53,755 bases of DNA. Origin: Flavobacteriales bacterium. GTDB taxonomy: Bacteria > Bacteroidota > Bacteroidia > DT-38. Position numbers and translations under genes: made by a program. Every line of letters begins with the position of its first letter. Position 1 is the first letter of the stretch. The notes under the pieces were generated by a model. It was not told the DNA's origin and searched no databases. It was given only the letters and a program-made list of their open reading frames with translations. This document shows positions 1 through 53,755 of this stretch, piece after piece. The DNA lies in NCBI GenBank assembly GCA_013214205.1, contig JABSPQ010000224.1, forward strand, positions 1-53,755, written 5' to 3'.

Positions 1-242
1 ACAATCTTTGTAACGCTGTATGTGGGAACTCCCTTAACTAAAAAATGCACATGATCTTTATCTGTCCCTATTTCCAAAAAGTAGAGATCATATCGCTTTT
101 CTATTTCCTCACATACTGATATAAGAACCTTGTCAACTTCTTCTGTTAAAACAACCCTTCGATATTTTGCACTTGAAACTATATAGTATAACAATACAGT
201 TACATTATGACTTTTGTGTACAAATTTACTTTCTCGAGACAT
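1..242 (-). CDS. tnpA: IS200/IS605-family transposase TnpA (Y1 HUH type), 5' part only
   Basis: Reading the minus strand from an ATG at 242 gives a protein starting MSRESKFVHKSHNV, with later segments AKYRRVVL, LEIGTDKDHVHFLV and PTYSVTKI. These are hallmarks of IS200-type TnpA: the KYRR segment near the N terminus and the HVH (His-hydrophobic-His) metal-binding motif, which lies in DKDHVHFL. The catalytic tyrosine would lie further on, outside the window. The family cuts and rejoins single-stranded DNA at hairpin ends. About 80 residues are present of the usual 130-150. No lesion is seen in the visible part. Confidence 0.85.
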   Translation of the reverse strand, partial: MSRESKFVHKSHNVTVLLYYIVSSAKYRRVVLTEEVDKVLISVCEEIEKRYDLYFLEIGTDKDHVHFLVKGVPTYSVTKI

Positions 243-300
243 CGAGTCTCAAGATAGTAATTATAACGAGGCAAGCCTCGGGGTATTAAACCCTAAAAGA
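1..300 (-). mobile_element. IS200/IS605-family element, partial at window edge
   Basis: The element runs off the left edge of the window. It contains the start of a Y1-type transposase on the minus strand. Upstream of that start is a perfect 6-bp inverted repeat (CGAGGC at 267-272, GCCTCG at 275-280, loop AA), followed by GGG-TATTAAA-CCC at 281-293. A short subterminal hairpin outside the transposase start is typical of the left end of IS200-like elements, which lack terminal inverted repeats. The boundary near 300 is inferred from the adjoining broken TPR gene, whose reading frame ends there. The exact end and any target site cannot be fixed from one end. Confidence 0.7.
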
Positions 301-569
301 TCAAATAAAAGCATCATCCAGTTCAATTGTTTTATCAAAATCGGCTATTGCTCCTTGATAATCTTTCAGTTCATGCTTTACCGAACCTCTATTAAAGTAT
401 GCTTCGGCTAATTTATCGTTGGCCTTTATGGCTTTAGTGTATGCTTTAAGGCGCCTTTATACTCTCCTTTGGTGTGCTTGTCTATTCCTATTTTTAAATA
501 CTCACTGGCCGACTGGCCGAAACTGTTAATCGCGATAAATATTAGAATAATGGTAAAGATCTTCTTCAT
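300..569 (-). pseudogene. TPR-repeat secreted protein, frameshifted and cut by the IS element
   Basis: From an ATG at 569 the minus strand encodes a signal peptide (MKKIFTIILIFIAINSFGQ) and the start of a tetratricopeptide helix pair (YLKIGIDKHTKGEYKGALK). The open frame then runs into a stop near 426. A one-base shift around 446-450 restores a continuous TPR reading (AYTKAIKANDKLAEAYFNRG, then HELKDYQGAIADFDKTIEL) down to a TGA at 300-302, where the IS200-type element begins. So there are two lesions: an internal frameshift and truncation at the IS boundary. The rest of the gene may lie beyond the left edge of the window. A sequencing error at the frameshift cannot be excluded. Confidence 0.7.
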
Positions 570-637
570 TTTGCTTTGAGTTAGTTTGGTTTCTTTAATC
601 GCTTTTATGAGCAACAGATAGTACAATGTACTGCACT

Positions 638-742
638 TTACGATGATACCAAGACCAGTTTATATCTAATAGCACCAATAAGTGTATCATACCGCACTTT
701 TAACTTGTAAGCTTCATCGTTGAAGCGACCTCCCAAAAGTTT
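638..742 (-). other. possible coding remnant in the 570-744 stretch
   Basis: No complete gene is seen between 570 and 744. On the minus strand a 30-odd-codon open stretch ending in TAA at 638-640 reads LLGGRFNDEAYKLKVRYD and then TLIGAIRYKLVLVSS. The composition looks protein-like and could be the 3' remnant of an envelope protein gene, but there is no start codon, and the stretch abuts the terminator at 745-777. It may equally be a chance open frame. Confidence 0.2.
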
Positions 743-744
743 GC

Positions 745-777
745 ACAAAAAAAGAGGGCTGATTATATCAGCCCTCT
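745..777 (-). terminator. strong intrinsic terminator reading leftward
   Basis: A perfect 11-bp stem (AGAGGGCTGAT at 753-763, ATCAGCCCTCT at 767-777) has a 3-nt loop. On the minus strand it is followed by a run of Ts (745-753 on the plus strand are nearly all A). No protein-coding gene lies upstream of it on the minus strand before the divergent small gene at 1203, so the transcript it ends may be non-coding. Confidence 0.8.
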
Positions 778-911
778 ACTGTGGGTAAATTATCATCCAA
801 CTTCCATGCATGAAGAAGAACAACGCGGTTTACACAACAACTTATTGCAGCAAGTGTTATGTGAAATATTTTAAGCTCTATAGTTTGTGCCTCTCAAGCA
901 GAAACATGTTT
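745..911 (-). ncRNA. candidate structured small RNA of about 165 nt
   Basis: The minus strand has TATATTTG (917-924), a match to the Bacteroidota TAnnTTTG promoter element, about 165 nt upstream of the terminator at 745-777. Between them is a second hairpin: plus-strand arms 832-843 and 852-862 pair over about 11 bp with one bulge and one G-U, around an 8-nt loop. No credible ORF lies on this strand. Size, promoter, internal stem and strong terminator fit a stable small RNA, possibly a 6S-type regulator, but I cannot assign a family. No clear -33 TTTG element is seen. Confidence 0.4.
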
Positions 912-1152
912 GAATACAAATATAAACGCATGAAAAAGCTAAAAGTTTCTTTGCAGGCGTTATTCTATGAAAAAATAATGTTAATAATTACTTAATTACA
1001 TGGAGCACAGTCGATATATACATATATTCGCCAACTTTTTGAATGCTAATGTCGTTTACGGTTTATATATACGGTTGACGGACAATTTTGTCGTTTGTAG
1101 ATAAAAACACACAGTTGGTCGAAAACTGATTCTAGTTGCGACTATTCGTGCG

Positions 1153-1160
1153 TAAATTTG
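1153..1160 (+). promoter_or_regulatory. putative Bacteroidota -7 promoter element TAAATTTG
   Basis: TAAATTTG matches the TAnnTTTG consensus used by the primary sigma factor of Bacteroidota. It lies 42 nt before the start of the small gene at 1203. No well-spaced TTG/TTTG -33 element is evident, so this is a half match. Confidence 0.4.
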
Positions 1161-1202
1161 AATTAATAAAAGAAAGAAAAGCTAATATTTAATTGATATA
1201 AC

Positions 1203-1412
1203 ATGAACTTTCAGAAGGACTTTATTAACCAACTTACCGACAACAGCTCAAAAGCTGGACAAATGGAATTGGAACCTGCTAAAAGCAAGAAGAAAAGTGT
1301 GTTCATTACTTTATTAGTACTTATGACTTTCGCTGCCGTTTTCGGAGCAAGCTATATCACTAAAGCAATTACCATTACAGACACAGTGATACTAGAACAA
1401 GTAGCTAAATAA
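1203..1412 (+). CDS. small single-pass membrane protein, unknown function
   Basis: The 69-residue product has a polar N-terminal part with a KSKKK cluster (about residues 28-32), then one hydrophobic segment (about 33-55, VFITLLVLMTFAAVFGASYI) and a short C-terminal tail. The basic cluster just before the helix suggests the N terminus stays in the cytoplasm. A TAAATTTG promoter-like element lies 42 nt upstream. It converges with the antiporter gene, leaving 12 nt between the stop codons. I do not recognise the family. It resembles in layout the 49-residue membrane protein at 25252, but there is no clear sequence similarity. Confidence 0.55.
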   Translation: MNFQKDFINQLTDNSSKAGQMELEPAKSKKKSVFITLLVLMTFAAVFGASYITKAITITDTVILEQVAK

Positions 1413-1424
1413 GCTCCTCCCCTT

Positions 1425-4373
1425 TTAATCTATATGAATAAATACCCGCGAATCGCTGGTAAATTGAACTTTGCTGTCATTAATAACAGATGGTGCAGTA
1501 ATCGTATTTCCTGTTGATCCTGTCGCCTCTCCCGTTAGAAGAACAGCCACTTTACCATCAAGCTGAAGTGTTGCACCACTCGATTCTCCACTAACTTTCC
1601 CTTCGGATAACCACCTTTTTAGCTGAATCTGACGCCATTGACTGTACGGTTCTTCACGTCCCAATAGATTTTCGGCAAAACGCTTACCAGCAGTATCCCA
1701 TAAATTATTCTCCAAATCTGGCGAACTCTTCATTGCAGCTTGCATGTCTGTAGAGTTCAAAAACAACACAATTGCTGCAGATTCAGCAATAACGTCGGCA
1801 GTTCTTATACCACCAGTTAATACAGCCATTTCTCCAATTACACTACCTGGCCCTAAAATGTCTACCACAAAATCGCCAACCGCAACTTTTACCGTGCCTC
1901 TTGCAACAATAAATAAACCATCACCATCATCACCTTTCGCCATTAGTTTATCTCCTGCAGCATATACTTTTTCTTCGGCTAAGGTTTTTACTTTATCAAA
2001 ATCTTGAGATGTTAAATGGCTCAACCAAGAAACTTCGTTCAATACTTCAATCGGATTCGGCAATTCAATAGAAGGAGGACTGTCTATCAAGTTTTTCATT
2101 CTCTCTTCCACACTTCCCAGCATTTTCTCCGCTTCTTCAGATTCTATTCTACCATCACCCAATAATTTCCTCACCATGCTTCTCTCATCATTCAGCACGC
2201 TTCTAATGGCTTGTTTCGTTTCAACAGCCACTGCCATCTCTGGATGAGCCTCCCTTATCCCTTTAAGGAAGTTAAGCCCTCTTAATCTGTTTTCTGTGAT
2301 CTCTTGCTTTATGCTGTTCACTATTTCTTCATTACTCCCCTCACCCGACATGCTATCCACTAGCTTAATCACTTCTTCTTGAGCAACAATAAATCCTCTA
2401 GAAATATCATAGCTTTTTTCTAAGTCGAGGGCCAAAGTATTTTTAGCAAAATGACCAATAATAGGTGTGTTTTGCATTTTCTCGGCCCAGCTGGTGGCTG
2501 CTAACAATCCATCTAAATATTCACGTTCGCTCAAAGGAATTAAACCACCTTCATCCAGCACTTCGTTAATTCCATCCGACAATCGCTGAACGGCATTTGG
2601 CCCCAACATACCATCTTTAAACTGATGCCAATAACTACTTTTCTCTTTCTCTAAAACCATTCTTCTGATCTCAGCACGGGTATCCATTTTTTCTAAATCT
2701 TCCTGAGATATGGTGTATTGAATTGGAGTAGGAATAAACTCACGAACAGCATTCCAGTTTGCTCCACTCATAAATCTATCTCCTTTTAACAGATTAACAC
2801 TGTTATCCGAATTGCTTGCTATGTCCTGATAAGCATTCGACATCATAACCGCCTTAACGGCAGGAATATCTGTAAGACCCAATTTGCTCACCAAGAATTT
2901 TATCGTAGTAGCATTAACAAGTAATGTAAGCGTTACCGTACCAGCAATTAAGAAAAGAAACTGATCTCTAATAGGTTCTGGAATAGCTTCGGTGTTGGCA
3001 ACAATTAAGGCCAATGCCAATCCAATGGCACCCCTAAGGGCACCATACCAAACAACGTATGCATCTTTTAGCGGTAAACCATAACCTGCCTTCCTCATAA
3101 ATGGATAACAGACGGCTATAACTACTGCTCTTACAACATGAATTCCGATGTATGTTATACCTAGCAAAAGGAAGTTCTCTGATGTAAATTGAGCTCTTTC
3201 TGCGATAACAACACCAACAATTAAGAATAGTAAGCAGTTGGCAATAAAACCTGCCAATTCCCAAAACTCATGCATAAAATGTTCCACTTCTGGGCTAATT
3301 CTTGTACGTCCTACACCCGCCATAACCAAGCCTAACGCTACTAATGCCAATACTCCCGAAACATGCAAGAAATATTCTGCAACAAAGAAAGCCAGATAAG
3401 CTGCTGCTACAATTACACAAATCTCTACCAATGCATCGTTGAACACTTTTTTAACCCATGCAAGTACTACCCAGCCAATAAGCAAACCAACCACAGTACC
3501 TCCAACCGCTACATAAATAAACTCAACAAAGCCATTTGTATCGCTAGCAGCACCGGTTACGGTTAATAAAAACACATTAAAAATCACAATTGCTGTACCA
3601 TCATTTAACAATGATTCTCCTTCTATTAAAGTTCCCAATTTTTTACTTGCTCCCAACTCTTTAAGCAGTGCCACAACAGCCACAGGGTCAGTCGCGCTAA
3701 TTACAGAACCAAACATTAATGCCATTGGCCAGCCCCATCCTTCGAAGCCAATACCTGCCATTTTACAACCTATAACAATAGCCGCTGTGAGGCCAAGTGC
3801 AATACAAATTCCAGGAACGGCCAGTATAGTAGCATTGGTTACCGATTTTTTAAACACATGCACATCCATTGCAAATGCGGCCTCAAAGATTAATATGGGC
3901 AGGAATACATACAAAAGCAGGTGTGGATTAAGATTAGCTGCCCAGATCATTGAATCGTTCATTAAGCTCACGTCTAATTTCAAGAAACCGAAATCCCAAA
4001 AATCGAAGTAGTGGAGCCTTGCAAGCGTACCTAACCCTAACCCAAATAATAAAAGCATTACTGTAAATGGCAGCGGACTTTTCTTTAAAAAATGCCTTGT
4101 AGCTGCACCAATAATAAGCGCCAATATAATAAAGAAAAGCGCATCTAATCCATGCCGGCCGTGTGTTTCTGCGTGTCCCTCACCATGAGATTCTCCGTGT
4201 TCTTCTCCAAGCCCTTCAATAATAGCATCACCATAACCTGGTTGCTCATGGTCTTTGGAATCGTCTATTATGATTACGTTCTCGCTTTCCTCATGATGAT
4301 CTGCAAAAGCCAGATTACTCGAGAAACAAAATAAGCTCAACGATAAAACGATACTAATTAATGTCTTGTTCAT
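1425..4373 (-). CDS. CPA1/NhaP-type Na+/H+ antiporter with C-terminal cyclic-nucleotide-binding domain
   Basis: The 982-residue product probably exchanges Na+ (or K+) for H+ across the inner membrane. Residues 1-24 form a signal peptide. Residues 25-73 are rich in His, Glu and Gly. About 75-490 is a polytopic CPA1 exchanger domain with the ion-site pairs T228-D229 (in SATDPVAVV) and N257-D258 (in ESLLNDGTAIVIF). About 500-780 is a long, largely helical soluble region. About 783-895 is a CAP/CRP-type cNMP domain whose phosphate-binding cassette keeps the key residues E848 (GEMAVL) and R857 (IRTADV), so ligand binding looks intact. The layout recalls plant SOS1 and the sperm exchanger SLC9C1. 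It lies 13 nt downstream of the adenylate cyclase gene on the same strand, which suggests the ligand is cAMP made by that enzyme. This is inference. Confidence 0.9.
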   Translation of the reverse strand: MNKTLISIVLSLSLFCFSSNLAFADHHEESENVIIIDDSKDHEQPGYGDAIIEGLGEEHGESHGEGHAETHGRHGLDALFFIILALIIGAATRHFLKKSPLPFTVMLLLFGLGLGTLARLHYFDFWDFGFLKLDVSLMNDSMIWAANLNPHLLLYVFLPILIFEAAFAMDVHVFKKSVTNATILAVPGICIALGLTAAIVIGCKMAGIGFEGWGWPMALMFGSVISATDPVAVVALLKELGASKKLGTLIEGESLLNDGTAIVIFNVFLLTVTGAASDTNGFVEFIYVAVGGTVVGLLIGWVVLAWVKKVFNDALVEICVIVAAAYLAFFVAEYFLHVSGVLALVALGLVMAGVGRTRISPEVEHFMHEFWELAGFIANCLLFLIVGVVIAERAQFTSENFLLLGITYIGIHVVRAVVIAVCYPFMRKAGYGLPLKDAYVVWYGALRGAIGLALALIVANTEAIPEPIRDQFLFLIAGTVTLTLLVNATTIKFLVSKLGLTDIPAVKAVMMSNAYQDIASNSDNSVNLLKGDRFMSGANWNAVREFIPTPIQYTISQEDLEKMDTRAEIRRMVLEKEKSSYWHQFKDGMLGPNAVQRLSDGINEVLDEGGLIPLSEREYLDGLLAATSWAEKMQNTPIIGHFAKNTLALDLEKSYDISRGFIVAQEEVIKLVDSMSGEGSNEEIVNSIKQEITENRLRGLNFLKGIREAHPEMAVAVETKQAIRSVLNDERSMVRKLLGDGRIESEEAEKMLGSVEERMKNLIDSPPSIELPNPIEVLNEVSWLSHLTSQDFDKVKTLAEEKVYAAGDKLMAKGDDGDGLFIVARGTVKVAVGDFVVDILGPGSVIGEMAVLTGGIRTADVIAESAAIVLFLNSTDMQAAMKSSPDLENNLWDTAGKRFAENLLGREEPYSQWRQIQLKRWLSEGKVSGESSGATLQLDGKVAVLLTGEATGSTGNTITAPSVINDSKVQFTSDSRVFIHID

Positions 4374-4386
4374 GGATTGGTATTGA

Positions 4387-6222
4387 TTATTTATATGTAT
4401 CGACTAAGTCGATTAGTTTTTTTAGATGTAGCTGTTTCACTGGTTGGCGAATACTTATAGAACTCTCGGTAAAATAAGAATGTGCCGTTAAGAATTTAAC
4501 CTGCATCCTGTTCCAATCTTCCTCATTCATATCAACTCCTGTTGCATTTAGTTCCCTAATTAGGCTATCTCCAATAATTTTAAAATCATTTCGGCCTAAA
4601 TAATCTAAATCGGCATCACAAATAATTTCTTGCAATTTAGTTATGGCGGTTTGTGGAATTTTTGTTGCCCAGATAATTCCACAGATCTTCTCAATTTCCT
4701 TTTTATTAAAACCCAACTTCGGTAATCTTTCATTCACTATTACCATTCCGGCCTCTTCATGGTCCTTTCCGCCAACCGTAAACCCTGTATCATGGAAAAG
4801 CGCGGCCACTTTTAAAATTTCCATATCAGCCTGATTGATATTTTCCATATAGCCCAAACTTACGGCAGCATTATGTACATCGATGGTATGATGATACCCA
4901 TGGTAATATCTATTACCCGGCAACTGAGTTCTTAGCAGCTCTAGTGCGTTCTCTCGTGTTTTTACAAGACGATCTGATTCTATTTCTTTTGTAACAAAAT
5001 ACATATCGATTTCGCCCTTTCCCTTCGCTTCGATCTTGCCTCGGTAATCGCATTCAAAATAATCTTCGACCAATTCGTAAGTATCGGCAGAAATATTTAA
5101 TCGACCTGGTTCGCTATTACTTTCCATTCGGGCAGCAGTATTCACCGTGTCGCCCCAAACATCATAAGTAAACTTTTTGTAGCCTACAACACCAGCAACT
5201 AATGGCCCCGAATGAATTCCAGCACGCATCTCCCATTTAATCTTCGCTTTTTCACCTCTTTCGTTGAGGTAATCAATCATCTCCATAGCTGCTCTTATGC
5301 ATTGCACGGCATGCATTTTAGACACTTTAGGCAAGCCGCAAGCAGCCATGTATGCATCACCAATGGTTTTAATTTTTTCAAGACCATGATTACTCATGAT
5401 GTTATCGAAGTGATGAAAAATATCATCCAACTCATTTACTAAGTCTTGCGGACTCATTTTAGCAGATTGCACTGTAAATCCCTTAAAATCCGTAAAAACC
5501 AAGGAGGCCTCAGAATACGTTTGCGCCCTAGTTTTTCCATTCAACTTAAGCTCATCTGCAATTTCTTTTGGTAATATGTTATGAAGTAAACGTTCCGATT
5601 CGTCTTTTTGCTTAACCAATTCCTTGGTTCTTTTAGTCACTTCTTTTTCGAGCATTTCGTTTTGCTCCTCAATCAATTTTTTCTTTGCTTCTTCTTCTTT
5701 TCTTTTTTCTCTTGCTAGCTGACGATTAAGAATTGCGCTCACCACAATATTAGAGAGTAATTGAAGGAAGTTCAAGTGTTTTATGATGGAACTTACAGCA
5801 ATCGCATCATTGTCTTGATCGCCAATAATGAGGTATGCCAACGGTTCATCTCCTTTAAATACAGGGATAATCATATCGAAAGACGACAAAGTTGTTTCTC
5901 CTAAGCTGGCTACCGACGTAATGTCTGTTACGTCTTTTAAATCCGTTCCAACATCAATTTTGTCGAGTTCCGAATAATCTACTTCATACTGAAGCAAACA
6001 CCTCCATCTTTTTCCTTTACTATAAAGCAATAGTTTCTCGATGTTCAATTCGTGCTTAACAAAAATTTCAAACTTTTCGAGAATTTCGAGTACTGGAAGA
6101 TTGTTGTTGATGGCGTTCGTGATCTCTAAGAGTACATTTAGCTGAAGATCCTTGATCTTGATCTTTTCTTTAAAACGTGCAACTTTTCTTTCCGTTTTAT
6201 CCTTCATTTCTGAATTGCCCAT
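4387..6222 (-). CDS. class III adenylate cyclase fused to an HD-type phosphohydrolase domain
   Basis: The 611-residue soluble protein has an N-terminal GAF-like region (about 20-165), a charged coiled coil (about 165-225) of the kind that couples sensors to cyclases, a class III cyclase domain (about 235-415) and a C-terminal HD domain (about 430-605). Metal-binding D245 (VFTDFKGFT) and D289 (KTIGDAYMA), purine-specifying K285 and D354 (YDVWGD), and catalytic N361 and R365 (NTAARM) are all present. The Lys/Asp pair predicts ATP rather than GTP as substrate. The HD part has YHGYHH near 445 and H477-D478 (FHDTGF) and resembles the stand-alone HD protein at 25803. Whether it hydrolyses cAMP is unknown. 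It sits directly upstream of the cNMP-binding antiporter. Confidence 0.9.
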   Translation of the reverse strand: MGNSEMKDKTERKVARFKEKIKIKDLQLNVLLEITNAINNNLPVLEILEKFEIFVKHELNIEKLLLYSKGKRWRCLLQYEVDYSELDKIDVGTDLKDVTDITSVASLGETTLSSFDMIIPVFKGDEPLAYLIIGDQDNDAIAVSSIIKHLNFLQLLSNIVVSAILNRQLAREKRKEEEAKKKLIEEQNEMLEKEVTKRTKELVKQKDESERLLHNILPKEIADELKLNGKTRAQTYSEASLVFTDFKGFTVQSAKMSPQDLVNELDDIFHHFDNIMSNHGLEKIKTIGDAYMAACGLPKVSKMHAVQCIRAAMEMIDYLNERGEKAKIKWEMRAGIHSGPLVAGVVGYKKFTYDVWGDTVNTAARMESNSEPGRLNISADTYELVEDYFECDYRGKIEAKGKGEIDMYFVTKEIESDRLVKTRENALELLRTQLPGNRYYHGYHHTIDVHNAAVSLGYMENINQADMEILKVAALFHDTGFTVGGKDHEEAGMVIVNERLPKLGFNKKEIEKICGIIWATKIPQTAITKLQEIICDADLDYLGRNDFKIIGDSLIRELNATGVDMNEEDWNRMQVKFLTAHSYFTESSISIRQPVKQLHLKKLIDLVDTYK

Positions 6223-6301
6223 AGTCTACTTATCTGCTAGAGAAATAAATATATAAAAATCTGAACTACCAGACGCCATTATCTATAATTAATGATCGGA
6301 A

Positions 6302-7774
6302 TCAAAAACCAAACACGGCCTTCCCAAGCGTAAAAACTGCTACAGTTATAATGATTATTCCCAGTAAGTTGAGCCAAATCCCAGTCCTCATCATGGTAGA
6401 CAGCGCAATCCTGTTGCTCCCAAACACAATGGTATTAGGAGGTGTAGCAACCGGGAGCATAAAAGCACACGATGCAGAAATAGTAACAGGAATCATAAGT
6501 AATAAAGGATGGCATTCTGCTTTTAAAGCCAGTTCAACAATTAATGGAAGAATTAAAAAAGTTGAGGCCGTGTTTGAAGTTAGCTCGGTAAAAAATGTCA
6601 TAAAGAAACACAACACCAGTACCATTAAAATAGGCGACAAACCTGCAACTTCTATTAAACCTGTAGAAATCCATGCAGCCAAGCCAGACGAGGAAATCCC
6701 TGCAGCCAATGCAAAGCCTCCACCAAAAAGAAAAATGATTCCCATGGGTAATCTTTCAAAATCGTCCCAGATAATTAATGATTTAGCACTTTTGCTTTTA
6801 GAAGGAATTAAAAAGAGCACACTTGCCGACAACATTGCCACGGTTGCATCTGTTATATAGTCGGGAAATGCAAAAATATCTCGCCAACCAGGTATGGTAA
6901 ATGACCCTATCTCGATGTCGCGCCTAAAAAACCAGAGACCAATTGTACATATAAAGACTAGAGCAACCATTCGCTCTTCGTACGACATTGCCCCCATTTT
7001 CTTCAAATCTTTTTCAATAAAAGCAACATCTACGCTCATACCGTCTAATTTTCTAAAAAAAATTGTTTTCAAAAGAAAAAAGCAAGCTGTAAACAATACT
7101 AGGCTCAACGGAAAAGCAAATACAAACCAATTTCCAAAATTGATGGCCTCATAGCCTCCAACTCCATCAAAGCGGTCGTTAAAAATTGTTGTGAGCACCA
7201 TATTAGGCGCAGTACCAACCAAGGTAGCCGTACCTCCTATTGAAGCTGCAAAAGCGACTCCCAGCAAGAATCCGGTGGCCATATTATCGTCTTTTTTTCC
7301 GTTCATTTTTTCAACCTGATTGATTACACCAAGTACGGCAGGCAATAGCATTGTAGCAGTGGCGGTGTTCATAATCCACATGGATAAAAAATAACTTGCC
7401 GACATAAAACCAAGCAGCATTTTAGTTGGGGTTGAGCCTGTTATTAGTATTATTTTGAGCGCGATCCTTCTATGTAAATCCCAACGTTCGAATGCATAAG
7501 CAATTAAAAACCCACCAATAAACAAGAAAATAATTTTGTTCATATATAAGGGAGCGACTTCTTTCATGCTCATAATGCCCAAAAATGGGAACAAAACGAG
7601 GGGCATTAAACTCGTAAAAAATATATTAACCGCCTCTGTAATCCACCATATCGCTATCCAAACGGCAACACCAGCCATTAACGCCATCGACGCTTCTTCT
7701 TTTAGGCCACCCATTAAAAAGAACACGATGAGCCCCATAAATGGACCTAAGATTATTTTCAATTTTTGCTTCAT
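6302..7774 (-). CDS. SLC13/DASS family sodium-coupled carboxylate or sulfate transporter
   Basis: The 490-residue polytopic protein has an early WWITEAVNIFFTSLMPL segment and two repeat-related substrate/Na+ motifs, NTATATMLLP in the first half and TSNTASTFLILPL in the second. These pseudo-symmetric Asn-Thr motifs define the divalent anion/Na+ symporter (DASS) family, which imports succinate, malate, citrate or sulfate with Na+. The substrate cannot be read from the sequence. The gene is 79 nt upstream of the cyclase gene on the same strand and may share its transcript. That would pair Na+-driven uptake with a Na+/H+ antiporter that could restore the Na+ gradient. Confidence 0.88.
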   Translation of the reverse strand: MKQKLKIILGPFMGLIVFFLMGGLKEEASMALMAGVAVWIAIWWITEAVNIFFTSLMPLVLFPFLGIMSMKEVAPLYMNKIIFLFIGGFLIAYAFERWDLHRRIALKIILITGSTPTKMLLGFMSASYFLSMWIMNTATATMLLPAVLGVINQVEKMNGKKDDNMATGFLLGVAFAASIGGTATLVGTAPNMVLTTIFNDRFDGVGGYEAINFGNWFVFAFPLSLVLFTACFFLLKTIFFRKLDGMSVDVAFIEKDLKKMGAMSYEERMVALVFICTIGLWFFRRDIEIGSFTIPGWRDIFAFPDYITDATVAMLSASVLFLIPSKSKSAKSLIIWDDFERLPMGIIFLFGGGFALAAGISSSGLAAWISTGLIEVAGLSPILMVLVLCFFMTFFTELTSNTASTFLILPLIVELALKAECHPLLLMIPVTISASCAFMLPVATPPNTIVFGSNRIALSTMMRTGIWLNLLGIIIITVAVFTLGKAVFGF

Positions 7775-7856
7775 CTATAAATTGCAGTCAAATAACAATT
7801 AACTTTAATGGCGAATATCAAAATTAAACTTCTTAATTGATCCAGATTTCTCATAA

Positions 7857-8627
7857 ATGATATTGAAGTATTTAAAATATTTGTTTCAATCGGGAAACGA
7901 GCACAGCATCCATTCGCCATTCGTATTCGAATTTTATATGAATGTGATTAAAGATCAAACTCCGTTTTACGCTTTTAACCAGATCGAAAAACTGCGAGCA
8001 GAACTTCTTGCCACAAGAGAAAAAATAGAAGTGCTTGATTTAGGTGCAGGAATGAAACAAGGCAGCGGATCCCGACATTCAATAAAAAAAATAGCCCAAA
8101 GCAGCAGCGTAAACGCAAAATTTGGTCAGCTACTTTTTAGAATGGTCAACTTTTCGGAAATAGAAACTATTCTAGAAATAGGAACTTCATTAGGTGTAAG
8201 CACTGCTTACATGGCTTCGCCAGATAAAAAAGCGAAGATGATAACAATGGAAGGAAGTCCGGAAAAAGTAAGAATCGCCCAAAAGAACTTCGAACAATTA
8301 GACCTTCCTAATATCGAAGTTATTGAAGGCAGCTTTGATGATCAACTTCCAACAGTATTGAAAAATTATCCAAAATTAGATTTTGTTTTTATTGATGGGA
8401 ACCATCGCAAAGATCCTACTATTAAATACTTTGATTTGATTGCTAATAATTGCCACAACGACACCATTGTGGTTTTAGACGACATACATTGGTCAGATGA
8501 AATGGATGACGCCTGGAATCAAATTATTAAAAGAAGTGACGTAACGGTTTCTCTAGATTTGTTTTATTTTGGAATAATCTTTTTCAAAAAGGAACTTACC
8601 AAACAAAATTTCACATTGAGGTTTTAA
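7857..8627 (+). CDS. class I SAM-dependent methyltransferase, O-methyltransferase-like
   Basis: The 256-residue protein has a family-24-like Rossmann methyltransferase core. The glycine motif is ETILEIGTSLGVSTAYMA (about residues 102-119), followed by an acidic residue in MITMEGSPE and by DFVFIDGNHRKDPTIKYFD and IVVLDDIHWSDEM. The N-terminal part (YLFQSGNEHSIHSPFVF) is typical of a conserved Bacteroidota subgroup of unknown substrate. It starts 82 nt from the divergent transporter gene, so promoters for both must lie in that gap. The paired Asp residues (FIDG, LDDIHW) are in the positions used for metal binding by catechol-type O-methyltransferases. Confidence 0.8.
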   Translation: MILKYLKYLFQSGNEHSIHSPFVFEFYMNVIKDQTPFYAFNQIEKLRAELLATREKIEVLDLGAGMKQGSGSRHSIKKIAQSSSVNAKFGQLLFRMVNFSEIETILEIGTSLGVSTAYMASPDKKAKMITMEGSPEKVRIAQKNFEQLDLPNIEVIEGSFDDQLPTVLKNYPKLDFVFIDGNHRKDPTIKYFDLIANNCHNDTIVVLDDIHWSDEMDDAWNQIIKRSDVTVSLDLFYFGIIFFKKELTKQNFTLRF

Positions 8628-8674
8628 GCTAATTCTTATTGAATTAATTTCATAAATCATTTAATACTAACGAC

Positions 8675-9226
8675 TTGAAAGTTTATACAAAAAAAGGAGA
8701 CAAAGGAGAAACTTCACTAATTGGAGGAGTTCGAGTATCTAAAGACAGCATAAGAATTGAAGCATACGGCACGGTAGACGAGTTGAATTCGTTTATAGGA
8801 ATGATTAGAGATTATGAATTAGATAAGGATTCGCAAACTATTATTGTTAAAATTCAAGAAGACCTTTTTACACTAGGTGCGATGCTTGCAAGCAAGAAAC
8901 CGGATACAAAAATGAAGCTTCCAGAAATTAACGAAATGGATATCAACGCTTTAGAAAACGAGATTGACAAGATGGAAACATCGTTGCCTCCCATGAAAAA
9001 CTTTATTCTTCCAGGTGGACATCCTTCAATTTCGGCTTGTCATACTTCCAGGAGTATTTGTAGACGGGCAGAACGAAATGTTATCACACTTTCTAAAGAA
9101 GAAAAAATTGACGAGCGAATTGTTAAATATTTAAATAGATTGAGCGATTTCCTCTTTGTTTTGGCAAGAAAACTAACAGTATCTACCGGCACTAAAGAAA
9201 TTCCTTGGATTCCCAATGTCAAATAA
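8675..9226 (+). CDS. PduO-type ATP:cob(I)alamin adenosyltransferase
   Basis: The 183-residue enzyme transfers the adenosyl group of ATP to cob(I)alamin, making adenosylcobalamin. The family signatures are present in order: YTKKGDKGETSL at the N terminus (ATP-binding loop), RIEAYGTVDELNS, FILPGGHP and the C-terminal SRSICRRAERN active-site helix. The length is normal for the MMAB/PduO family. The start appears to be TTG at 8675, directly before the conserved KVYTKKGDKG. No better ATG fits the family N terminus. No cobalamin-dependent enzyme is encoded in the window. Confidence 0.92.
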   Translation: MKVYTKKGDKGETSLIGGVRVSKDSIRIEAYGTVDELNSFIGMIRDYELDKDSQTIIVKIQEDLFTLGAMLASKKPDTKMKLPEINEMDINALENEIDKMETSLPPMKNFILPGGHPSISACHTSRSICRRAERNVITLSKEEKIDERIVKYLNRLSDFLFVLARKLTVSTGTKEIPWIPNVK

Positions 9227-9275
9227 TTATATTCGCGGAAAATAGCGGACATAAATTACTTAATAGAATCGAAGA

Positions 9276-9503
9276 ATGTATTGGACTTTAGAATTAGCTT
9301 CTCATTTATCAGACGCACCTTGGCCGGCGGCAAAAGAGGAACTTATTGATTTTGCAATGAGAACAGGAGCACCTTTAGAGGTGATTGAAAACCTTCAAGA
9401 TATTGAAGAAGAAGTAGATGGGCACATATATGAAGGTATAGAAGAAATCTGGCCAGACTACCCTACAAAAGAAGACTTTCTCTTCAACGATGAAGAATAT
9501 TAA
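9276..9503 (+). CDS. DUF2795-like small acidic protein upstream of secA
   Basis: The 75-residue acidic protein starts MYWTLELASHLSDAPWPAAK and continues with a helical segment ELIDFAMRTGAPLEVIENLQ and a Glu/Asp-rich tail. This matches the short DUF2795-like proteins common in Bacteroidota, whose function is not known to me. It lies 49 nt after the adenosyltransferase and 114 nt before secA on the same strand. Confidence 0.75.
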   Translation: MYWTLELASHLSDAPWPAAKEELIDFAMRTGAPLEVIENLQDIEEEVDGHIYEGIEEIWPDYPTKEDFLFNDEEY

Positions 9504-9617
9504 TTAAGCTTTTACCAACTTCCCTACAACCAAATTAGCTGCGGCTACTTGCGTAAATTCCGCTATCTTAGCATTAGCTAAGCGCATGTTGCATTAGCAC
9601 TAGGAATTTATTATAGA

Positions 9618-12600
9618 ATGGCATTTACATTTAGCAGCTTTATCGGCAATCTTTTCGGAAATAAGTACGAAAAGGAGATTAAATTACTCGCCCCTCTAGT
9701 AGAGGCGATTCATGCTGCCAGCAGCACGATCTTAACAATTAGCGACGACGAACTTAGAGAAAAAACTACCGAGTTTAAAGGTAGAATCACTGAGGCACTT
9801 AAAAGCGACGACGATAAAATTGAAGAAATCAGAAAAAAGATTAAAGAAGAAAAGTCTTTAACCATTTTTGATAAAGAGGATTTATACAACGATATCGATA
9901 AGATTGAAGAGGGAAAACTAATAGTAATAGAGAAAGTTTTATTAGAGATTCTTCCAGAAGCTTTTGCGGTAGTTAAAGAAACTGCAAGACGATATAAAGA
10001 AAACGATTATTTAGAAGTTACCGCAAAAGGTTTCGATGAGCATTTTGCCGCTGAGCGCGATTCTGTAGAAATTGTTGATGGTAAAGCGAGATGGAATAGT
10101 AGTTGGAATGCAGCTGGTACCATTATTAAATGGGACATGCTTCATTATGATGTTCAGCTGAAGGGTGGAATTATATTACATCAAGGTAAAATTGCTGAGA
10201 TGGCCACTGGTGAGGGTAAAACATTGGTTGCAACCCTACCCGTTTACCTTAATGCACTTGCGGGAAAAGGTGTTCATATTATTACCGTAAATGATTATTT
10301 GGCAAAAAGGGATTCGGAATGGATGGGACCTTTGTACGAATTTCATGGTTTAACGGTAGATTGTATCGATAGGCACACGCCTAATTCTCCCGAAAGAAGA
10401 AAAGCTTACGCGGCAGATATCACTTTTGGAACTAACAACGAGTTTGGCTTTGATTATCTAAGAGATAACATGGCAAGCAGTGTTGAAGACTTAGTTCAAA
10501 GAAAACAACATTATTCTATTGTGGATGAGGTGGATTCTGTATTAATTGACGATGCAAGAACTCCTCTTATTATTTCTGGCCCTACTCCTATGGGCGACAA
10601 ACACGAATTTAACGAGCTTAAGCCAAAAGTAGAAAGACTAATGACTGCTCAACGAAAATTCGTTCAAACTGCTTTGTCGGATGCGAAACGTTTACTCGCT
10701 GAAGCTGCAGTAGAAGGATTAGACAAAAAACAAGCAGAAGAAAAAGAAGACGAAGGTTGCTTGGCATTATTGAGATCTTACCGTGGATTACCAAAAAACA
10801 AAGCATTAATCAAGTTTTTAAGTGAGCCTGAGATTAAAACGAAACTCCAAAAAACGGAGAATTTCTATATGCAAGATCAATCGAAGAACATGCATATTGT
10901 TGATGATGAATTGTATTTTACCATTGAAGAGTCTCACAATTCGATTGATTTAAAAGACAAGGGAATTAACCTAATTACTTCCGATAGCGACGACCCTTAC
11001 TTTTACATTATGCCAGATATTGGTGGTGATATTGTAGAGTTAGAAAAATCGGGATTGCCGGATGACGAAATGCGCGATCAGAAAGCCAAGTTGATTGAGA
11101 GCTACGGAGAAAAGTCTGAAAGAATTCATACCATCAACCAATTATTAAAAGCATATACCCTCTTCGAAAAAGATGTGGAATATGTAATTATGGACAACAA
11201 AGTAAAAATTGTTGATGAGTCGACCGGAAGAATTATGGACGGCAGAAGATATTCTGACGGATTGCACCAAGCAATTGAAGCTAAAGAAAACACAAAAATT
11301 GAAGCCGCCACACAAACCTATGCAAGTGTAACACTTCAAAATTACTTTAGAATGTATCACAAGTTATGTGGTATGACGGGTACAGCGGAAACGGAAGCAG
11401 GTGAATTCTGGAACATTTACGACCTCGACGTTGTAGTGATTCCTACCAACAAGCCTATTATTAGAGATGATAGGGAGGATTTTGTTTACAAAACGCAAAG
11501 AGAAAAATATCAAGCGGTAATTGATGAGATTGTTGAACTAACAAAAGCTGGCAGACCTGTTTTGGTTGGTACAACTTCTGTTGAAATATCTGAACTATTG
11601 GGCAAAATGCTCAATATGAAAAAGATTAAACACAACGTATTGAATGCAAAGTTACACCAGCGTGAGGCAGAAGTTGTTGCCAGTGCAGGTTTTGCTAGTG
11701 CTGTAACAATTGCGACCAACATGGCTGGTCGTGGTACAGATATTAAGCTTTCGCCAGAAGTAATTGCAGCAGGCGGCTTGGCCATTATTGGTACAGAACG
11801 ACACGAATCGAGAAGGGTTGACAGACAGCTTAGAGGTAGATCGGGAAGGCAAGGAGATCCAGGTTCAACACAATTCTTTGTTTCGCTTGAGGATAACTTA
11901 ATGCGTCTGTTTGGCTCTGAAAGGATTGCCAAAATAATGGACAGAATGGGCATTGAAGAAGGCGAAGTAATTCAGCATTCGATGATTACAAAGTCTATTG
12001 AACGTGCTCAGAAAAAAGTAGAAGAGAATCATTTTGGTGTTAGAAAAAGATTGCTTGAATACGATGATGTAATGAACGCACAACGTGAGGTGATTTACAA
12101 AAAGAGAAAAAATGCACTTTACGGCGAAAGATTAAATGTTGATGTTTCGAATTCTCTAAACGATGTTTGTTCCTCTTTAATTGAAGAATATAAAAACTTC
12201 GAAGATTACGAAGGGTTTAAATATGAATCGCTTAAAACATTGGCTGTCGATCCTAATTTAACAGAAAGTGAATTAGGAAATGAGAAATCGGATGACTTAA
12301 GTGATAAACTTTTCTTGCAAGCGCACGATACTTTTAAAGCTAAAAACAAAGTTATTATTGAAGCTGCATTGCCTTTAATTAAGGATGTATTGGAACGACA
12401 AAGTTCTTATGAGCAAATGGTAATTCCTTTTACGGACAAAAAAATACAATTAAGAGCCGTAGTTAACTTGGTTGATGCTGTTGAAAATGAGGGTTCAGAA
12501 ATTATTGTTGCTTTCCAAAGATCTGTTTCTTTAACTATGATTGATGATGCTTGGAAAGAGCATTTAAGAGAGATGGATGATTTGAGACAAACTGTTCAAA

Positions 12601-12953
12601 ATGCAGTTTACGAACAAAAAGATCCATTACTTATTTACAAATTCGAATCGTTTGGATTGTTTAAAACAATGATTGATGAGGTGAACAAGAAAATTGTAAG
12701 CTTCTTAATGAAAGGTGGCTTGCCACACACAGAATCTGAAGCAGCACCTAAATTAGCTCCTGTAGAAGAAAGAAAACCTCAAAAGTTAGAGACATCTAAA
12801 TCTGAATTTGGAGAAGGCGGAAATTCAGGACAAGGAGGCGCACCAAAAGAAAAGGAAAAAGTAGCGCCAGTAAGAGTTGAAAAGAAAGTTGGACGAAACG
12901 ATAACTGCCCTTGTGGAAGCGGTAAAAAGTTTAAACACTGTCATGGAAAATAA
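9618..12953 (+). CDS. secA: preprotein translocase ATPase SecA
   Basis: The 1111-residue motor protein drives preproteins through SecYEG. It has the Walker A motif [13 protein letters not shown], the DEAD-like box [30 protein letters not shown] and [15 protein letters not shown] in NBD2, and a C-terminal zinc-binding SEC-C tail ([18 protein letters not shown]) that contacts SecB or ribosomes. It is longer than E. coli SecA (901 aa), mainly because of an insertion of about 190 residues after RTPLIISGP, as is usual in Bacteroidota. The last 11 nt overlap the start of the next gene. SecA feeds the many signal-peptide-bearing T9SS and envelope proteins encoded nearby. Confidence 0.98.
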
Positions 12954-13749
12954 TTTCATATTCAATTCAATAACTTCAAAGCTTCTTCTTCTTCCATTTG
13001 TTCTTCTACTTAGTATTAGCAGTCAAGCGCAAGATACTTCGAGCGATTTAGACCTCACGGATATTCACAGTTTTCTTACGGATACTACAGCAGAATCGAA
13101 ACTAGAAAAACCTGAAAACAAAGCCATCTTTATTGGTTTTGGCTTAGCCAATATATCGCCAGAAATCAACGAAGACAATTATAGTGATGGCTTGGTTGGA
13201 ATAAAAACTCTTGGCATCAATCCAGCTTTATCGAACACTTTTAGGCTCGAAAATCGAATTAACATACTGGGAAGAAAAGCCAACAGCAGCTTTCACGTAG
13301 GTATTGGTCTTCAGCTTGTTATTAACTATTTTGTATTTAAAAATGATATTGTAATAGAGAATGCCGATACTTTAACCATGTTTCACGGCCGGCCTTTTGA
13401 GGTTAAGAGTACCAAATTAAGAATTGGCTATATAGGTGTGCCGCTAACAATTAGTTATATCAAGAAAAAATTTAACGGCGATGTTGGTTTTCATGCCTCG
13501 ATCGGCGGATACGTTGATTACAAAATATTCTCGAAAACCAGGTTGAGGTTATATGGCAAAAAAATATTGACTGAGAAAAACAATTATAATTTAGAAAAGC
13601 TGCAATATGGTGCTACGGTAAGTTTGGGATATGGCCCTGTTACGCTGTTTGGCACTTACGCCCTTAGCCCCATGTTTGATCCAGCAAAAGGACCTAAAGA
13701 AGCAGTAATCTATACTTTCGGAGTTAAATTTGGTGCGCCTTTCAACTAA
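12943..13749 (+). CDS. outer-membrane beta-barrel-like protein, unknown function
   Basis: The ATG at 12943 lies inside the last codons of secA (11-nt overlap) and is followed by a signal peptide ([18 protein letters not shown]). An upstream in-frame start at 12877 would only add secA-encoded sequence. The mature part alternates polar and hydrophobic residues with many Gly, Tyr and Asn ([36 protein letters not shown]), as in small outer-membrane barrels of the PorT/porin-like type. The C terminus, [11 protein letters not shown], fits a final beta strand. The overlap suggests translational coupling to secA. The specific role is unknown. Confidence 0.75.
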
Positions 13750-13752
13750 GGA

Positions 13753-15807
13753 TTAAATATCCTCTTCTTCACCCTCGTCATCGTACTCTGCGTCAAAATC
13801 ATCGTATTCCTCGGCCTCTTCAACAGGAGCTCTTTTAGAAACAAAATCTGTAGAAAGTACTTTAAACTGAGTACGTCTGTTTAGCTGATGTGCCTCCTCC
13901 ATAAGCTCGTCACTCCCTAATGCTTTAACGAAAGACGTATTCAACTTGTCATCTTTCTTAAACGATCCCATGTCCTCTTCTAGCACACGAGGTTTAGACT
14001 CGCCAGCACCAAGTCCTGTTAGTCTTTCCTTTTCAATACCTTTTTCAATCAAATAATCAACCGCGGCATCTGCTCTTTTTTCCGCAAGAATTTTATTGTT
14101 CTCACTAGTTCCCCTAAAATCTGTATGCGAACTCAACTCAATAGTAATATTAGGATTATCATTAAGCGTCTCTATTAAACCATCTAACGACTTTTTAGCC
14201 TCAGCACGTAAATCCCATTTATTTACATCGTATAGAATGTTAGGCAGTACAATTGGCCTAACCGTATTTTGAATAGAGAAGTTAACCATAATAGTGGTGT
14301 CACTTCTAACCTCGAATGTGCTTACAGATGCCATATCATTCAAATACTTGTACTTAGTACCCTCAACATCGTATCCCATGTTTTGCTCTAGGTCGAACGA
14401 ATAACGCCCCTTAGCATCAACAGTGTCAGTTAAGATACTTCCATCAGGTGCCTCCAGTGTTACAATAGAACCTGTAAGCGTGTCGCCAGTTTCTGCATCA
14501 ACCACATAGCCTTCCAATTTAATATCATAAATCTGCCATAAAAACTCGTAAACATCATCCCTTCCCTTGCCTCCTATTCTGTTGGAAGTAAGCATCCCCT
14601 CTTCTAAGTTGTTTTTGAAAACAATACCAAAATCGTCGGCAGTAGAGTTAATTGGCGCTTGCATATTTTCTGGCTCGCTCCATTTACCTCCGTTTAAAGT
14701 AGATTTAAAAATATCCAATCCACCCATACCCACATGTTTGTCGGACGAGAAATAAAGTGTTCCATCAGATTTTATATGAGGAAACATTTCGTTACCAGAT
14801 GTATTAATTGTTGGGCCTAAATTCTCTGCTTTACTCCATTCCTGAGACTTTTTATTATATTTCGATTTCCAAATATCCTTGCCGCCAAAGCCTCCTGGCA
14901 TGTTAGAAGTAAAGTATAATGTTACGTCATCGGGTGCAATTGCGGGATGTCCACAAGCAAACGTATCCGTAGAAAGCGGAATCACCTCAGGATCACCAAA
15001 ACCCTTTCCCTTTTTCTTAGCCCAATAAATTTCGCATCCAATCTCTCTTTTTTTGTCCACTTTACACGACGTAAAATAAACCGTGTTGTACTTTTTATTG
15101 AATGTAGTTGAACCCTCATTGAACTCCGTATTTACCGGCCCGTCAACAATTACAGGCTTGCTCCACTTTCCCTTTTTGCTTCTTTTAGTATAAAATAAAT
15201 CGGTAAATTTTTGTCCTGTCCAGCCGTCCTCAGCCTTACCCGAAGCCTCTACCCTAGCCGAAGTAAACAAGATCCCTTTGTATCTTTTATCCATATAGGT
15301 AGCCGAAAAATCGTTGTATTTAGAATTGAGCTTAGTCATGTTTCGAATTTGCCATTGCGTTGGATTCTTAATCCATTGTTCGGCTCTTTTGGCATCTTCA
15401 AATTCTTGGAGCACCCATGTATCTTCTGGTACCTTTGTTAAATAGAGTGTATAATTTTCGAAAGCTTCTTCAAACTTATTATTAGTTCTCTGCGCATTGG
15501 CCAGCCAATAAATACAAATTGGATCGAAATATTTAGCCGATACGGATTTCTTATACCACGATTCTGCTTTCTTTAAATTTCCGCTTAACCTAAATGATTG
15601 AGCAAGATTAAAACTTACCCTTGCTTTTTCTACTTTATTGAGTTTTTTAGCTGCTGGATAGATCTTTTCGTATAATTCGCATGCCACGCTATATTCTTCT
15701 CTCTCAAAAGCTTCGTCGGCTCTTGAGAACATTTCTGTTTGTGCAAATGTCGAATTTGCACAGAACAGTATCATAGAAAATACCGTAAACCAAATAAACT
15801 TTTTCAT
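13753..15807 (-). CDS. TPR-PD40-CRD-OmpA envelope protein (PorE-like)
   Basis: I place the start at the ATG at 15807, followed by a signal peptide (MKKFIWFTVFSMILFCANS). The upstream extension lacks one. The 684-residue product has TPR-like helices (about 25-150), WD40-like PD40 beta repeats (YFTSNMPGGFGGKDIW, YFSSDKHVGMGGLDIF), a carboxypeptidase-regulatory-like domain (LEGYVVDAETGDTL, about 445-520), a C-terminal OmpA peptidoglycan-binding domain (about 540-650; ELSSHTDFRGTSENN) and an acidic tail. This order matches PorE, which anchors the type IX secretion apparatus to peptidoglycan. Bacteroidota have several paralogs of this shape, so a specific T9SS role is likely but not certain. It is divergent from a TPR-like protein. 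Confidence 0.85.
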   Translation of the reverse strand: MKKFIWFTVFSMILFCANSTFAQTEMFSRADEAFEREEYSVACELYEKIYPAAKKLNKVEKARVSFNLAQSFRLSGNLKKAESWYKKSVSAKYFDPICIYWLANAQRTNNKFEEAFENYTLYLTKVPEDTWVLQEFEDAKRAEQWIKNPTQWQIRNMTKLNSKYNDFSATYMDKRYKGILFTSARVEASGKAEDGWTGQKFTDLFYTKRSKKGKWSKPVIVDGPVNTEFNEGSTTFNKKYNTVYFTSCKVDKKREIGCEIYWAKKKGKGFGDPEVIPLSTDTFACGHPAIAPDDVTLYFTSNMPGGFGGKDIWKSKYNKKSQEWSKAENLGPTINTSGNEMFPHIKSDGTLYFSSDKHVGMGGLDIFKSTLNGGKWSEPENMQAPINSTADDFGIVFKNNLEEGMLTSNRIGGKGRDDVYEFLWQIYDIKLEGYVVDAETGDTLTGSIVTLEAPDGSILTDTVDAKGRYSFDLEQNMGYDVEGTKYKYLNDMASVSTFEVRSDTTIMVNFSIQNTVRPIVLPNILYDVNKWDLRAEAKKSLDGLIETLNDNPNITIELSSHTDFRGTSENNKILAEKRADAAVDYLIEKGIEKERLTGLGAGESKPRVLEEDMGSFKKDDKLNTSFVKALGSDELMEEAHQLNRRTQFKVLSTDFVSKRAPVEEAEEYDDFDAEYDDEGEEEDI

Positions 15808-15955
15808 AAATAGATGTGCTGTCTGCTTTAGAACACTAAAATAATCAATCCATTGCGACAATTCCAATAAAGTTTTTAAGACTTGGTATGAATATTGAAA
15901 AGAATTCATTCTCTTTGAAAATATATTAATTATGAATAAATATTGGGGAATACAG

Positions 15956-16708
15956 ATGAGAAAGTTGGTTTTAACAGCAGTGTTGGTTTCGTTGTTTAAC
16001 GCGATAAGTTTCGGACAACTTATTGGTGGGGAGTTTGAGAAGTTAGGCACGTTATACTTAGAAGGTAAATATGAAGCTTGTGGGATGAAAGCTTTGAAAT
16101 ACACGGAGAGCGATAAAACAAAAAAACATCCTGAGCCATATTTATATTTGGCAATGTCTTTTTTCCAACTATCTGAATCTACAGATGAAAAAATTATTGA
16201 ATATTATACAGGCTCTAATGATGCTTTAAAAACAGCTATGAAATGGGCTGCAAAGTTTAAAAAGAAGGACAAAGAAGACGATTATTACAGCAAAAACGCT
16301 CCATTTATTACCAAACTAAAAATGAAAGCTCTTAATGTTGCAGATATATTTTTTGAAGAAGGAAACTATAGAAAAGCACAGTATTATTACAAAAGCATCG
16401 TAAAGTTTGATGACGATCCCAACGTGAAATTTATGTGGGGCATCTGCGATATTAAATTAAAAAGCGTAAGCCAGGCAGCGTTAAGCATTCATTCAGCTAC
16501 CAAAGATTTACACAAAACGTACAACGAAGGAGATTACGATCCTGAAGGGCCTACCTCTTACGAACTGTCTAAAGCTATGCTAGAATATTGCCATTACTTG
16601 GTTGAACAAAAAGATTTAGACTCTGCTAAAGTAACCATTAATATGGCTAGAAAACTTTTACCTGGCAACATCGAAATCCAAGAAGAGTTTGGAAATCTAA
16701 TTGATTAA
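15956..16708 (+). CDS. secreted TPR-like protein, unknown function
   Basis: I chose the ATG at 15956 because the signal peptide (MRKLVLTAVLVSLFNAISFG) follows directly and a GGGGA stretch lies a few bases upstream. An ATG 24 nt earlier is in frame but would precede the signal peptide. The 250-residue product contains helical repeats that look like degenerate TPRs (KLGTLYLEGKYEACGMKALK, FFEEGNYRKAQYYYKSI, KDLDSAKVTINMARKLLP). It is divergent from the PorE-like gene and may act in the same envelope complex. That is inference from position only. Confidence 0.7.
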   Translation: MRKLVLTAVLVSLFNAISFGQLIGGEFEKLGTLYLEGKYEACGMKALKYTESDKTKKHPEPYLYLAMSFFQLSESTDEKIIEYYTGSNDALKTAMKWAAKFKKKDKEDDYYSKNAPFITKLKMKALNVADIFFEEGNYRKAQYYYKSIVKFDDDPNVKFMWGICDIKLKSVSQAALSIHSATKDLHKTYNEGDYDPEGPTSYELSKAMLEYCHYLVEQKDLDSAKVTINMARKLLPGNIEIQEEFGNLID

Positions 16709-16724
16709 CCTCCTTATTTGTTGC

Positions 16725-17396
16725 ATGGAATATTTCATCAACACTTTAGAAAAAGCATTTAAAGAAAAAGGAGATGCCTCTATTGCCTTTCAACAAAAAG
16801 CATACATGAGAAACCAATTCTAGTTTTTTGGTTTAAAGGCTGGCACTCGAAGAGCGGCACAACTTCCGTTTCTCGACAAAAATTATTTACCTACTAAAAC
16901 AGAGGCTAAAGAAATTGCTACAGCGCTATGGAAACGCGACGAAAGAGATTTCCATCACTTTGCTCAATAACTTTTATTTAAGTACACCAAGCAGTTCGAA
17001 AAGGACGATTTAGCTTTATTAGAATATATGATTACCCATCAATCTTGGTGGGACACCGTAGATTTTATTGCCCCAAAATTAATAGGGGCTTACTTCAAGA
17101 AATTTCCTGATGAAAGAAATCCCACCGTTAAAAGATGGTTGGCTTCCAACAACATTTGGCTACAACGATCTTGTTTAATTTTTCAGTTGAAATATAAAAA
17201 GGATTTAGACACCTAATTTTTAGCTTATGTAATCAACAACTTACCTGGATCCTCGGAGTTTTTTATCAATAAAGCTATTGGCTGAATGCTCAGAGAGCAT
17301 GGCAAAGCCAACCCCCAATGGGTGGTTGAATTTGCCAATAAAACCGATTTGCATAGCCTTAGCCGTAGAGAAGCGTTGAGAATAATTGAAGATTAG
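16725..17396 (+). pseudogene. AlkD-like DNA alkylation repair protein, inactivated by four nonsense codons
   Basis: A single reading frame of 223 codons from ATG 16725 to TAG 17394 encodes an AlkD-like HEAT-repeat DNA glycosylase (FFGLKAGTRRAAQLPFL; SWWDTVDFIAPKLIGAY; NPTVKRWLASNNIWLQRS; ANPQWVVEFANKTDLHSLS). It is interrupted by TAG (codon 33, 16821), TAA (codon 82, 16968), TAA (codon 164, 17214) and TGA (codon 187, 17283). The length equals a normal family member and there is no frameshift. Codon 187 sits where AIGWMLRE is usual, so TGA probably replaced TGG at a DNA-contacting tryptophan. The stop at codon 82 falls where family members have AQELL, suggesting GAA to TAA. The gene is dead unless stops are read through, for which there is no sign. 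Confidence 0.85.
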
Positions 17397-17409
17397 TTAA
17401 TTTCCCTTT

Positions 17410-17766
17410 ATGAACATCGAATCTCTAAGAGACATTTGTATCGCACTACCACATGTTACAGAAGACATTAAGTGGGGCAACAACCTTACGTTTTTAATTG
17501 CCGAGAAAATGTTTTTGATTACCAATGTGGATGATTCGCCAGCAAGGGCTTCGTTTAAAGTTCCCACAGAAGAGTTTGAAGATTTAGTGGAGCGTGATGG
17601 AATTATTCAGGCACCATATTTTGCTAAAAATCAATGGGTTTTAGTACAAGACATCAACACGCTTACTTACAATGAATGGAAGTTTTACTCAAAACAATCT
17701 TTTGAATTAGTAGTAGCGAAGTTGTCGAAGAAAAAACAGGAGGAGATTTTAAGTAAGAAAGTGTGA
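17410..17766 (+). CDS. MmcQ/YjbR family protein
   Basis: The 118-residue product matches the MmcQ/YjbR (CyaY-like fold) family: an N-terminal helix MNIESLRDICIALPHVTEDI, then KWGNNLTFLIAEKMFLIT, RASFKVPTEEFEDLVER and GIIQAPYFAKNQWVLV, ending in a helix SFELVVAKLSKKK. Members are often described as DNA-binding, but a molecular function is not firmly established. It starts 13 nt after the AlkD-like pseudogene, so it may once have shared a transcript with it. Confidence 0.85.
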   Translation: MNIESLRDICIALPHVTEDIKWGNNLTFLIAEKMFLITNVDDSPARASFKVPTEEFEDLVERDGIIQAPYFAKNQWVLVQDINTLTYNEWKFYSKQSFELVVAKLSKKKQEEILSKKV

Positions 17767-17772
17767 AGTTTT

Positions 17773-17895
17773 AAGTGTTAAATGTTAAGTGCGATCCTGA
17801 ACAAACCAAAAATTCACAAGCAACTGATTTACAGCAACCAAATTCGAATTTTTTAACATTATTACTTAAACCTTTACACTTAACATTTAACACTT
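17773..17895. repeat. perfect 19-bp inverted repeat with 85-nt spacer
   Basis: AAGTGTTAAATGTTAAGTG (17773-17791) is exactly reverse-complemented at 17877-17895. The spacer holds no gene. It begins 4 nt after the end of the MmcQ/YjbR coding region and ends 38 nt before the lipoprotein gene. The arms are themselves made of TTAA(C/G)-type half repeats. It could be a short non-autonomous element or a bidirectional structure between the two genes. Confidence 0.7.
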
Positions 17896-17933
17896 GATTA
17901 AAAAGTAACTTTTTTTTCGTTTTTTTGTAATCT

Positions 17934-18257
17934 ATGAAGCAACTCATACTATCAATTATCTTAGCACTAGCATTTTGGTCGTGCAACGAAATAGGCCCCG
18001 GCCGAAAAAGGCTTGTGCGCGAATGTTTAATTTCTGTTAAAGAAACAGGCAATGTAGGCGAAGTGCTTGCCACGCATTACTGCAAATGCTCTGCTGACAC
18101 CATTATGCAGGTGTTTTCCGAATTAGAATTAGACGAACACGTTAAGCTATCTGATAATGAACGTTACAATTTGTATCAACCCCACACCAAGCATTGCATG
18201 AAAATTCTTACCGATGCGGTTGTTGACCCTGAGACAGGAGAATTAAGAAATCCATAA
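17934..18257 (+). CDS. small lipoprotein, unknown function
   Basis: The 107-residue product has a lipoprotein signal (MKQLILSIILALAFWSC, predicted lipidated Cys17) and a mature domain with several cysteines (VRECLISV, HYCKCSAD, KHCMKIL) that could form disulfides. The spacing resembles small Cys-paired helical domains, but I do not recognise the family. It is preceded by the inverted repeat at 17773-17895 and followed by 151 nt before the SprB-repeat cluster. Confidence 0.7.
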   Translation: MKQLILSIILALAFWSCNEIGPGRKRLVRECLISVKETGNVGEVLATHYCKCSADTIMQVFSELELDEHVKLSDNERYNLYQPHTKHCMKILTDAVVDPETGELRNP

Positions 18258-18408
18258 TAAGACTATTTTCAATATAAACTACTGTTTGTCTTAACGGTAG
18301 TTATTTATTATTTCCGCACCAGTAGCTTATTTTTAAGGATTGTGGGATCTAACAGGCAACCTTTCAATATTTTCACGACTTATTAGTAGTAATCAATAAC
18401 AAGCTACT

Positions 18409-20382
18409 ATGAAAAAACTAATACTCCTCTCCCTATTTGTTTTAACGATAAAAGTATCCTTCGGTGCATTATCAATAGACGTAACTTCTACCAATAATCC
18501 TCTTTGTAATGGCTCTAGCGATGGAGAAATTACTATTTCCATTGCTGGCGATAATGCCCCTTTTGTTATCGATTGGCCTTCCTCTCAATCAACCAACAAC
18601 ATACAAGGAGACTATACCGAAACAGGATTTGCTGATGGCATTTATTGCATTACACTTACAGACGATATTGGTGCAACTGCTAGCGCCTGCGTTATCATTT
18701 ACGAACCAGACATGTTGATGTGTAACATAAGTTCTCCGGGAAACCCATCGTGTTTTGGAGCATCGGATGGATACGCTACCGTTTATATTGAAGGAGGCTC
18801 TTATAATGTAGATATCGATTGGAGTGATGGTACTAGCAACGATCAAATTAATTATCCTGACACAAAACACACGGCTGTTGATTTGCCTAACGGTGAGGTA
18901 TCTGTTACCATTACCGACGCTAATGGCTGTACAGCTAGTGCCATGGCAGACCTCTTGGAACCAGCAGAAGTAACGATAACAATTACTTCAGCTTACGACC
19001 CTACTTGCTATGGAATGTGTGATGGCGGTGCAACCGCTACTTTTTCGGGCGGCACATCTCTTTATGATATTACTTGGAACAATGGCGGTGGAGATGACAT
19101 ATTAGACATTTCTGCAACATCTGCTTCGGCTTACAATTTATGTGCAAATCAATTGTATACAGCTATGGTAACAGATAACAATGGATGCACCTCTTCCACA
19201 AGCATTACCCTCTCAGAACCTACACTTCTTACAGTCACTGCTTCTGGTATTAATCTTTTGTGTTATGGATCCAATAATGGAATGGCAAATGCAATTGCGA
19301 GTGGCGGCACTGGAGCTTACTCTTACATGTGGGATAATGGTTATACAGATGCATCTATAAGCAACCTTACAGAAGGGACTTATCAAATTATTTGTGCAGA
19401 TGAAAACGGGTGCTCTGCAAGCGATGAAATTACTTTAATTGAACCTGCTGAAATTACTATTGAAACAGGATATTTGTATTCAACATGCCAACAAGCCGAT
19501 GGTTCGGCTTTTATTACAAGCGTTTCCAATAATGCGGGAATGTACGATGCACAATGGGACAATGGTGTATCTGGCGACGTCAATGAATATATTCCACAAG
19601 GAGCTTACACAGTTACCGTAACAGATGCAAATGCTTGCACGGCAAGCGCTATACAACCTGTAGAGGATGCTCCAGCCCCTAGTTCTTCTGTTATAAGCGA
19701 AGTTGGAGAAAGTTGTTATGGCAGCTGCGATGGCTATGGGGAAATTATTATTATAGACGGTGTACCTCCGTATACCTTATCTGTTGGTGGCGTTGAAATT
19801 GCCTCGAACGTATTAGCCGGCGAATCTTTTTATTACTATGATATGTGTGCAGGATCGGAATATATAATTGCACAAGATGCAGCTGGATGCAGTATCTATA
19901 CAAATGTTTACACCTCATCTACAGACGAATTGTTTATCTCCATGTCTTTTACCGACGAAACCAGCTCGGGAGCTACAGATGGAACAGCCACAGCAAGTGG
20001 TTCGGGAGGAACGGGGACACTTACCTACCTATGGAACAACATGGAAACAACTGCTACAATTATAGGTTTAACGCCTGGCGAATATTGCTGCACGATAACA
20101 GATGATAACGGCTGCATGATTTCATCATGTTCGAATGTTGAAGTAAGCACAGGTATTAATGAACTTTCTGCGAACACTATTATTTCCGCTTCTGGTACTC
20201 ATGTATCCATCAACGCTTCCAAAGGACATGTTGAAGTGTATAATTTAACTGGTAAGCGGATGTACAAAGGGAATTTAAATGCTAGTAGAAATACCATCTC
20301 ATTAAAAAAAGGGATCTATCTTGTAAGAGCAAATTCTAACGGCAAACAGTATACAAGAAAAGTATATCTATCAGGTAATTAA
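18409..20382 (+). CDS. SprB-repeat protein with T9SS type A sorting domain (copy 1 of 3)
   Basis: The 657-residue secreted protein has a signal peptide (MKKLILLSLFVLTIKVSFGA), about seven SprB-type repeats of 75-90 residues and a C-terminal T9SS sorting domain (VEVYNLTGKRMYKGNL, GIYLVRANSNGKQYTRKVY). Each repeat starts with a cysteine motif such as PTCYGMCDGGATATFSGGT and ends like YTAMVTDNNGCTSS. Related repeats occur in SprB, the giant gliding adhesin of Flavobacterium. The protein is too short to be SprB itself and is probably a cell-surface adhesin or structural protein. It is the first gene of a tandem trio, 40 nt before the next. Confidence 0.9.
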   Translation: MKKLILLSLFVLTIKVSFGALSIDVTSTNNPLCNGSSDGEITISIAGDNAPFVIDWPSSQSTNNIQGDYTETGFADGIYCITLTDDIGATASACVIIYEPDMLMCNISSPGNPSCFGASDGYATVYIEGGSYNVDIDWSDGTSNDQINYPDTKHTAVDLPNGEVSVTITDANGCTASAMADLLEPAEVTITITSAYDPTCYGMCDGGATATFSGGTSLYDITWNNGGGDDILDISATSASAYNLCANQLYTAMVTDNNGCTSSTSITLSEPTLLTVTASGINLLCYGSNNGMANAIASGGTGAYSYMWDNGYTDASISNLTEGTYQIICADENGCSASDEITLIEPAEITIETGYLYSTCQQADGSAFITSVSNNAGMYDAQWDNGVSGDVNEYIPQGAYTVTVTDANACTASAIQPVEDAPAPSSSVISEVGESCYGSCDGYGEIIIIDGVPPYTLSVGGVEIASNVLAGESFYYYDMCAGSEYIIAQDAAGCSIYTNVYTSSTDELFISMSFTDETSSGATDGTATASGSGGTGTLTYLWNNMETTATIIGLTPGEYCCTITDDNGCMISSCSNVEVSTGINELSANTIISASGTHVSINASKGHVEVYNLTGKRMYKGNLNASRNTISLKKGIYLVRANSNGKQYTRKVYLSGN

Positions 20383-20422
20383 AAATCAAACCAAATAACA
20401 ACACACATAAAACCATTCCATC

Positions 20423-22360
20423 ATGAAGAAACTAATACTCCTCTCCTTATTTGTATTTGCAGTAAAGGCATCTTTCGCAGCATTAATAGGGATCTCCGCT
20501 GTTACCAATCCAACATGTTTTGATGTTTGCGATGGAGAAATTGAAATTACTGTAACAGGAGGAACAGCACCTTATACCTATGTATGGAGTAATGTGCAAA
20601 CAAATGAAGACCTCGCAAACCTTTGCAGTGGAACTTACACCATAACCATTACAGACGACATTGGCACCTCTATTATATTAACAGAAACCCTAATCGAACC
20701 TGTTGAGATTTTATTAACTACCGTACAAGTTAGACAATGCACTTGTGAGCAAAGTAACGGTGAAGGACTAGTAACCGTAACACAGGGCCTTGGTGGTTGG
20801 GATTATTTATGGAGTGCAAACGCAACTCAAACCAGTGCATCCTTATTAAATGTACCATCTGGACCTTATGAAGTTACGGTAACATCTCAAGCCACAGGCT
20901 GTACTGCTACAGCCCCATTGCCAATGACAGACGAGCAAGCACCTGTATTAACGATTATTGATTTCAATGATGCAACATGTTTTGGCCTCTGCGATGGAAA
21001 CGCAGTAGCTACTGTTTTTGGTGGCCGTCCTCCCTATTCATTTCAATGGTATTCTGGACCCGATTTAGTAAACGACATAATAATAGGAGAAGAGGCCTTA
21101 AGTATTGCCTCTTTATGTGCTGGCGTTGAATATACTATTGGCATAACAGATGACACAGGATGCTATGCTTACAACACAGTAACAGTTGGTGGCCCAACAG
21201 CAGTAGTTGCAGGCATTCCTGCTCCTGTAGATGCGCTCTGTCAAGATTCATGTGATGGTTCGGCTAGAGTAATAGTAACTGGCGGAACAGTAACAGGAGA
21301 TTACACTTACCAATGGTCTGATATATTAGGACAAACCACCGCTGAGGCTACTGGCCTCTGCAAAGGAAATTACATTGTAAATGTAGAAGACGATAATGGT
21401 TGTGTTACAACTGCTAGTACAGACATAGATGATCCAGATCCTATAGTTGTAACTATAATAGAAATTGCACCATCTTTATGTGGCGATTTTACTGGTGTAG
21501 CTTCAGCAAGTGGCGTAGGTGGTGACAATGTATTTACTTACAGATGGTCAGATGATCAAGTAAGTGCTACAGCAACTGATTTAAACAACTCTAACTATAC
21601 AGTAACCTTAACAGATGGCAACGGTTGTATTGGAACTCAGGTTGAATTGATAGATTATTTGGCAGGCCCTGTCATTCAGATTTCCGATGTAGTTAACCCA
21701 TATTGCGCAGCAGCATGCGATGGAGAAATAGAAGTTAATTCACCACAGGGGCAACTTCCACACACCTATTTATGGAGCGATGTAAGTGCTCAAACCACCC
21801 AAAGAGCTGTAGGCTTGTGTGCTGGAACATATACTGTAACACTTGTAGATGGCAATGGTTGCGAGGATACGGAAGAGTATACTTTAACCGATCCCGCAGC
21901 AGTTTTCGCTTCAATAACAATTACGGATGAAACAACTAGTGGAAATGCTGATGGAACTGCAACCGTTTTAGCCGGTGGAGGAACTGCACCCTACACTTAC
22001 AACTGGACATCGGCAGGCAACCAAACCTCTGGAACAATAACAGGTTTAACACCCGGCGAATATTGCTGCGTGGTTACAGATGCCAATGGATGCATAACAA
22101 ATGCTTGTGGCGATGTTAAAATAAGCACTGGAATTAATGAGTTATCGGCGAGCAATATTATTTCAACGTCCTACAATCAAATTACCATTAACGCTGCCAA
22201 AGGACAAGTTGAAGTGTACAGTTTAACTGGTAAGCGAGTATACAAGGGCAACCTGAATGCTAATAATAACGCCATCTCGCTTAGAGAAGGAATTTACTTG
22301 GTAAAAGTAAATTCTAAAGGACAACAGCATACCAGAAAAGTATATTTATCGGGTAATTAA
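20423..22360 (+). CDS. SprB-repeat protein with T9SS type A sorting domain (copy 2 of 3)
   Basis: This 645-residue paralog of the upstream gene shares almost the same signal peptide (MKKLILLSLFVFAVKASFAA) and sorting domain (TGINELSASNIISTS, VEVYSLTGKRVYKGNL). It has about seven SprB-like repeats, several with the CDG core (TCFDVCDGEIEITVTGGTAP, TCFGLCDGNAVATVFGG, YCAAACDGEIEV). One repeat (APSLCGDFTGVASASGVGGD) lacks the second Cys. The last repeat (TDETTSGNADGTATVLAGG) closely matches the last repeat of copy 1, so the 3' ends are the best-conserved parts. It lies 23 nt before copy 3. Confidence 0.9.
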   Translation: MKKLILLSLFVFAVKASFAALIGISAVTNPTCFDVCDGEIEITVTGGTAPYTYVWSNVQTNEDLANLCSGTYTITITDDIGTSIILTETLIEPVEILLTTVQVRQCTCEQSNGEGLVTVTQGLGGWDYLWSANATQTSASLLNVPSGPYEVTVTSQATGCTATAPLPMTDEQAPVLTIIDFNDATCFGLCDGNAVATVFGGRPPYSFQWYSGPDLVNDIIIGEEALSIASLCAGVEYTIGITDDTGCYAYNTVTVGGPTAVVAGIPAPVDALCQDSCDGSARVIVTGGTVTGDYTYQWSDILGQTTAEATGLCKGNYIVNVEDDNGCVTTASTDIDDPDPIVVTIIEIAPSLCGDFTGVASASGVGGDNVFTYRWSDDQVSATATDLNNSNYTVTLTDGNGCIGTQVELIDYLAGPVIQISDVVNPYCAAACDGEIEVNSPQGQLPHTYLWSDVSAQTTQRAVGLCAGTYTVTLVDGNGCEDTEEYTLTDPAAVFASITITDETTSGNADGTATVLAGGGTAPYTYNWTSAGNQTSGTITGLTPGEYCCVVTDANGCITNACGDVKISTGINELSASNIISTSYNQITINAAKGQVEVYSLTGKRVYKGNLNANNNAISLREGIYLVKVNSKGQQHTRKVYLSGN

Positions 22361-22383
22361 AAATCAAAACCAATAAAATTAAG

Positions 22384-25041
22384 ATGAAGAAACTTGTACT
22401 CATTTCATTGTTTGCATTTGTAATAAATCAAGCATTTGCAGCCAACCCTACTTGTATTATTTCGGTAGACCAAAACCCAATTTGTAATGGAGATGCAAAC
22501 GGAATGGCAACAGTAACAGTTAATGGCGACGACCCAGACTACAATGTAAATTGGAGCAGCGGTGGCAATGCGACTAATCTTGCCGAAGGAGCAACCAACC
22601 AAGAAACAGCTCTATCTGTTGGCTCTTATACAGTAACAGTTTCTGATAATAGTGGACTTACAGGCACCTGCGATGTAACGATAGTTCAACCGTTAGCTAT
22701 TATAGTTGATATGGGTTCTTTAAACTCATCATGTCAGCAGAGTGACGGAACAGCATTTATAGATGACGTTTCCAACGAAGTAACGAGTTACACAGCTCTT
22801 TGGGAAGATAACAATACTACTGGCGATACTTACTCAGCAGTACCTTCTGGATCGTACAGTGTAACAGTAACGGACGCTAATGGTTGTACTAGTTCTAACT
22901 CTGTATCGGTAGTTGACGACGCTGCACCAGTAGTTACGGTGGGCTTAGAGTCTCCAGCAAGTTGTTTCGGAGCATGCGACGGAGAAATAGTGTTAAGCAT
23001 ATATGATGGTGCGCCAACATATGAGATTAATGTAGACCCTCCTCCATGTGGCACGACCAATCCAATTTTTACAGGCATTAATTCAGGAGAAACAGTAACA
23101 ATTACCGGTCTGCTAGCAGGTGTTCACGCCATAACAGTAAAGGATATTAACGGCTGTACCGATTTGTATTACAGTGTTACGTTAGAGCCAGCTTTATTAG
23201 AAGTAGCCATTGCATTTACCGATCCCTTATGTTTCGGATCTGCCGATGGAACCACTACTACAACTGTTACTGGGGGTAACACAAGTTTCACTTATGTGTG
23301 GGACCCAGCTTTAACAGGTTCTGCCAACGAAACCACCGCTTCTAATGGACTTTATACTGTAACAGTAACAGATGATAAAGGTTGTGAAGCAACCAATGAG
23401 GTTACTTTAACTGGACCTACCGAAGTTGTTGCAAGTATTACAGATGCAAACGACCCATTGTGTTTTGGAGATGCTAATGGAAGTTTAACAGTTGAATACG
23501 CAGGTGGCACCCCGAATTACGATATACAATGGACTAACGGAATTCCGATAACAAACTACCCAATGCTTACACACCAACAAACGGGATTGGCCAGTGGTTG
23601 CTATACCGTAATCATTACTGATGCCAACAATTGTGCAGCAACCGCATATCAATGTATTACAGACGCTGCAATAGTAGAAATTTCCATTTCAACTATTACC
23701 GATGTAACTTGCCAAGGATTTTGTGATGGAACAGCAGACGCCGTAAGTACTGGTGGTGTAGGAACTCATACGTACCTTTGGAGCAATGGAGAAACTACCT
23801 CTTCTGTTTCTAATTTATGTGCAGCCACATACACGGTTACAACAACAGATGCAAATGGATGTTATGCCACCACAGAATTGGTGATTACCGAACCATTTAC
23901 GTTAGCAACTACCACAACGCTTACACATGCATCTTGTTACAGTAATTGCGATGGGGCAATTGGTGTTGAAGTTTCAGGAGGAGTTACACCTTATAATTAT
24001 GCTTGGTCAAACACTTTAATTACAAAAGACCAAACCGACCTGTGCGAAGGAACTTATACTTTAACTATTACCGATAATTACGGTTGTTCGGCATCGATAA
24101 CCGAAACGCTTTTAGAACCTGTAGAAACCATAATAGTTACCTCCAATACTTTATTAAGCACATGCGGACAAGCCGATGGTGAAGGAGAAATTGTAGTTAC
24201 GCAAGGTATAGGGCCTTGGTCCTACGATTGGGGCAATGGTACACTTGGTACCACCTTATCAAATGTTCCTGAGGGAAGTTATTGCGTTACAGTTAGCTCG
24301 CAAACAACAGGATGTACAGCTTCTCAATGTCTTTCTATTAACGAAGAACAAGGCCCTGTGGTAACAATAATTGCATTTACTGATACCGATTGTGCTACTA
24401 CTTGTAATGGCTCGGCTTCGGCAACGGTAACTGGGGGAAATCCTGTCTATTATCCACAATGGCACGACAACAATGGCCCAATTAACGGTGCAAATTCATT
24501 TAATATCGGTACACTTTGTGCAGGTGTTGAGTATTCATTCTGTGTTACGGATGTTTCTGGATGTAAATCTTGCACCGACGTTCAGGTTGGTGGACCCGAT
24601 GAACTTATTTTGAGCATGACTTCACCAAGTACCGGAACGGCTTCTGTATCGGTTACTGGAGGTTTAGGCTCTTATGTTTATTATTGGTCTGATGAAAACA
24701 CACAAACAACAGCCACTGCAACTAGCCTCTACCCTGCTAATTATTGTGTTACCGTTTTTGACGATAACGCCTGTGAAGCAACTGCATGTGTGGACGTAGA
24801 TATTAACGTTGGCATTAACGATATTAATAGTGAAAACGTTATTTCTGTGTTGGGCAATCAAATAAACATTAACGCCAACAGCGGACAAATTGAAGTTTAC
24901 AATTTAACTGGTCAGCGTGTTTATAAGGGAAACTTGATTCATGGAAACAATGCCATATTTCTTAGAAAAGGTATTTATTTGGTAAGGGTTAATTCCAAAA
25001 GCAGACAACACACAAGAAAAGTGTATTTGTCGGACAATTAA
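22384..25041 (+). CDS. SprB-repeat protein with T9SS type A sorting domain (copy 3 of 3)
   Basis: The longest of the trio, at 885 residues, has a signal peptide (MKKLVLISLFAFVINQAFAA), about ten SprB-like repeats (for example PASCFGACDGEIVLSIYDG, VTCQGFCDGTADAVSTGG, ASCYSNCDGAIGVEVSGG) and the same T9SS type A domain (VEVYNLTGQRVYKGNL preceded by GINDINSENVIS). Repeats of the STCQQ(A/S)DG type occur in copies 1 and 3, with a related STCGQADG repeat also in copy 3. Exchange of repeat modules among the three genes is likely. The extra repeats account for its length relative to copies 1 and 2. It is probably exported by Sec and then T9SS. Confidence 0.9.
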   Translation: MKKLVLISLFAFVINQAFAANPTCIISVDQNPICNGDANGMATVTVNGDDPDYNVNWSSGGNATNLAEGATNQETALSVGSYTVTVSDNSGLTGTCDVTIVQPLAIIVDMGSLNSSCQQSDGTAFIDDVSNEVTSYTALWEDNNTTGDTYSAVPSGSYSVTVTDANGCTSSNSVSVVDDAAPVVTVGLESPASCFGACDGEIVLSIYDGAPTYEINVDPPPCGTTNPIFTGINSGETVTITGLLAGVHAITVKDINGCTDLYYSVTLEPALLEVAIAFTDPLCFGSADGTTTTTVTGGNTSFTYVWDPALTGSANETTASNGLYTVTVTDDKGCEATNEVTLTGPTEVVASITDANDPLCFGDANGSLTVEYAGGTPNYDIQWTNGIPITNYPMLTHQQTGLASGCYTVIITDANNCAATAYQCITDAAIVEISISTITDVTCQGFCDGTADAVSTGGVGTHTYLWSNGETTSSVSNLCAATYTVTTTDANGCYATTELVITEPFTLATTTTLTHASCYSNCDGAIGVEVSGGVTPYNYAWSNTLITKDQTDLCEGTYTLTITDNYGCSASITETLLEPVETIIVTSNTLLSTCGQADGEGEIVVTQGIGPWSYDWGNGTLGTTLSNVPEGSYCVTVSSQTTGCTASQCLSINEEQGPVVTIIAFTDTDCATTCNGSASATVTGGNPVYYPQWHDNNGPINGANSFNIGTLCAGVEYSFCVTDVSGCKSCTDVQVGGPDELILSMTSPSTGTASVSVTGGLGSYVYYWSDENTQTTATATSLYPANYCVTVFDDNACEATACVDVDINVGINDINSENVISVLGNQININANSGQIEVYNLTGQRVYKGNLIHGNNAIFLRKGIYLVRVNSKSRQHTRKVYLSDN

Positions 25042-25251
25042 CAGCCAATCCCATTCATATCATAGCCTACCAGCCATATAATACATCAATTTACCTATTG
25101 ATATAAGCACTTACGTAGCCTGATTTTGTAACGAACTGGTTCACTGACAGTAGTAATAAACCATTAGTAGTATAAAACTACCTCTTCGCAGATTAATTGA
25201 ATAGAAAATCTACTTGTTGCGTAGAACTAGTATCAGAAAAAAAGAATTACT

Positions 25252-25401
25252 ATGGTTAAAATCTCAACTAAAGAAAACAACTACTTCAAATACGCCTGGA
25301 TTGGCATGTGCGTTTTAATGTTAGCGTTTGGCATTGCTCAAAGCGACAAGAACAAAGAAGAAGCTAACCAAACTGTGCAAACAATATTATTCAGTAAATA
25401 A
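25252..25401 (+). CDS. small single-pass membrane protein (49 aa), unknown function
   Basis: An ATG at 25252 opens a 49-residue frame ending in TAA at 25399-25401. It reads MVKISTKENNYFKYAWIGM, then a hydrophobic segment CVLMLAFGIA (about residues 15-30) and a charged tail (QSDKNKEEANQ). The N terminus is basic, consistent with a signal anchor or an N-in membrane helix. A rho-independent terminator follows at 25505-25531. Its placement behind its own 210-nt upstream region suggests an independent small gene. Confidence 0.5.
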   Translation: MVKISTKENNYFKYAWIGMCVLMLAFGIAQSDKNKEEANQTVQTILFSK

Positions 25402-25504
25402 TAAGATTAATTCTTTTACCCTCCTTTTATAAAGGCCATTTCCTATTTAAAGACATTTTGCATTTGAATACTATCTTTTTAGTGAGAGACAATTCTATTT
25501 GTTG

Positions 25505-25531
25505 AAAGAAAGCAAGGGCTTTCTTTTTATC
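25505..25531 (+). terminator. intrinsic terminator after the small membrane-protein gene
   Basis: A 9-bp stem (AAAGAAAGC at 25505-25513, GCTTTCTTT at 25518-25526) with loop AAGG is followed by a T-rich tract. It is suited to rightward termination of the gene at 25252 and possibly of the SprB cluster. Confidence 0.7.
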
Positions 25532-25552
25532 TTTTGCCCTAATAGCGGGCGG

Positions 25553-25690
25553 CCACTCACTTTTTTCCTTGATGAAAAAACTAAGGAAAAAAATCAAGGC
25601 TTCTAAAGCAATACTATCTCACTCTTCTTACATGATAAGTGCGGCTGGAGGATTTTCGAACAAGTTCTCAACTCTCCAGTCTTACTAATC
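25553..25690. repeat. Bacteroidota-type intergenic repeat with nested inverted repeats
   Basis: Two overlapping inverted repeats occur: TTTTTTCCTT (25561-25570) with AAGGAAAAAA (25583-25592), and CCTTGAT (25567-25573) with ATCAAGG (25593-25599). A third pair, CTGGAG (25645-25650) and CTCCAG (25674-25679), follows. The CTTTTTT-CCTTGAT-AAAAAA-ATCAAGGC pattern resembles a sequence I have seen repeatedly in Bacteroidota intergenic regions. No credible gene lies between 25402 and 25802. Confidence 0.45.
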
Positions 25691-25802
25691 ATATAATTCG
25701 ATCTCAATAGTCTTCCTTTAGAGGCCAACCAAGAATGGAATTGGGCATAGTTCTTTTTTTGAAGAGCTATAAGCATTATGCCGTATTCCAGGCAATGGCC
25801 TT

Positions 25803-26414
25803 TTATAAAGCTCCCTTTAAATTCTCTCTAGCTTGCGTTTCATGCGAATCTTTAAACGCCTTTGTTTTAAAGATAGAATCCATTTTTAGAAATTGTTCAA
25901 TTACACTTTTCCGTCCCATATTAAAAATAAAATCAGGAAACGAAGAGAACTCTTTTCGGATATTACCAAAATAGATTTCAAAAGAAGATTGATCCTCACC
26001 TAGAATTGCCAAATCGAAATCAACCAGAAAATTAGTATCGTTGTCGCCAGTGTCCTCGTGTTTTTTTGTGGCCAGAATTTGTTTCTCACAGCTCTCCATC
26101 TTTTCTTGAGGCACACCCAACTTTGTCAATCGCTCGTTTGCCAATACAGCGCTCTTAGCTTCGTTGTCTGAGCTAGTACTGTTATATACAACATCATGGT
26201 AGAAAATCGAAAACAATAGAGTGTCGTAGTCTTCAATTTGATCTTTGTAATTATTTGCCTTCTCAAACATAAACTCGAGATGGTTGAGGTTGTGGTAATG
26301 CCGCGTTGAGCCCGTGTAGGCTCTTTCTAACTCCGTCCAACATTCGTTTATCAATGCCTCATCATTCGAATAACGACCTGCTAATTCTTTCCAAATACTA
26401 TTTAGACTGTCCAT
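25803..26414 (-). CDS. stand-alone HD-domain metal-dependent hydrolase
   Basis: The 203-residue protein is of the predicted HD superfamily hydrolase type (COG4339-like). The first metal ligand lies in TRHYHNLNHLEFMFE (about residues 37-51), the HD pair in SIFYHDVVYNS (about 71-81), and a later Asp is seen in LVDFDLAILGE. HD enzymes of this shape hydrolyse phosphoester bonds, but the substrate of this group is not known to me. The pattern (YH...H, FHD/YHD, E-A...NERL-KLG, I-ATK, D-DL--LG) matches the C-terminal domain of the adenylate cyclase at 4387-6222, so both belong to one subfamily. It is 18 nt from the upstream lipoprotein gene on the same strand. Confidence 0.85.
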   Translation of the reverse strand: MDSLNSIWKELAGRYSNDEALINECWTELERAYTGSTRHYHNLNHLEFMFEKANNYKDQIEDYDTLLFSIFYHDVVYNSTSSDNEAKSAVLANERLTKLGVPQEKMESCEKQILATKKHEDTGDNDTNFLVDFDLAILGEDQSSFEIYFGNIRKEFSSFPDFIFNMGRKSVIEQFLKMDSIFKTKAFKDSHETQARENLKGAL

Positions 26415-26432
26415 TTTAAAAGAGAAAATAAT

Positions 26433-26906
26433 TTATTTTGCTACTGCTACCTTGTCAAGAATAACACCAATGTCCATTCCAAAATTTAATGGATCTTGAG
26501 GCATTATGTGAGTCAGTTTATAAGTGTAGGTTCCTTTTTCCTCGTATTTTTTATTCGGCTCAATTAAATGTTCCGAATCCCAAATATCGCCACCGGCTTC
26601 TCCAAGATATTCACCTGCCTCATTTCTAATTTTCAATCCGTAATCCTTAACAACTTCCTTTCCGCTTGGCGAAATTTCGGTTATTTGCACATTCAATACT
26701 TTAAACTGATACCCTGTAATGTACCTAAACGACACACTTAAGTTGTATGCTATTTCAGTATTTTCAATTGGCACTTTAAACGATCTTGAATCTTCTTTTT
26801 TCCATTCTAGTTGTGGAGACAAATCTTGATGCTCGCTAAAAACTCTATTCTCATCGCACGACATCATCATTACAGATGCTATAGCCACTAATAGTAAATT
26901 CCTCAT
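26433..26906 (-). CDS. lipoprotein, unknown function
   Basis: The 157-residue product has a lipobox signal (MRNLLLVAIASVMMMSC, lipidated Cys17) followed by DENRVFSEHQDLSPQLEW. The mature part looks like a beta-sandwich (FKVPIENTEIAYNLSVSFRY, KVLNVQITEISPSGKEVV, GTYTYKLTHIMPQDPL). Such patterns are seen in GldH-like gliding-motility lipoproteins of Bacteroidota, which also start with an FKVPI-type strand. I consider GldH-like a reasonable guess but not proven. It is likely co-transcribed with the HD hydrolase downstream. Confidence 0.7.
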   Translation of the reverse strand: MRNLLLVAIASVMMMSCDENRVFSEHQDLSPQLEWKKEDSRSFKVPIENTEIAYNLSVSFRYITGYQFKVLNVQITEISPSGKEVVKDYGLKIRNEAGEYLGEAGGDIWDSEHLIEPNKKYEEKGTYTYKLTHIMPQDPLNFGMDIGVILDKVAVAK

Positions 26907-27028
26907 TTTTCTTGTTTTTTTTAAAGGTAATATACTCTGGTCTATTTCCGAAAAATATTGTGCTATGGTTTTATATGAAGAACTACCAATGCAGGAAGCA
27001 CTGGATTATAATTTGAAATATGAGAAGT

Positions 27029-27415
27029 TTAAACGCCGAACGACCAAGTAACTTTTTGCTGGTTGTCTATTGCCGATTCGCAAAATTCAATTAGCTCCTC
27101 TAAAGGTTCGTCAACAAATTCTATTAAGCTCTTCTCCCCTTGTTGATACACAGGTTGAATTTCATCGTGCTCTTTCAGATACTCGTGCAGTTTCATAAAA
27201 ATCCCCCTCATTAAAACAGGATTTCTTTTTTGCACCTTACTTTCATCAAAATCGGGATGGAGCAATTCTATTTCTAGTTCATTTAAAAACTTAGATAAAT
27301 GAAATCCGTTTTCGTTAAAACCTTCATTTATTATTTCGTCCATGAACATCTCTTGGGCGGCATTGCAATTTATGTCTGCATTGTTCGCAACTTCCAATGA
27401 TAATATTACACTCAT
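27029..27415 (-). CDS. acidic protein of unknown function
   Basis: The 128-residue acidic protein has no signal peptide or membrane segment. It starts MSVILSLEVANNADINCNAA and contains mostly helical, Glu-rich sequence (FLNELEIELLHPDFDESKVQ, RGIFMKLHEYLKEHDEIQ, EPLEELIEFCESAIDN). I do not recognise it. It is separated by 122 nt from the next leftward gene, and the 260 nt to its right up to 27675 show no gene. Confidence 0.55.
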   Translation of the reverse strand: MSVILSLEVANNADINCNAAQEMFMDEIINEGFNENGFHLSKFLNELEIELLHPDFDESKVQKRNPVLMRGIFMKLHEYLKEHDEIQPVYQQGEKSLIEFVDEPLEELIEFCESAIDNQQKVTWSFGV

Positions 27416-27675
27416 ATGTACATTCTCAAGCTAAACAGAACGTTTTGGGCAATTCTATTACTGATTCCTTCATCTTCTTTAATACGGCTTTTGCTAATTA
27501 AGGTTACCTATATAACTAATTCGTTTAGAGGCAATCCATCCCAAAAACACCCGCTGTTTTACCAACGTTCAAATCCATTACGTCGTATAATCGTAAAAGT
27601 TTATTCAATTCATAAAACGTTATCAACTATCTAATTCTATTCGTAAGTTTAACCTTGAATAAACGATTACCAAGC

Positions 27676-28241
27676 ATGAGAATTTCCAAATATTTATTTT
27701 CCCTTTTAGCCTTTTTACTGATTTCACATATCGGAATTTCACAGACAGATGCTGATACCACCAAGCAACCTCTTTTTGAATTGAGCTTTGGTCAGTCTAT
27801 TTTATTCATTTCTGAAAGTAAAATAATCGACATCAGAAATTCTGAAGCAGTGGTATTACCAACCAGTTCATTTTTGTTTTTGCTGAATTGAGGCCGTTAA
27901 AAGTGATTCGATTCCCATTTTACTTTAATCTTCCTACCGAAACAAAGCAGTTTTTACTAAACGGAGTTTTAATCAACGAAAAAGCCCGCCCCTCTTTTGG
28001 CGCTGGAGTAGAGTTCAAAATTATTGGCTTCGACATTGCCAAAGAAACCGAATTCGAACTTGAAGCAGGCTCTTTAATTAATGTGCTCATCACCGAAAAC
28101 GAAAAAGTGCTATTTGCCCCCGTTGCCGCCCTTAGATTAAGACTAGTTAAAGACCGCGACTTCGCCATGTACCTCGCCTCCTATTATTCCTTAGGCATCA
28201 ATAGCTTTGGGCTGTTGTATGGTACGGGGTTTATATTTTAA
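27676..28241 (+). pseudogene. secreted or outer-membrane protein gene with one frameshift
   Basis: From ATG 27676 the frame encodes a signal peptide (MRISKYLFSLLAFLLISHIG) and a beta-rich start (FELSFGQSILFISES) but stops at 27889-27891. Shifting by one base in the T-rich tract TTTTTGTTTTTG (27871-27882) continues it as AELRPLKVIRFPFYFNLPTE and on through SFGAGVEFKIIGFDIAKETE to a barrel-like C terminus (SYYSLGINSFGLLYGTGFIF) ending at 28241. The two parts form one protein of about 188 residues resembling a small outer-membrane barrel. The shift sits in a homopolymer, so a recent mutation, phase variation or a base-calling error are all possible. Confidence 0.7.
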
Positions 28242-28314
28242 TAAAACTTAAAATATAATTCGCACTTTGCGAAACAAATTGCATCTTTGAGCCTACCTAA
28301 AACATCTCATTTCA

Positions 28315-28635
28315 ATGAAGGTAAGTCTAGTCTCACAAATAACTGTACGGAATTATTGTACTCATAATACCAGAGCCAGACCTCGTTTTCACATCTTCAT
28401 TGAGAGATTAAAAAAATGTGATTGGAATAATTTAAACGATATAAAAGCAGACTTTCCCAATATGAGTATTGTTGAAAATTGCGATAAAAATAGAATTGTA
28501 TTTAACGTTGGCGGGAACAATTACAGAGTAATTTGTGACTATAATTTCTTTTTTAAATGTAGGCTATTTATAGCTTTTATAGGAACACATGCCGAGTACG
28601 ATAAGATTGACGCCTGTAGTGTAAAATGTAAATAA
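28315..28635 (+). CDS. higB: HigB-family toxin (RelE superfamily mRNA interferase)
   Basis: The 106-residue product has the HigB signature RIVFNVGGNNYRVICDYNF and FIAFIGTHAEYDKIDACSV. The GTHAEYDKID motif is diagnostic of the ribosome-dependent mRNA interferase HigB family. The N-terminal half (RPRFHIFIERLKKCDWNNLN) corresponds to the usual helical region. The toxin gene comes first, 8 nt ahead of the antitoxin, as is typical of higBA. The length is normal and no lesion is seen. Confidence 0.88.
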   Translation: MKVSLVSQITVRNYCTHNTRARPRFHIFIERLKKCDWNNLNDIKADFPNMSIVENCDKNRIVFNVGGNNYRVICDYNFFFKCRLFIAFIGTHAEYDKIDACSVKCK

Positions 28636-28643
28636 GATAAGCC

Positions 28644-29015
28644 ATGAAACTCAATAAAATCTTAAATAAAAAACAATACGCAGAATATTGCAACCGTGTT
28701 TTGGAACTAAGCAATCTGCTTTCTACAGGTAAAAACATGCCCGATAAAAAAGAGTTAACCCGTCAACTATTTATTCTTGAACTTATCATAGAACATTACG
28801 AAAACACTCAAGCCAACCCATTCGCAAAACTCAACCCTGTTGATCTTTTAAAAGCACTAATGGTAGAATATGCTTATTCAGGAAGAAAGCTAGCTAAAGA
28901 ATTAAAAATTCCCGAATCTGTTATTTCAGAAATATTAAATTACAAAAGAAGGTTTAGCAAAGACGTTGTCATCAAACTTGCCAAAAAATTTAACATGGGC
29001 GAGATTCTTTTATGA
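28644..29015 (+). CDS. higA: HigA-type antitoxin, HTH-XRE
   Basis: The 123-residue protein has a helical N-terminal part (LNKKQYAEYCNRVLELSNLL) and a C-terminal XRE-type helix-turn-helix (about 72-120: LKALMVEYAYSGRKLAKELK, IPESVISEILNYKRRFS). It is predicted to neutralise HigB and to repress the operon by binding upstream of higB. It ends 46 nt from the convergent ComM/YifB gene. Confidence 0.85.
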   Translation: MKLNKILNKKQYAEYCNRVLELSNLLSTGKNMPDKKELTRQLFILELIIEHYENTQANPFAKLNPVDLLKALMVEYAYSGRKLAKELKIPESVISEILNYKRRFSKDVVIKLAKKFNMGEILL

Positions 29016-29061
29016 AAGAATATCAATTAAAAAGCAGCAGTGTAGTGCAAAACACTTAATC

Positions 29062-30600
29062 TCACCCCGCCCAACCATCTCTATCCAAACTCCTATAACT
29101 AATAGCTTCGCCAATGTGTTGCGACAAGATACTTTTGGCGCCATCCAAATCTGCAATGGTACGAGCCACCTTTAAAATTCGGTTGTATGCCCTGGCCGAT
29201 AGTCCCAATCTTTCCATTGCCGTTTGAAGCAATTTATGCCCCTCATCATCCAATTTACAAATCTCGGCCATGTACTTCGGCAAAATTTGAGCATTGCAAT
29301 GCACACCTTCCATATCATCGAAGCGCGATGCTTGAATTTCTCGTGCTACTACAACCCGCGCCCTAACCAACTCGCTTTTTTCCGCTGGCGCCACACTCGA
29401 CATATCTATAAATGCAATTGGCGTTACTTCAATGTGCATGTCAATTCTATCCAACAAAGGCCCCGAAATTCGAGATAAATACTGTTGTACCAAACCGCTG
29501 TTACAAATACAATTTTTCTCTGGGTGGTTGTAATAACCGCACGGACATGGATTCATAGAGGCTACCAACATAAAACTAGCTGGATAATCTACCGCAAACT
29601 TTGCTCGAGAAATAGAGATTATGCGATCTTCTAAAGGCTGACGTAATACTTCTAAAACAGCACGCTTAAACTCTGGCAATTCATCTAAAAACAAAACACC
29701 GTTGTGGGCCAAAGAAATTTCGCCAGGCTGCGGAACTTGCCCACCTCCTACCAAAGCAACATCGCTAATGGTATGGTGTGGCGATCTAATTGGTCGGGTA
29801 ACAATTAAACCAGACTGGCTGCCAAGTTTGTTAGCTACCGAATGAATTTTTGTTGTTTCGAGCGCCTCCTCTAAACTTAACGGAGGCAGAATAGAAGGAA
29901 TTCTTTTTGCCAACATGGTTTTCCCTGCTCCCGGTGGTCCTATCATAACAATATTATGTCCGCCTGCTGCAGCAATTTCCATTGCCCTTTTTACACTTTC
30001 CTGTCCTTTAACATCAGAAAAATCATAATCAGATTGAAGATTTTTAGTTTCAAACTCCTCTTTCGTATTTACCACTTCAATCGCCAAATCTTCACCGCCA
30101 TTAAAAAAATCAATTACTTCCTTAATGTGTTTTGCCCCTCTAACTTCAAGTCCATCAACAATAGCAGCTTCTTTGGCATTATCAATTGGCAATATAATCC
30201 CCTTAAAACCTTCTTTTTTTGCTTGCAAGGCAATTGGCAATGCACCTTTTAAAGGCTGTAAGCCCCCGTCAAGTGAGAGTTCACCCATAACAATATACTT
30301 GCTCACTTCAGCAGAGTTAATTTGACCTGATGCGGCTAAAATCCCAATGGCAATGGTAAGATCGTAATACGACCCCTCCTTTCGAATATCTGCTGGAGCC
30401 AAATTAATTACAATTCGCTTCCCTGGAATTCGATGCCCCATATTGCTCAATGCCGTTCTAATCCGAAACTGGCTTTCCTTTACAGCATTATCTGGCAAAC
30501 CAACCATGTAAAATTTTGTACCTGGATTAATATCTACTTCTACAGTAATGGTGGTGGCTTCAATACCAAAAGTGGCACTGCCGTAAGTTTTAACTAACAT
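29062..30600 (-). CDS. comM: YifB/ComM-family Mg-chelatase-like AAA+ ATPase
   Basis: The 512-residue protein has the N-terminal Lon-like ChlI domain (LVKTYGSATFGIEATTITVE; GIKLP-type segments) followed by an AAA+ core: Walker A GPPGAGKTMLAKR and Walker B GVLFLDELPEF, with sensor and arginine-finger regions after it. A Cys-rich insert, ASMNPCPCGYYNHPEKNC, is typical of this family. ComM acts as a branch-migration helicase in natural transformation where studied. Other competence genes are not in the window. The length is normal. Confidence 0.92.
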   Translation of the reverse strand: MLVKTYGSATFGIEATTITVEVDINPGTKFYMVGLPDNAVKESQFRIRTALSNMGHRIPGKRIVINLAPADIRKEGSYYDLTIAIGILAASGQINSAEVSKYIVMGELSLDGGLQPLKGALPIALQAKKEGFKGIILPIDNAKEAAIVDGLEVRGAKHIKEVIDFFNGGEDLAIEVVNTKEEFETKNLQSDYDFSDVKGQESVKRAMEIAAAGGHNIVMIGPPGAGKTMLAKRIPSILPPLSLEEALETTKIHSVANKLGSQSGLIVTRPIRSPHHTISDVALVGGGQVPQPGEISLAHNGVLFLDELPEFKRAVLEVLRQPLEDRIISISRAKFAVDYPASFMLVASMNPCPCGYYNHPEKNCICNSGLVQQYLSRISGPLLDRIDMHIEVTPIAFIDMSSVAPAEKSELVRARVVVAREIQASRFDDMEGVHCNAQILPKYMAEICKLDDEGHKLLQTAMERLGLSARAYNRILKVARTIADLDGAKSILSQHIGEAISYRSLDRDGWAG

Positions 30601-30896
30601 TTGAGATGAAATATTAAGATTGTGTTGTAATTATTGAGATTGAGATATTGAAAATATGAAATTGTAATGAGCGACTAATGTACTATGTTTCTTGAAATTA
30701 ATGACTCATCATGGAACAAATCATTCCTATCAACTTAATATTTCAAAAAATGCTTTCACAAATAATATAAGGAAGTCCAAATACAATAAGCAACTTACTC
30801 ATACCGCTGTCTTTTAACGCCGATATCAATCGCATAAAAGGCTTCAATTTTGTTACATTTACAAGAACCGAAACACTCAAAGATCAACCTTTACAA

Positions 30897-32150
30897 ATGA
30901 AGTTTCTAATAACCATTTATGCCATTTTTCTTTTTTATGGCTGCTCCGGCGCGCAAGAAAGCAAACTTACGTTTGGAGGAGCTAAAGATGACGTTGGCTA
31001 TTCCTTTTGTTCAAATGGAACCGGAGGTTATATTTTAGTTGGGCTTACACGCAGTATAGGAAAAGGTTCCGATGATGTATTGGTTATTAATATAGACAGC
31101 ACAGGCAATGTATTATGGAAAAAAACTTATGGAGGTTCGCGTTTCGATATTCCTAGAGCAATAGAAAGAACATCAGACGGAGGTTACGTAATTTATGGCA
31201 GTAAATGGGATGGCGGAAGTTACCGACAAGATGGCTACTTAATGAAACTGGACACCTCAGGAATTCAATTGTTTGGTAAGTATTTCGGAGAAGGTCAAGC
31301 AGATGATGGCATCTCTGTTGAAGAAACTTCTGATAAAGGATTTATTCTTTCTGGGTTTTCAAGATCAGCACCGGGAGCTGGAGGATATCATGTAATTAAG
31401 ACTGATAAGGATGGAATTGAAGAGTGGCATGTCTATTTTGGTGAAAATGGTAAAGATATAGCCTTCGATGCCATTGAAACTGCCGAAGGTGATTTTTTGG
31501 TTACTGGCTTATTATCAGGTTTCTTTCTGTATTCCGAATTTGAATTCACCAGGCCAGATTCCGATATCATGATCTATAAACTAAGAGCAGATGGAACTGA
31601 AATATGGAGAAAGGTTTACGACGAAGAACAAAATGAACTAGTGTCAAGCACCATTGAATCTCCAGATGGCGGATATTATATACTCGGTTCAACTCAAAGC
31701 TACGGTGTGGGAAGTTTTGATATTTTGCTAATGAAATTAGACACTGCAGGTAATGTTGAATGGAGAAAAACTTATGGTGACACTGGTTTTGATTATGGCA
31801 ACTCTATTGATATTTCCGACGATGGTTATTTGTACATTACCGGTACTACAAACAATGATACGGCTTCAAATAAAACAGACGTAATTACAATTAAAGCAGA
31901 ATTAGACGGAACCGAAATATGGACGGTTATCACAGGAGGTTCAGAATCCGAGTATGGAAAATGTATAAGAGCTACTGCTAGTAATGGCTGTGCAGTACTT
32001 GGTGAAACAAAAAGTGAAAGCGTTGGTTTAGCTGATTTCTATTTTTTAATTTTTTCTCCGGATGGAGAACTGGTCCAATTTGAAATTAATGACAACAAAC
32101 TATTAGAAAGAGAAGCAATTACCTCCCCAAGCCAGCAACAGACAAAGTAA
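30897..32150 (+). CDS. secreted beta-propeller-like repeat protein, copy 1, sorting domain lost
   Basis: The 417-residue product consists of about seven repeats of 50-60 residues, of the type TSDGGYVIYGSKWDGGS followed by LMKLDTSGI and W-K-YGG, as in Bacteroidota propeller-like repeat proteins. The N terminus (MKFLITIYAIFLFYGCSGAQ) has a plausible lipobox ending at Cys16. It is a close paralog of the gene at 33591. Unlike that copy, the frame ends at 32148-32150 just where the C-terminal T9SS domain should begin. Its remnant follows in other frames (32120-32352). The truncated product may still be exported and anchored as a lipoprotein. Confidence 0.85.
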   Translation: MKFLITIYAIFLFYGCSGAQESKLTFGGAKDDVGYSFCSNGTGGYILVGLTRSIGKGSDDVLVINIDSTGNVLWKKTYGGSRFDIPRAIERTSDGGYVIYGSKWDGGSYRQDGYLMKLDTSGIQLFGKYFGEGQADDGISVEETSDKGFILSGFSRSAPGAGGYHVIKTDKDGIEEWHVYFGENGKDIAFDAIETAEGDFLVTGLLSGFFLYSEFEFTRPDSDIMIYKLRADGTEIWRKVYDEEQNELVSSTIESPDGGYYILGSTQSYGVGSFDILLMKLDTAGNVEWRKTYGDTGFDYGNSIDISDDGYLYITGTTNNDTASNKTDVITIKAELDGTEIWTVITGGSESEYGKCIRATASNGCAVLGETKSESVGLADFYFLIFSPDGELVQFEINDNKLLEREAITSPSQQQTK

Positions 32151-32352
32151 CCATTTCTAGTAATATTAAAGTGCCTTGCAATAAGTTCCACTACAAATTG
32201 ATTGACACACTAGGAAATATAGTTCACCAACAGTATGAATCGTCTAATTTTGCAGAATTAGATATTTCCTCATTAAACCAAGGAGTCTATGTTTATCAAG
32301 ATCTTCAGATAGCACCTCCGAAATATTAACAGGAGATTTTATTGTGCGTTAA
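32120..32352 (+). pseudogene. remnant of the T9SS sorting domain of copy 1
   Basis: In a different frame from the upstream gene, 32120-32299 reads YLPKPATDKVTISSN, then KFHYKLIDTLGNIVHQQYES and LDISSLNQGVYVYQ. After a second shift at 32300-32301, the frame from 32302 reads SSDSTSEILTGDFIVR to a TAA at 32350-32352. This aligns with the intact sorting domain of the paralog at 33591-35057 (VFPNPASEKVNFS, YELYHVSGNLVYQ, LDISTLAPGLYMYRI, GKLIVH). Two frameshifts therefore separate the domain from its protein. Its last 14 nt overlap the convergent metallophosphoesterase-like gene. Confidence 0.8.
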
Positions 32353-33247
32353 ACAATGAATCAAGATCGTGAAATTGCCAACTCATCTCATTTGTTGCAA
32401 TAATATGCTCAAAAATCAACACCTTATCTTTAGGTGCTACCGCAAGAAGTACAGAATCTTTAATTCTTGAATTATTAATTCCATTTCCAAAAAAGTGAAC
32501 AGTATCAACAGAAGGCTGATAATATGACTTTTCGTACGTGCCAGCATCACCTAATATTACATATACTCCAACTCCCCTATTCTTCGCTTTAACCAGCATA
32601 GGATAAATAACACTACTAAATGTAGCGTTAGAAGAATCGCAATTAGCATTCCAATATTGAAAATTTGCATGATAATACTTAACTCCTACGTCAACACCAG
32701 GAACATCCTTAAAAATATTGCTGTGCATAAAAAGAAACAAATAAGAATTTGAATTGATCGTATCGCAAACATTCTTTATCATGTCAAACTGATTGTTCAA
32801 CTCTTCACATTTAGAAGGATTTAATTGTGAATTCATACAGATAGACACAGCACCGTTTGCAGAATAAACATTGTAGCTCTCTTTCCCTGTCACTTCCCGA
32901 TACCAAGCCATATTACCACCTCTTATGTCATGATTTCCCAATGAATACTGGGTTGATGGTGAAGCCAAATTAAATAAAGTATCAAGATACTCAATTGTAG
33001 GTCTTCTTAATAATGCATCCTTGCACACGTCGCCTCCTAACCATATTCGATCAAAGTTCGAATAATTCAACCCTTCAACCCTAGGATCGACTCTATTGCC
33101 ACTTAAATAATCATATGCATGCCCCAAAAAAATGTACTTCAATGTATCATTTACACTTTTCGTCTCGCTTGATGAACCGCCGGGCATGCCAAATGTAGAA
33201 GTAATAAAAAATAAGAGAATACAAATTGGTATATACTTATTGGTCAT
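32339..33247 (-). CDS. metallophosphoesterase-like secreted protein, copy 1, altered motifs
   Basis: I chose the ATG at 33247, giving a signal peptide (MTNKYIPICILLFFITSTFG). The start 36 nt upstream would precede it. The roughly 302-residue product resembles calcineurin-like phosphoesterases: IWLGGDVC (GD motif), YSLGNHDIRGGN (GNHD) and LFLFMHSNIF (His). But the first motif reads FLGHAY rather than D-x-H, and the last reads ILGDAG rather than GHxH. It has two cysteine pairs (CMNSQLNPSKCEEL; NVCDTI). It is a close paralog of the gene at 35044. It converges with the repeat protein, overlapping its former 3' end by 14 nt. Confidence 0.8.
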   Translation of the reverse strand: MTNKYIPICILLFFITSTFGMPGGSSSETKSVNDTLKYIFLGHAYDYLSGNRVDPRVEGLNYSNFDRIWLGGDVCKDALLRRPTIEYLDTLFNLASPSTQYSLGNHDIRGGNMAWYREVTGKESYNVYSANGAVSICMNSQLNPSKCEELNNQFDMIKNVCDTINSNSYLFLFMHSNIFKDVPGVDVGVKYYHANFQYWNANCDSSNATFSSVIYPMLVKAKNRGVGVYVILGDAGTYEKSYYQPSVDTVHFFGNGINNSRIKDSVLLAVAPKDKVLIFEHIIATNEMSWQFHDLDSLFNAQ

Positions 33248-33320
33248 GTTCGATATAATTAATACGAAGAGCAATTTACACAATTATCATAATTTGAAAA
33301 AATTCAAATAGCTTTGAATA

Positions 33321-33410
33321 ATGCCAGCCAACATACTTATTGTAGATTACTAAATGGGAAATTAAAATTCGGTATTTAAACTAGCCAGATAGTTTGGGCA
33401 AAGCCGTTTT
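33321..33410 (+). pseudogene. 5' fragment of a hisH-like gene marking a tandem duplication
   Basis: In one frame this stretch reads MPANILIVDY-stop-MGN-stop-NSVFKLAR-stop-FGQSRF. It matches the start of the intact hisH at 36123 (NILIVDYEMGNLNSVRKKF). The DNA is also alike: ATTGTAGATTAC and AAATGGGAAATT are identical in both. It lies upstream of metallophosphoesterase copy 1 just as the intact hisH lies upstream of copy 2. The duplicated unit therefore extended into hisH, and this copy has decayed by truncation and three stop codons. Confidence 0.8.
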
Positions 33411-33436
33411 CTGTAAAACAAAACGGGAATGAACAA

Positions 33437-33470
33437 CCCCGAAGCAGAGCTTCGAGGAATTCTCTTGATT
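33437..33470. repeat. hairpin repeat resembling an IS200-type end
   Basis: CGAAGC (33440-33445) and GCTTCG (33449-33454) form a stem with loop AGA, followed by the palindrome GAGGAATTCTC (33453-33463). The layout (6-bp stem, tiny loop, then GG-ATT) resembles the hairpin beside the transposase at 267-293. No transposase is present here. It may be a solo element end or a REP-like repeat. It lies between the two copies of the duplicated unit. Confidence 0.4.
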
Positions 33471-33590
33471 AAAATGGATCGAGTTAGTAATGCTCTAAAG
33501 TTTTCTTCATCAACAAATTCATCCCGTATCAAGTTTCAAATTCACTATCTTTATCGTAACCAGTACAAATTTGACTTTAAAACAATTTTC

Positions 33591-35057
33591 ATGAAAAGCA
33601 TCGCTTCAGTATTAATTCTCGCTTTTCTGAGCACTTTCGTTTATAGCCAAACCAATTTGTATACCTATGGAGGACCAGAAGATGAAATAGGGAACTCCTT
33701 TTGTCTCGATGGCGAGGGTGGCTATGTATTTGCTGGTTCAACACGTAGCTATGGCAATGGTTCGCAAGACATTTATATTGTACATATCGATAACGAAGGC
33801 AATCTCCTTTGGGCAAAAACATTTGGTAGTGCGCGTCATGAAACGGCTAGAGCGATCGAAAGAACAGCTGATGGCGGTTATGCCGTTTATGGCAGCAAAT
33901 GGGATGGAGGTTCTGCCAGACAAGATAGCTATCTGCTTAAGCTTAATTATGCTGGAAATCAAATTTGGGCAAAATATTACGGTGGCTCGGCAGCCGATGA
34001 TGGCATAGCTATTCAAGAAACATCAGACGGTGGTTTTGTGATGGCTGGATTCGACAAATCTACTACTGGAATGGGCGATTTTCAAATAATTAAAATAGAT
34101 AGCGAAGGAAATGAAGTATGGTACCAAGCTGTAGGAGGATCAGGAAAAGACATTGCTTTTGACGTTATAGAAACTAAGGAAGGTGATTTTTTGGTTACCG
34201 GATTGTACAACGGATACTTTATGTACTCTGAATTTGAATTTATCACACCAGATTCCAACATCCACATTTACAAACTGGATAAAGATGGAACCATTAAATG
34301 GGAAAAAACTTACGATAAGATTCACAATGAACTAGTAGGCCAAACTGTAGAATCGCCAGATGGTGGTTACTATATTCTTGGTTCCACTCAAAGTGCTGGG
34401 GCTGGTAGTTTTGATATTTACTTAATGAAACTAGATACGGCAGGAAATATTGAATGGGAAAAAACTTATGGTGATGTTGGTTTTGATTATGGCGCATCTA
34501 TTGCGATTTCAGATGACAATTACCTGTACATCACAGGAACTTCAAACATAGACCTTGTTTCCAACAAAACAGACGTAGTAATTTTAAAGACTGATTTAGA
34601 TGGAAATGAAATTTGGACGGTTTATGCAGGAGGTGAAGAATCTGAATATGGGAAATCGGTTAGGGTTTTAGGAACCGATGGCTGCGCTGTATTGGGATAT
34701 ACTAAAAGTGCTGGAAATGGACAAAATGATTTTTATTTTATAAAGCTAAATGACAATGGGGTAATAACAGAGCTTACTACCGACACCAACAGCAACAGTG
34801 AAGACGAAGGATTAACGGCCGCAGTATTTCCAAATCCCGCTTCGGAAAAGGTGAATTTTTCTATGTCACAAAACTATTCTTGCCACATCATCCAATACGA
34901 GTTATATCATGTAAGTGGCAATTTGGTGTATCAGAATATCGAATCTCAACGGCATGTAGAACTCGATATTTCTACTTTAGCCCCTGGCTTATACATGTAC
35001 CGTATAACGTCTACTTGTTACGAAGGAATTATATCAGGAAAACTTATTGTGCATTAA
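33591..35057 (+). CDS. secreted beta-propeller-like repeat protein with T9SS sorting domain, copy 2
   Basis: I chose the ATG at 33591, which starts a signal peptide (MKSIASVLILAFLSTFVYSQ). Upstream in-frame codons cross the hairpin repeat and are unlikely to be coding. The 488-residue protein has about seven propeller-like repeats (TADGGYAVYGSKWDGGS; LMKLDTAGNIEWEKTYGD) and an intact T9SS type A domain (VFPNPASEKVNFS, ELYHVSGNLVYQNI, GLYMYRITSTCYEGIISGK). It is closely similar to copy 1 over the propeller region. It is predicted to be exported by Sec and T9SS to the surface. Its last 14 nt overlap the convergent metallophosphoesterase-like gene, as in copy 1. Confidence 0.88.
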   Translation: MKSIASVLILAFLSTFVYSQTNLYTYGGPEDEIGNSFCLDGEGGYVFAGSTRSYGNGSQDIYIVHIDNEGNLLWAKTFGSARHETARAIERTADGGYAVYGSKWDGGSARQDSYLLKLNYAGNQIWAKYYGGSAADDGIAIQETSDGGFVMAGFDKSTTGMGDFQIIKIDSEGNEVWYQAVGGSGKDIAFDVIETKEGDFLVTGLYNGYFMYSEFEFITPDSNIHIYKLDKDGTIKWEKTYDKIHNELVGQTVESPDGGYYILGSTQSAGAGSFDIYLMKLDTAGNIEWEKTYGDVGFDYGASIAISDDNYLYITGTSNIDLVSNKTDVVILKTDLDGNEIWTVYAGGEESEYGKSVRVLGTDGCAVLGYTKSAGNGQNDFYFIKLNDNGVITELTTDTNSNSEDEGLTAAVFPNPASEKVNFSMSQNYSCHIIQYELYHVSGNLVYQNIESQRHVELDISTLAPGLYMYRITSTCYEGIISGKLIVH

Positions 35058-35949
35058 GCAACGAGTCTAGATCGTGGAATTTCCAAACCATTTCATTTGT
35101 ATTAAGCAGGTGCTCAAAGATTAGAAGCTTGTCTGGTTTTGCAGCAATTTCAGCAGGATCAGTATATTTTGAATTGTAAATCCCACTGGCAAAAAAGTGA
35201 ATAGAATCTACCGAAGGCTCATAATAGGCTTTTACTTTAGACCCAGAATCACCCATAATACAATAAACTTTTACTCCCCTGTTCTTAGCACTTAACAAAA
35301 GTGGGTAAATAGCCGTTTCAAAATTCGCGTCCGAAGAGCTACAATTTGCATTCCAATGCCTGTAATTAGTATGATAATAGTTGGTCGCTTTGCTTATTGG
35401 CATTTCAGCAAACAAGTTGCTATGCATTATTAAAAACAGATGAGAATTGGGAGAAATCGTATCACAAACATTTTTAATCATATTAAATTGATTGTTCAAT
35501 TCTTCGCACAAGGACGGGTTTAATTGCGAATTCACGCATATTGTTACAGCTCCTTTTGAAGAGTACACATTGTAGCTTTCTCTGCCTGTAAACTCACGAT
35601 AATAGGTCATGTTTCCGTTTCGAATATCATGATTTCCTAATGCGTATTGTGTAGACGGAAGCGACAAATCAAATACGCTATCAATGTATGCCATTGTAGA
35701 ATACTCTAACATGGCCTCAGAACAAATGTCTCCTCCCAACCAAATCCTTTCGTAGTTAGAGTAATCCAAAGTTTCCACTCTAAGGTCTACTCTTGTTCCC
35801 CCTGTTCCTGTTCTATAGGTATGACCAAGAAAAATATACTGCAATGTATCGTCAATACTTTTCTCTACAACCGAATTTAAACTCTGAGCATAAGAAGAGA
35901 AACCCAGCAGAGATAACAAACTTATTAGAAAGAAAAACTTTTGAAACAT
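35044..35949 (-). CDS. metallophosphoesterase-like secreted protein, copy 2, altered motifs
   Basis: The 301-residue product starts with a signal peptide (MFQKFFFLISLLSLLGFSSYA) and is paralogous to the gene at 32339. It shares IWLGGDICSEAML, YALGNHDIRNGN, LIMHSNLFAEM and the end LLNTNEMVWKFHDLDSLLNAQ. The same two departures from the calcineurin-like pattern appear: FLGHTY in place of D-x-H, and IMGDSG in place of GHxH. Shared deviation argues for a selected variant rather than decay. It converges with the repeat protein and is divergent from hisH. Its job is unknown; a partnership with the repeat protein is inferred from the twice-kept pairing. Confidence 0.8.
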   Translation of the reverse strand: MFQKFFFLISLLSLLGFSSYAQSLNSVVEKSIDDTLQYIFLGHTYRTGTGGTRVDLRVETLDYSNYERIWLGGDICSEAMLEYSTMAYIDSVFDLSLPSTQYALGNHDIRNGNMTYYREFTGRESYNVYSSKGAVTICVNSQLNPSLCEELNNQFNMIKNVCDTISPNSHLFLIMHSNLFAEMPISKATNYYHTNYRHWNANCSSSDANFETAIYPLLLSAKNRGVKVYCIMGDSGSKVKAYYEPSVDSIHFFASGIYNSKYTDPAEIAAKPDKLLIFEHLLNTNEMVWKFHDLDSLLNAQ

Positions 35950-36122
35950 CTCGTTTTGGATGGTTAAATAAAATACAAATTACAAATTATAAATGTTACA
36001 ACCGTACCAAGCTCACGCCTAGTAATCGTACACCTCCTTATTTTGAACTAACTTTTTTTCTAACCATTAAGGATATAACTTCGCATATAAGAAGCCTTAG
36101 ATAAAATAAGTACAGAGCAAAT

Positions 36123-36743
36123 ATGTCGAACAATATTCTAATTGTAGATTACGAAATGGGAAATTTAAATTCCGTGAGGAAAAAGTTCTCTAGACTTAAA
36201 GCCAATCCCATTATATCTTCTGATCCCAAAGACATTCTAAATGCCGATAAAATCATTTTGCCTGGTGTAGGTCATTTTCAAAAGGCAATGGAGAATTTGA
36301 AAAAGTTGAATTTATTGGATGTGCTTCAAGAAGCTATTACAGTAAAACAAAAACCAATTTTAGGCATTTGTTTAGGCATGCAATTAATGACCAAACATAG
36401 TGAAGAAGGTAATGTTGACGGTCTTGGCTGGTTTGATGCCGAAGTGATCAAGTTTAAAGTTCAGGATAATTTAAAGTTTAAAATCCCCCACATGGGCTGG
36501 AACCAAATTCAAATTTCGAAGGAAAGTAGTTTGATGAAAAACATTCCTGCAGCAACCGAATTTTATTTCGTTCATTCTTATCATGTGAAAGCGAATGAGC
36601 AAAACGACGTGCTAAACGAAACGGAATACGAATCGACCTTTCCGTCGGCAATAGAAAAAAATAATATATTCGGAGTGCAGTATCACCCCGAAAAAAGTCA
36701 TGATTTAGGAAAGCAACTCCTTCAAAATTTTATCGATTTATAG
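36123..36743 (+). CDS. hisH: HisH-type glutamine amidotransferase of a stand-alone HisH-HisF pair
   Basis: The 206-residue class I glutamine amidotransferase starts MSNNILIVDYEMGNLNSVRK. It has the oxyanion strand ILPGVGHF, the nucleophile elbow GICLGMQLM with its catalytic Cys, and the His-Glu part of the triad in GVQYHPEKSH. It supplies ammonia from glutamine to HisF. No other histidine genes are nearby. Stand-alone HisH-HisF pairs of this kind (WbuY/WbuZ-like) act in amidation of surface sugars, so its role may be in polysaccharide rather than histidine synthesis. Confidence 0.9.
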   Translation: MSNNILIVDYEMGNLNSVRKKFSRLKANPIISSDPKDILNADKIILPGVGHFQKAMENLKKLNLLDVLQEAITVKQKPILGICLGMQLMTKHSEEGNVDGLGWFDAEVIKFKVQDNLKFKIPHMGWNQIQISKESSLMKNIPAATEFYFVHSYHVKANEQNDVLNETEYESTFPSAIEKNNIFGVQYHPEKSHDLGKQLLQNFIDL

Positions 36744-37498
36744 TGTTTAGGCCAAGAGTTATACCTGTATTACTGTTAAATAGTCAAGGACTAGTTAAAT
36801 CTAAAAAGTTCAAAGATTACAACTACATCGGTGATCCTATTAATGCGGTTAAGATTTACAACGACTTACACGCCGACGAATTGGTTTTTCTCGACATTTC
36901 GGCCACCAAAGAAGATAGACTTGTCGACTTGGAGTTTGTAAAGGATGTGGGCGACGAAGCCAATATGCCTTTTGCCGTTGGTGGTGGAATAAAAACGCTG
37001 GACAACATCCGCGATATTATCTCTGCTGGTGCGGAGAAGGTTATCATTAATAGTTACGCAGTAGAAAAACCTGATTTTATTACTGAAGCTGCCGAAACTT
37101 TTGGCTCGTCGACCATTGTAGTTTGCATTGATGCCAAAAAGAAGTTTTTCGGAAGCGTTAAAGCATGGTCGCACAACGGATCTAAATCAAGTGATTATAG
37201 CCCGGAAGAATTTGCCATTTTAATGGAAGAAAAAGGTGCAGGCGAAATCATCATTCAGTCGATAGAAAGAGATGGTTGCATGGAAGGCTACGACATTGAT
37301 TTGGTTCAAACAATTTCTAAAGCTGTTAGTATTCCCGTGGTTGCTTTGGGTGGCGCAGGCAATTTAGACGACCTCAAAGAAGTATACACCAAAGGCTATG
37401 CAAACGGTTTGGCAGCAGGAAGCCTATTTGTATATCACGGCCCAATGAAAGGCATCCTGATTAATTATCCGAAGAAAGAAGATTTGAAATTTTATTGA
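36743..37498 (+). CDS. hisF: HisF-type cyclase subunit (WbuZ-like)
   Basis: The 251-residue TIM barrel protein starts with GTG at 36743, which shares one base with the hisH stop, implying translational coupling. Motifs are FRPRVIPVLLLNSQGLVKSK, DELVFLDISATKEDR, MPFAVGGGIKTLDNI and VALGGAGNLDDL, including the phosphate-binding glycine loops. The N terminus FRPRVIPVLLL-GLVK and the YIGDPINAVKIYND segment are typical of the WbuZ branch rather than the classical HisF start (LAKRIIPCLDV). A sugar-amidation role is therefore favoured. The gene ends 7 nt inside the convergent anti-sigma-like gene. Confidence 0.88.
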   Translation: MFRPRVIPVLLLNSQGLVKSKKFKDYNYIGDPINAVKIYNDLHADELVFLDISATKEDRLVDLEFVKDVGDEANMPFAVGGGIKTLDNIRDIISAGAEKVIINSYAVEKPDFITEAAETFGSSTIVVCIDAKKKFFGSVKAWSHNGSKSSDYSPEEFAILMEEKGAGEIIIQSIERDGCMEGYDIDLVQTISKAVSIPVVALGGAGNLDDLKEVYTKGYANGLAAGSLFVYHGPMKGILINYPKKEDLKFY

Positions 37499-38100
37499 GC
37501 AGGTTCCGCTTCAATAACTTTTAGCTCAACAGGCTTTTGCTGCTCTTTTTGCTGTTTTAGAATCTCGTTGTACTCTTTGAGAGAGATGGTTCTTTCCTCA
37601 ATCACATTTCCTTTATCATCTCTAATTTGAAGCGTTCTTAACGTATCTGCAACAACTGTTTTTGTTGGGCGAGATGGCGCTACTTTTTGTTCAGCAGGCA
37701 CCTCCTTTAATTTAGAGCCCTCAATTTCTTGCGAGGGAATGTACTTCTCTATCAATCCTTCTAACTTACCCGTATAGGCCAAATAACCCACGTAAAACGA
37801 TCCTCCAATAATTAAAAGTTGAAAGAATTTACCAAAACCACTTCCTCCTTTTTTAGGTGGTGTGTAATCGTTGAGTTCGCCACCCGCTAACATAGCCGCT
37901 TCTATGCCGGCCAAATTCGTTTTCAATTCTTTCCGACCAACTGCTTTAAAACCACCCTGAATTTGCTCGAACAGGTTTACCTCATCGGCAAATTCCGAAT
38001 CGGACGACATGCGATCTTGAAATGCCTTTTCCTCTTCCGAAGAAAGCAATTTCTCGGAGTGACGTTCAATTAATTCTATGTCGTGGTCGTTTAAATCCAT
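37492..38100 (-). CDS. anti-sigma-factor-like single-pass membrane protein
   Basis: The ATG at 38100 shares one base with the stop of the sigma factor gene (TAATG), which fixes the start and implies coupled translation. The roughly 202-residue product has a cytoplasmic N-terminal part (DLNDHDIELIERHSEKLLSS, then DRMSSDSEFADEVNLFEQ) of the zinc-less anti-sigma type, a membrane segment (about 105-122, FFQLLIIGGSFYVGYLAY) and a charged periplasmic part. Its position and topology suggest it binds the ECF sigma factor and releases it on an envelope signal. I see no DUF name that fits with certainty. Confidence 0.7.
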   Translation of the reverse strand: MDLNDHDIELIERHSEKLLSSEEEKAFQDRMSSDSEFADEVNLFEQIQGGFKAVGRKELKTNLAGIEAAMLAGGELNDYTPPKKGGSGFGKFFQLLIIGGSFYVGYLAYTGKLEGLIEKYIPSQEIEGSKLKEVPAEQKVAPSRPTKTVVADTLRTLQIRDDKGNVIEERTISLKEYNEILKQQKEQQKPVELKVIEAEPAQ

Positions 38101-38648
38101 TAAATCTGTTGTAGTGCCATAACGCGTAAACGTTTCATGCACTTATATTTCTGACTTTTTACAGTGTTGGTATTCTCATAATTAAATTCTTCGGCCAGTT
38201 CTACCAAGCTATTTTTGAAGTAATAAAACTGAGTGAGCAACGACTTGCAAGGGTCGCCCAATGCTTCGATGCACTTCTCTAAAACGTCAAATTGAATCTC
38301 TTTTTCTGCTTTATCATCGTCATCCTCAATCTGAACAAAAGTTTCCAGATCGGTGATCTTGGGAGATTTTTTTTGATCGCGCAATCGGTTCAGCCATATG
38401 TTACGAGCAATTGAATAAACCAATGTTTTCATTGCCGAAGTAAGCATCAGTTTTTGATCGCGAGCCTTTTCGAACAACACAGTTAGCGTTTCTTGAAACA
38501 CATCGCTAACATCCTCCGCTCTGCCGCTGTTGTTGGTAATAAAGTATTTAACCATGTTAAAATGGTCTTTGTACAATTGATGATACGCCGATTCCTCGCC
38601 CTTTTTCAAGGCTTCAACCAATTCTTTATCATTCTTAATTGTAGTCAT
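38100..38648 (-). CDS. ECF-type RNA polymerase sigma factor
   Basis: The 182-residue protein has sigma region 2 (SAYHQLYKDHFNMVKYFI, DVFQETLTVLFEKARDQK, SIARNIWLNRLRDQ) and region 4 (DPCKSLLTQFYYFKNSLVEL, FNYENTNTVKSQKYKCMKR, an HTH). It lacks region 3 and other extensions, which defines the ECF class. It is upstream of and coupled to the anti-sigma-like gene, and divergent from the VWA gene at 38782, which might be a target. No obvious autoregulatory promoter motif could be identified by eye. Confidence 0.9.
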   Translation of the reverse strand: MTTIKNDKELVEALKKGEESAYHQLYKDHFNMVKYFITNNSGRAEDVSDVFQETLTVLFEKARDQKLMLTSAMKTLVYSIARNIWLNRLRDQKKSPKITDLETFVQIEDDDDKAEKEIQFDVLEKCIEALGDPCKSLLTQFYYFKNSLVELAEEFNYENTNTVKSQKYKCMKRLRVMALQQI

Positions 38649-38781
38649 CTCTCTTTAATACCAATCGGTGCCCAAAGGTAAACTATTCACCTCAAATCTT
38701 TTTTTAAAAATATTTCGATTCAGTGGTTTACCTTTTTTATTTACAGGTATTAACCACCAAATAACAACTAATAAAACAGCT

Positions 38782-40074
38782 ATGAAATTAAAAATAAGAA
38801 TGGTGATTATCTTACTAGGTATGGTTTTCACAACAGCACAAGCAACAGAGTTATCTACAACCAAAGTTGACGTTTATAATCCCAAATTGGAATACGGACA
38901 CAAGATTTTTGTGGAAATGAACTTTGCAAACAATCAAATTATTGACGCAGGCACCAAAGCAATGCTAACGGATGCAACCATATTAAAAGCAGAAATCGTT
39001 TATACAGATTTTCCAGTCGGGGCAGATCTGTCTGCTTTAAACAATACAAGAATCACTAAAATAAAATCAATTTTTCCGGGGCTTAAAGCAGACCATATTC
39101 AATGGGGAATGATCGCTCAAACAGATTGCCCAACGGAAGTAGCAGCCAGAAACCTATTTCACGGAGTAGTGATTACTTTTTTGCCGAGTCCAACTAAAGG
39201 AGCAGCCATGAGAGAAATTGAGCTAATGATAAAAGCTTTGTCGGGCGAATTAACCGCATCCATTGTTACCAGCGAAACAGAAATGGAATACAGAATTGTG
39301 CCGCTAGAAGAATTATGGCACACAGGCGACAAGGGCGTAACGCGAACAAAGTATATAAATATTGATGAAGACACAGTGCATTATGTATATAAGTCTGACG
39401 GACCCGCAGTTAAAAAGCTTTATAAAACAGAGAAAACAATTGCTTTCGAAAGTGACTCAGGAATTTTTAAAGTATTTAAACGTCACCCCGAATGGAGCGA
39501 CATGATGGTGCTTTGCGATGTAACGGGAAGCATGTTTCCATACACAACTCAATTTTTATCGTGGTTGCAATTGGATAACAATGGCAGCAGAATGAAACAG
39601 TATGTTTTCTTTAACGACGGCGATGACAAAACGCATGACGAAAAAGTTATTGGTTCAACTGGTGGAATTTATAGCGAAAGAATGAGTGAGGTTTCTAAAG
39701 TGCAAGAACTTTGTTTTAAAGCAATGTTGGCAGGTAGCGGTGGAGATGGACCAGAAAACAATTTAGAAGCGATTATAGCTGGTCTTGAGGATTGCGACGA
39801 CTGTGAAGACATTGTGATGATTGCAGATGCCTTAGCACCTGTAAAAGACATTGAGTTATTAAAGCAGATTAAGCGACCAATTAAGGTGGTTTTATGCGGT
39901 TCGGCATACGGCATCCATATAAGTTATTTTGAATTGGCTAAAGCAACTGGTGGATCTCTGCATACAATGGAAAACGATTTAATTGACTTGATGGATGTAA
40001 ACCAAGGCGAAGAGATTGTACTAGGCGGACAGAAGTACATTGTTGTTGGTGGATACTTAATTAAGGTTACTTGA
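38782..40074 (+). CDS. secreted protein with VWA-like domain, unknown function
   Basis: I chose the ATG at 38782, which begins a signal peptide (MKLKIRMVIILLGMVFTTAQA). Sequence upstream in the same frame has no such feature. The 430-residue protein has an N-terminal region of unknown fold and a C-terminal VWA-like domain (about 245-410). The MIDAS motif is MMVLCDVTGSMFPYT, a D-x-T-x-S variant, followed by GGDGPENNLEAIIAGLE and DIVMIADALAPVKD. It faces the ECF sigma/anti-sigma pair and precedes a second VWA protein by 220 nt. The family is not familiar beyond the VWA domain. Confidence 0.75.
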   Translation: MKLKIRMVIILLGMVFTTAQATELSTTKVDVYNPKLEYGHKIFVEMNFANNQIIDAGTKAMLTDATILKAEIVYTDFPVGADLSALNNTRITKIKSIFPGLKADHIQWGMIAQTDCPTEVAARNLFHGVVITFLPSPTKGAAMREIELMIKALSGELTASIVTSETEMEYRIVPLEELWHTGDKGVTRTKYINIDEDTVHYVYKSDGPAVKKLYKTEKTIAFESDSGIFKVFKRHPEWSDMMVLCDVTGSMFPYTTQFLSWLQLDNNGSRMKQYVFFNDGDDKTHDEKVIGSTGGIYSERMSEVSKVQELCFKAMLAGSGGDGPENNLEAIIAGLEDCDDCEDIVMIADALAPVKDIELLKQIKRPIKVVLCGSAYGIHISYFELAKATGGSLHTMENDLIDLMDVNQGEEIVLGGQKYIVVGGYLIKVT

Positions 40075-40125
40075 AACAGGCAATACCACCCCTGAACTTC
40101 GCCGCTACACGCGCGAATTTCTCTC

Positions 40126-40146
40126 CCCCTCCTAATACAGGAGGGG
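40126..40146. repeat. CCCCTCCT/AGGAGGGG hairpin in the 40075-40294 gap
   Basis: CCCCTCCT (40126-40133) and AGGAGGGG (40139-40146) form a perfect 8-bp stem with a 5-nt loop. The flanking C- and G-rich sequence stands out from the AT-rich background. There is no T tract, so it is not a standard terminator. Similar hairpins recur between genes in Bacteroidota. No gene is seen between 40075 and 40294. Confidence 0.5.
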
Positions 40147-40294
40147 TGCCTACATCTAGTTGTATTCAACTTATCTACTGGCAATTTAATATCGACCCAC
40201 ATTACACTTGAAATTTTGACAAAAAAAACCTTGAACTAGGGGTTACCTTTTCGAATTCCTGTTATTAATAGTAAAGGACTTAACACAAACTATC

Positions 40295-41752
40295 ATGAAC
40301 TATTTAAAAATCACTTTCATTTTAATCTTAATCACCCTTAAAACAGCCACTGCGATTGAGCAAATCAATTCGTCGTTAAGCTCTGGAGATTCTGTAAAAA
40401 CAGAGATCATAGGTGTTTATCCAGATTCTTGTCCTAACATAACAACCATATTTAAAGCCACCAACCAACTTGGCGAACCCGTATGGGATTTAGAGCCGGA
40501 GCAACTAATTGTGATGGAAGATGGCGACACTTGCGAAGTGTTGGTTTTAGAACGAATTTCCGACAAAAGGAATCTTCAAATTGGTTTGGTGTTAGATCAA
40601 TCTGGCTCTATGGATCACGATTGGGATCAATTTTTCAGACTTAAAGGAGATAGTATTGTTCGCATGGATATGGACGGCAATATATTATTTCCAGCAGGGT
40701 ATGTTTCTCCAATGACATCTGCTAAGAAGGGTTTACTCCATTTCTTATCTGAACTGAACACAGATAAAGATTTTGTAAAATTTACGAGCTTTTCAAACAC
40801 GATTATCGAAGACACCAAGTTCACTCAAAATATACCCGCACTAAAAAAAATAATTAAAAAATTAAAGCCTTACAAAGGCACTGCGTTTTACGATGCCGTT
40901 TATTCTTCGTTGGAAGCAACATCTAAGCGAGAAGGCATTAAGGTGATTGTAGCGCTTACAGATGGGCTCGATAATTCATCTAAACATTCCATGAAAGATG
41001 TTGTGGAGTTGGCAAAAGAACTAGAGATTCCGTTGTACATAATTGCACTGGGCGATGCTTATGAAAAGCCTTTAAAGAAATTGGCAAAGAAAACAGACGG
41101 TGAATATTTCTATACAAAAGATGCATCTCACCTAGTTGCCATCTACGACCAAATAGGCAAAGAAGTTAAGAGTGTATATCAGTTAACGCACTCGTCTACT
41201 AATATTAAAAGCGCTGATACTACAAGAACATTTGAATTGATTTATGACATTCCTAGCATTTACACAGAGCAAAATATCTCGTCGTATGATGTTCCGAAAA
41301 AAGTAATTGATGCCTTAAAAGCAAAAGAAAGACTTGAAGAAGAACGACAAGATAAACAAAGACAAGAAATAGCAGACCAAGATCAAATGGAGGAGTATGC
41401 TACTATCGGCGGTTCGGCATTGGTTTCTACTATAGCAATGGGTACGCTATTGGTTGGGTATCGAAGAAGAAAGAAAAAAGTTAAAGAAACAAAAGAACTA
41501 GAGATCACTAAAATTTATCCTAATCCAAGTAATGGGATTTTCTTCTTAGAATACACTTTGGCTTCTGAGCTCCCCGGTGCTGAATTGATCATCTCCGATA
41601 GCACAGGAAAAATTGCGGGTAACTTCTCAATCAAAAATGCGCTAGGTGCAAAAAAGATCAGCTTGTTTAGAAATGGCCCTGGGATTTATTTCGCAACGAT
41701 AGTACACAATGGAGTTACATCAAGTTCTAAGAAGATTGTGATTGTGTCTTAG
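40295..41752 (+). CDS. VWA-domain protein with a transmembrane helix and a C-terminal T9SS-like domain
   Basis: The 485-residue protein has a signal peptide (MNYLKITFILILITLKTATA), a beta-rich region (about 30-90), a VWA domain (about 95-290; MIDAS DQSGSMD plus KGTAFYDAVYSS and VIVALTDGLDNSS), a charged coiled coil (RLEEERQDKQRQEIADQDQM), a hydrophobic segment (about 370-390, IGGSALVSTIAMGTLLVGY) followed by RRRKKK, and a type-A-like sorting domain (YPNPSNGIFFLEYTL ... GPGIYFATIVHNG). A stop-transfer helix ahead of a sorting domain is odd, because the sorting domain would be left in the cytoplasm. Either the helix is not membrane-embedded or the domain has another use. Confidence 0.82.
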   Translation: MNYLKITFILILITLKTATAIEQINSSLSSGDSVKTEIIGVYPDSCPNITTIFKATNQLGEPVWDLEPEQLIVMEDGDTCEVLVLERISDKRNLQIGLVLDQSGSMDHDWDQFFRLKGDSIVRMDMDGNILFPAGYVSPMTSAKKGLLHFLSELNTDKDFVKFTSFSNTIIEDTKFTQNIPALKKIIKKLKPYKGTAFYDAVYSSLEATSKREGIKVIVALTDGLDNSSKHSMKDVVELAKELEIPLYIIALGDAYEKPLKKLAKKTDGEYFYTKDASHLVAIYDQIGKEVKSVYQLTHSSTNIKSADTTRTFELIYDIPSIYTEQNISSYDVPKKVIDALKAKERLEEERQDKQRQEIADQDQMEEYATIGGSALVSTIAMGTLLVGYRRRKKKVKETKELEITKIYPNPSNGIFFLEYTLASELPGAELIISDSTGKIAGNFSIKNALGAKKISLFRNGPGIYFATIVHNGVTSSSKKIVIVS

Positions 41753-41883
41753 GCTTCATGTGATCCGCAAAAATCATTGTTGGTTCTCGATAATATTTTT
41801 TTGAAGAAAAAAAATCACTCGAACTGACAACGATGCTAAAAAAGGTGTCGGGCAGGCGGGTATTTAGAATGTTTGATTTTTAG

Positions 41884-41966
41884 CCCCAAAGTGTCACTTC
41901 GAGTGATCCGCCGACTGGCGGATAGCTTGCCCGACCATTAGGGCGGGTATCGAGAAGCACTTTGGG
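41884..41966. repeat. structured intergenic repeat with nested stems
   Basis: CCCAAAGTG (41885-41893) pairs with CACTTTGGG (41958-41966). Inside are ATCCGCC/GGCGGAT (41906-41912, 41917-41923) and GCCC/GGGC (41929-41932, 41941-41944). The CACTTCGAGTG...ATCGAGAAG frame with a variable hairpin in the middle resembles a dispersed repeat I recall from Flavobacteriia intergenic regions. It sits between the VWA gene and the convergent dsbD gene. A GTCGGGCAGGCGGG stretch at about 41847-41860 may belong to the same structure. Confidence 0.55.
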
Positions 41967-41996
41967 ATTTCCGCTTCCCTAATCAAAATGATACTT

Positions 41997-44081
41997 CTAA
42001 AACGGCACCGTATTGTTATTGTCCAATCCAAAAGCATCACCTCCACCAAATGGGTTATCCGCTTTGGTCTCTTCAAAGGCCTCAACACCACATTCTAACC
42101 ATGCTTTAAACTGTTCTACATCCGAACCGTAGTTGTAGCCAATCGGGTTAGTAAGCAATACCTCATCGTTGTTTAACAAAGCATATAAAGGCTGTGTGCT
42201 ACTCTTAAAAGAAAGTGCTTCCATAGAAGCCCATCTATCCCCTACCATTCTTAATTTTTTCTTTCTATAACTCCCATCTGAATTGGGGAAATCTATAATC
42301 TCCTGCTCTGCTTCAGACAGTTCTGTACGCTCATCCACGTAAAGAGAAATTACGACATAATCGTTATTCAAAATTTCTTTAATGTCCTTTAAGATCCACA
42401 CATTGTCTTCCATTTTACGACAATTTACACAGGCCCATCCAGTAAAATCGAGCATTACAGGCTTGTTGTATTCTTTTGCATAAGCCATACCTTCTTCATA
42501 ATCGGTAAAAGTTTTTACTTCATGCTCATGTTCTACATATGCGTAGTACATTGGTGGAGGGAAGCCGCTTAATAAATTATGGTTCCACCACATTTTTCCT
42601 AACATCCCAGGAATTAAATAGACGGCAAACCCGAAGAACAAACCAGCAAAAGTTAACCTTGAAACAGACAAACTTTTAATAGGTGAATCATGTGGAAATT
42701 TAATTTTTCCAATTACATACAAGCCCGCTGCAACACTTAAAATAAACCACGCAATAAAGAATGTTTCTCTTTTTACTAGCCCCCATTGTTCTACCAAATC
42801 GGCGTTAGATAAAAATTTAATTGCAAACGCAACTTCTAAAAACCCCAAAACTACTTTTACCGAATTAAGCCATCCACCTGACTGAGGTAACTTAGTAAGC
42901 ATACTTGGAAAAGCTGCAAACACGGCAAAAGGCAAACCTAAAGCAAATCCAAAGCCCGTCATGCCCATAGAAAGTTTAACCGAAACCATTTGAAAGTGCA
43001 TTCCCGCAATTGATACTGAATCAGCTCCTTGTGAAGCTAATGTACCAGCTAACAACGAACCTAAAATTGGACCAGTACACGAGAAAGAAACAATGGCCAA
43101 AGTTAACGCCATAAAAAATGTACCAATCAACCCACCAACATCAGAAGCAGAATCCATTTTGTTGGCCCATTTTTGAGGTAACACCAATTCGTAATATCCA
43201 AAAAACGAAAGTGCAAAAACAATAATAATTACGAATAGCCCAATGTTTAACCATGGGTTAGTTGATATCATACTTAAAATCTCTGGGTCTACGTCAGGGG
43301 CTACCAAAAAGGGGACGCTGAGTAAGAAATAAATCAGCATAATAAAAAATCCATAAGTAGCAGCACGCCATATGGCCTTGCCTTTATCTTCATCCCCCTT
43401 TGTAAAAAAAGTAACTGTAAGTGGAATCATTGGGAATACGCATGGGGTTACGAGGGCTATTAAACCACCGAGCATTCCTAATAAAAAAACACCCCAAAGA
43501 GATTTATCATTTTGCCTTTCTTCACCACATGGTTTAACAGGGTTGTCTATATCTACATTACAGATATCATAAGGGTTCTTTTCGCAATCAATTTCACTGC
43601 CAATACCAAGATCAACTTCTTGAACTCCGTCTTGAGTAATTATAAAATCCTTAAAATCGGGAGGTAAACAGGCAATAATATCGCAAGCAAACGACATAAT
43701 AGATCCTGCAATCTCGAAATCCGAAGGATTATTTAGCTTAATTTTCTGAACAAATTCAGGTGCTCCCTTAAAAGAATATATCTCGAGCCCTAACATCTCA
43801 TCAAAATGAATAATCGCTTCTCCTTCCATGGTGGTATCTACTAGCGAATATCCCTCCTGTTCCTCGAAAGTAAATTCGACACCATTACCTGGCATCCGTT
43901 GAGAATAAATGTGCCAGCCTCTATCTACTTGTGCTTTAAATATTATTTCGGCCTCTTCGCTCCCACTTTCATGGTTAAAAGTAATTGTCCATTTTACGGG
44001 TTCCACTAAGCCTTTGGGCTGTGCTTGTGCCGAAAATGTAAACAGCGAAAGGAAAAATATTGCTAAAAATCTGAGTTTCAT
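41997..44081 (-). CDS. dsbD: DsbD-type thiol:disulfide interchange protein
   Basis: The 694-residue protein has a signal peptide (MKLRFLAIFFLSLFTFSAQA), an N-terminal DsbD-alpha-like domain (about 25-150, with CDIIACLPPDF), a CcdA-like eight-helix membrane domain (about 195-510, with ALVTPCVFPMIPL and FSCTGPILGSLL carrying the paired membrane cysteines) and a C-terminal thioredoxin-like domain (GWACVNCRKMEDN, a CxxC active site). It passes electrons from cytoplasmic thioredoxin to periplasmic partners. Cysteine-rich secreted proteins in the window are plausible clients. Domain order and length are normal. Confidence 0.93.
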   Translation of the reverse strand: MKLRFLAIFFLSLFTFSAQAQPKGLVEPVKWTITFNHESGSEEAEIIFKAQVDRGWHIYSQRMPGNGVEFTFEEQEGYSLVDTTMEGEAIIHFDEMLGLEIYSFKGAPEFVQKIKLNNPSDFEIAGSIMSFACDIIACLPPDFKDFIITQDGVQEVDLGIGSEIDCEKNPYDICNVDIDNPVKPCGEERQNDKSLWGVFLLGMLGGLIALVTPCVFPMIPLTVTFFTKGDEDKGKAIWRAATYGFFIMLIYFLLSVPFLVAPDVDPEILSMISTNPWLNIGLFVIIIVFALSFFGYYELVLPQKWANKMDSASDVGGLIGTFFMALTLAIVSFSCTGPILGSLLAGTLASQGADSVSIAGMHFQMVSVKLSMGMTGFGFALGLPFAVFAAFPSMLTKLPQSGGWLNSVKVVLGFLEVAFAIKFLSNADLVEQWGLVKRETFFIAWFILSVAAGLYVIGKIKFPHDSPIKSLSVSRLTFAGLFFGFAVYLIPGMLGKMWWNHNLLSGFPPPMYYAYVEHEHEVKTFTDYEEGMAYAKEYNKPVMLDFTGWACVNCRKMEDNVWILKDIKEILNNDYVVISLYVDERTELSEAEQEIIDFPNSDGSYRKKKLRMVGDRWASMEALSFKSSTQPLYALLNNDEVLLTNPIGYNYGSDVEQFKAWLECGVEAFEETKADNPFGGGDAFGLDNNNTVPF

Positions 44082-44139
44082 GTTTGGATAATTCTACCTA
44101 TAACGGCCAAAATTTCTTTTTAATGTGCTATTCTGAGAA

Positions 44140-45453
44140 CTAAGTTAGTTCAATTCGATAAACATTTTTTGTCTCCTGCCCGACTTTATAGCGATTGTCA
44201 ATTCTCATGCCAACAATCCAAACAATATCGTTATTAGATGTAAGGAGCCAAACCTCCTTCTTTTTATTGATATTCAACTTGTTGTCTATGAAAAAATCCG
44301 ACAATTTCTTTTTGGTTTTCATTCCTAGCGGAACAAATTTATCACCCTCCTGCCAGTTCCTTAAAGTTAATGGAAACGTAAGTTTGTCGAAATCGAGGGT
44401 TGCAATATTTGGGTTCTTCGAAATTTCCAAGTTTTGCACAACACTTAATTTTAAGTCAATAGGCGCTTTAACACTTAATGTCGATTCTTCAATTGTATAA
44501 TTCGGAATTTCAGTCTTTAATTTCTTCGTGATAATCAGCGTATCCCTGTCTTTTAAGATTTGATGTGATTCGCTTAAAAATATTTTCCCAGACACTCTTT
44601 CTAGCGACTCAATTATACTCTGAACATCACTTCCATTAAACCCATACGATTTTAAAAACTCGAATAAGTAAAATCTAATCGGTTGGTATTTTTTGAGTTT
44701 GTTAATATTGATGGTAACATTGTTATCTGTGCAACCAGTAACATCGTTGATAAATTGAATCAACTGATTGTGGAGCACTTGCTCAATATCGTTTACCGCC
44801 TCTATGTTATTGGCAATTGCTTTTTTAAAATTCGGATTCAATTCTTCCAACGATGGAATGATATCGAGCCGCATTTTATTCCTCAAATACTTAGTAGAAC
44901 TGTTGGTGGCGTCTTCCCTAAATTCAATAGAATTCTTTTGAGCATAACTCACAATCTCATTTTTATTGGCGAACAACAACGGACGGATTACATTTTGTTT
45001 TTCGGGCAATATCCCATGAAAACCAGCAATTCCTGTACCTCTCACCAAATTAATCATGAATGTTTCTACGGAATCACCTTGGTGATGTGCAGTAGCTAAA
45101 TAAGTGTAATTATGTTCAGATTGAAGTTCTGCAAACCATTTGTATCTCAAATCTCGTGCTGCCATTTGAATGGAAATCCCTTCTGTTTTGGCATATTTAA
45201 CGGTATCAAACTTGCGCGAATAAACCTCAACACCAAACGTTTTACCTAGTTCATCCACAAAAAGTGCATCTCCATCAGAGTCATCGCCGCGCAATTGAAA
45301 ATTACAATGTGCAATGGCAAAAGGAAGTTTCTTTTGATGAAACAAGTGGGCCATCACAGTAGAATCTACCCCACCGCTTACTGCCAATAAAAATTTAGGA
45401 TCTGAATCGTGGAGATGAATTGAATCGAAGAAATTCTCGAACCGACTAAACAT
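44140..45453 (-). CDS. tilS: tRNA(Ile)-lysidine synthetase
   Basis: The 437-residue enzyme converts C34 of tRNA-Ile2 (CAU anticodon) to lysidine, so that the tRNA reads AUA. The N-type PP-loop ATP motif is LLAVSGGVDSTVMAHL (SGGVDS at 26-31). It is followed by HHQGDSVETFMINLVRGTG and FREDATNSSTKYLRNKMR, both typical of TilS, and a C-terminal domain ending in NWQEGDKFVPLGMKTKKKLS. Its start overlaps the end of pabB by 8 nt, implying coupled translation. AUA codons are used in this AT-rich genome, so the enzyme is likely essential. Confidence 0.95.
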   Translation of the reverse strand: MFSRFENFFDSIHLHDSDPKFLLAVSGGVDSTVMAHLFHQKKLPFAIAHCNFQLRGDDSDGDALFVDELGKTFGVEVYSRKFDTVKYAKTEGISIQMAARDLRYKWFAELQSEHNYTYLATAHHQGDSVETFMINLVRGTGIAGFHGILPEKQNVIRPLLFANKNEIVSYAQKNSIEFREDATNSSTKYLRNKMRLDIIPSLEELNPNFKKAIANNIEAVNDIEQVLHNQLIQFINDVTGCTDNNVTININKLKKYQPIRFYLFEFLKSYGFNGSDVQSIIESLERVSGKIFLSESHQILKDRDTLIITKKLKTEIPNYTIEESTLSVKAPIDLKLSVVQNLEISKNPNIATLDFDKLTFPLTLRNWQEGDKFVPLGMKTKKKLSDFFIDNKLNINKKKEVWLLTSNNDIVWIVGMRIDNRYKVGQETKNVYRIELT

Positions 45454-46738
45454 AAACAGAGTTTAAAACTTGTCGCAACGCCTTGCCCTTAAGCAAACAT
45501 TCGTCGTATTCCTTTTCGGCATTCGAGTTAATTGTAATGGCACTCCCCGTTGTAAAGGAGAGGTATTGACTCGTTGCATTGTACAAAATACTTCTGATAA
45601 TTACATTAAAATCGAAATCGCCATTTGGAGAAATATATCCAATTGAACCAGAAAAAAGTCCACGTTTAGATACTTCGTATTCCTCTATCAATTTCATAGA
45701 ACTCACCTTTGGCGCACCCGTCATAGATCCCATTGGAAAAGCATTTTTAATGGCATCAACAAAATGAATATTTTCATCTAACTCCGCGCTAACAGTAGAG
45801 ATCATTTGATGAACATGCTCAAAAGAATAAATTCCGAACAGTTCCTCAACCGATACAGTACCCAATTTTGAAGATCTCGACAAATCGTTTCTAACCAAAT
45901 CAACAATCATTACATTCTCACTTTGCTCCTTGGCATTGCCGGCCAACATCTCTTTTAGAACGAGGTCTTCTATGTCGTTTTTCCCGCGTTTAACCGTCCC
46001 TTTAATGGGTTGAGATATGATTTTATTTCCAGTTTTTTTCAGAAATCTTTCTGGACTTGATGAGATTAAATATTTATCGTGGTACTTATAAAAACACGAA
46101 AATGGCGCTGGCGATCGTTCGTTTAATCCAACGTAAACCTCAACTGGATTGATTATCGCGTTATTGGCGTAAAACTCCTGACAGAAATTAAGTTCATAGA
46201 TATCACCTTTTTGAATGTGATCTTTGATTTGATCAACTTTCTGAATGTATTCCGTTTTGGTGATTTTACTCTCAATATTAATTCCACGCTCATCACTTTG
46301 ATCAATGTCGATAAACGAATTGATTTCATTGTAAACTACATCCGAGTCACCTTCTACAAAACCAATTTCTACTTCATCCTTGCCAATAAAGAAAATCCAC
46401 TTGGGTTGAAAAAAATGAAGCAAAGGCATTTCAATCCCATCAGGATGAATGCTAGTGAGGTCTTCCGTCTCGTTTTTTAAATCGTAGGCCAAATTGCCAA
46501 AAAGCCAATCCTGCTTCGCCTCATAGAAGTTTTTGAGTACTTCAAACGAATCCCCCCCTTCTAAAACATCAATAGAACTAATAACATCCACGGCGGCAAT
46601 GCTCTCGTACGACGAATAGGTAGAAGATAGTTCATTGCTTTCTAGATTAATAAAAATCTCATGCTGAACACCCCAAGACAGTAGCTTGCGCTTAAAATCT
46701 TGTGGGTTGGAAAGCGGATATTTCTTAAACTTTCTCAA
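45446..46738 (-). CDS. pabB: aminodeoxychorismate synthase component I (chorismate-binding)
   Basis: The 430-residue chorismate-utilising enzyme has SSSPERFLK, PIKGTVKRG, SENVMIVDLVRNDLSRS and AFPMGSMTGAPKVSSMKLI. The lysine K246 in PIKGT marks aminodeoxychorismate synthase, because anthranilate synthase normally has PIAGT there. It makes 4-amino-4-deoxychorismate for folate. The glutamine amidotransferase and lyase partners (PabA, PabC) are not in the window. It overlaps tilS by 8 nt and follows lpdA by 24 nt, all leftward. Confidence 0.92.
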   Translation of the reverse strand: MRKFKKYPLSNPQDFKRKLLSWGVQHEIFINLESNELSSTYSSYESIAAVDVISSIDVLEGGDSFEVLKNFYEAKQDWLFGNLAYDLKNETEDLTSIHPDGIEMPLLHFFQPKWIFFIGKDEVEIGFVEGDSDVVYNEINSFIDIDQSDERGINIESKITKTEYIQKVDQIKDHIQKGDIYELNFCQEFYANNAIINPVEVYVGLNERSPAPFSCFYKYHDKYLISSSPERFLKKTGNKIISQPIKGTVKRGKNDIEDLVLKEMLAGNAKEQSENVMIVDLVRNDLSRSSKLGTVSVEELFGIYSFEHVHQMISTVSAELDENIHFVDAIKNAFPMGSMTGAPKVSSMKLIEEYEVSKRGLFSGSIGYISPNGDFDFNVIIRSILYNATSQYLSFTTGSAITINSNAEKEYDECLLKGKALRQVLNSVYV

Positions 46739-46762
46739 TGCTTTAATGATAAATTCTTGAAT

Positions 46763-48166
46763 TTACGCGTGAATGGCCCTGTCGGCTGTACAGCCTAAAG
46801 CCGCTTCTTTAATGGCTTCTGTAAATGTTGGATGCGCATGACAGAACCTTGCTATATCCTCGGCAGAAGCTCTGTATTCCATCGCAACAACACCTTCTGC
46901 TATCATATCAGCAGCCCTTGGGCCAATCATATGAACGCCTAAAATCTCGTCGGTTTCCTTGTCAGCTAAAATCTTAACAAACCCATCTAAATCCATGCTA
47001 GCTCTTGCTCTACCGCTTGCTCTAAATTGAAACGAACCTGATTTATAAGCTATGCCTGCTTCTTTCAATTGCTCTTCGGTTTGACCAACTGCAGCCACTT
47101 CTGGCCAAGTGTAAATAACTCCCGGAATTAAATTGTAGTTAATATGCGGCTTCTGACCAACTATCGATTCTGCTACAAAAACACCTTCTTCCTCAGCTTT
47201 GTGAGCAAGCATGGCACCTTTAACAACATCGCCAATGGCATAAATACCAGCTACATTAGTTTCTAACTGATCATTTGTAGCAATCATGCCTCGTTTGTCA
47301 ACCTCAACGCCAGCGTTCTCTAATCCCAAACCATCCGTATACGGTTTACGACCAACTGCCATTAAACAATAGTCGGCTTCGAACTCAACAGCTTCACCTT
47401 TCTTGTTTTTAGCGCTTACTACAACACCATTACCTTTCGTTACGGCACCAGTTACCTTGTGGCTCAAATTGAATTTAAAGCCTATTTTCTTTAACGTTCG
47501 TTGTAATTCTTTTCCTAACGATTTATCCATTGTAGCAATAATGGAATCCATGTACTCAATTACAGTTATCTCGGTACCAAGCCGTGCATAAACAGAACCC
47601 AATTCTAAACCAATTACACCGCCACCAATTAAAATTAATTTCTTTGGAATTCCGGTTAAATTCAACGCTTCCGTTGAAGTAATAATTCTTTTTTTATCGA
47701 TCTCAATTCCAGGTAAACTAGACGGTTTTGAACCTGTAGCAATAATCGTTTTTTCGGTTTCAATCGTTTCGGGATCTCCCTTATCAGGTGTAACAACAAT
47801 TTGAGTAGCATTTTTAAAAGAACCCACTCCTTGTAAGACATCAATTTTATTTTTGCCCATTAAGTAGCTAACGCCAGCAACAGTGCCTTTTACCACGTCG
47901 TCTTTTCTGGCAACCATTTGTTTAAAGTCAACTTTTAAATTAGACAGACCAATGCCGTGTGCTTCAAACTTGGTTTCGGCATTATGAAAATGCTCAGAAG
48001 AATCGAGTAAAGCTTTGGAAGGAATACAGCCAACATTGGCACATGTTCCGCCAAGCGTGTCGTACTTTTCTATAATCGCAACTTTTTTGCCCAATTGTGC
48101 GCATCGAATTGCAGCTACATATCCTCCTGGCCCCGATCCAATTACTACTACATCGTATTTTTTCAT
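46763..48166 (-). CDS. lpdA: dihydrolipoyl dehydrogenase (E3)
   Basis: The 467-residue flavoenzyme reoxidises dihydrolipoamide in 2-oxo acid dehydrogenase and glycine cleavage complexes. It has an FAD dinucleotide fold (VVIGSGPGGYVAAIRCA), redox disulfide C42/C47 (GGTCANVGCIPSK), an NAD-binding GGGVIGLELGSVYARLG, the second FAD motif YAIGDVVKGAMLAHKAEEEG and the active-site His-Glu pair in CHAHPTFTEAIKEAA. The length is normal. The E1 and E2 subunits are not encoded in the window. Confidence 0.96.
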   Translation of the reverse strand: MKKYDVVVIGSGPGGYVAAIRCAQLGKKVAIIEKYDTLGGTCANVGCIPSKALLDSSEHFHNAETKFEAHGIGLSNLKVDFKQMVARKDDVVKGTVAGVSYLMGKNKIDVLQGVGSFKNATQIVVTPDKGDPETIETEKTIIATGSKPSSLPGIEIDKKRIITSTEALNLTGIPKKLILIGGGVIGLELGSVYARLGTEITVIEYMDSIIATMDKSLGKELQRTLKKIGFKFNLSHKVTGAVTKGNGVVVSAKNKKGEAVEFEADYCLMAVGRKPYTDGLGLENAGVEVDKRGMIATNDQLETNVAGIYAIGDVVKGAMLAHKAEEEGVFVAESIVGQKPHINYNLIPGVIYTWPEVAAVGQTEEQLKEAGIAYKSGSFQFRASGRARASMDLDGFVKILADKETDEILGVHMIGPRAADMIAEGVVAMEYRASAEDIARFCHAHPTFTEAIKEAALGCTADRAIHA

Positions 48167-48235
48167 ATCCTTATCTTATTAAGTAAAGCGAACGATACTA
48201 AGGTATTTATTTTTCTTATTTATTGCCCAATTATT

Positions 48236-49861
48236 TTATCGAAGACTTGTTTTCCGCTCTTTCACTTTTCTTGAAAATGCATAGAGTAAAATGAGCACTG
48301 CAAACGCAGTTGATGTTCGTCCTATATAATCGCCATGAGTAGTATAAAACGTAATTTTATTGTTAAGGTTTATCTCTTGTCGTAATACAGCCTCAACCCA
48401 ATAATCTGTGGCCTGCGAAACATCGCCTCTTTGATTAATGTAGGAAGATGTACCAGTGTTAGCCGAACGAGCAATGCTTCTTCTATTTTCAATTGCTCTA
48501 ATTCTACAATATGCTTGAAGTTGCTTGTGTCCGGGTGTGTTTCCCCACCATCCATCGTTGGTAACAACAAATATCACATTGGCGCCTTCTCGCATAAAAT
48601 CAACAACAAAGTCGCCAAAAATCGCTTCCCAGCAAATTACTGGCGCAACTCTTATTCTGCCTTCTTCAGCTTTAAACACTTTTCGTTTTTCATCTTTCCC
48701 CTGACTTCCAAAGGCTCCACCAAAATTCAGTGCATACTTTTGCATAAATTTAAACAGGCCCGTAAACGGAACTTCCTCAACGCCTATTACCAGTTTACTT
48801 TTATGATAAATTTCCATATTTGCACGCTCGCCAATATATAAAGCAGAGTTATACGATTTATAATAACCACCTCCCTTGAGACGCCTTAAAGCAGGATCTG
48901 ACAGATCTTCGTTTTCGATATCAACAACATTAATAGAACTCATTCCGAAAACAGATTTTAGCTTAGGGAATTGGCTTTGAAAATGTAATAACTGTACAAC
49001 AGCATTGTTTTCCACTACAGCCGATTCCCATACTGTACTCGTTATGGCAGTTTCTGGTGCAACAATAAAGTCGGTATGATCATCCGTTTTTTGAACTGCT
49101 AATTCTAGCATTTTATCTATTTGCTGAGATGGCGAAAGCGCGCCAAACTTTTGGTGGTAGGGATCTATGTTGGGCTGAATTACAACAACGTCAATCGGAT
49201 CAATTTCTTCTTCATATGCATTGTAGATCATCATAGAAGCCGCTAATGGAATAACAATTACCGACAATAGTGCAATTAACATAGGCCGACTAGCTGAAGT
49301 GAATTGCTTTTCTTTCAAGTAATCTTTCAATGCCAAAAACGCAAGCACGTTAACCAACATTATCCACGCTGTTCCTCCTTCTGCACCTGTTATATCGTAC
49401 CACTGAATCCATGTTGGCCAATTGGCAAAGGCGTTGCCTAAAATGAGCCAGGGCCAAGCAAACGGCCATTCAATATCTATCCAATCAATTGCCATAACAG
49501 AAAGAATAAATAAGAAGTATCCCGTTTTCGCACCTAGATATTTTTTTGTAAAGTGAAGCAATCTTATTATCAATGCCATTTTAAAACCTGTTAGCAAAGC
49601 AGAAAGCACAGGGCCTCCTTCAAATGCGTTGTAGATCCACCAAGTTGTGCCAAGGGCAAATACCACTCCTGCTATAAACGCATATATGGTAAGTCGAGAA
49701 AGTGTGTATTCTATTGGATTCTCAGCAGTTTTATCCTCCAACCAAAGAAGTGGTACCCAACAAAAAAATATGAGTGGCGCTATATCGCCAATGGCAGGCC
49801 AAGCAATTGTTGCCAAAATACCACTTGAAATGGCTAGTAAAAATTTGGTTGTAGTTCTCAA
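48236..49861 (-). CDS. lnt: apolipoprotein N-acyltransferase
   Basis: The 541-residue membrane enzyme adds the third acyl chain to lipoproteins. It has about six N-terminal membrane helices (about 5-215, including WPFAWPWLILGNAF) and a periplasmic nitrilase-like domain with the catalytic triad E270 (VAPETAIT), K354 (YHKSKLV) and C410 (VICWEAIFG). NDGWWGNTPGHKQLQ and RRSIARSANTGTSSYIN are family-typical. Several predicted lipoproteins in this window would be substrates. It lies between lpdA and the C25 peptidase gene, 69 and 42 nt away. Confidence 0.95.
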   Translation of the reverse strand: MRTTTKFLLAISSGILATIAWPAIGDIAPLIFFCWVPLLWLEDKTAENPIEYTLSRLTIYAFIAGVVFALGTTWWIYNAFEGGPVLSALLTGFKMALIIRLLHFTKKYLGAKTGYFLFILSVMAIDWIDIEWPFAWPWLILGNAFANWPTWIQWYDITGAEGGTAWIMLVNVLAFLALKDYLKEKQFTSASRPMLIALLSVIVIPLAASMMIYNAYEEEIDPIDVVVIQPNIDPYHQKFGALSPSQQIDKMLELAVQKTDDHTDFIVAPETAITSTVWESAVVENNAVVQLLHFQSQFPKLKSVFGMSSINVVDIENEDLSDPALRRLKGGGYYKSYNSALYIGERANMEIYHKSKLVIGVEEVPFTGLFKFMQKYALNFGGAFGSQGKDEKRKVFKAEEGRIRVAPVICWEAIFGDFVVDFMREGANVIFVVTNDGWWGNTPGHKQLQAYCRIRAIENRRSIARSANTGTSSYINQRGDVSQATDYWVEAVLRQEINLNNKITFYTTHGDYIGRTSTAFAVLILLYAFSRKVKERKTSLR

Positions 49862-49903
49862 AAAATCAATGATTGGTAGTTCAAATGTAACTAGAAATAA
49901 GAT

Positions 49904-52900
49904 TTATCTCATCAGATACATTTTTCCAAAACCATTTTTGAAATATTTATCAGCGACTGTTTCTCTGTGCTCAATCGAATTTCCATTGATTGATGTAATT
50001 ACATGGTAGAAGTAAACTCCATTTCCAAGTCGGTTTCCGTACATATCGGTTCCGTCCCAAACATACTCCGACATATTACGACCAATTTTAATTTCACCAA
50101 ATTCATACTGATCTATTTCCAACACAACTATACCCGTAATAGAAAGAACCTGAATTCGAAATTCAGTAGGAATTTCGGAACCTGTAAGCGTAAATACAAA
50201 TCGGGTAGACGTAGTAAACGGATTTGGATAATTAAGTACTTGAGTTATGGTAGATTTGTTTACAACCTCGAATGAGATGGCGAAATCTACCGCTCCTGAA
50301 CTGTTTTTAGAAGCGTCTTTGGCCTGCACCAAAAGTTTATAAGTACCGTCTGTAGTTAATGTTGGACTATAAATTAACTCGGCACTGTTATCGGGAAGCT
50401 GAGCTGGAATAAATTCCAATTCGGTACCGCCGCTACCGCCAGTATATACCTCCGACACGGTTCCTGCAGGATTTGTAAGGTGTACCACAAAATTAGAAGT
50501 GTCGAGGGCCATAAATAAGTTTTCGTCGGTAAGTTTAATCGAAATCTCGGGCTTGGAAGAAACAATTTCTCCATTCAAAATATGAATTCCATCAAACGTA
50601 ACATCTAATTGAGGATTGATTTTATCTAGCTCTACATGAAAAGGAATTTCGAGGATGTTATTAAAATGATATTGCTCCAATTGATCGTCATCAGGATTTG
50701 CTTCAAACCAAAAAGTATTGTTTCCAATCAGACCAATTGTGCTAACACCTAGTGACAACAACAACGAATCGTTGGCCAAAATCGGTTGTATTCTTTCATT
50801 ATAAATTTTAATCTCATTTCTGTTTTCGTCAACTATCCAATAACGAATTAACACGCTGTCCATATCAATATCGCTAGCATTTTCGACCATAACAGTAAAC
50901 TGCAAGCTATCACCCTCCATCAAAGAGTCGGCTTTAAACAAATACCCTGCTGCTGGATTAAGCGCTAACTCTGGCACTCCCTCATATATTACTTGCCAAT
51001 AATTCATGTCGCCTGGTGTTCTGTATGTTTCATCTTCCATAAACACCCTCAGTTTCATGTAAGGGTACTGGCTGGCATTAATTACACTGTTCAAATCATA
51101 TATATCCGACGAATCTGTACCGTATGCACTGCCTAAAAAGAATTCACTTCCATCAATTTTAATTCCTATTATTTCGAGGTGAATACTGTCGCCTTGTAAG
51201 GCATCTTGTGTAGTTTGATTCCAATGGATAGACCCCCAATTATTTGCTGGGCCAATTATTTCTGAAGTAATATTTCCTTCACCCCATTGTGTTCTACATG
51301 AAGTTTGAAATTGAATCTGATCAAAATTATCAATGCCTACCACCTCTTGTGCTTCGCCAATATTAGCACCTTTGGTTCCATAAATTATGTATGGAACAGT
51401 ATCGGGCACAGATCGGATTTGCGCTGCACCAATAGATTCAAACGCTTGATAAAACTCCTCTGTAAAACTAGTTGCATAGTGTCGACCTTGACTATATATC
51501 AACACTTTTTGCCCCGGATGCACAACGTTTTCTAACAACACCTTCATGCTATCCATTTCTCTTGTGGTACCAAAATAATAATCGAATGCGTACAAAGCTT
51601 CTGTGCCACAATGCTTGTTTGTATACTGCCCAATCCCACCAGGTTGTTCTATACTCTCACGAGGTTCACACGAAATTGTGTCGAAAATTACAACCGTCAT
51701 TCCAAACCCCTGTTGGCATCCCCAGTTGTGCATTAACGTTCCATCAATTTTATAAAATATTTCAGAACTTTGATTGGTTGTAACCGCATTTACCCAACCT
51801 GTTTGAACATCTATGATATTAATATCGTCGAGAAAAACATATTTCTCCAAAGTGGTATCCTGCTGAACAAATTGAAAATTATTTTTTGAAAACTGAGCAA
51901 ATTTATATTGAGACCAGCCGGTTTGATCTTCTATGTATTGAAAAGAGTTGGCTTTCCAAGAATAAGATCCCGTGTAAGTAGAATCTTGACTTACTCTCCA
52001 ATAATAAACTGCGCTATCTCCCAAGGTAAGATTGGTCGACCATTTAATCAAACCGCCTGCGCCAGCAATAACAGTAGTAGTTTTAAACGAACTCGAAAAA
52101 GTTGAAACGGTATCAAGCTCAAAAATGTAGTTTTTAATAGGGGCATACGGGTCTGCGGTAGAAACTTTAAAAGTTATATCTGTACTTGGAACAATTGCAT
52201 ACGCATAAGGATAAACGGGGATAACCTCGCTCGAAATTATGTTTAAAGAGTAAGTAAATGTGTTGTTCAATTCGCTTACTTCATCTATTGAGCTATAACT
52301 ATCTATAGAAATATCAATTGTGTTGAAACCCGCACCTTTGCTTGCCTCTACCGGAAGTTTTATGGTAATGGTATCCTTAAAGTGTGTGCTTGGCATATAA
52401 ATCAATTCTGCATCCTGACCAGCATTATTTGGGAAGATCCTATTGATAGTAACATACATAGAATCGGTTACAGCCATACCCGAATTCGTAATTACTACAT
52501 TTAACAGAAACGAATCTAAATCGGTAGTTACAATGGTTGGTTCTGTATAAATGCTCGAAAGGCCGATGGAGAAATCAGGTTTTTCGTGAGCGTTAAGTAC
52601 CAATGCAGGATCTCCATGAAGGGTCATTACTTCTGAAATATTCTTAAGCCTTTGATTTCCCCTTACTTGAATGGTTTCAATTGTTTTTTTCATGATTTTA
52701 CCGATGGATTTTCCATACATATCTTGCGATATGTTTTTCATCATTTGGTAAGAATACAAATCCAAATCGGATGGTACGCCAAGTGCAACAGAGGCTATAT
52801 AAACAATGGCACCTTTGGCTGGTGTAAGAATAAAGTCTTCGCTAGAGCCAGTAAATGATTCGTGAATATTACCACTGTAGCAAGAATTCGCCACGATAAA

Positions 52901-53755
52901 AGGATACCTTCCTTCGTTATCAAAAGTTGATGCCTCATCTATCCCTTGATCCCAACCAGTTGCAGAACTATGTCCAAAAAAGGTCATTATTGAAACCCCA
53001 GTATTTATTAAATCCTTAATTATTTCGGTAGAAGTATTTTGAATTGGAGCGGAATTGGTCTTTAAAAAAGTAGTAACATTTCCCCCAAAAGAAGGACCCT
53101 CTAAAATAGTTTCGTAATTATCTAAATACGCTCGGTATTGAGATTGTTCATTTGATTGAGATCCTCCTCCAAAGTGCAATATATTCTTTGTCCATTCGGG
53201 TGGTATTGGCAGCGGAGTTTCATATGCCTCAACTTTCTCTAAATAACCTTCCACATCAGCAGAAGAAGTAGCACTTAACCTACCAGTTGGTACTGCAGGC
53301 TGATAGATTGTTCCGCTAAGGCCTGACGAAAACATATTATCAGATGATGGAGATCCGATTGTTGGTACTAAGTTGCGAGCAAATAAACTGGCATCTTTTC
53401 TATATAAATGAGCCGTTATCGACTTCCCTATTAAAAATAAATAACCTGGATCAATCACCGAACCATCAATCATTTTATTTATAAAATTCCTGATGCTCAT
53501 TGGATGCTTCTCAATGCCGTAAGCATATTGGTCGTATAACTCCTCGATATTCGCAACTAACGTATTGTGACTTCCTCCAAACACAGATGAACGATAGGCT
53601 GCATAAAATTCCGATGATGTTAATAGACTTGGATGGGTAACTATTATAAATGCCGAATCTAACAGCAACGATTCGTAATCTGTAAATTTATCTGTAGCGC
53701 TCACCGATTCAAGCGATGCATTGATTACGCCTCCTTCTGAAAACAAGAAACACTT
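49904..53755 (-). CDS. C25-family cysteine peptidase (gingipain/PorU-like), 5' end outside window
   Basis: At least 1283 codons are present and the frame is still open at the right edge, with no credible start inside the window. The N-terminal visible part is a C25 caspase-like peptidase domain. The catalytic His lies in SIMTFFGHSSATGWDQG and the Cys in IVANSCYSGNIHE, as in gingipains and in PorU, the T9SS sortase. A long beta-rich middle follows (Ig-like repeats), then a C-terminal FlgD-like/T9SS region (LNYPNPFTTSTRFVFTL ... GNRLGNGVYFYHV). PorU itself is similar in size. Which one this is depends on the missing N terminus and on neighbours. The gene lies 42 nt upstream of lnt. Confidence 0.85.
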   Translation of the reverse strand, partial: KCFLFSEGGVINASLESVSATDKFTDYESLLLDSAFIIVTHPSLLTSSEFYAAYRSSVFGGSHNTLVANIEELYDQYAYGIEKHPMSIRNFINKMIDGSVIDPGYLFLIGKSITAHLYRKDASLFARNLVPTIGSPSSDNMFSSGLSGTIYQPAVPTGRLSATSSADVEGYLEKVEAYETPLPIPPEWTKNILHFGGGSQSNEQSQYRAYLDNYETILEGPSFGGNVTTFLKTNSAPIQNTSTEIIKDLINTGVSIMTFFGHSSATGWDQGIDEASTFDNEGRYPFIVANSCYSGNIHESFTGSSEDFILTPAKGAIVYIASVALGVPSDLDLYSYQMMKNISQDMYGKSIGKIMKKTIETIQVRGNQRLKNISEVMTLHGDPALVLNAHEKPDFSIGLSSIYTEPTIVTTDLDSFLLNVVITNSGMAVTDSMYVTINRIFPNNAGQDAELIYMPSTHFKDTITIKLPVEASKGAGFNTIDISIDSYSSIDEVSELNNTFTYSLNIISSEVIPVYPYAYAIVPSTDITFKVSTADPYAPIKNYIFELDTVSTFSSSFKTTTVIAGAGGLIKWSTNLTLGDSAVYYWRVSQDSTYTGSYSWKANSFQYIEDQTGWSQYKFAQFSKNNFQFVQQDTTLEKYVFLDDINIIDVQTGWVNAVTTNQSSEIFYKIDGTLMHNWGCQQGFGMTVVIFDTISCEPRESIEQPGGIGQYTNKHCGTEALYAFDYYFGTTREMDSMKVLLENVVHPGQKVLIYSQGRHYATSFTEEFYQAFESIGAAQIRSVPDTVPYIIYGTKGANIGEAQEVVGIDNFDQIQFQTSCRTQWGEGNITSEIIGPANNWGSIHWNQTTQDALQGDSIHLEIIGIKIDGSEFFLGSAYGTDSSDIYDLNSVINASQYPYMKLRVFMEDETYRTPGDMNYWQVIYEGVPELALNPAAGYLFKADSLMEGDSLQFTVMVENASDIDMDSVLIRYWIVDENRNEIKIYNERIQPILANDSLLLSLGVSTIGLIGNNTFWFEANPDDDQLEQYHFNNILEIPFHVELDKINPQLDVTFDGIHILNGEIVSSKPEISIKLTDENLFMALDTSNFVVHLTNPAGTVSEVYTGGSGGTELEFIPAQLPDNSAELIYSPTLTTDGTYKLLVQAKDASKNSSGAVDFAISFEVVNKSTITQVLNYPNPFTTSTRFVFTLTGSEIPTEFRIQVLSITGIVVLEIDQYEFGEIKIGRNMSEYVWDGTDMYGNRLGNGVYFYHVITSINGNSIEHRETVADKYFKNGFGKMYLMR

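Follow-up and report, generated by a model that had tools for sequence, protein, structure and literature searches.

Organization of the cyclase-antiporter locus

The window, that is, the whole 53,755-nucleotide stretch of DNA analysed here (bases 1-53755 of contig C140), belongs to a draft assembly of 5.1 Mb in 464 contigs that is 97% complete. Three neighbouring genes on one strand are considered:

6302..7774, minus strand: DASS-family sodium/anion symporter (Pfam), 79 nt upstream of the cyclase gene
4387..6222, minus strand: cyclase-HD gene, 611 aa, open reading frame intact
1425..4373, minus strand: SLC9C1/SOS1-like Na+/H+ antiporter gene with a cyclic-nucleotide-binding domain (CNBD), 982 aa, open reading frame intact

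The cyclase gene lies upstream of the antiporter gene, and its stop at 4387 is separated by 13 nt from the antiporter ATG at 4373. The coordinates, strand and spacing that an earlier sequence-only reading of this DNA had given for the two genes are borne out by the intact reading frames. That reading had described an operon without the DASS symporter gene, which is probably the first gene of the transcription unit. The three-gene order is also found in the single genus-mate (G001) and is not kept in other families. The cyclase and the antiporter are probably co-transcribed; scans for promoters and terminators at the locus gave matches at chance level only.

The cyclase-HD protein

The 611-residue protein is divided into the following regions:

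5776..6222, minus strand: N-terminal conserved domain (residues 1-149), without Pfam match
5584..5775, minus strand: long helix or signalling coiled coil preceding the cyclase domain (residues 150-213), HNOBA end, in 16/16 members
4990..5526, minus strand: class III nucleotidyl cyclase domain with the adenylyl-type residues D245, K285, D289, D354, N361 and R365
4609..4896, minus strand: HD domain with an intact H / HD / D motif (H445, H477-D478, D536/D538), from Pfam and alignment

Pfam assigns residues 233-411 to the class III cyclases (PF00211, E 6e-57) and residues 443-538 of the same chain to the HD family (PF01966, E 3e-6), both above the curated cut-off, which confirms the fusion proposed from the sequence. 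The class IIIa (Lys/Asp) set of the cyclase is complete, with the metal Asp pair, the Lys/Asp base pair and the Asn/Arg transition-state pair. The catalytic residues D245, D289, N361 and R365 and the adenine-type residues K285 and D354, which the sequence-only reading had named, are all present, and the six are invariant in 16/16 aligned cyclase-HD orthologs. Lys and Asp at the base site of class III cyclases speak for ATP as the substrate. In the bicarbonate-responsive soluble adenylyl cyclase (sAC, class IIIb), Thr or Ser occupies the position of the base-recognising Asp of class IIIa. Bicarbonate control of the sAC type was also considered for the window cyclase and was rejected because D354 is present and invariant.

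A Pfam search with the N-terminal residues 1-149 found no family match. From the predicted order of strands and helices, our guess is that this part may be GAF-like, and it is possibly the input domain. Helix 150-213 looks like a coiled-coil transmitter. The fold search with the cyclase-HD protein gave cyclase proteins only among the matches listed, and nothing on the HD domain or the N-terminus.

The candidate metal ligands of the HD domain (H445, H477-D478, D536/D538) are invariant in 16/16 aligned orthologs. The only known structures that its sequence resembles are those of stand-alone HD hydrolases, all of them weak matches (3djb, E 0.0025; 2pq7; 5dqv), and no similarity was detected when it was compared with known cAMP phosphodiesterases. 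Since these matches are only weak, hydrolysis of cAMP by the HD domain is plausible rather than proven, and we give this putative function a little less than an even chance. The same matches favour another function, in which the HD domain is no cyclic nucleotide phosphodiesterase and hydrolyses a different nucleotide, e.g., an NTP or pyrophosphate. This alternative also falls just short of evens, and three observations weigh against it: the conserved metal motif; the association with a cyclase, either as a fusion or, in G075 and G319, as a separate small gene adjoining the cyclase; and the precedent of MpCAPE from Marchantia, a cyclase-phosphodiesterase fusion in which both parts are active (PMC5159850). 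The occurrence of the HD domain both as a separate gene beside a cyclase and fused to one elsewhere makes the link between the two look functional. Cyclase and HD domain appear as two separate neighbouring genes at loci L076 (8349-10922) and L133 (8572-10341).

Architecture of the antiporter

The antiporter is built from an exchanger domain, a cytoplasmic linker, the CNBD and a C-terminal domain:

2886..4127, minus strand: exchanger domain; the ND pair N257-D258 and R415 (= SLC9C1 R399) are invariant in 22 homologs
2064..2861, minus strand: helical cytoplasmic linker of the alpha-CTD type, without a membrane-spanning stretch
1725..1970, minus strand: cyclic-nucleotide-binding domain (Pfam)
1791..1835, minus strand: phosphate-binding cassette GEMAVLTGGIRTADV (E848, R857), from alignment
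1428..1598, minus strand: C-terminal beta domain (beta-CTD) as in SOS1, from sequence and fold matches

The exchanger (PF00999, residues 83-496, E 1e-58) and the CNBD (PF00027, residues 802-883, E 2e-15) both score above the curated cut-offs of Pfam. The exchanger carries the features of CPA1 antiporters, namely the ND motif N257-D258 and the essential R415, which is the counterpart of R399 of the sea-urchin exchanger SpSLC9C1, a transport residue known from mutants (PMC6052114). A segment rich in His, Glu and Asp lies between a signal-like N-terminal helix and the first transmembrane helix of the antiporter (window 4149-4298), and a comparable TEEHDDGHDDGHDDLHAHA stretch occupies the matching site of SpSLC9C1.

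Among sequences in the PDB, the best match of the antiporter is sea-urchin SLC9C1 (E 2.6e-153), followed by plant SOS1 (~1e-111), and NHE1 matches at 1e-28. The exchanger domain alone gives the same order, with 321 bits for SLC9C1, 292 for SOS1 and 101 for NHE1; its identity to SpSLC9C1 is 45%, and for ordinary Bacteroidia antiporters the figure is ~30%. The predicted structure of the full chain also matches SLC9C1 best (Foldseek, E 1.8e-49) and then SOS1 (E 3.6e-43). The likeness to SLC9C1 and SOS1 thus spans the whole antiporter and not the CNBD alone, which goes beyond the sequence-only reading. In a tree where SpSLC9C1 is the only eukaryotic row and SOS1 has no row, SpSLC9C1 falls into one clade with these bacterial antiporters, apart from ordinary antiporters, a placement to be read with caution because its branch is long.

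No hydrophobic or membrane-spanning stretch is predicted between residues 496 and 819, and the alignment to SLC9C1 skips the voltage-sensing domain (VSD). Since no membrane span separates the exchanger from the CNBD, the antiporter is without a voltage sensor and is therefore, strictly speaking, no SLC9C1. The autoinhibitory tail that follows the beta-CTD in SOS1 is also absent, as the chain stops at residue 982, past the beta domain.

Conservation of the nucleotide-binding cassette

The cassette described earlier as complete (E848, R857) in a CPA1 antiporter has both of its residues, and R857 aligns with R1053 of SpSLC9C1, whose mutation to Gln abolishes the effect of cAMP (PMC6052114). Cassette Glu and Arg are kept in all eight readable antiporters that are paired with a cyclase (8/8; the one in G222 is cut by the contig end). 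As in the window antiporter after R857, a Thr after the cassette Arg also occurs in CNBDs that bind cGMP. Because of this Thr, the CNBD alone cannot fix cAMP over cGMP, and the nucleotide would be set mainly by the cyclase.

The count of paired and unpaired antiporters covers the class Bacteroidia and two phylum-level genomes. Among the 21 unpaired antiporters, the Arg is kept in six and lost in eight, and the CNBD is absent in seven (Fisher p 0.0007 for cassette Arg versus cyclase pairing, uncorrected for relatedness). Those that keep the Arg are four members of family f62 together with the antiporters of G031 and G275, and all six come from genomes with 1-4 cyclases elsewhere. Those that have lost it belong to families f5 and f82, and in three of the f5 genomes with a lost cassette no class III cyclase was found. 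Such a distribution would be expected of a cassette that is retained to bind a cyclic nucleotide. Solitary SLC9C1-like antiporters of f5 and f82 whose CNBD is without the binding Arg are found at L083, L084, L124-L127, L136 and L137.

These counts bear on whether the CNBD is a structural relic that is deaf to cyclic nucleotides, with the cyclase signalling elsewhere. Plant SOS1 ranks second among the matched structures and shares this architecture, and its CNBD-like domain, which has lost the Arg, reportedly does not bind cyclic nucleotides (PMC10372031); the Arg or the whole CNBD is likewise lost in some Bacteroidia homologs. However, such losses occur in unpaired copies only, while the window antiporter and all readable paired homologs keep both Glu and Arg, and among the CNBDs found in the home genome only this one has an intact cassette. 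We consider a relic CNBD quite improbable.

Distribution and exchange of the transporter partner

The survey comprised 395 Bacteroidia genomes, one per species. Most of them are drafts, and absence is thus weak evidence. The full-length cyclase-HD protein occurs in 19 of the 395, including by homology G024, where it is split in two frames, and G166, where it is cut by a contig end. In nine of the 19 it adjoins a CNBD antiporter with gaps of up to ~41 nt, and these nine paired antiporters come from two families only (f1 and f24). A scan of genome contigs found two close relatives, each with a cyclase-antiporter pair. Divergently upstream of the pair, several f24 genomes encode a DUF1538 membrane protein together with a P-II-like protein (L065 1206-4257; L121 4586-7607).

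In eight further genomes of the 19, from families f16, f21 and f41, the cyclase-HD gene adjoins a gene for a different transporter of ~740 aa, in which Pfam recognizes SulP/SLC26, STAS and CNBD domains; the remaining f21 and f41 members were assigned by BLAST to it. Examples of this SulP/SLC26-STAS-CNBD gene beside the cyclase-HD gene, among others, are:

L073, 11493-13706
L075, 6781-9003
L117, 3617-5833
L120, 7550-9766

In 8/8 of the adjacent SulP CNBDs, Asp replaces the cassette Glu (GDM...RKRSA), which counts against direct control. A polyphosphate kinase 2 (PPK2) gene directly follows the SulP-cyclase pair in f21 and f41 (L117 697-1560; L075 10909-11826; L120 11697-12560).

In the last two genomes, G008 and G068, the cyclase-HD gene stands alone and a SulP-STAS-CNBD protein is encoded at another locus. 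Each of the 19 genomes with cyclase-HD therefore encodes one or the other of the two unrelated CNBD transporters, never both, and the two genes are adjacent in 17/19. The SulP-CNBD protein was found in exactly 10 of the 395 genomes, all of which encode cyclase-HD, and in none of those with the antiporter pair. The association of SulP-CNBD with cyclase-HD has a naive Fisher p of 4e-15, which relatedness inflates, but adjacency is seen in five families. In the cyclase tree, the SulP-type cyclases form one clade, and those of the antiporter type fall into two clades that the tree does not place firmly relative to each other.

An SLC9C1-like antiporter is encoded in 28 genomes of the class and has a CNBD in 21 of them. 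The two genes are neighbours in nine genomes of families f1 and f24, and the other 12 of these 21 have no adjacent cyclase, so that the pairing is not general for this antiporter. As the six unpaired antiporters with an intact cassette accompany non-adjacent cyclases, pairing is not obligatory for this type of antiporter.

Cyclic nucleotide components of the home genome and its relatives

The cyclase-HD protein is the one class III cyclase found in the home genome, and a search of this draft for a class I cyclase found none. Of the two PF00027 domains encoded there, only the antiporter CNBD has an intact cassette; the second belongs to a 196-aa Crp-like protein without the GE...R cassette. In the draft of the genus-mate, a single cyclase and a single CNBD were found, both encoded by these two genes, and no cassette-bearing Crp was found in either draft. 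Most SulP-type genomes have just one cyclase, and their CNBDs number 6-15, so cAMP probably has several receivers in them.

The two genes may instead be co-expressed salt- or pH-stress genes, with cAMP acting through Crp-like transcription and the antiporter CNBD sensing at most the global cAMP pool. This reading gains from the solitary intact-cassette antiporters in genomes with other cyclases, and from the SulP-type genomes, whose cyclase probably feeds transcription factors too. On the other side stand the failure to find a cassette-bearing Crp in the home genome and genus-mate, and the exchange between two unrelated CNBD transporter partners, which is not expected from co-expression alone. 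Taking both sides together, we regard mere co-expression as hardly probable.

Proposed mechanism

We favor direct control of the antiporter by the cyclase, and think it likely that the cAMP made by the cyclase would bind the antiporter and modulate Na+/H+ exchange. The soluble cyclase would produce a cyclic nucleotide, most likely cAMP, when its N-terminal domain senses a signal. Binding of this nucleotide to the C-terminal CNBD of the antiporter would then change the rate of exchange, probably by activation, by analogy with SLC9C1. The HD domain would probably curb the signal through hydrolysis of the cyclic nucleotide or of some other phospho-compound. The sequences themselves show intact catalytic, exchanger and binding residues, conserved adjacency and the exchange of partners; the activities, the identity of the nucleotide and the direction of regulation are inferred. 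The two proteins probably form a dedicated signalling pair.

A CNBD on a secondary transporter is the sole feature common to the antiporter and the SulP partner, which argues for direct control. The proposal in the sequence-only reading that cAMP acts on the exchanger itself rather than through CRP thus gains strong comparative support, from the neighbourhood in nine genomes, the re-pairing with SulP and the lone class III cyclase and intact cassette detected in the home genome, while the activities remain predicted ones. We lean slightly toward a more general view, in which the cyclase-HD module directly controls secondary transporters through their CNBDs and has swapped partners, with a Na+/H+ exchanger in some genomes and an anion transporter of the SLC26 type in others.

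A Pycsar-like defence operon, with a pyrimidine cyclase and a membrane effector carrying a CNBD, has a similar layout. The PADLOC model for PycC matches the cyclase (E 7e-15) and that for PycTIR matches the CNBD (E 2e-13), both through homology alone, and these matches arise because Pycsar has the same arrangement of a cyclase plus a CNBD effector. However, the adenine-type Lys and Asp are invariant in the cyclase, the effector is a full exchanger of the housekeeping type, the pairing of cyclase and partner is stable within families and tree clades, and the fused HD domain and the SulP partner are unlike known Pycsar effectors. We consider defence a very remote explanation for this operon.

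Implications for cyclic nucleotide signalling

In the textbook view, cAMP in bacteria works via CRP-family transcription factors. Modulation of Na+/H+ exchange by cAMP is known for sperm SLC9C1, and K+ channels gated by CNBDs are known in bacteria. The combination of exchanger and CNBD was said in a review to be absent from bacteria (PMC7573149), and the bacterial sequences described here contradict this statement. A literature search, conducted mostly outside subscription journals, found no case in bacteria of a secondary transporter that is paired with a cyclase of its own.

Our results suggest direct control of ion transport by cAMP in bacteria as well. If so, cAMP would be a fast bacterial regulator of pH and Na+ balance, and the locus would represent a bacterial, post-translational pathway from cAMP to ion transport. 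The sole class III cyclase detected in the home genome is tied to an ion exchanger, and the same cyclase in relatives to an anion transporter. This small system of a cyclase and an exchanger would make the cAMP gating of an SLC9C1-type exchanger approachable without a voltage sensor. The locus also bears on the origin of the SLC9C1/SOS1 architecture; the form of it that senses cAMP could be older than the sperm exchanger.

Comparison with known systems

SpSLC9C1 and the window antiporter share the exchanger domain, a helical linker, a CNBD whose cAMP-binding Arg is in register and a C-terminal part, and SLC9C1 works with an adenylyl cyclase. In contrast, the VSD between exchanger and CNBD of SLC9C1 is missing from the window antiporter, and the window cyclase is class IIIa-like (resembling the transmembrane adenylyl cyclases, tmAC), carries an HD domain and is encoded next door rather than merely co-expressed. 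The likeness to SLC9C1 claimed earlier therefore stands for the whole chain, including exchanger identity and fold, and does not extend to the voltage sensor or to a cyclase of the sAC type.

SOS1/NHX7 has the same order of exchanger, alpha-CTD, CNBD or CNBD-like domain and beta-CTD, and is also without a VSD, as the full-length phmmer and Foldseek matches indicate. SOS1 is controlled by phosphorylation of its C-terminal tail. The window antiporter keeps an intact cassette and has no such regulatory tail, and is thus not a SOS1.

The bacterial K+ channels MloK1 and SthK likewise place a C-terminal CNBD on a membrane transport protein, and the antiporter sequence has a match in the CNBD of MloK1, but MloK1 and SthK are channels, whereas the window protein is a secondary transporter. 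MpCAPE of Marchantia unites a class III cyclase and a phosphodiesterase in one chain, as the window protein does with its putative HD hydrolase; it differs in phosphodiesterase family and domain order, and is a sperm-linked plant protein without a transporter partner. Pycsar also sets a class III-like cyclase next to an effector with a CNBD, but its cyclase is a pyrimidine cyclase, its effector is toxic and its role is anti-phage.
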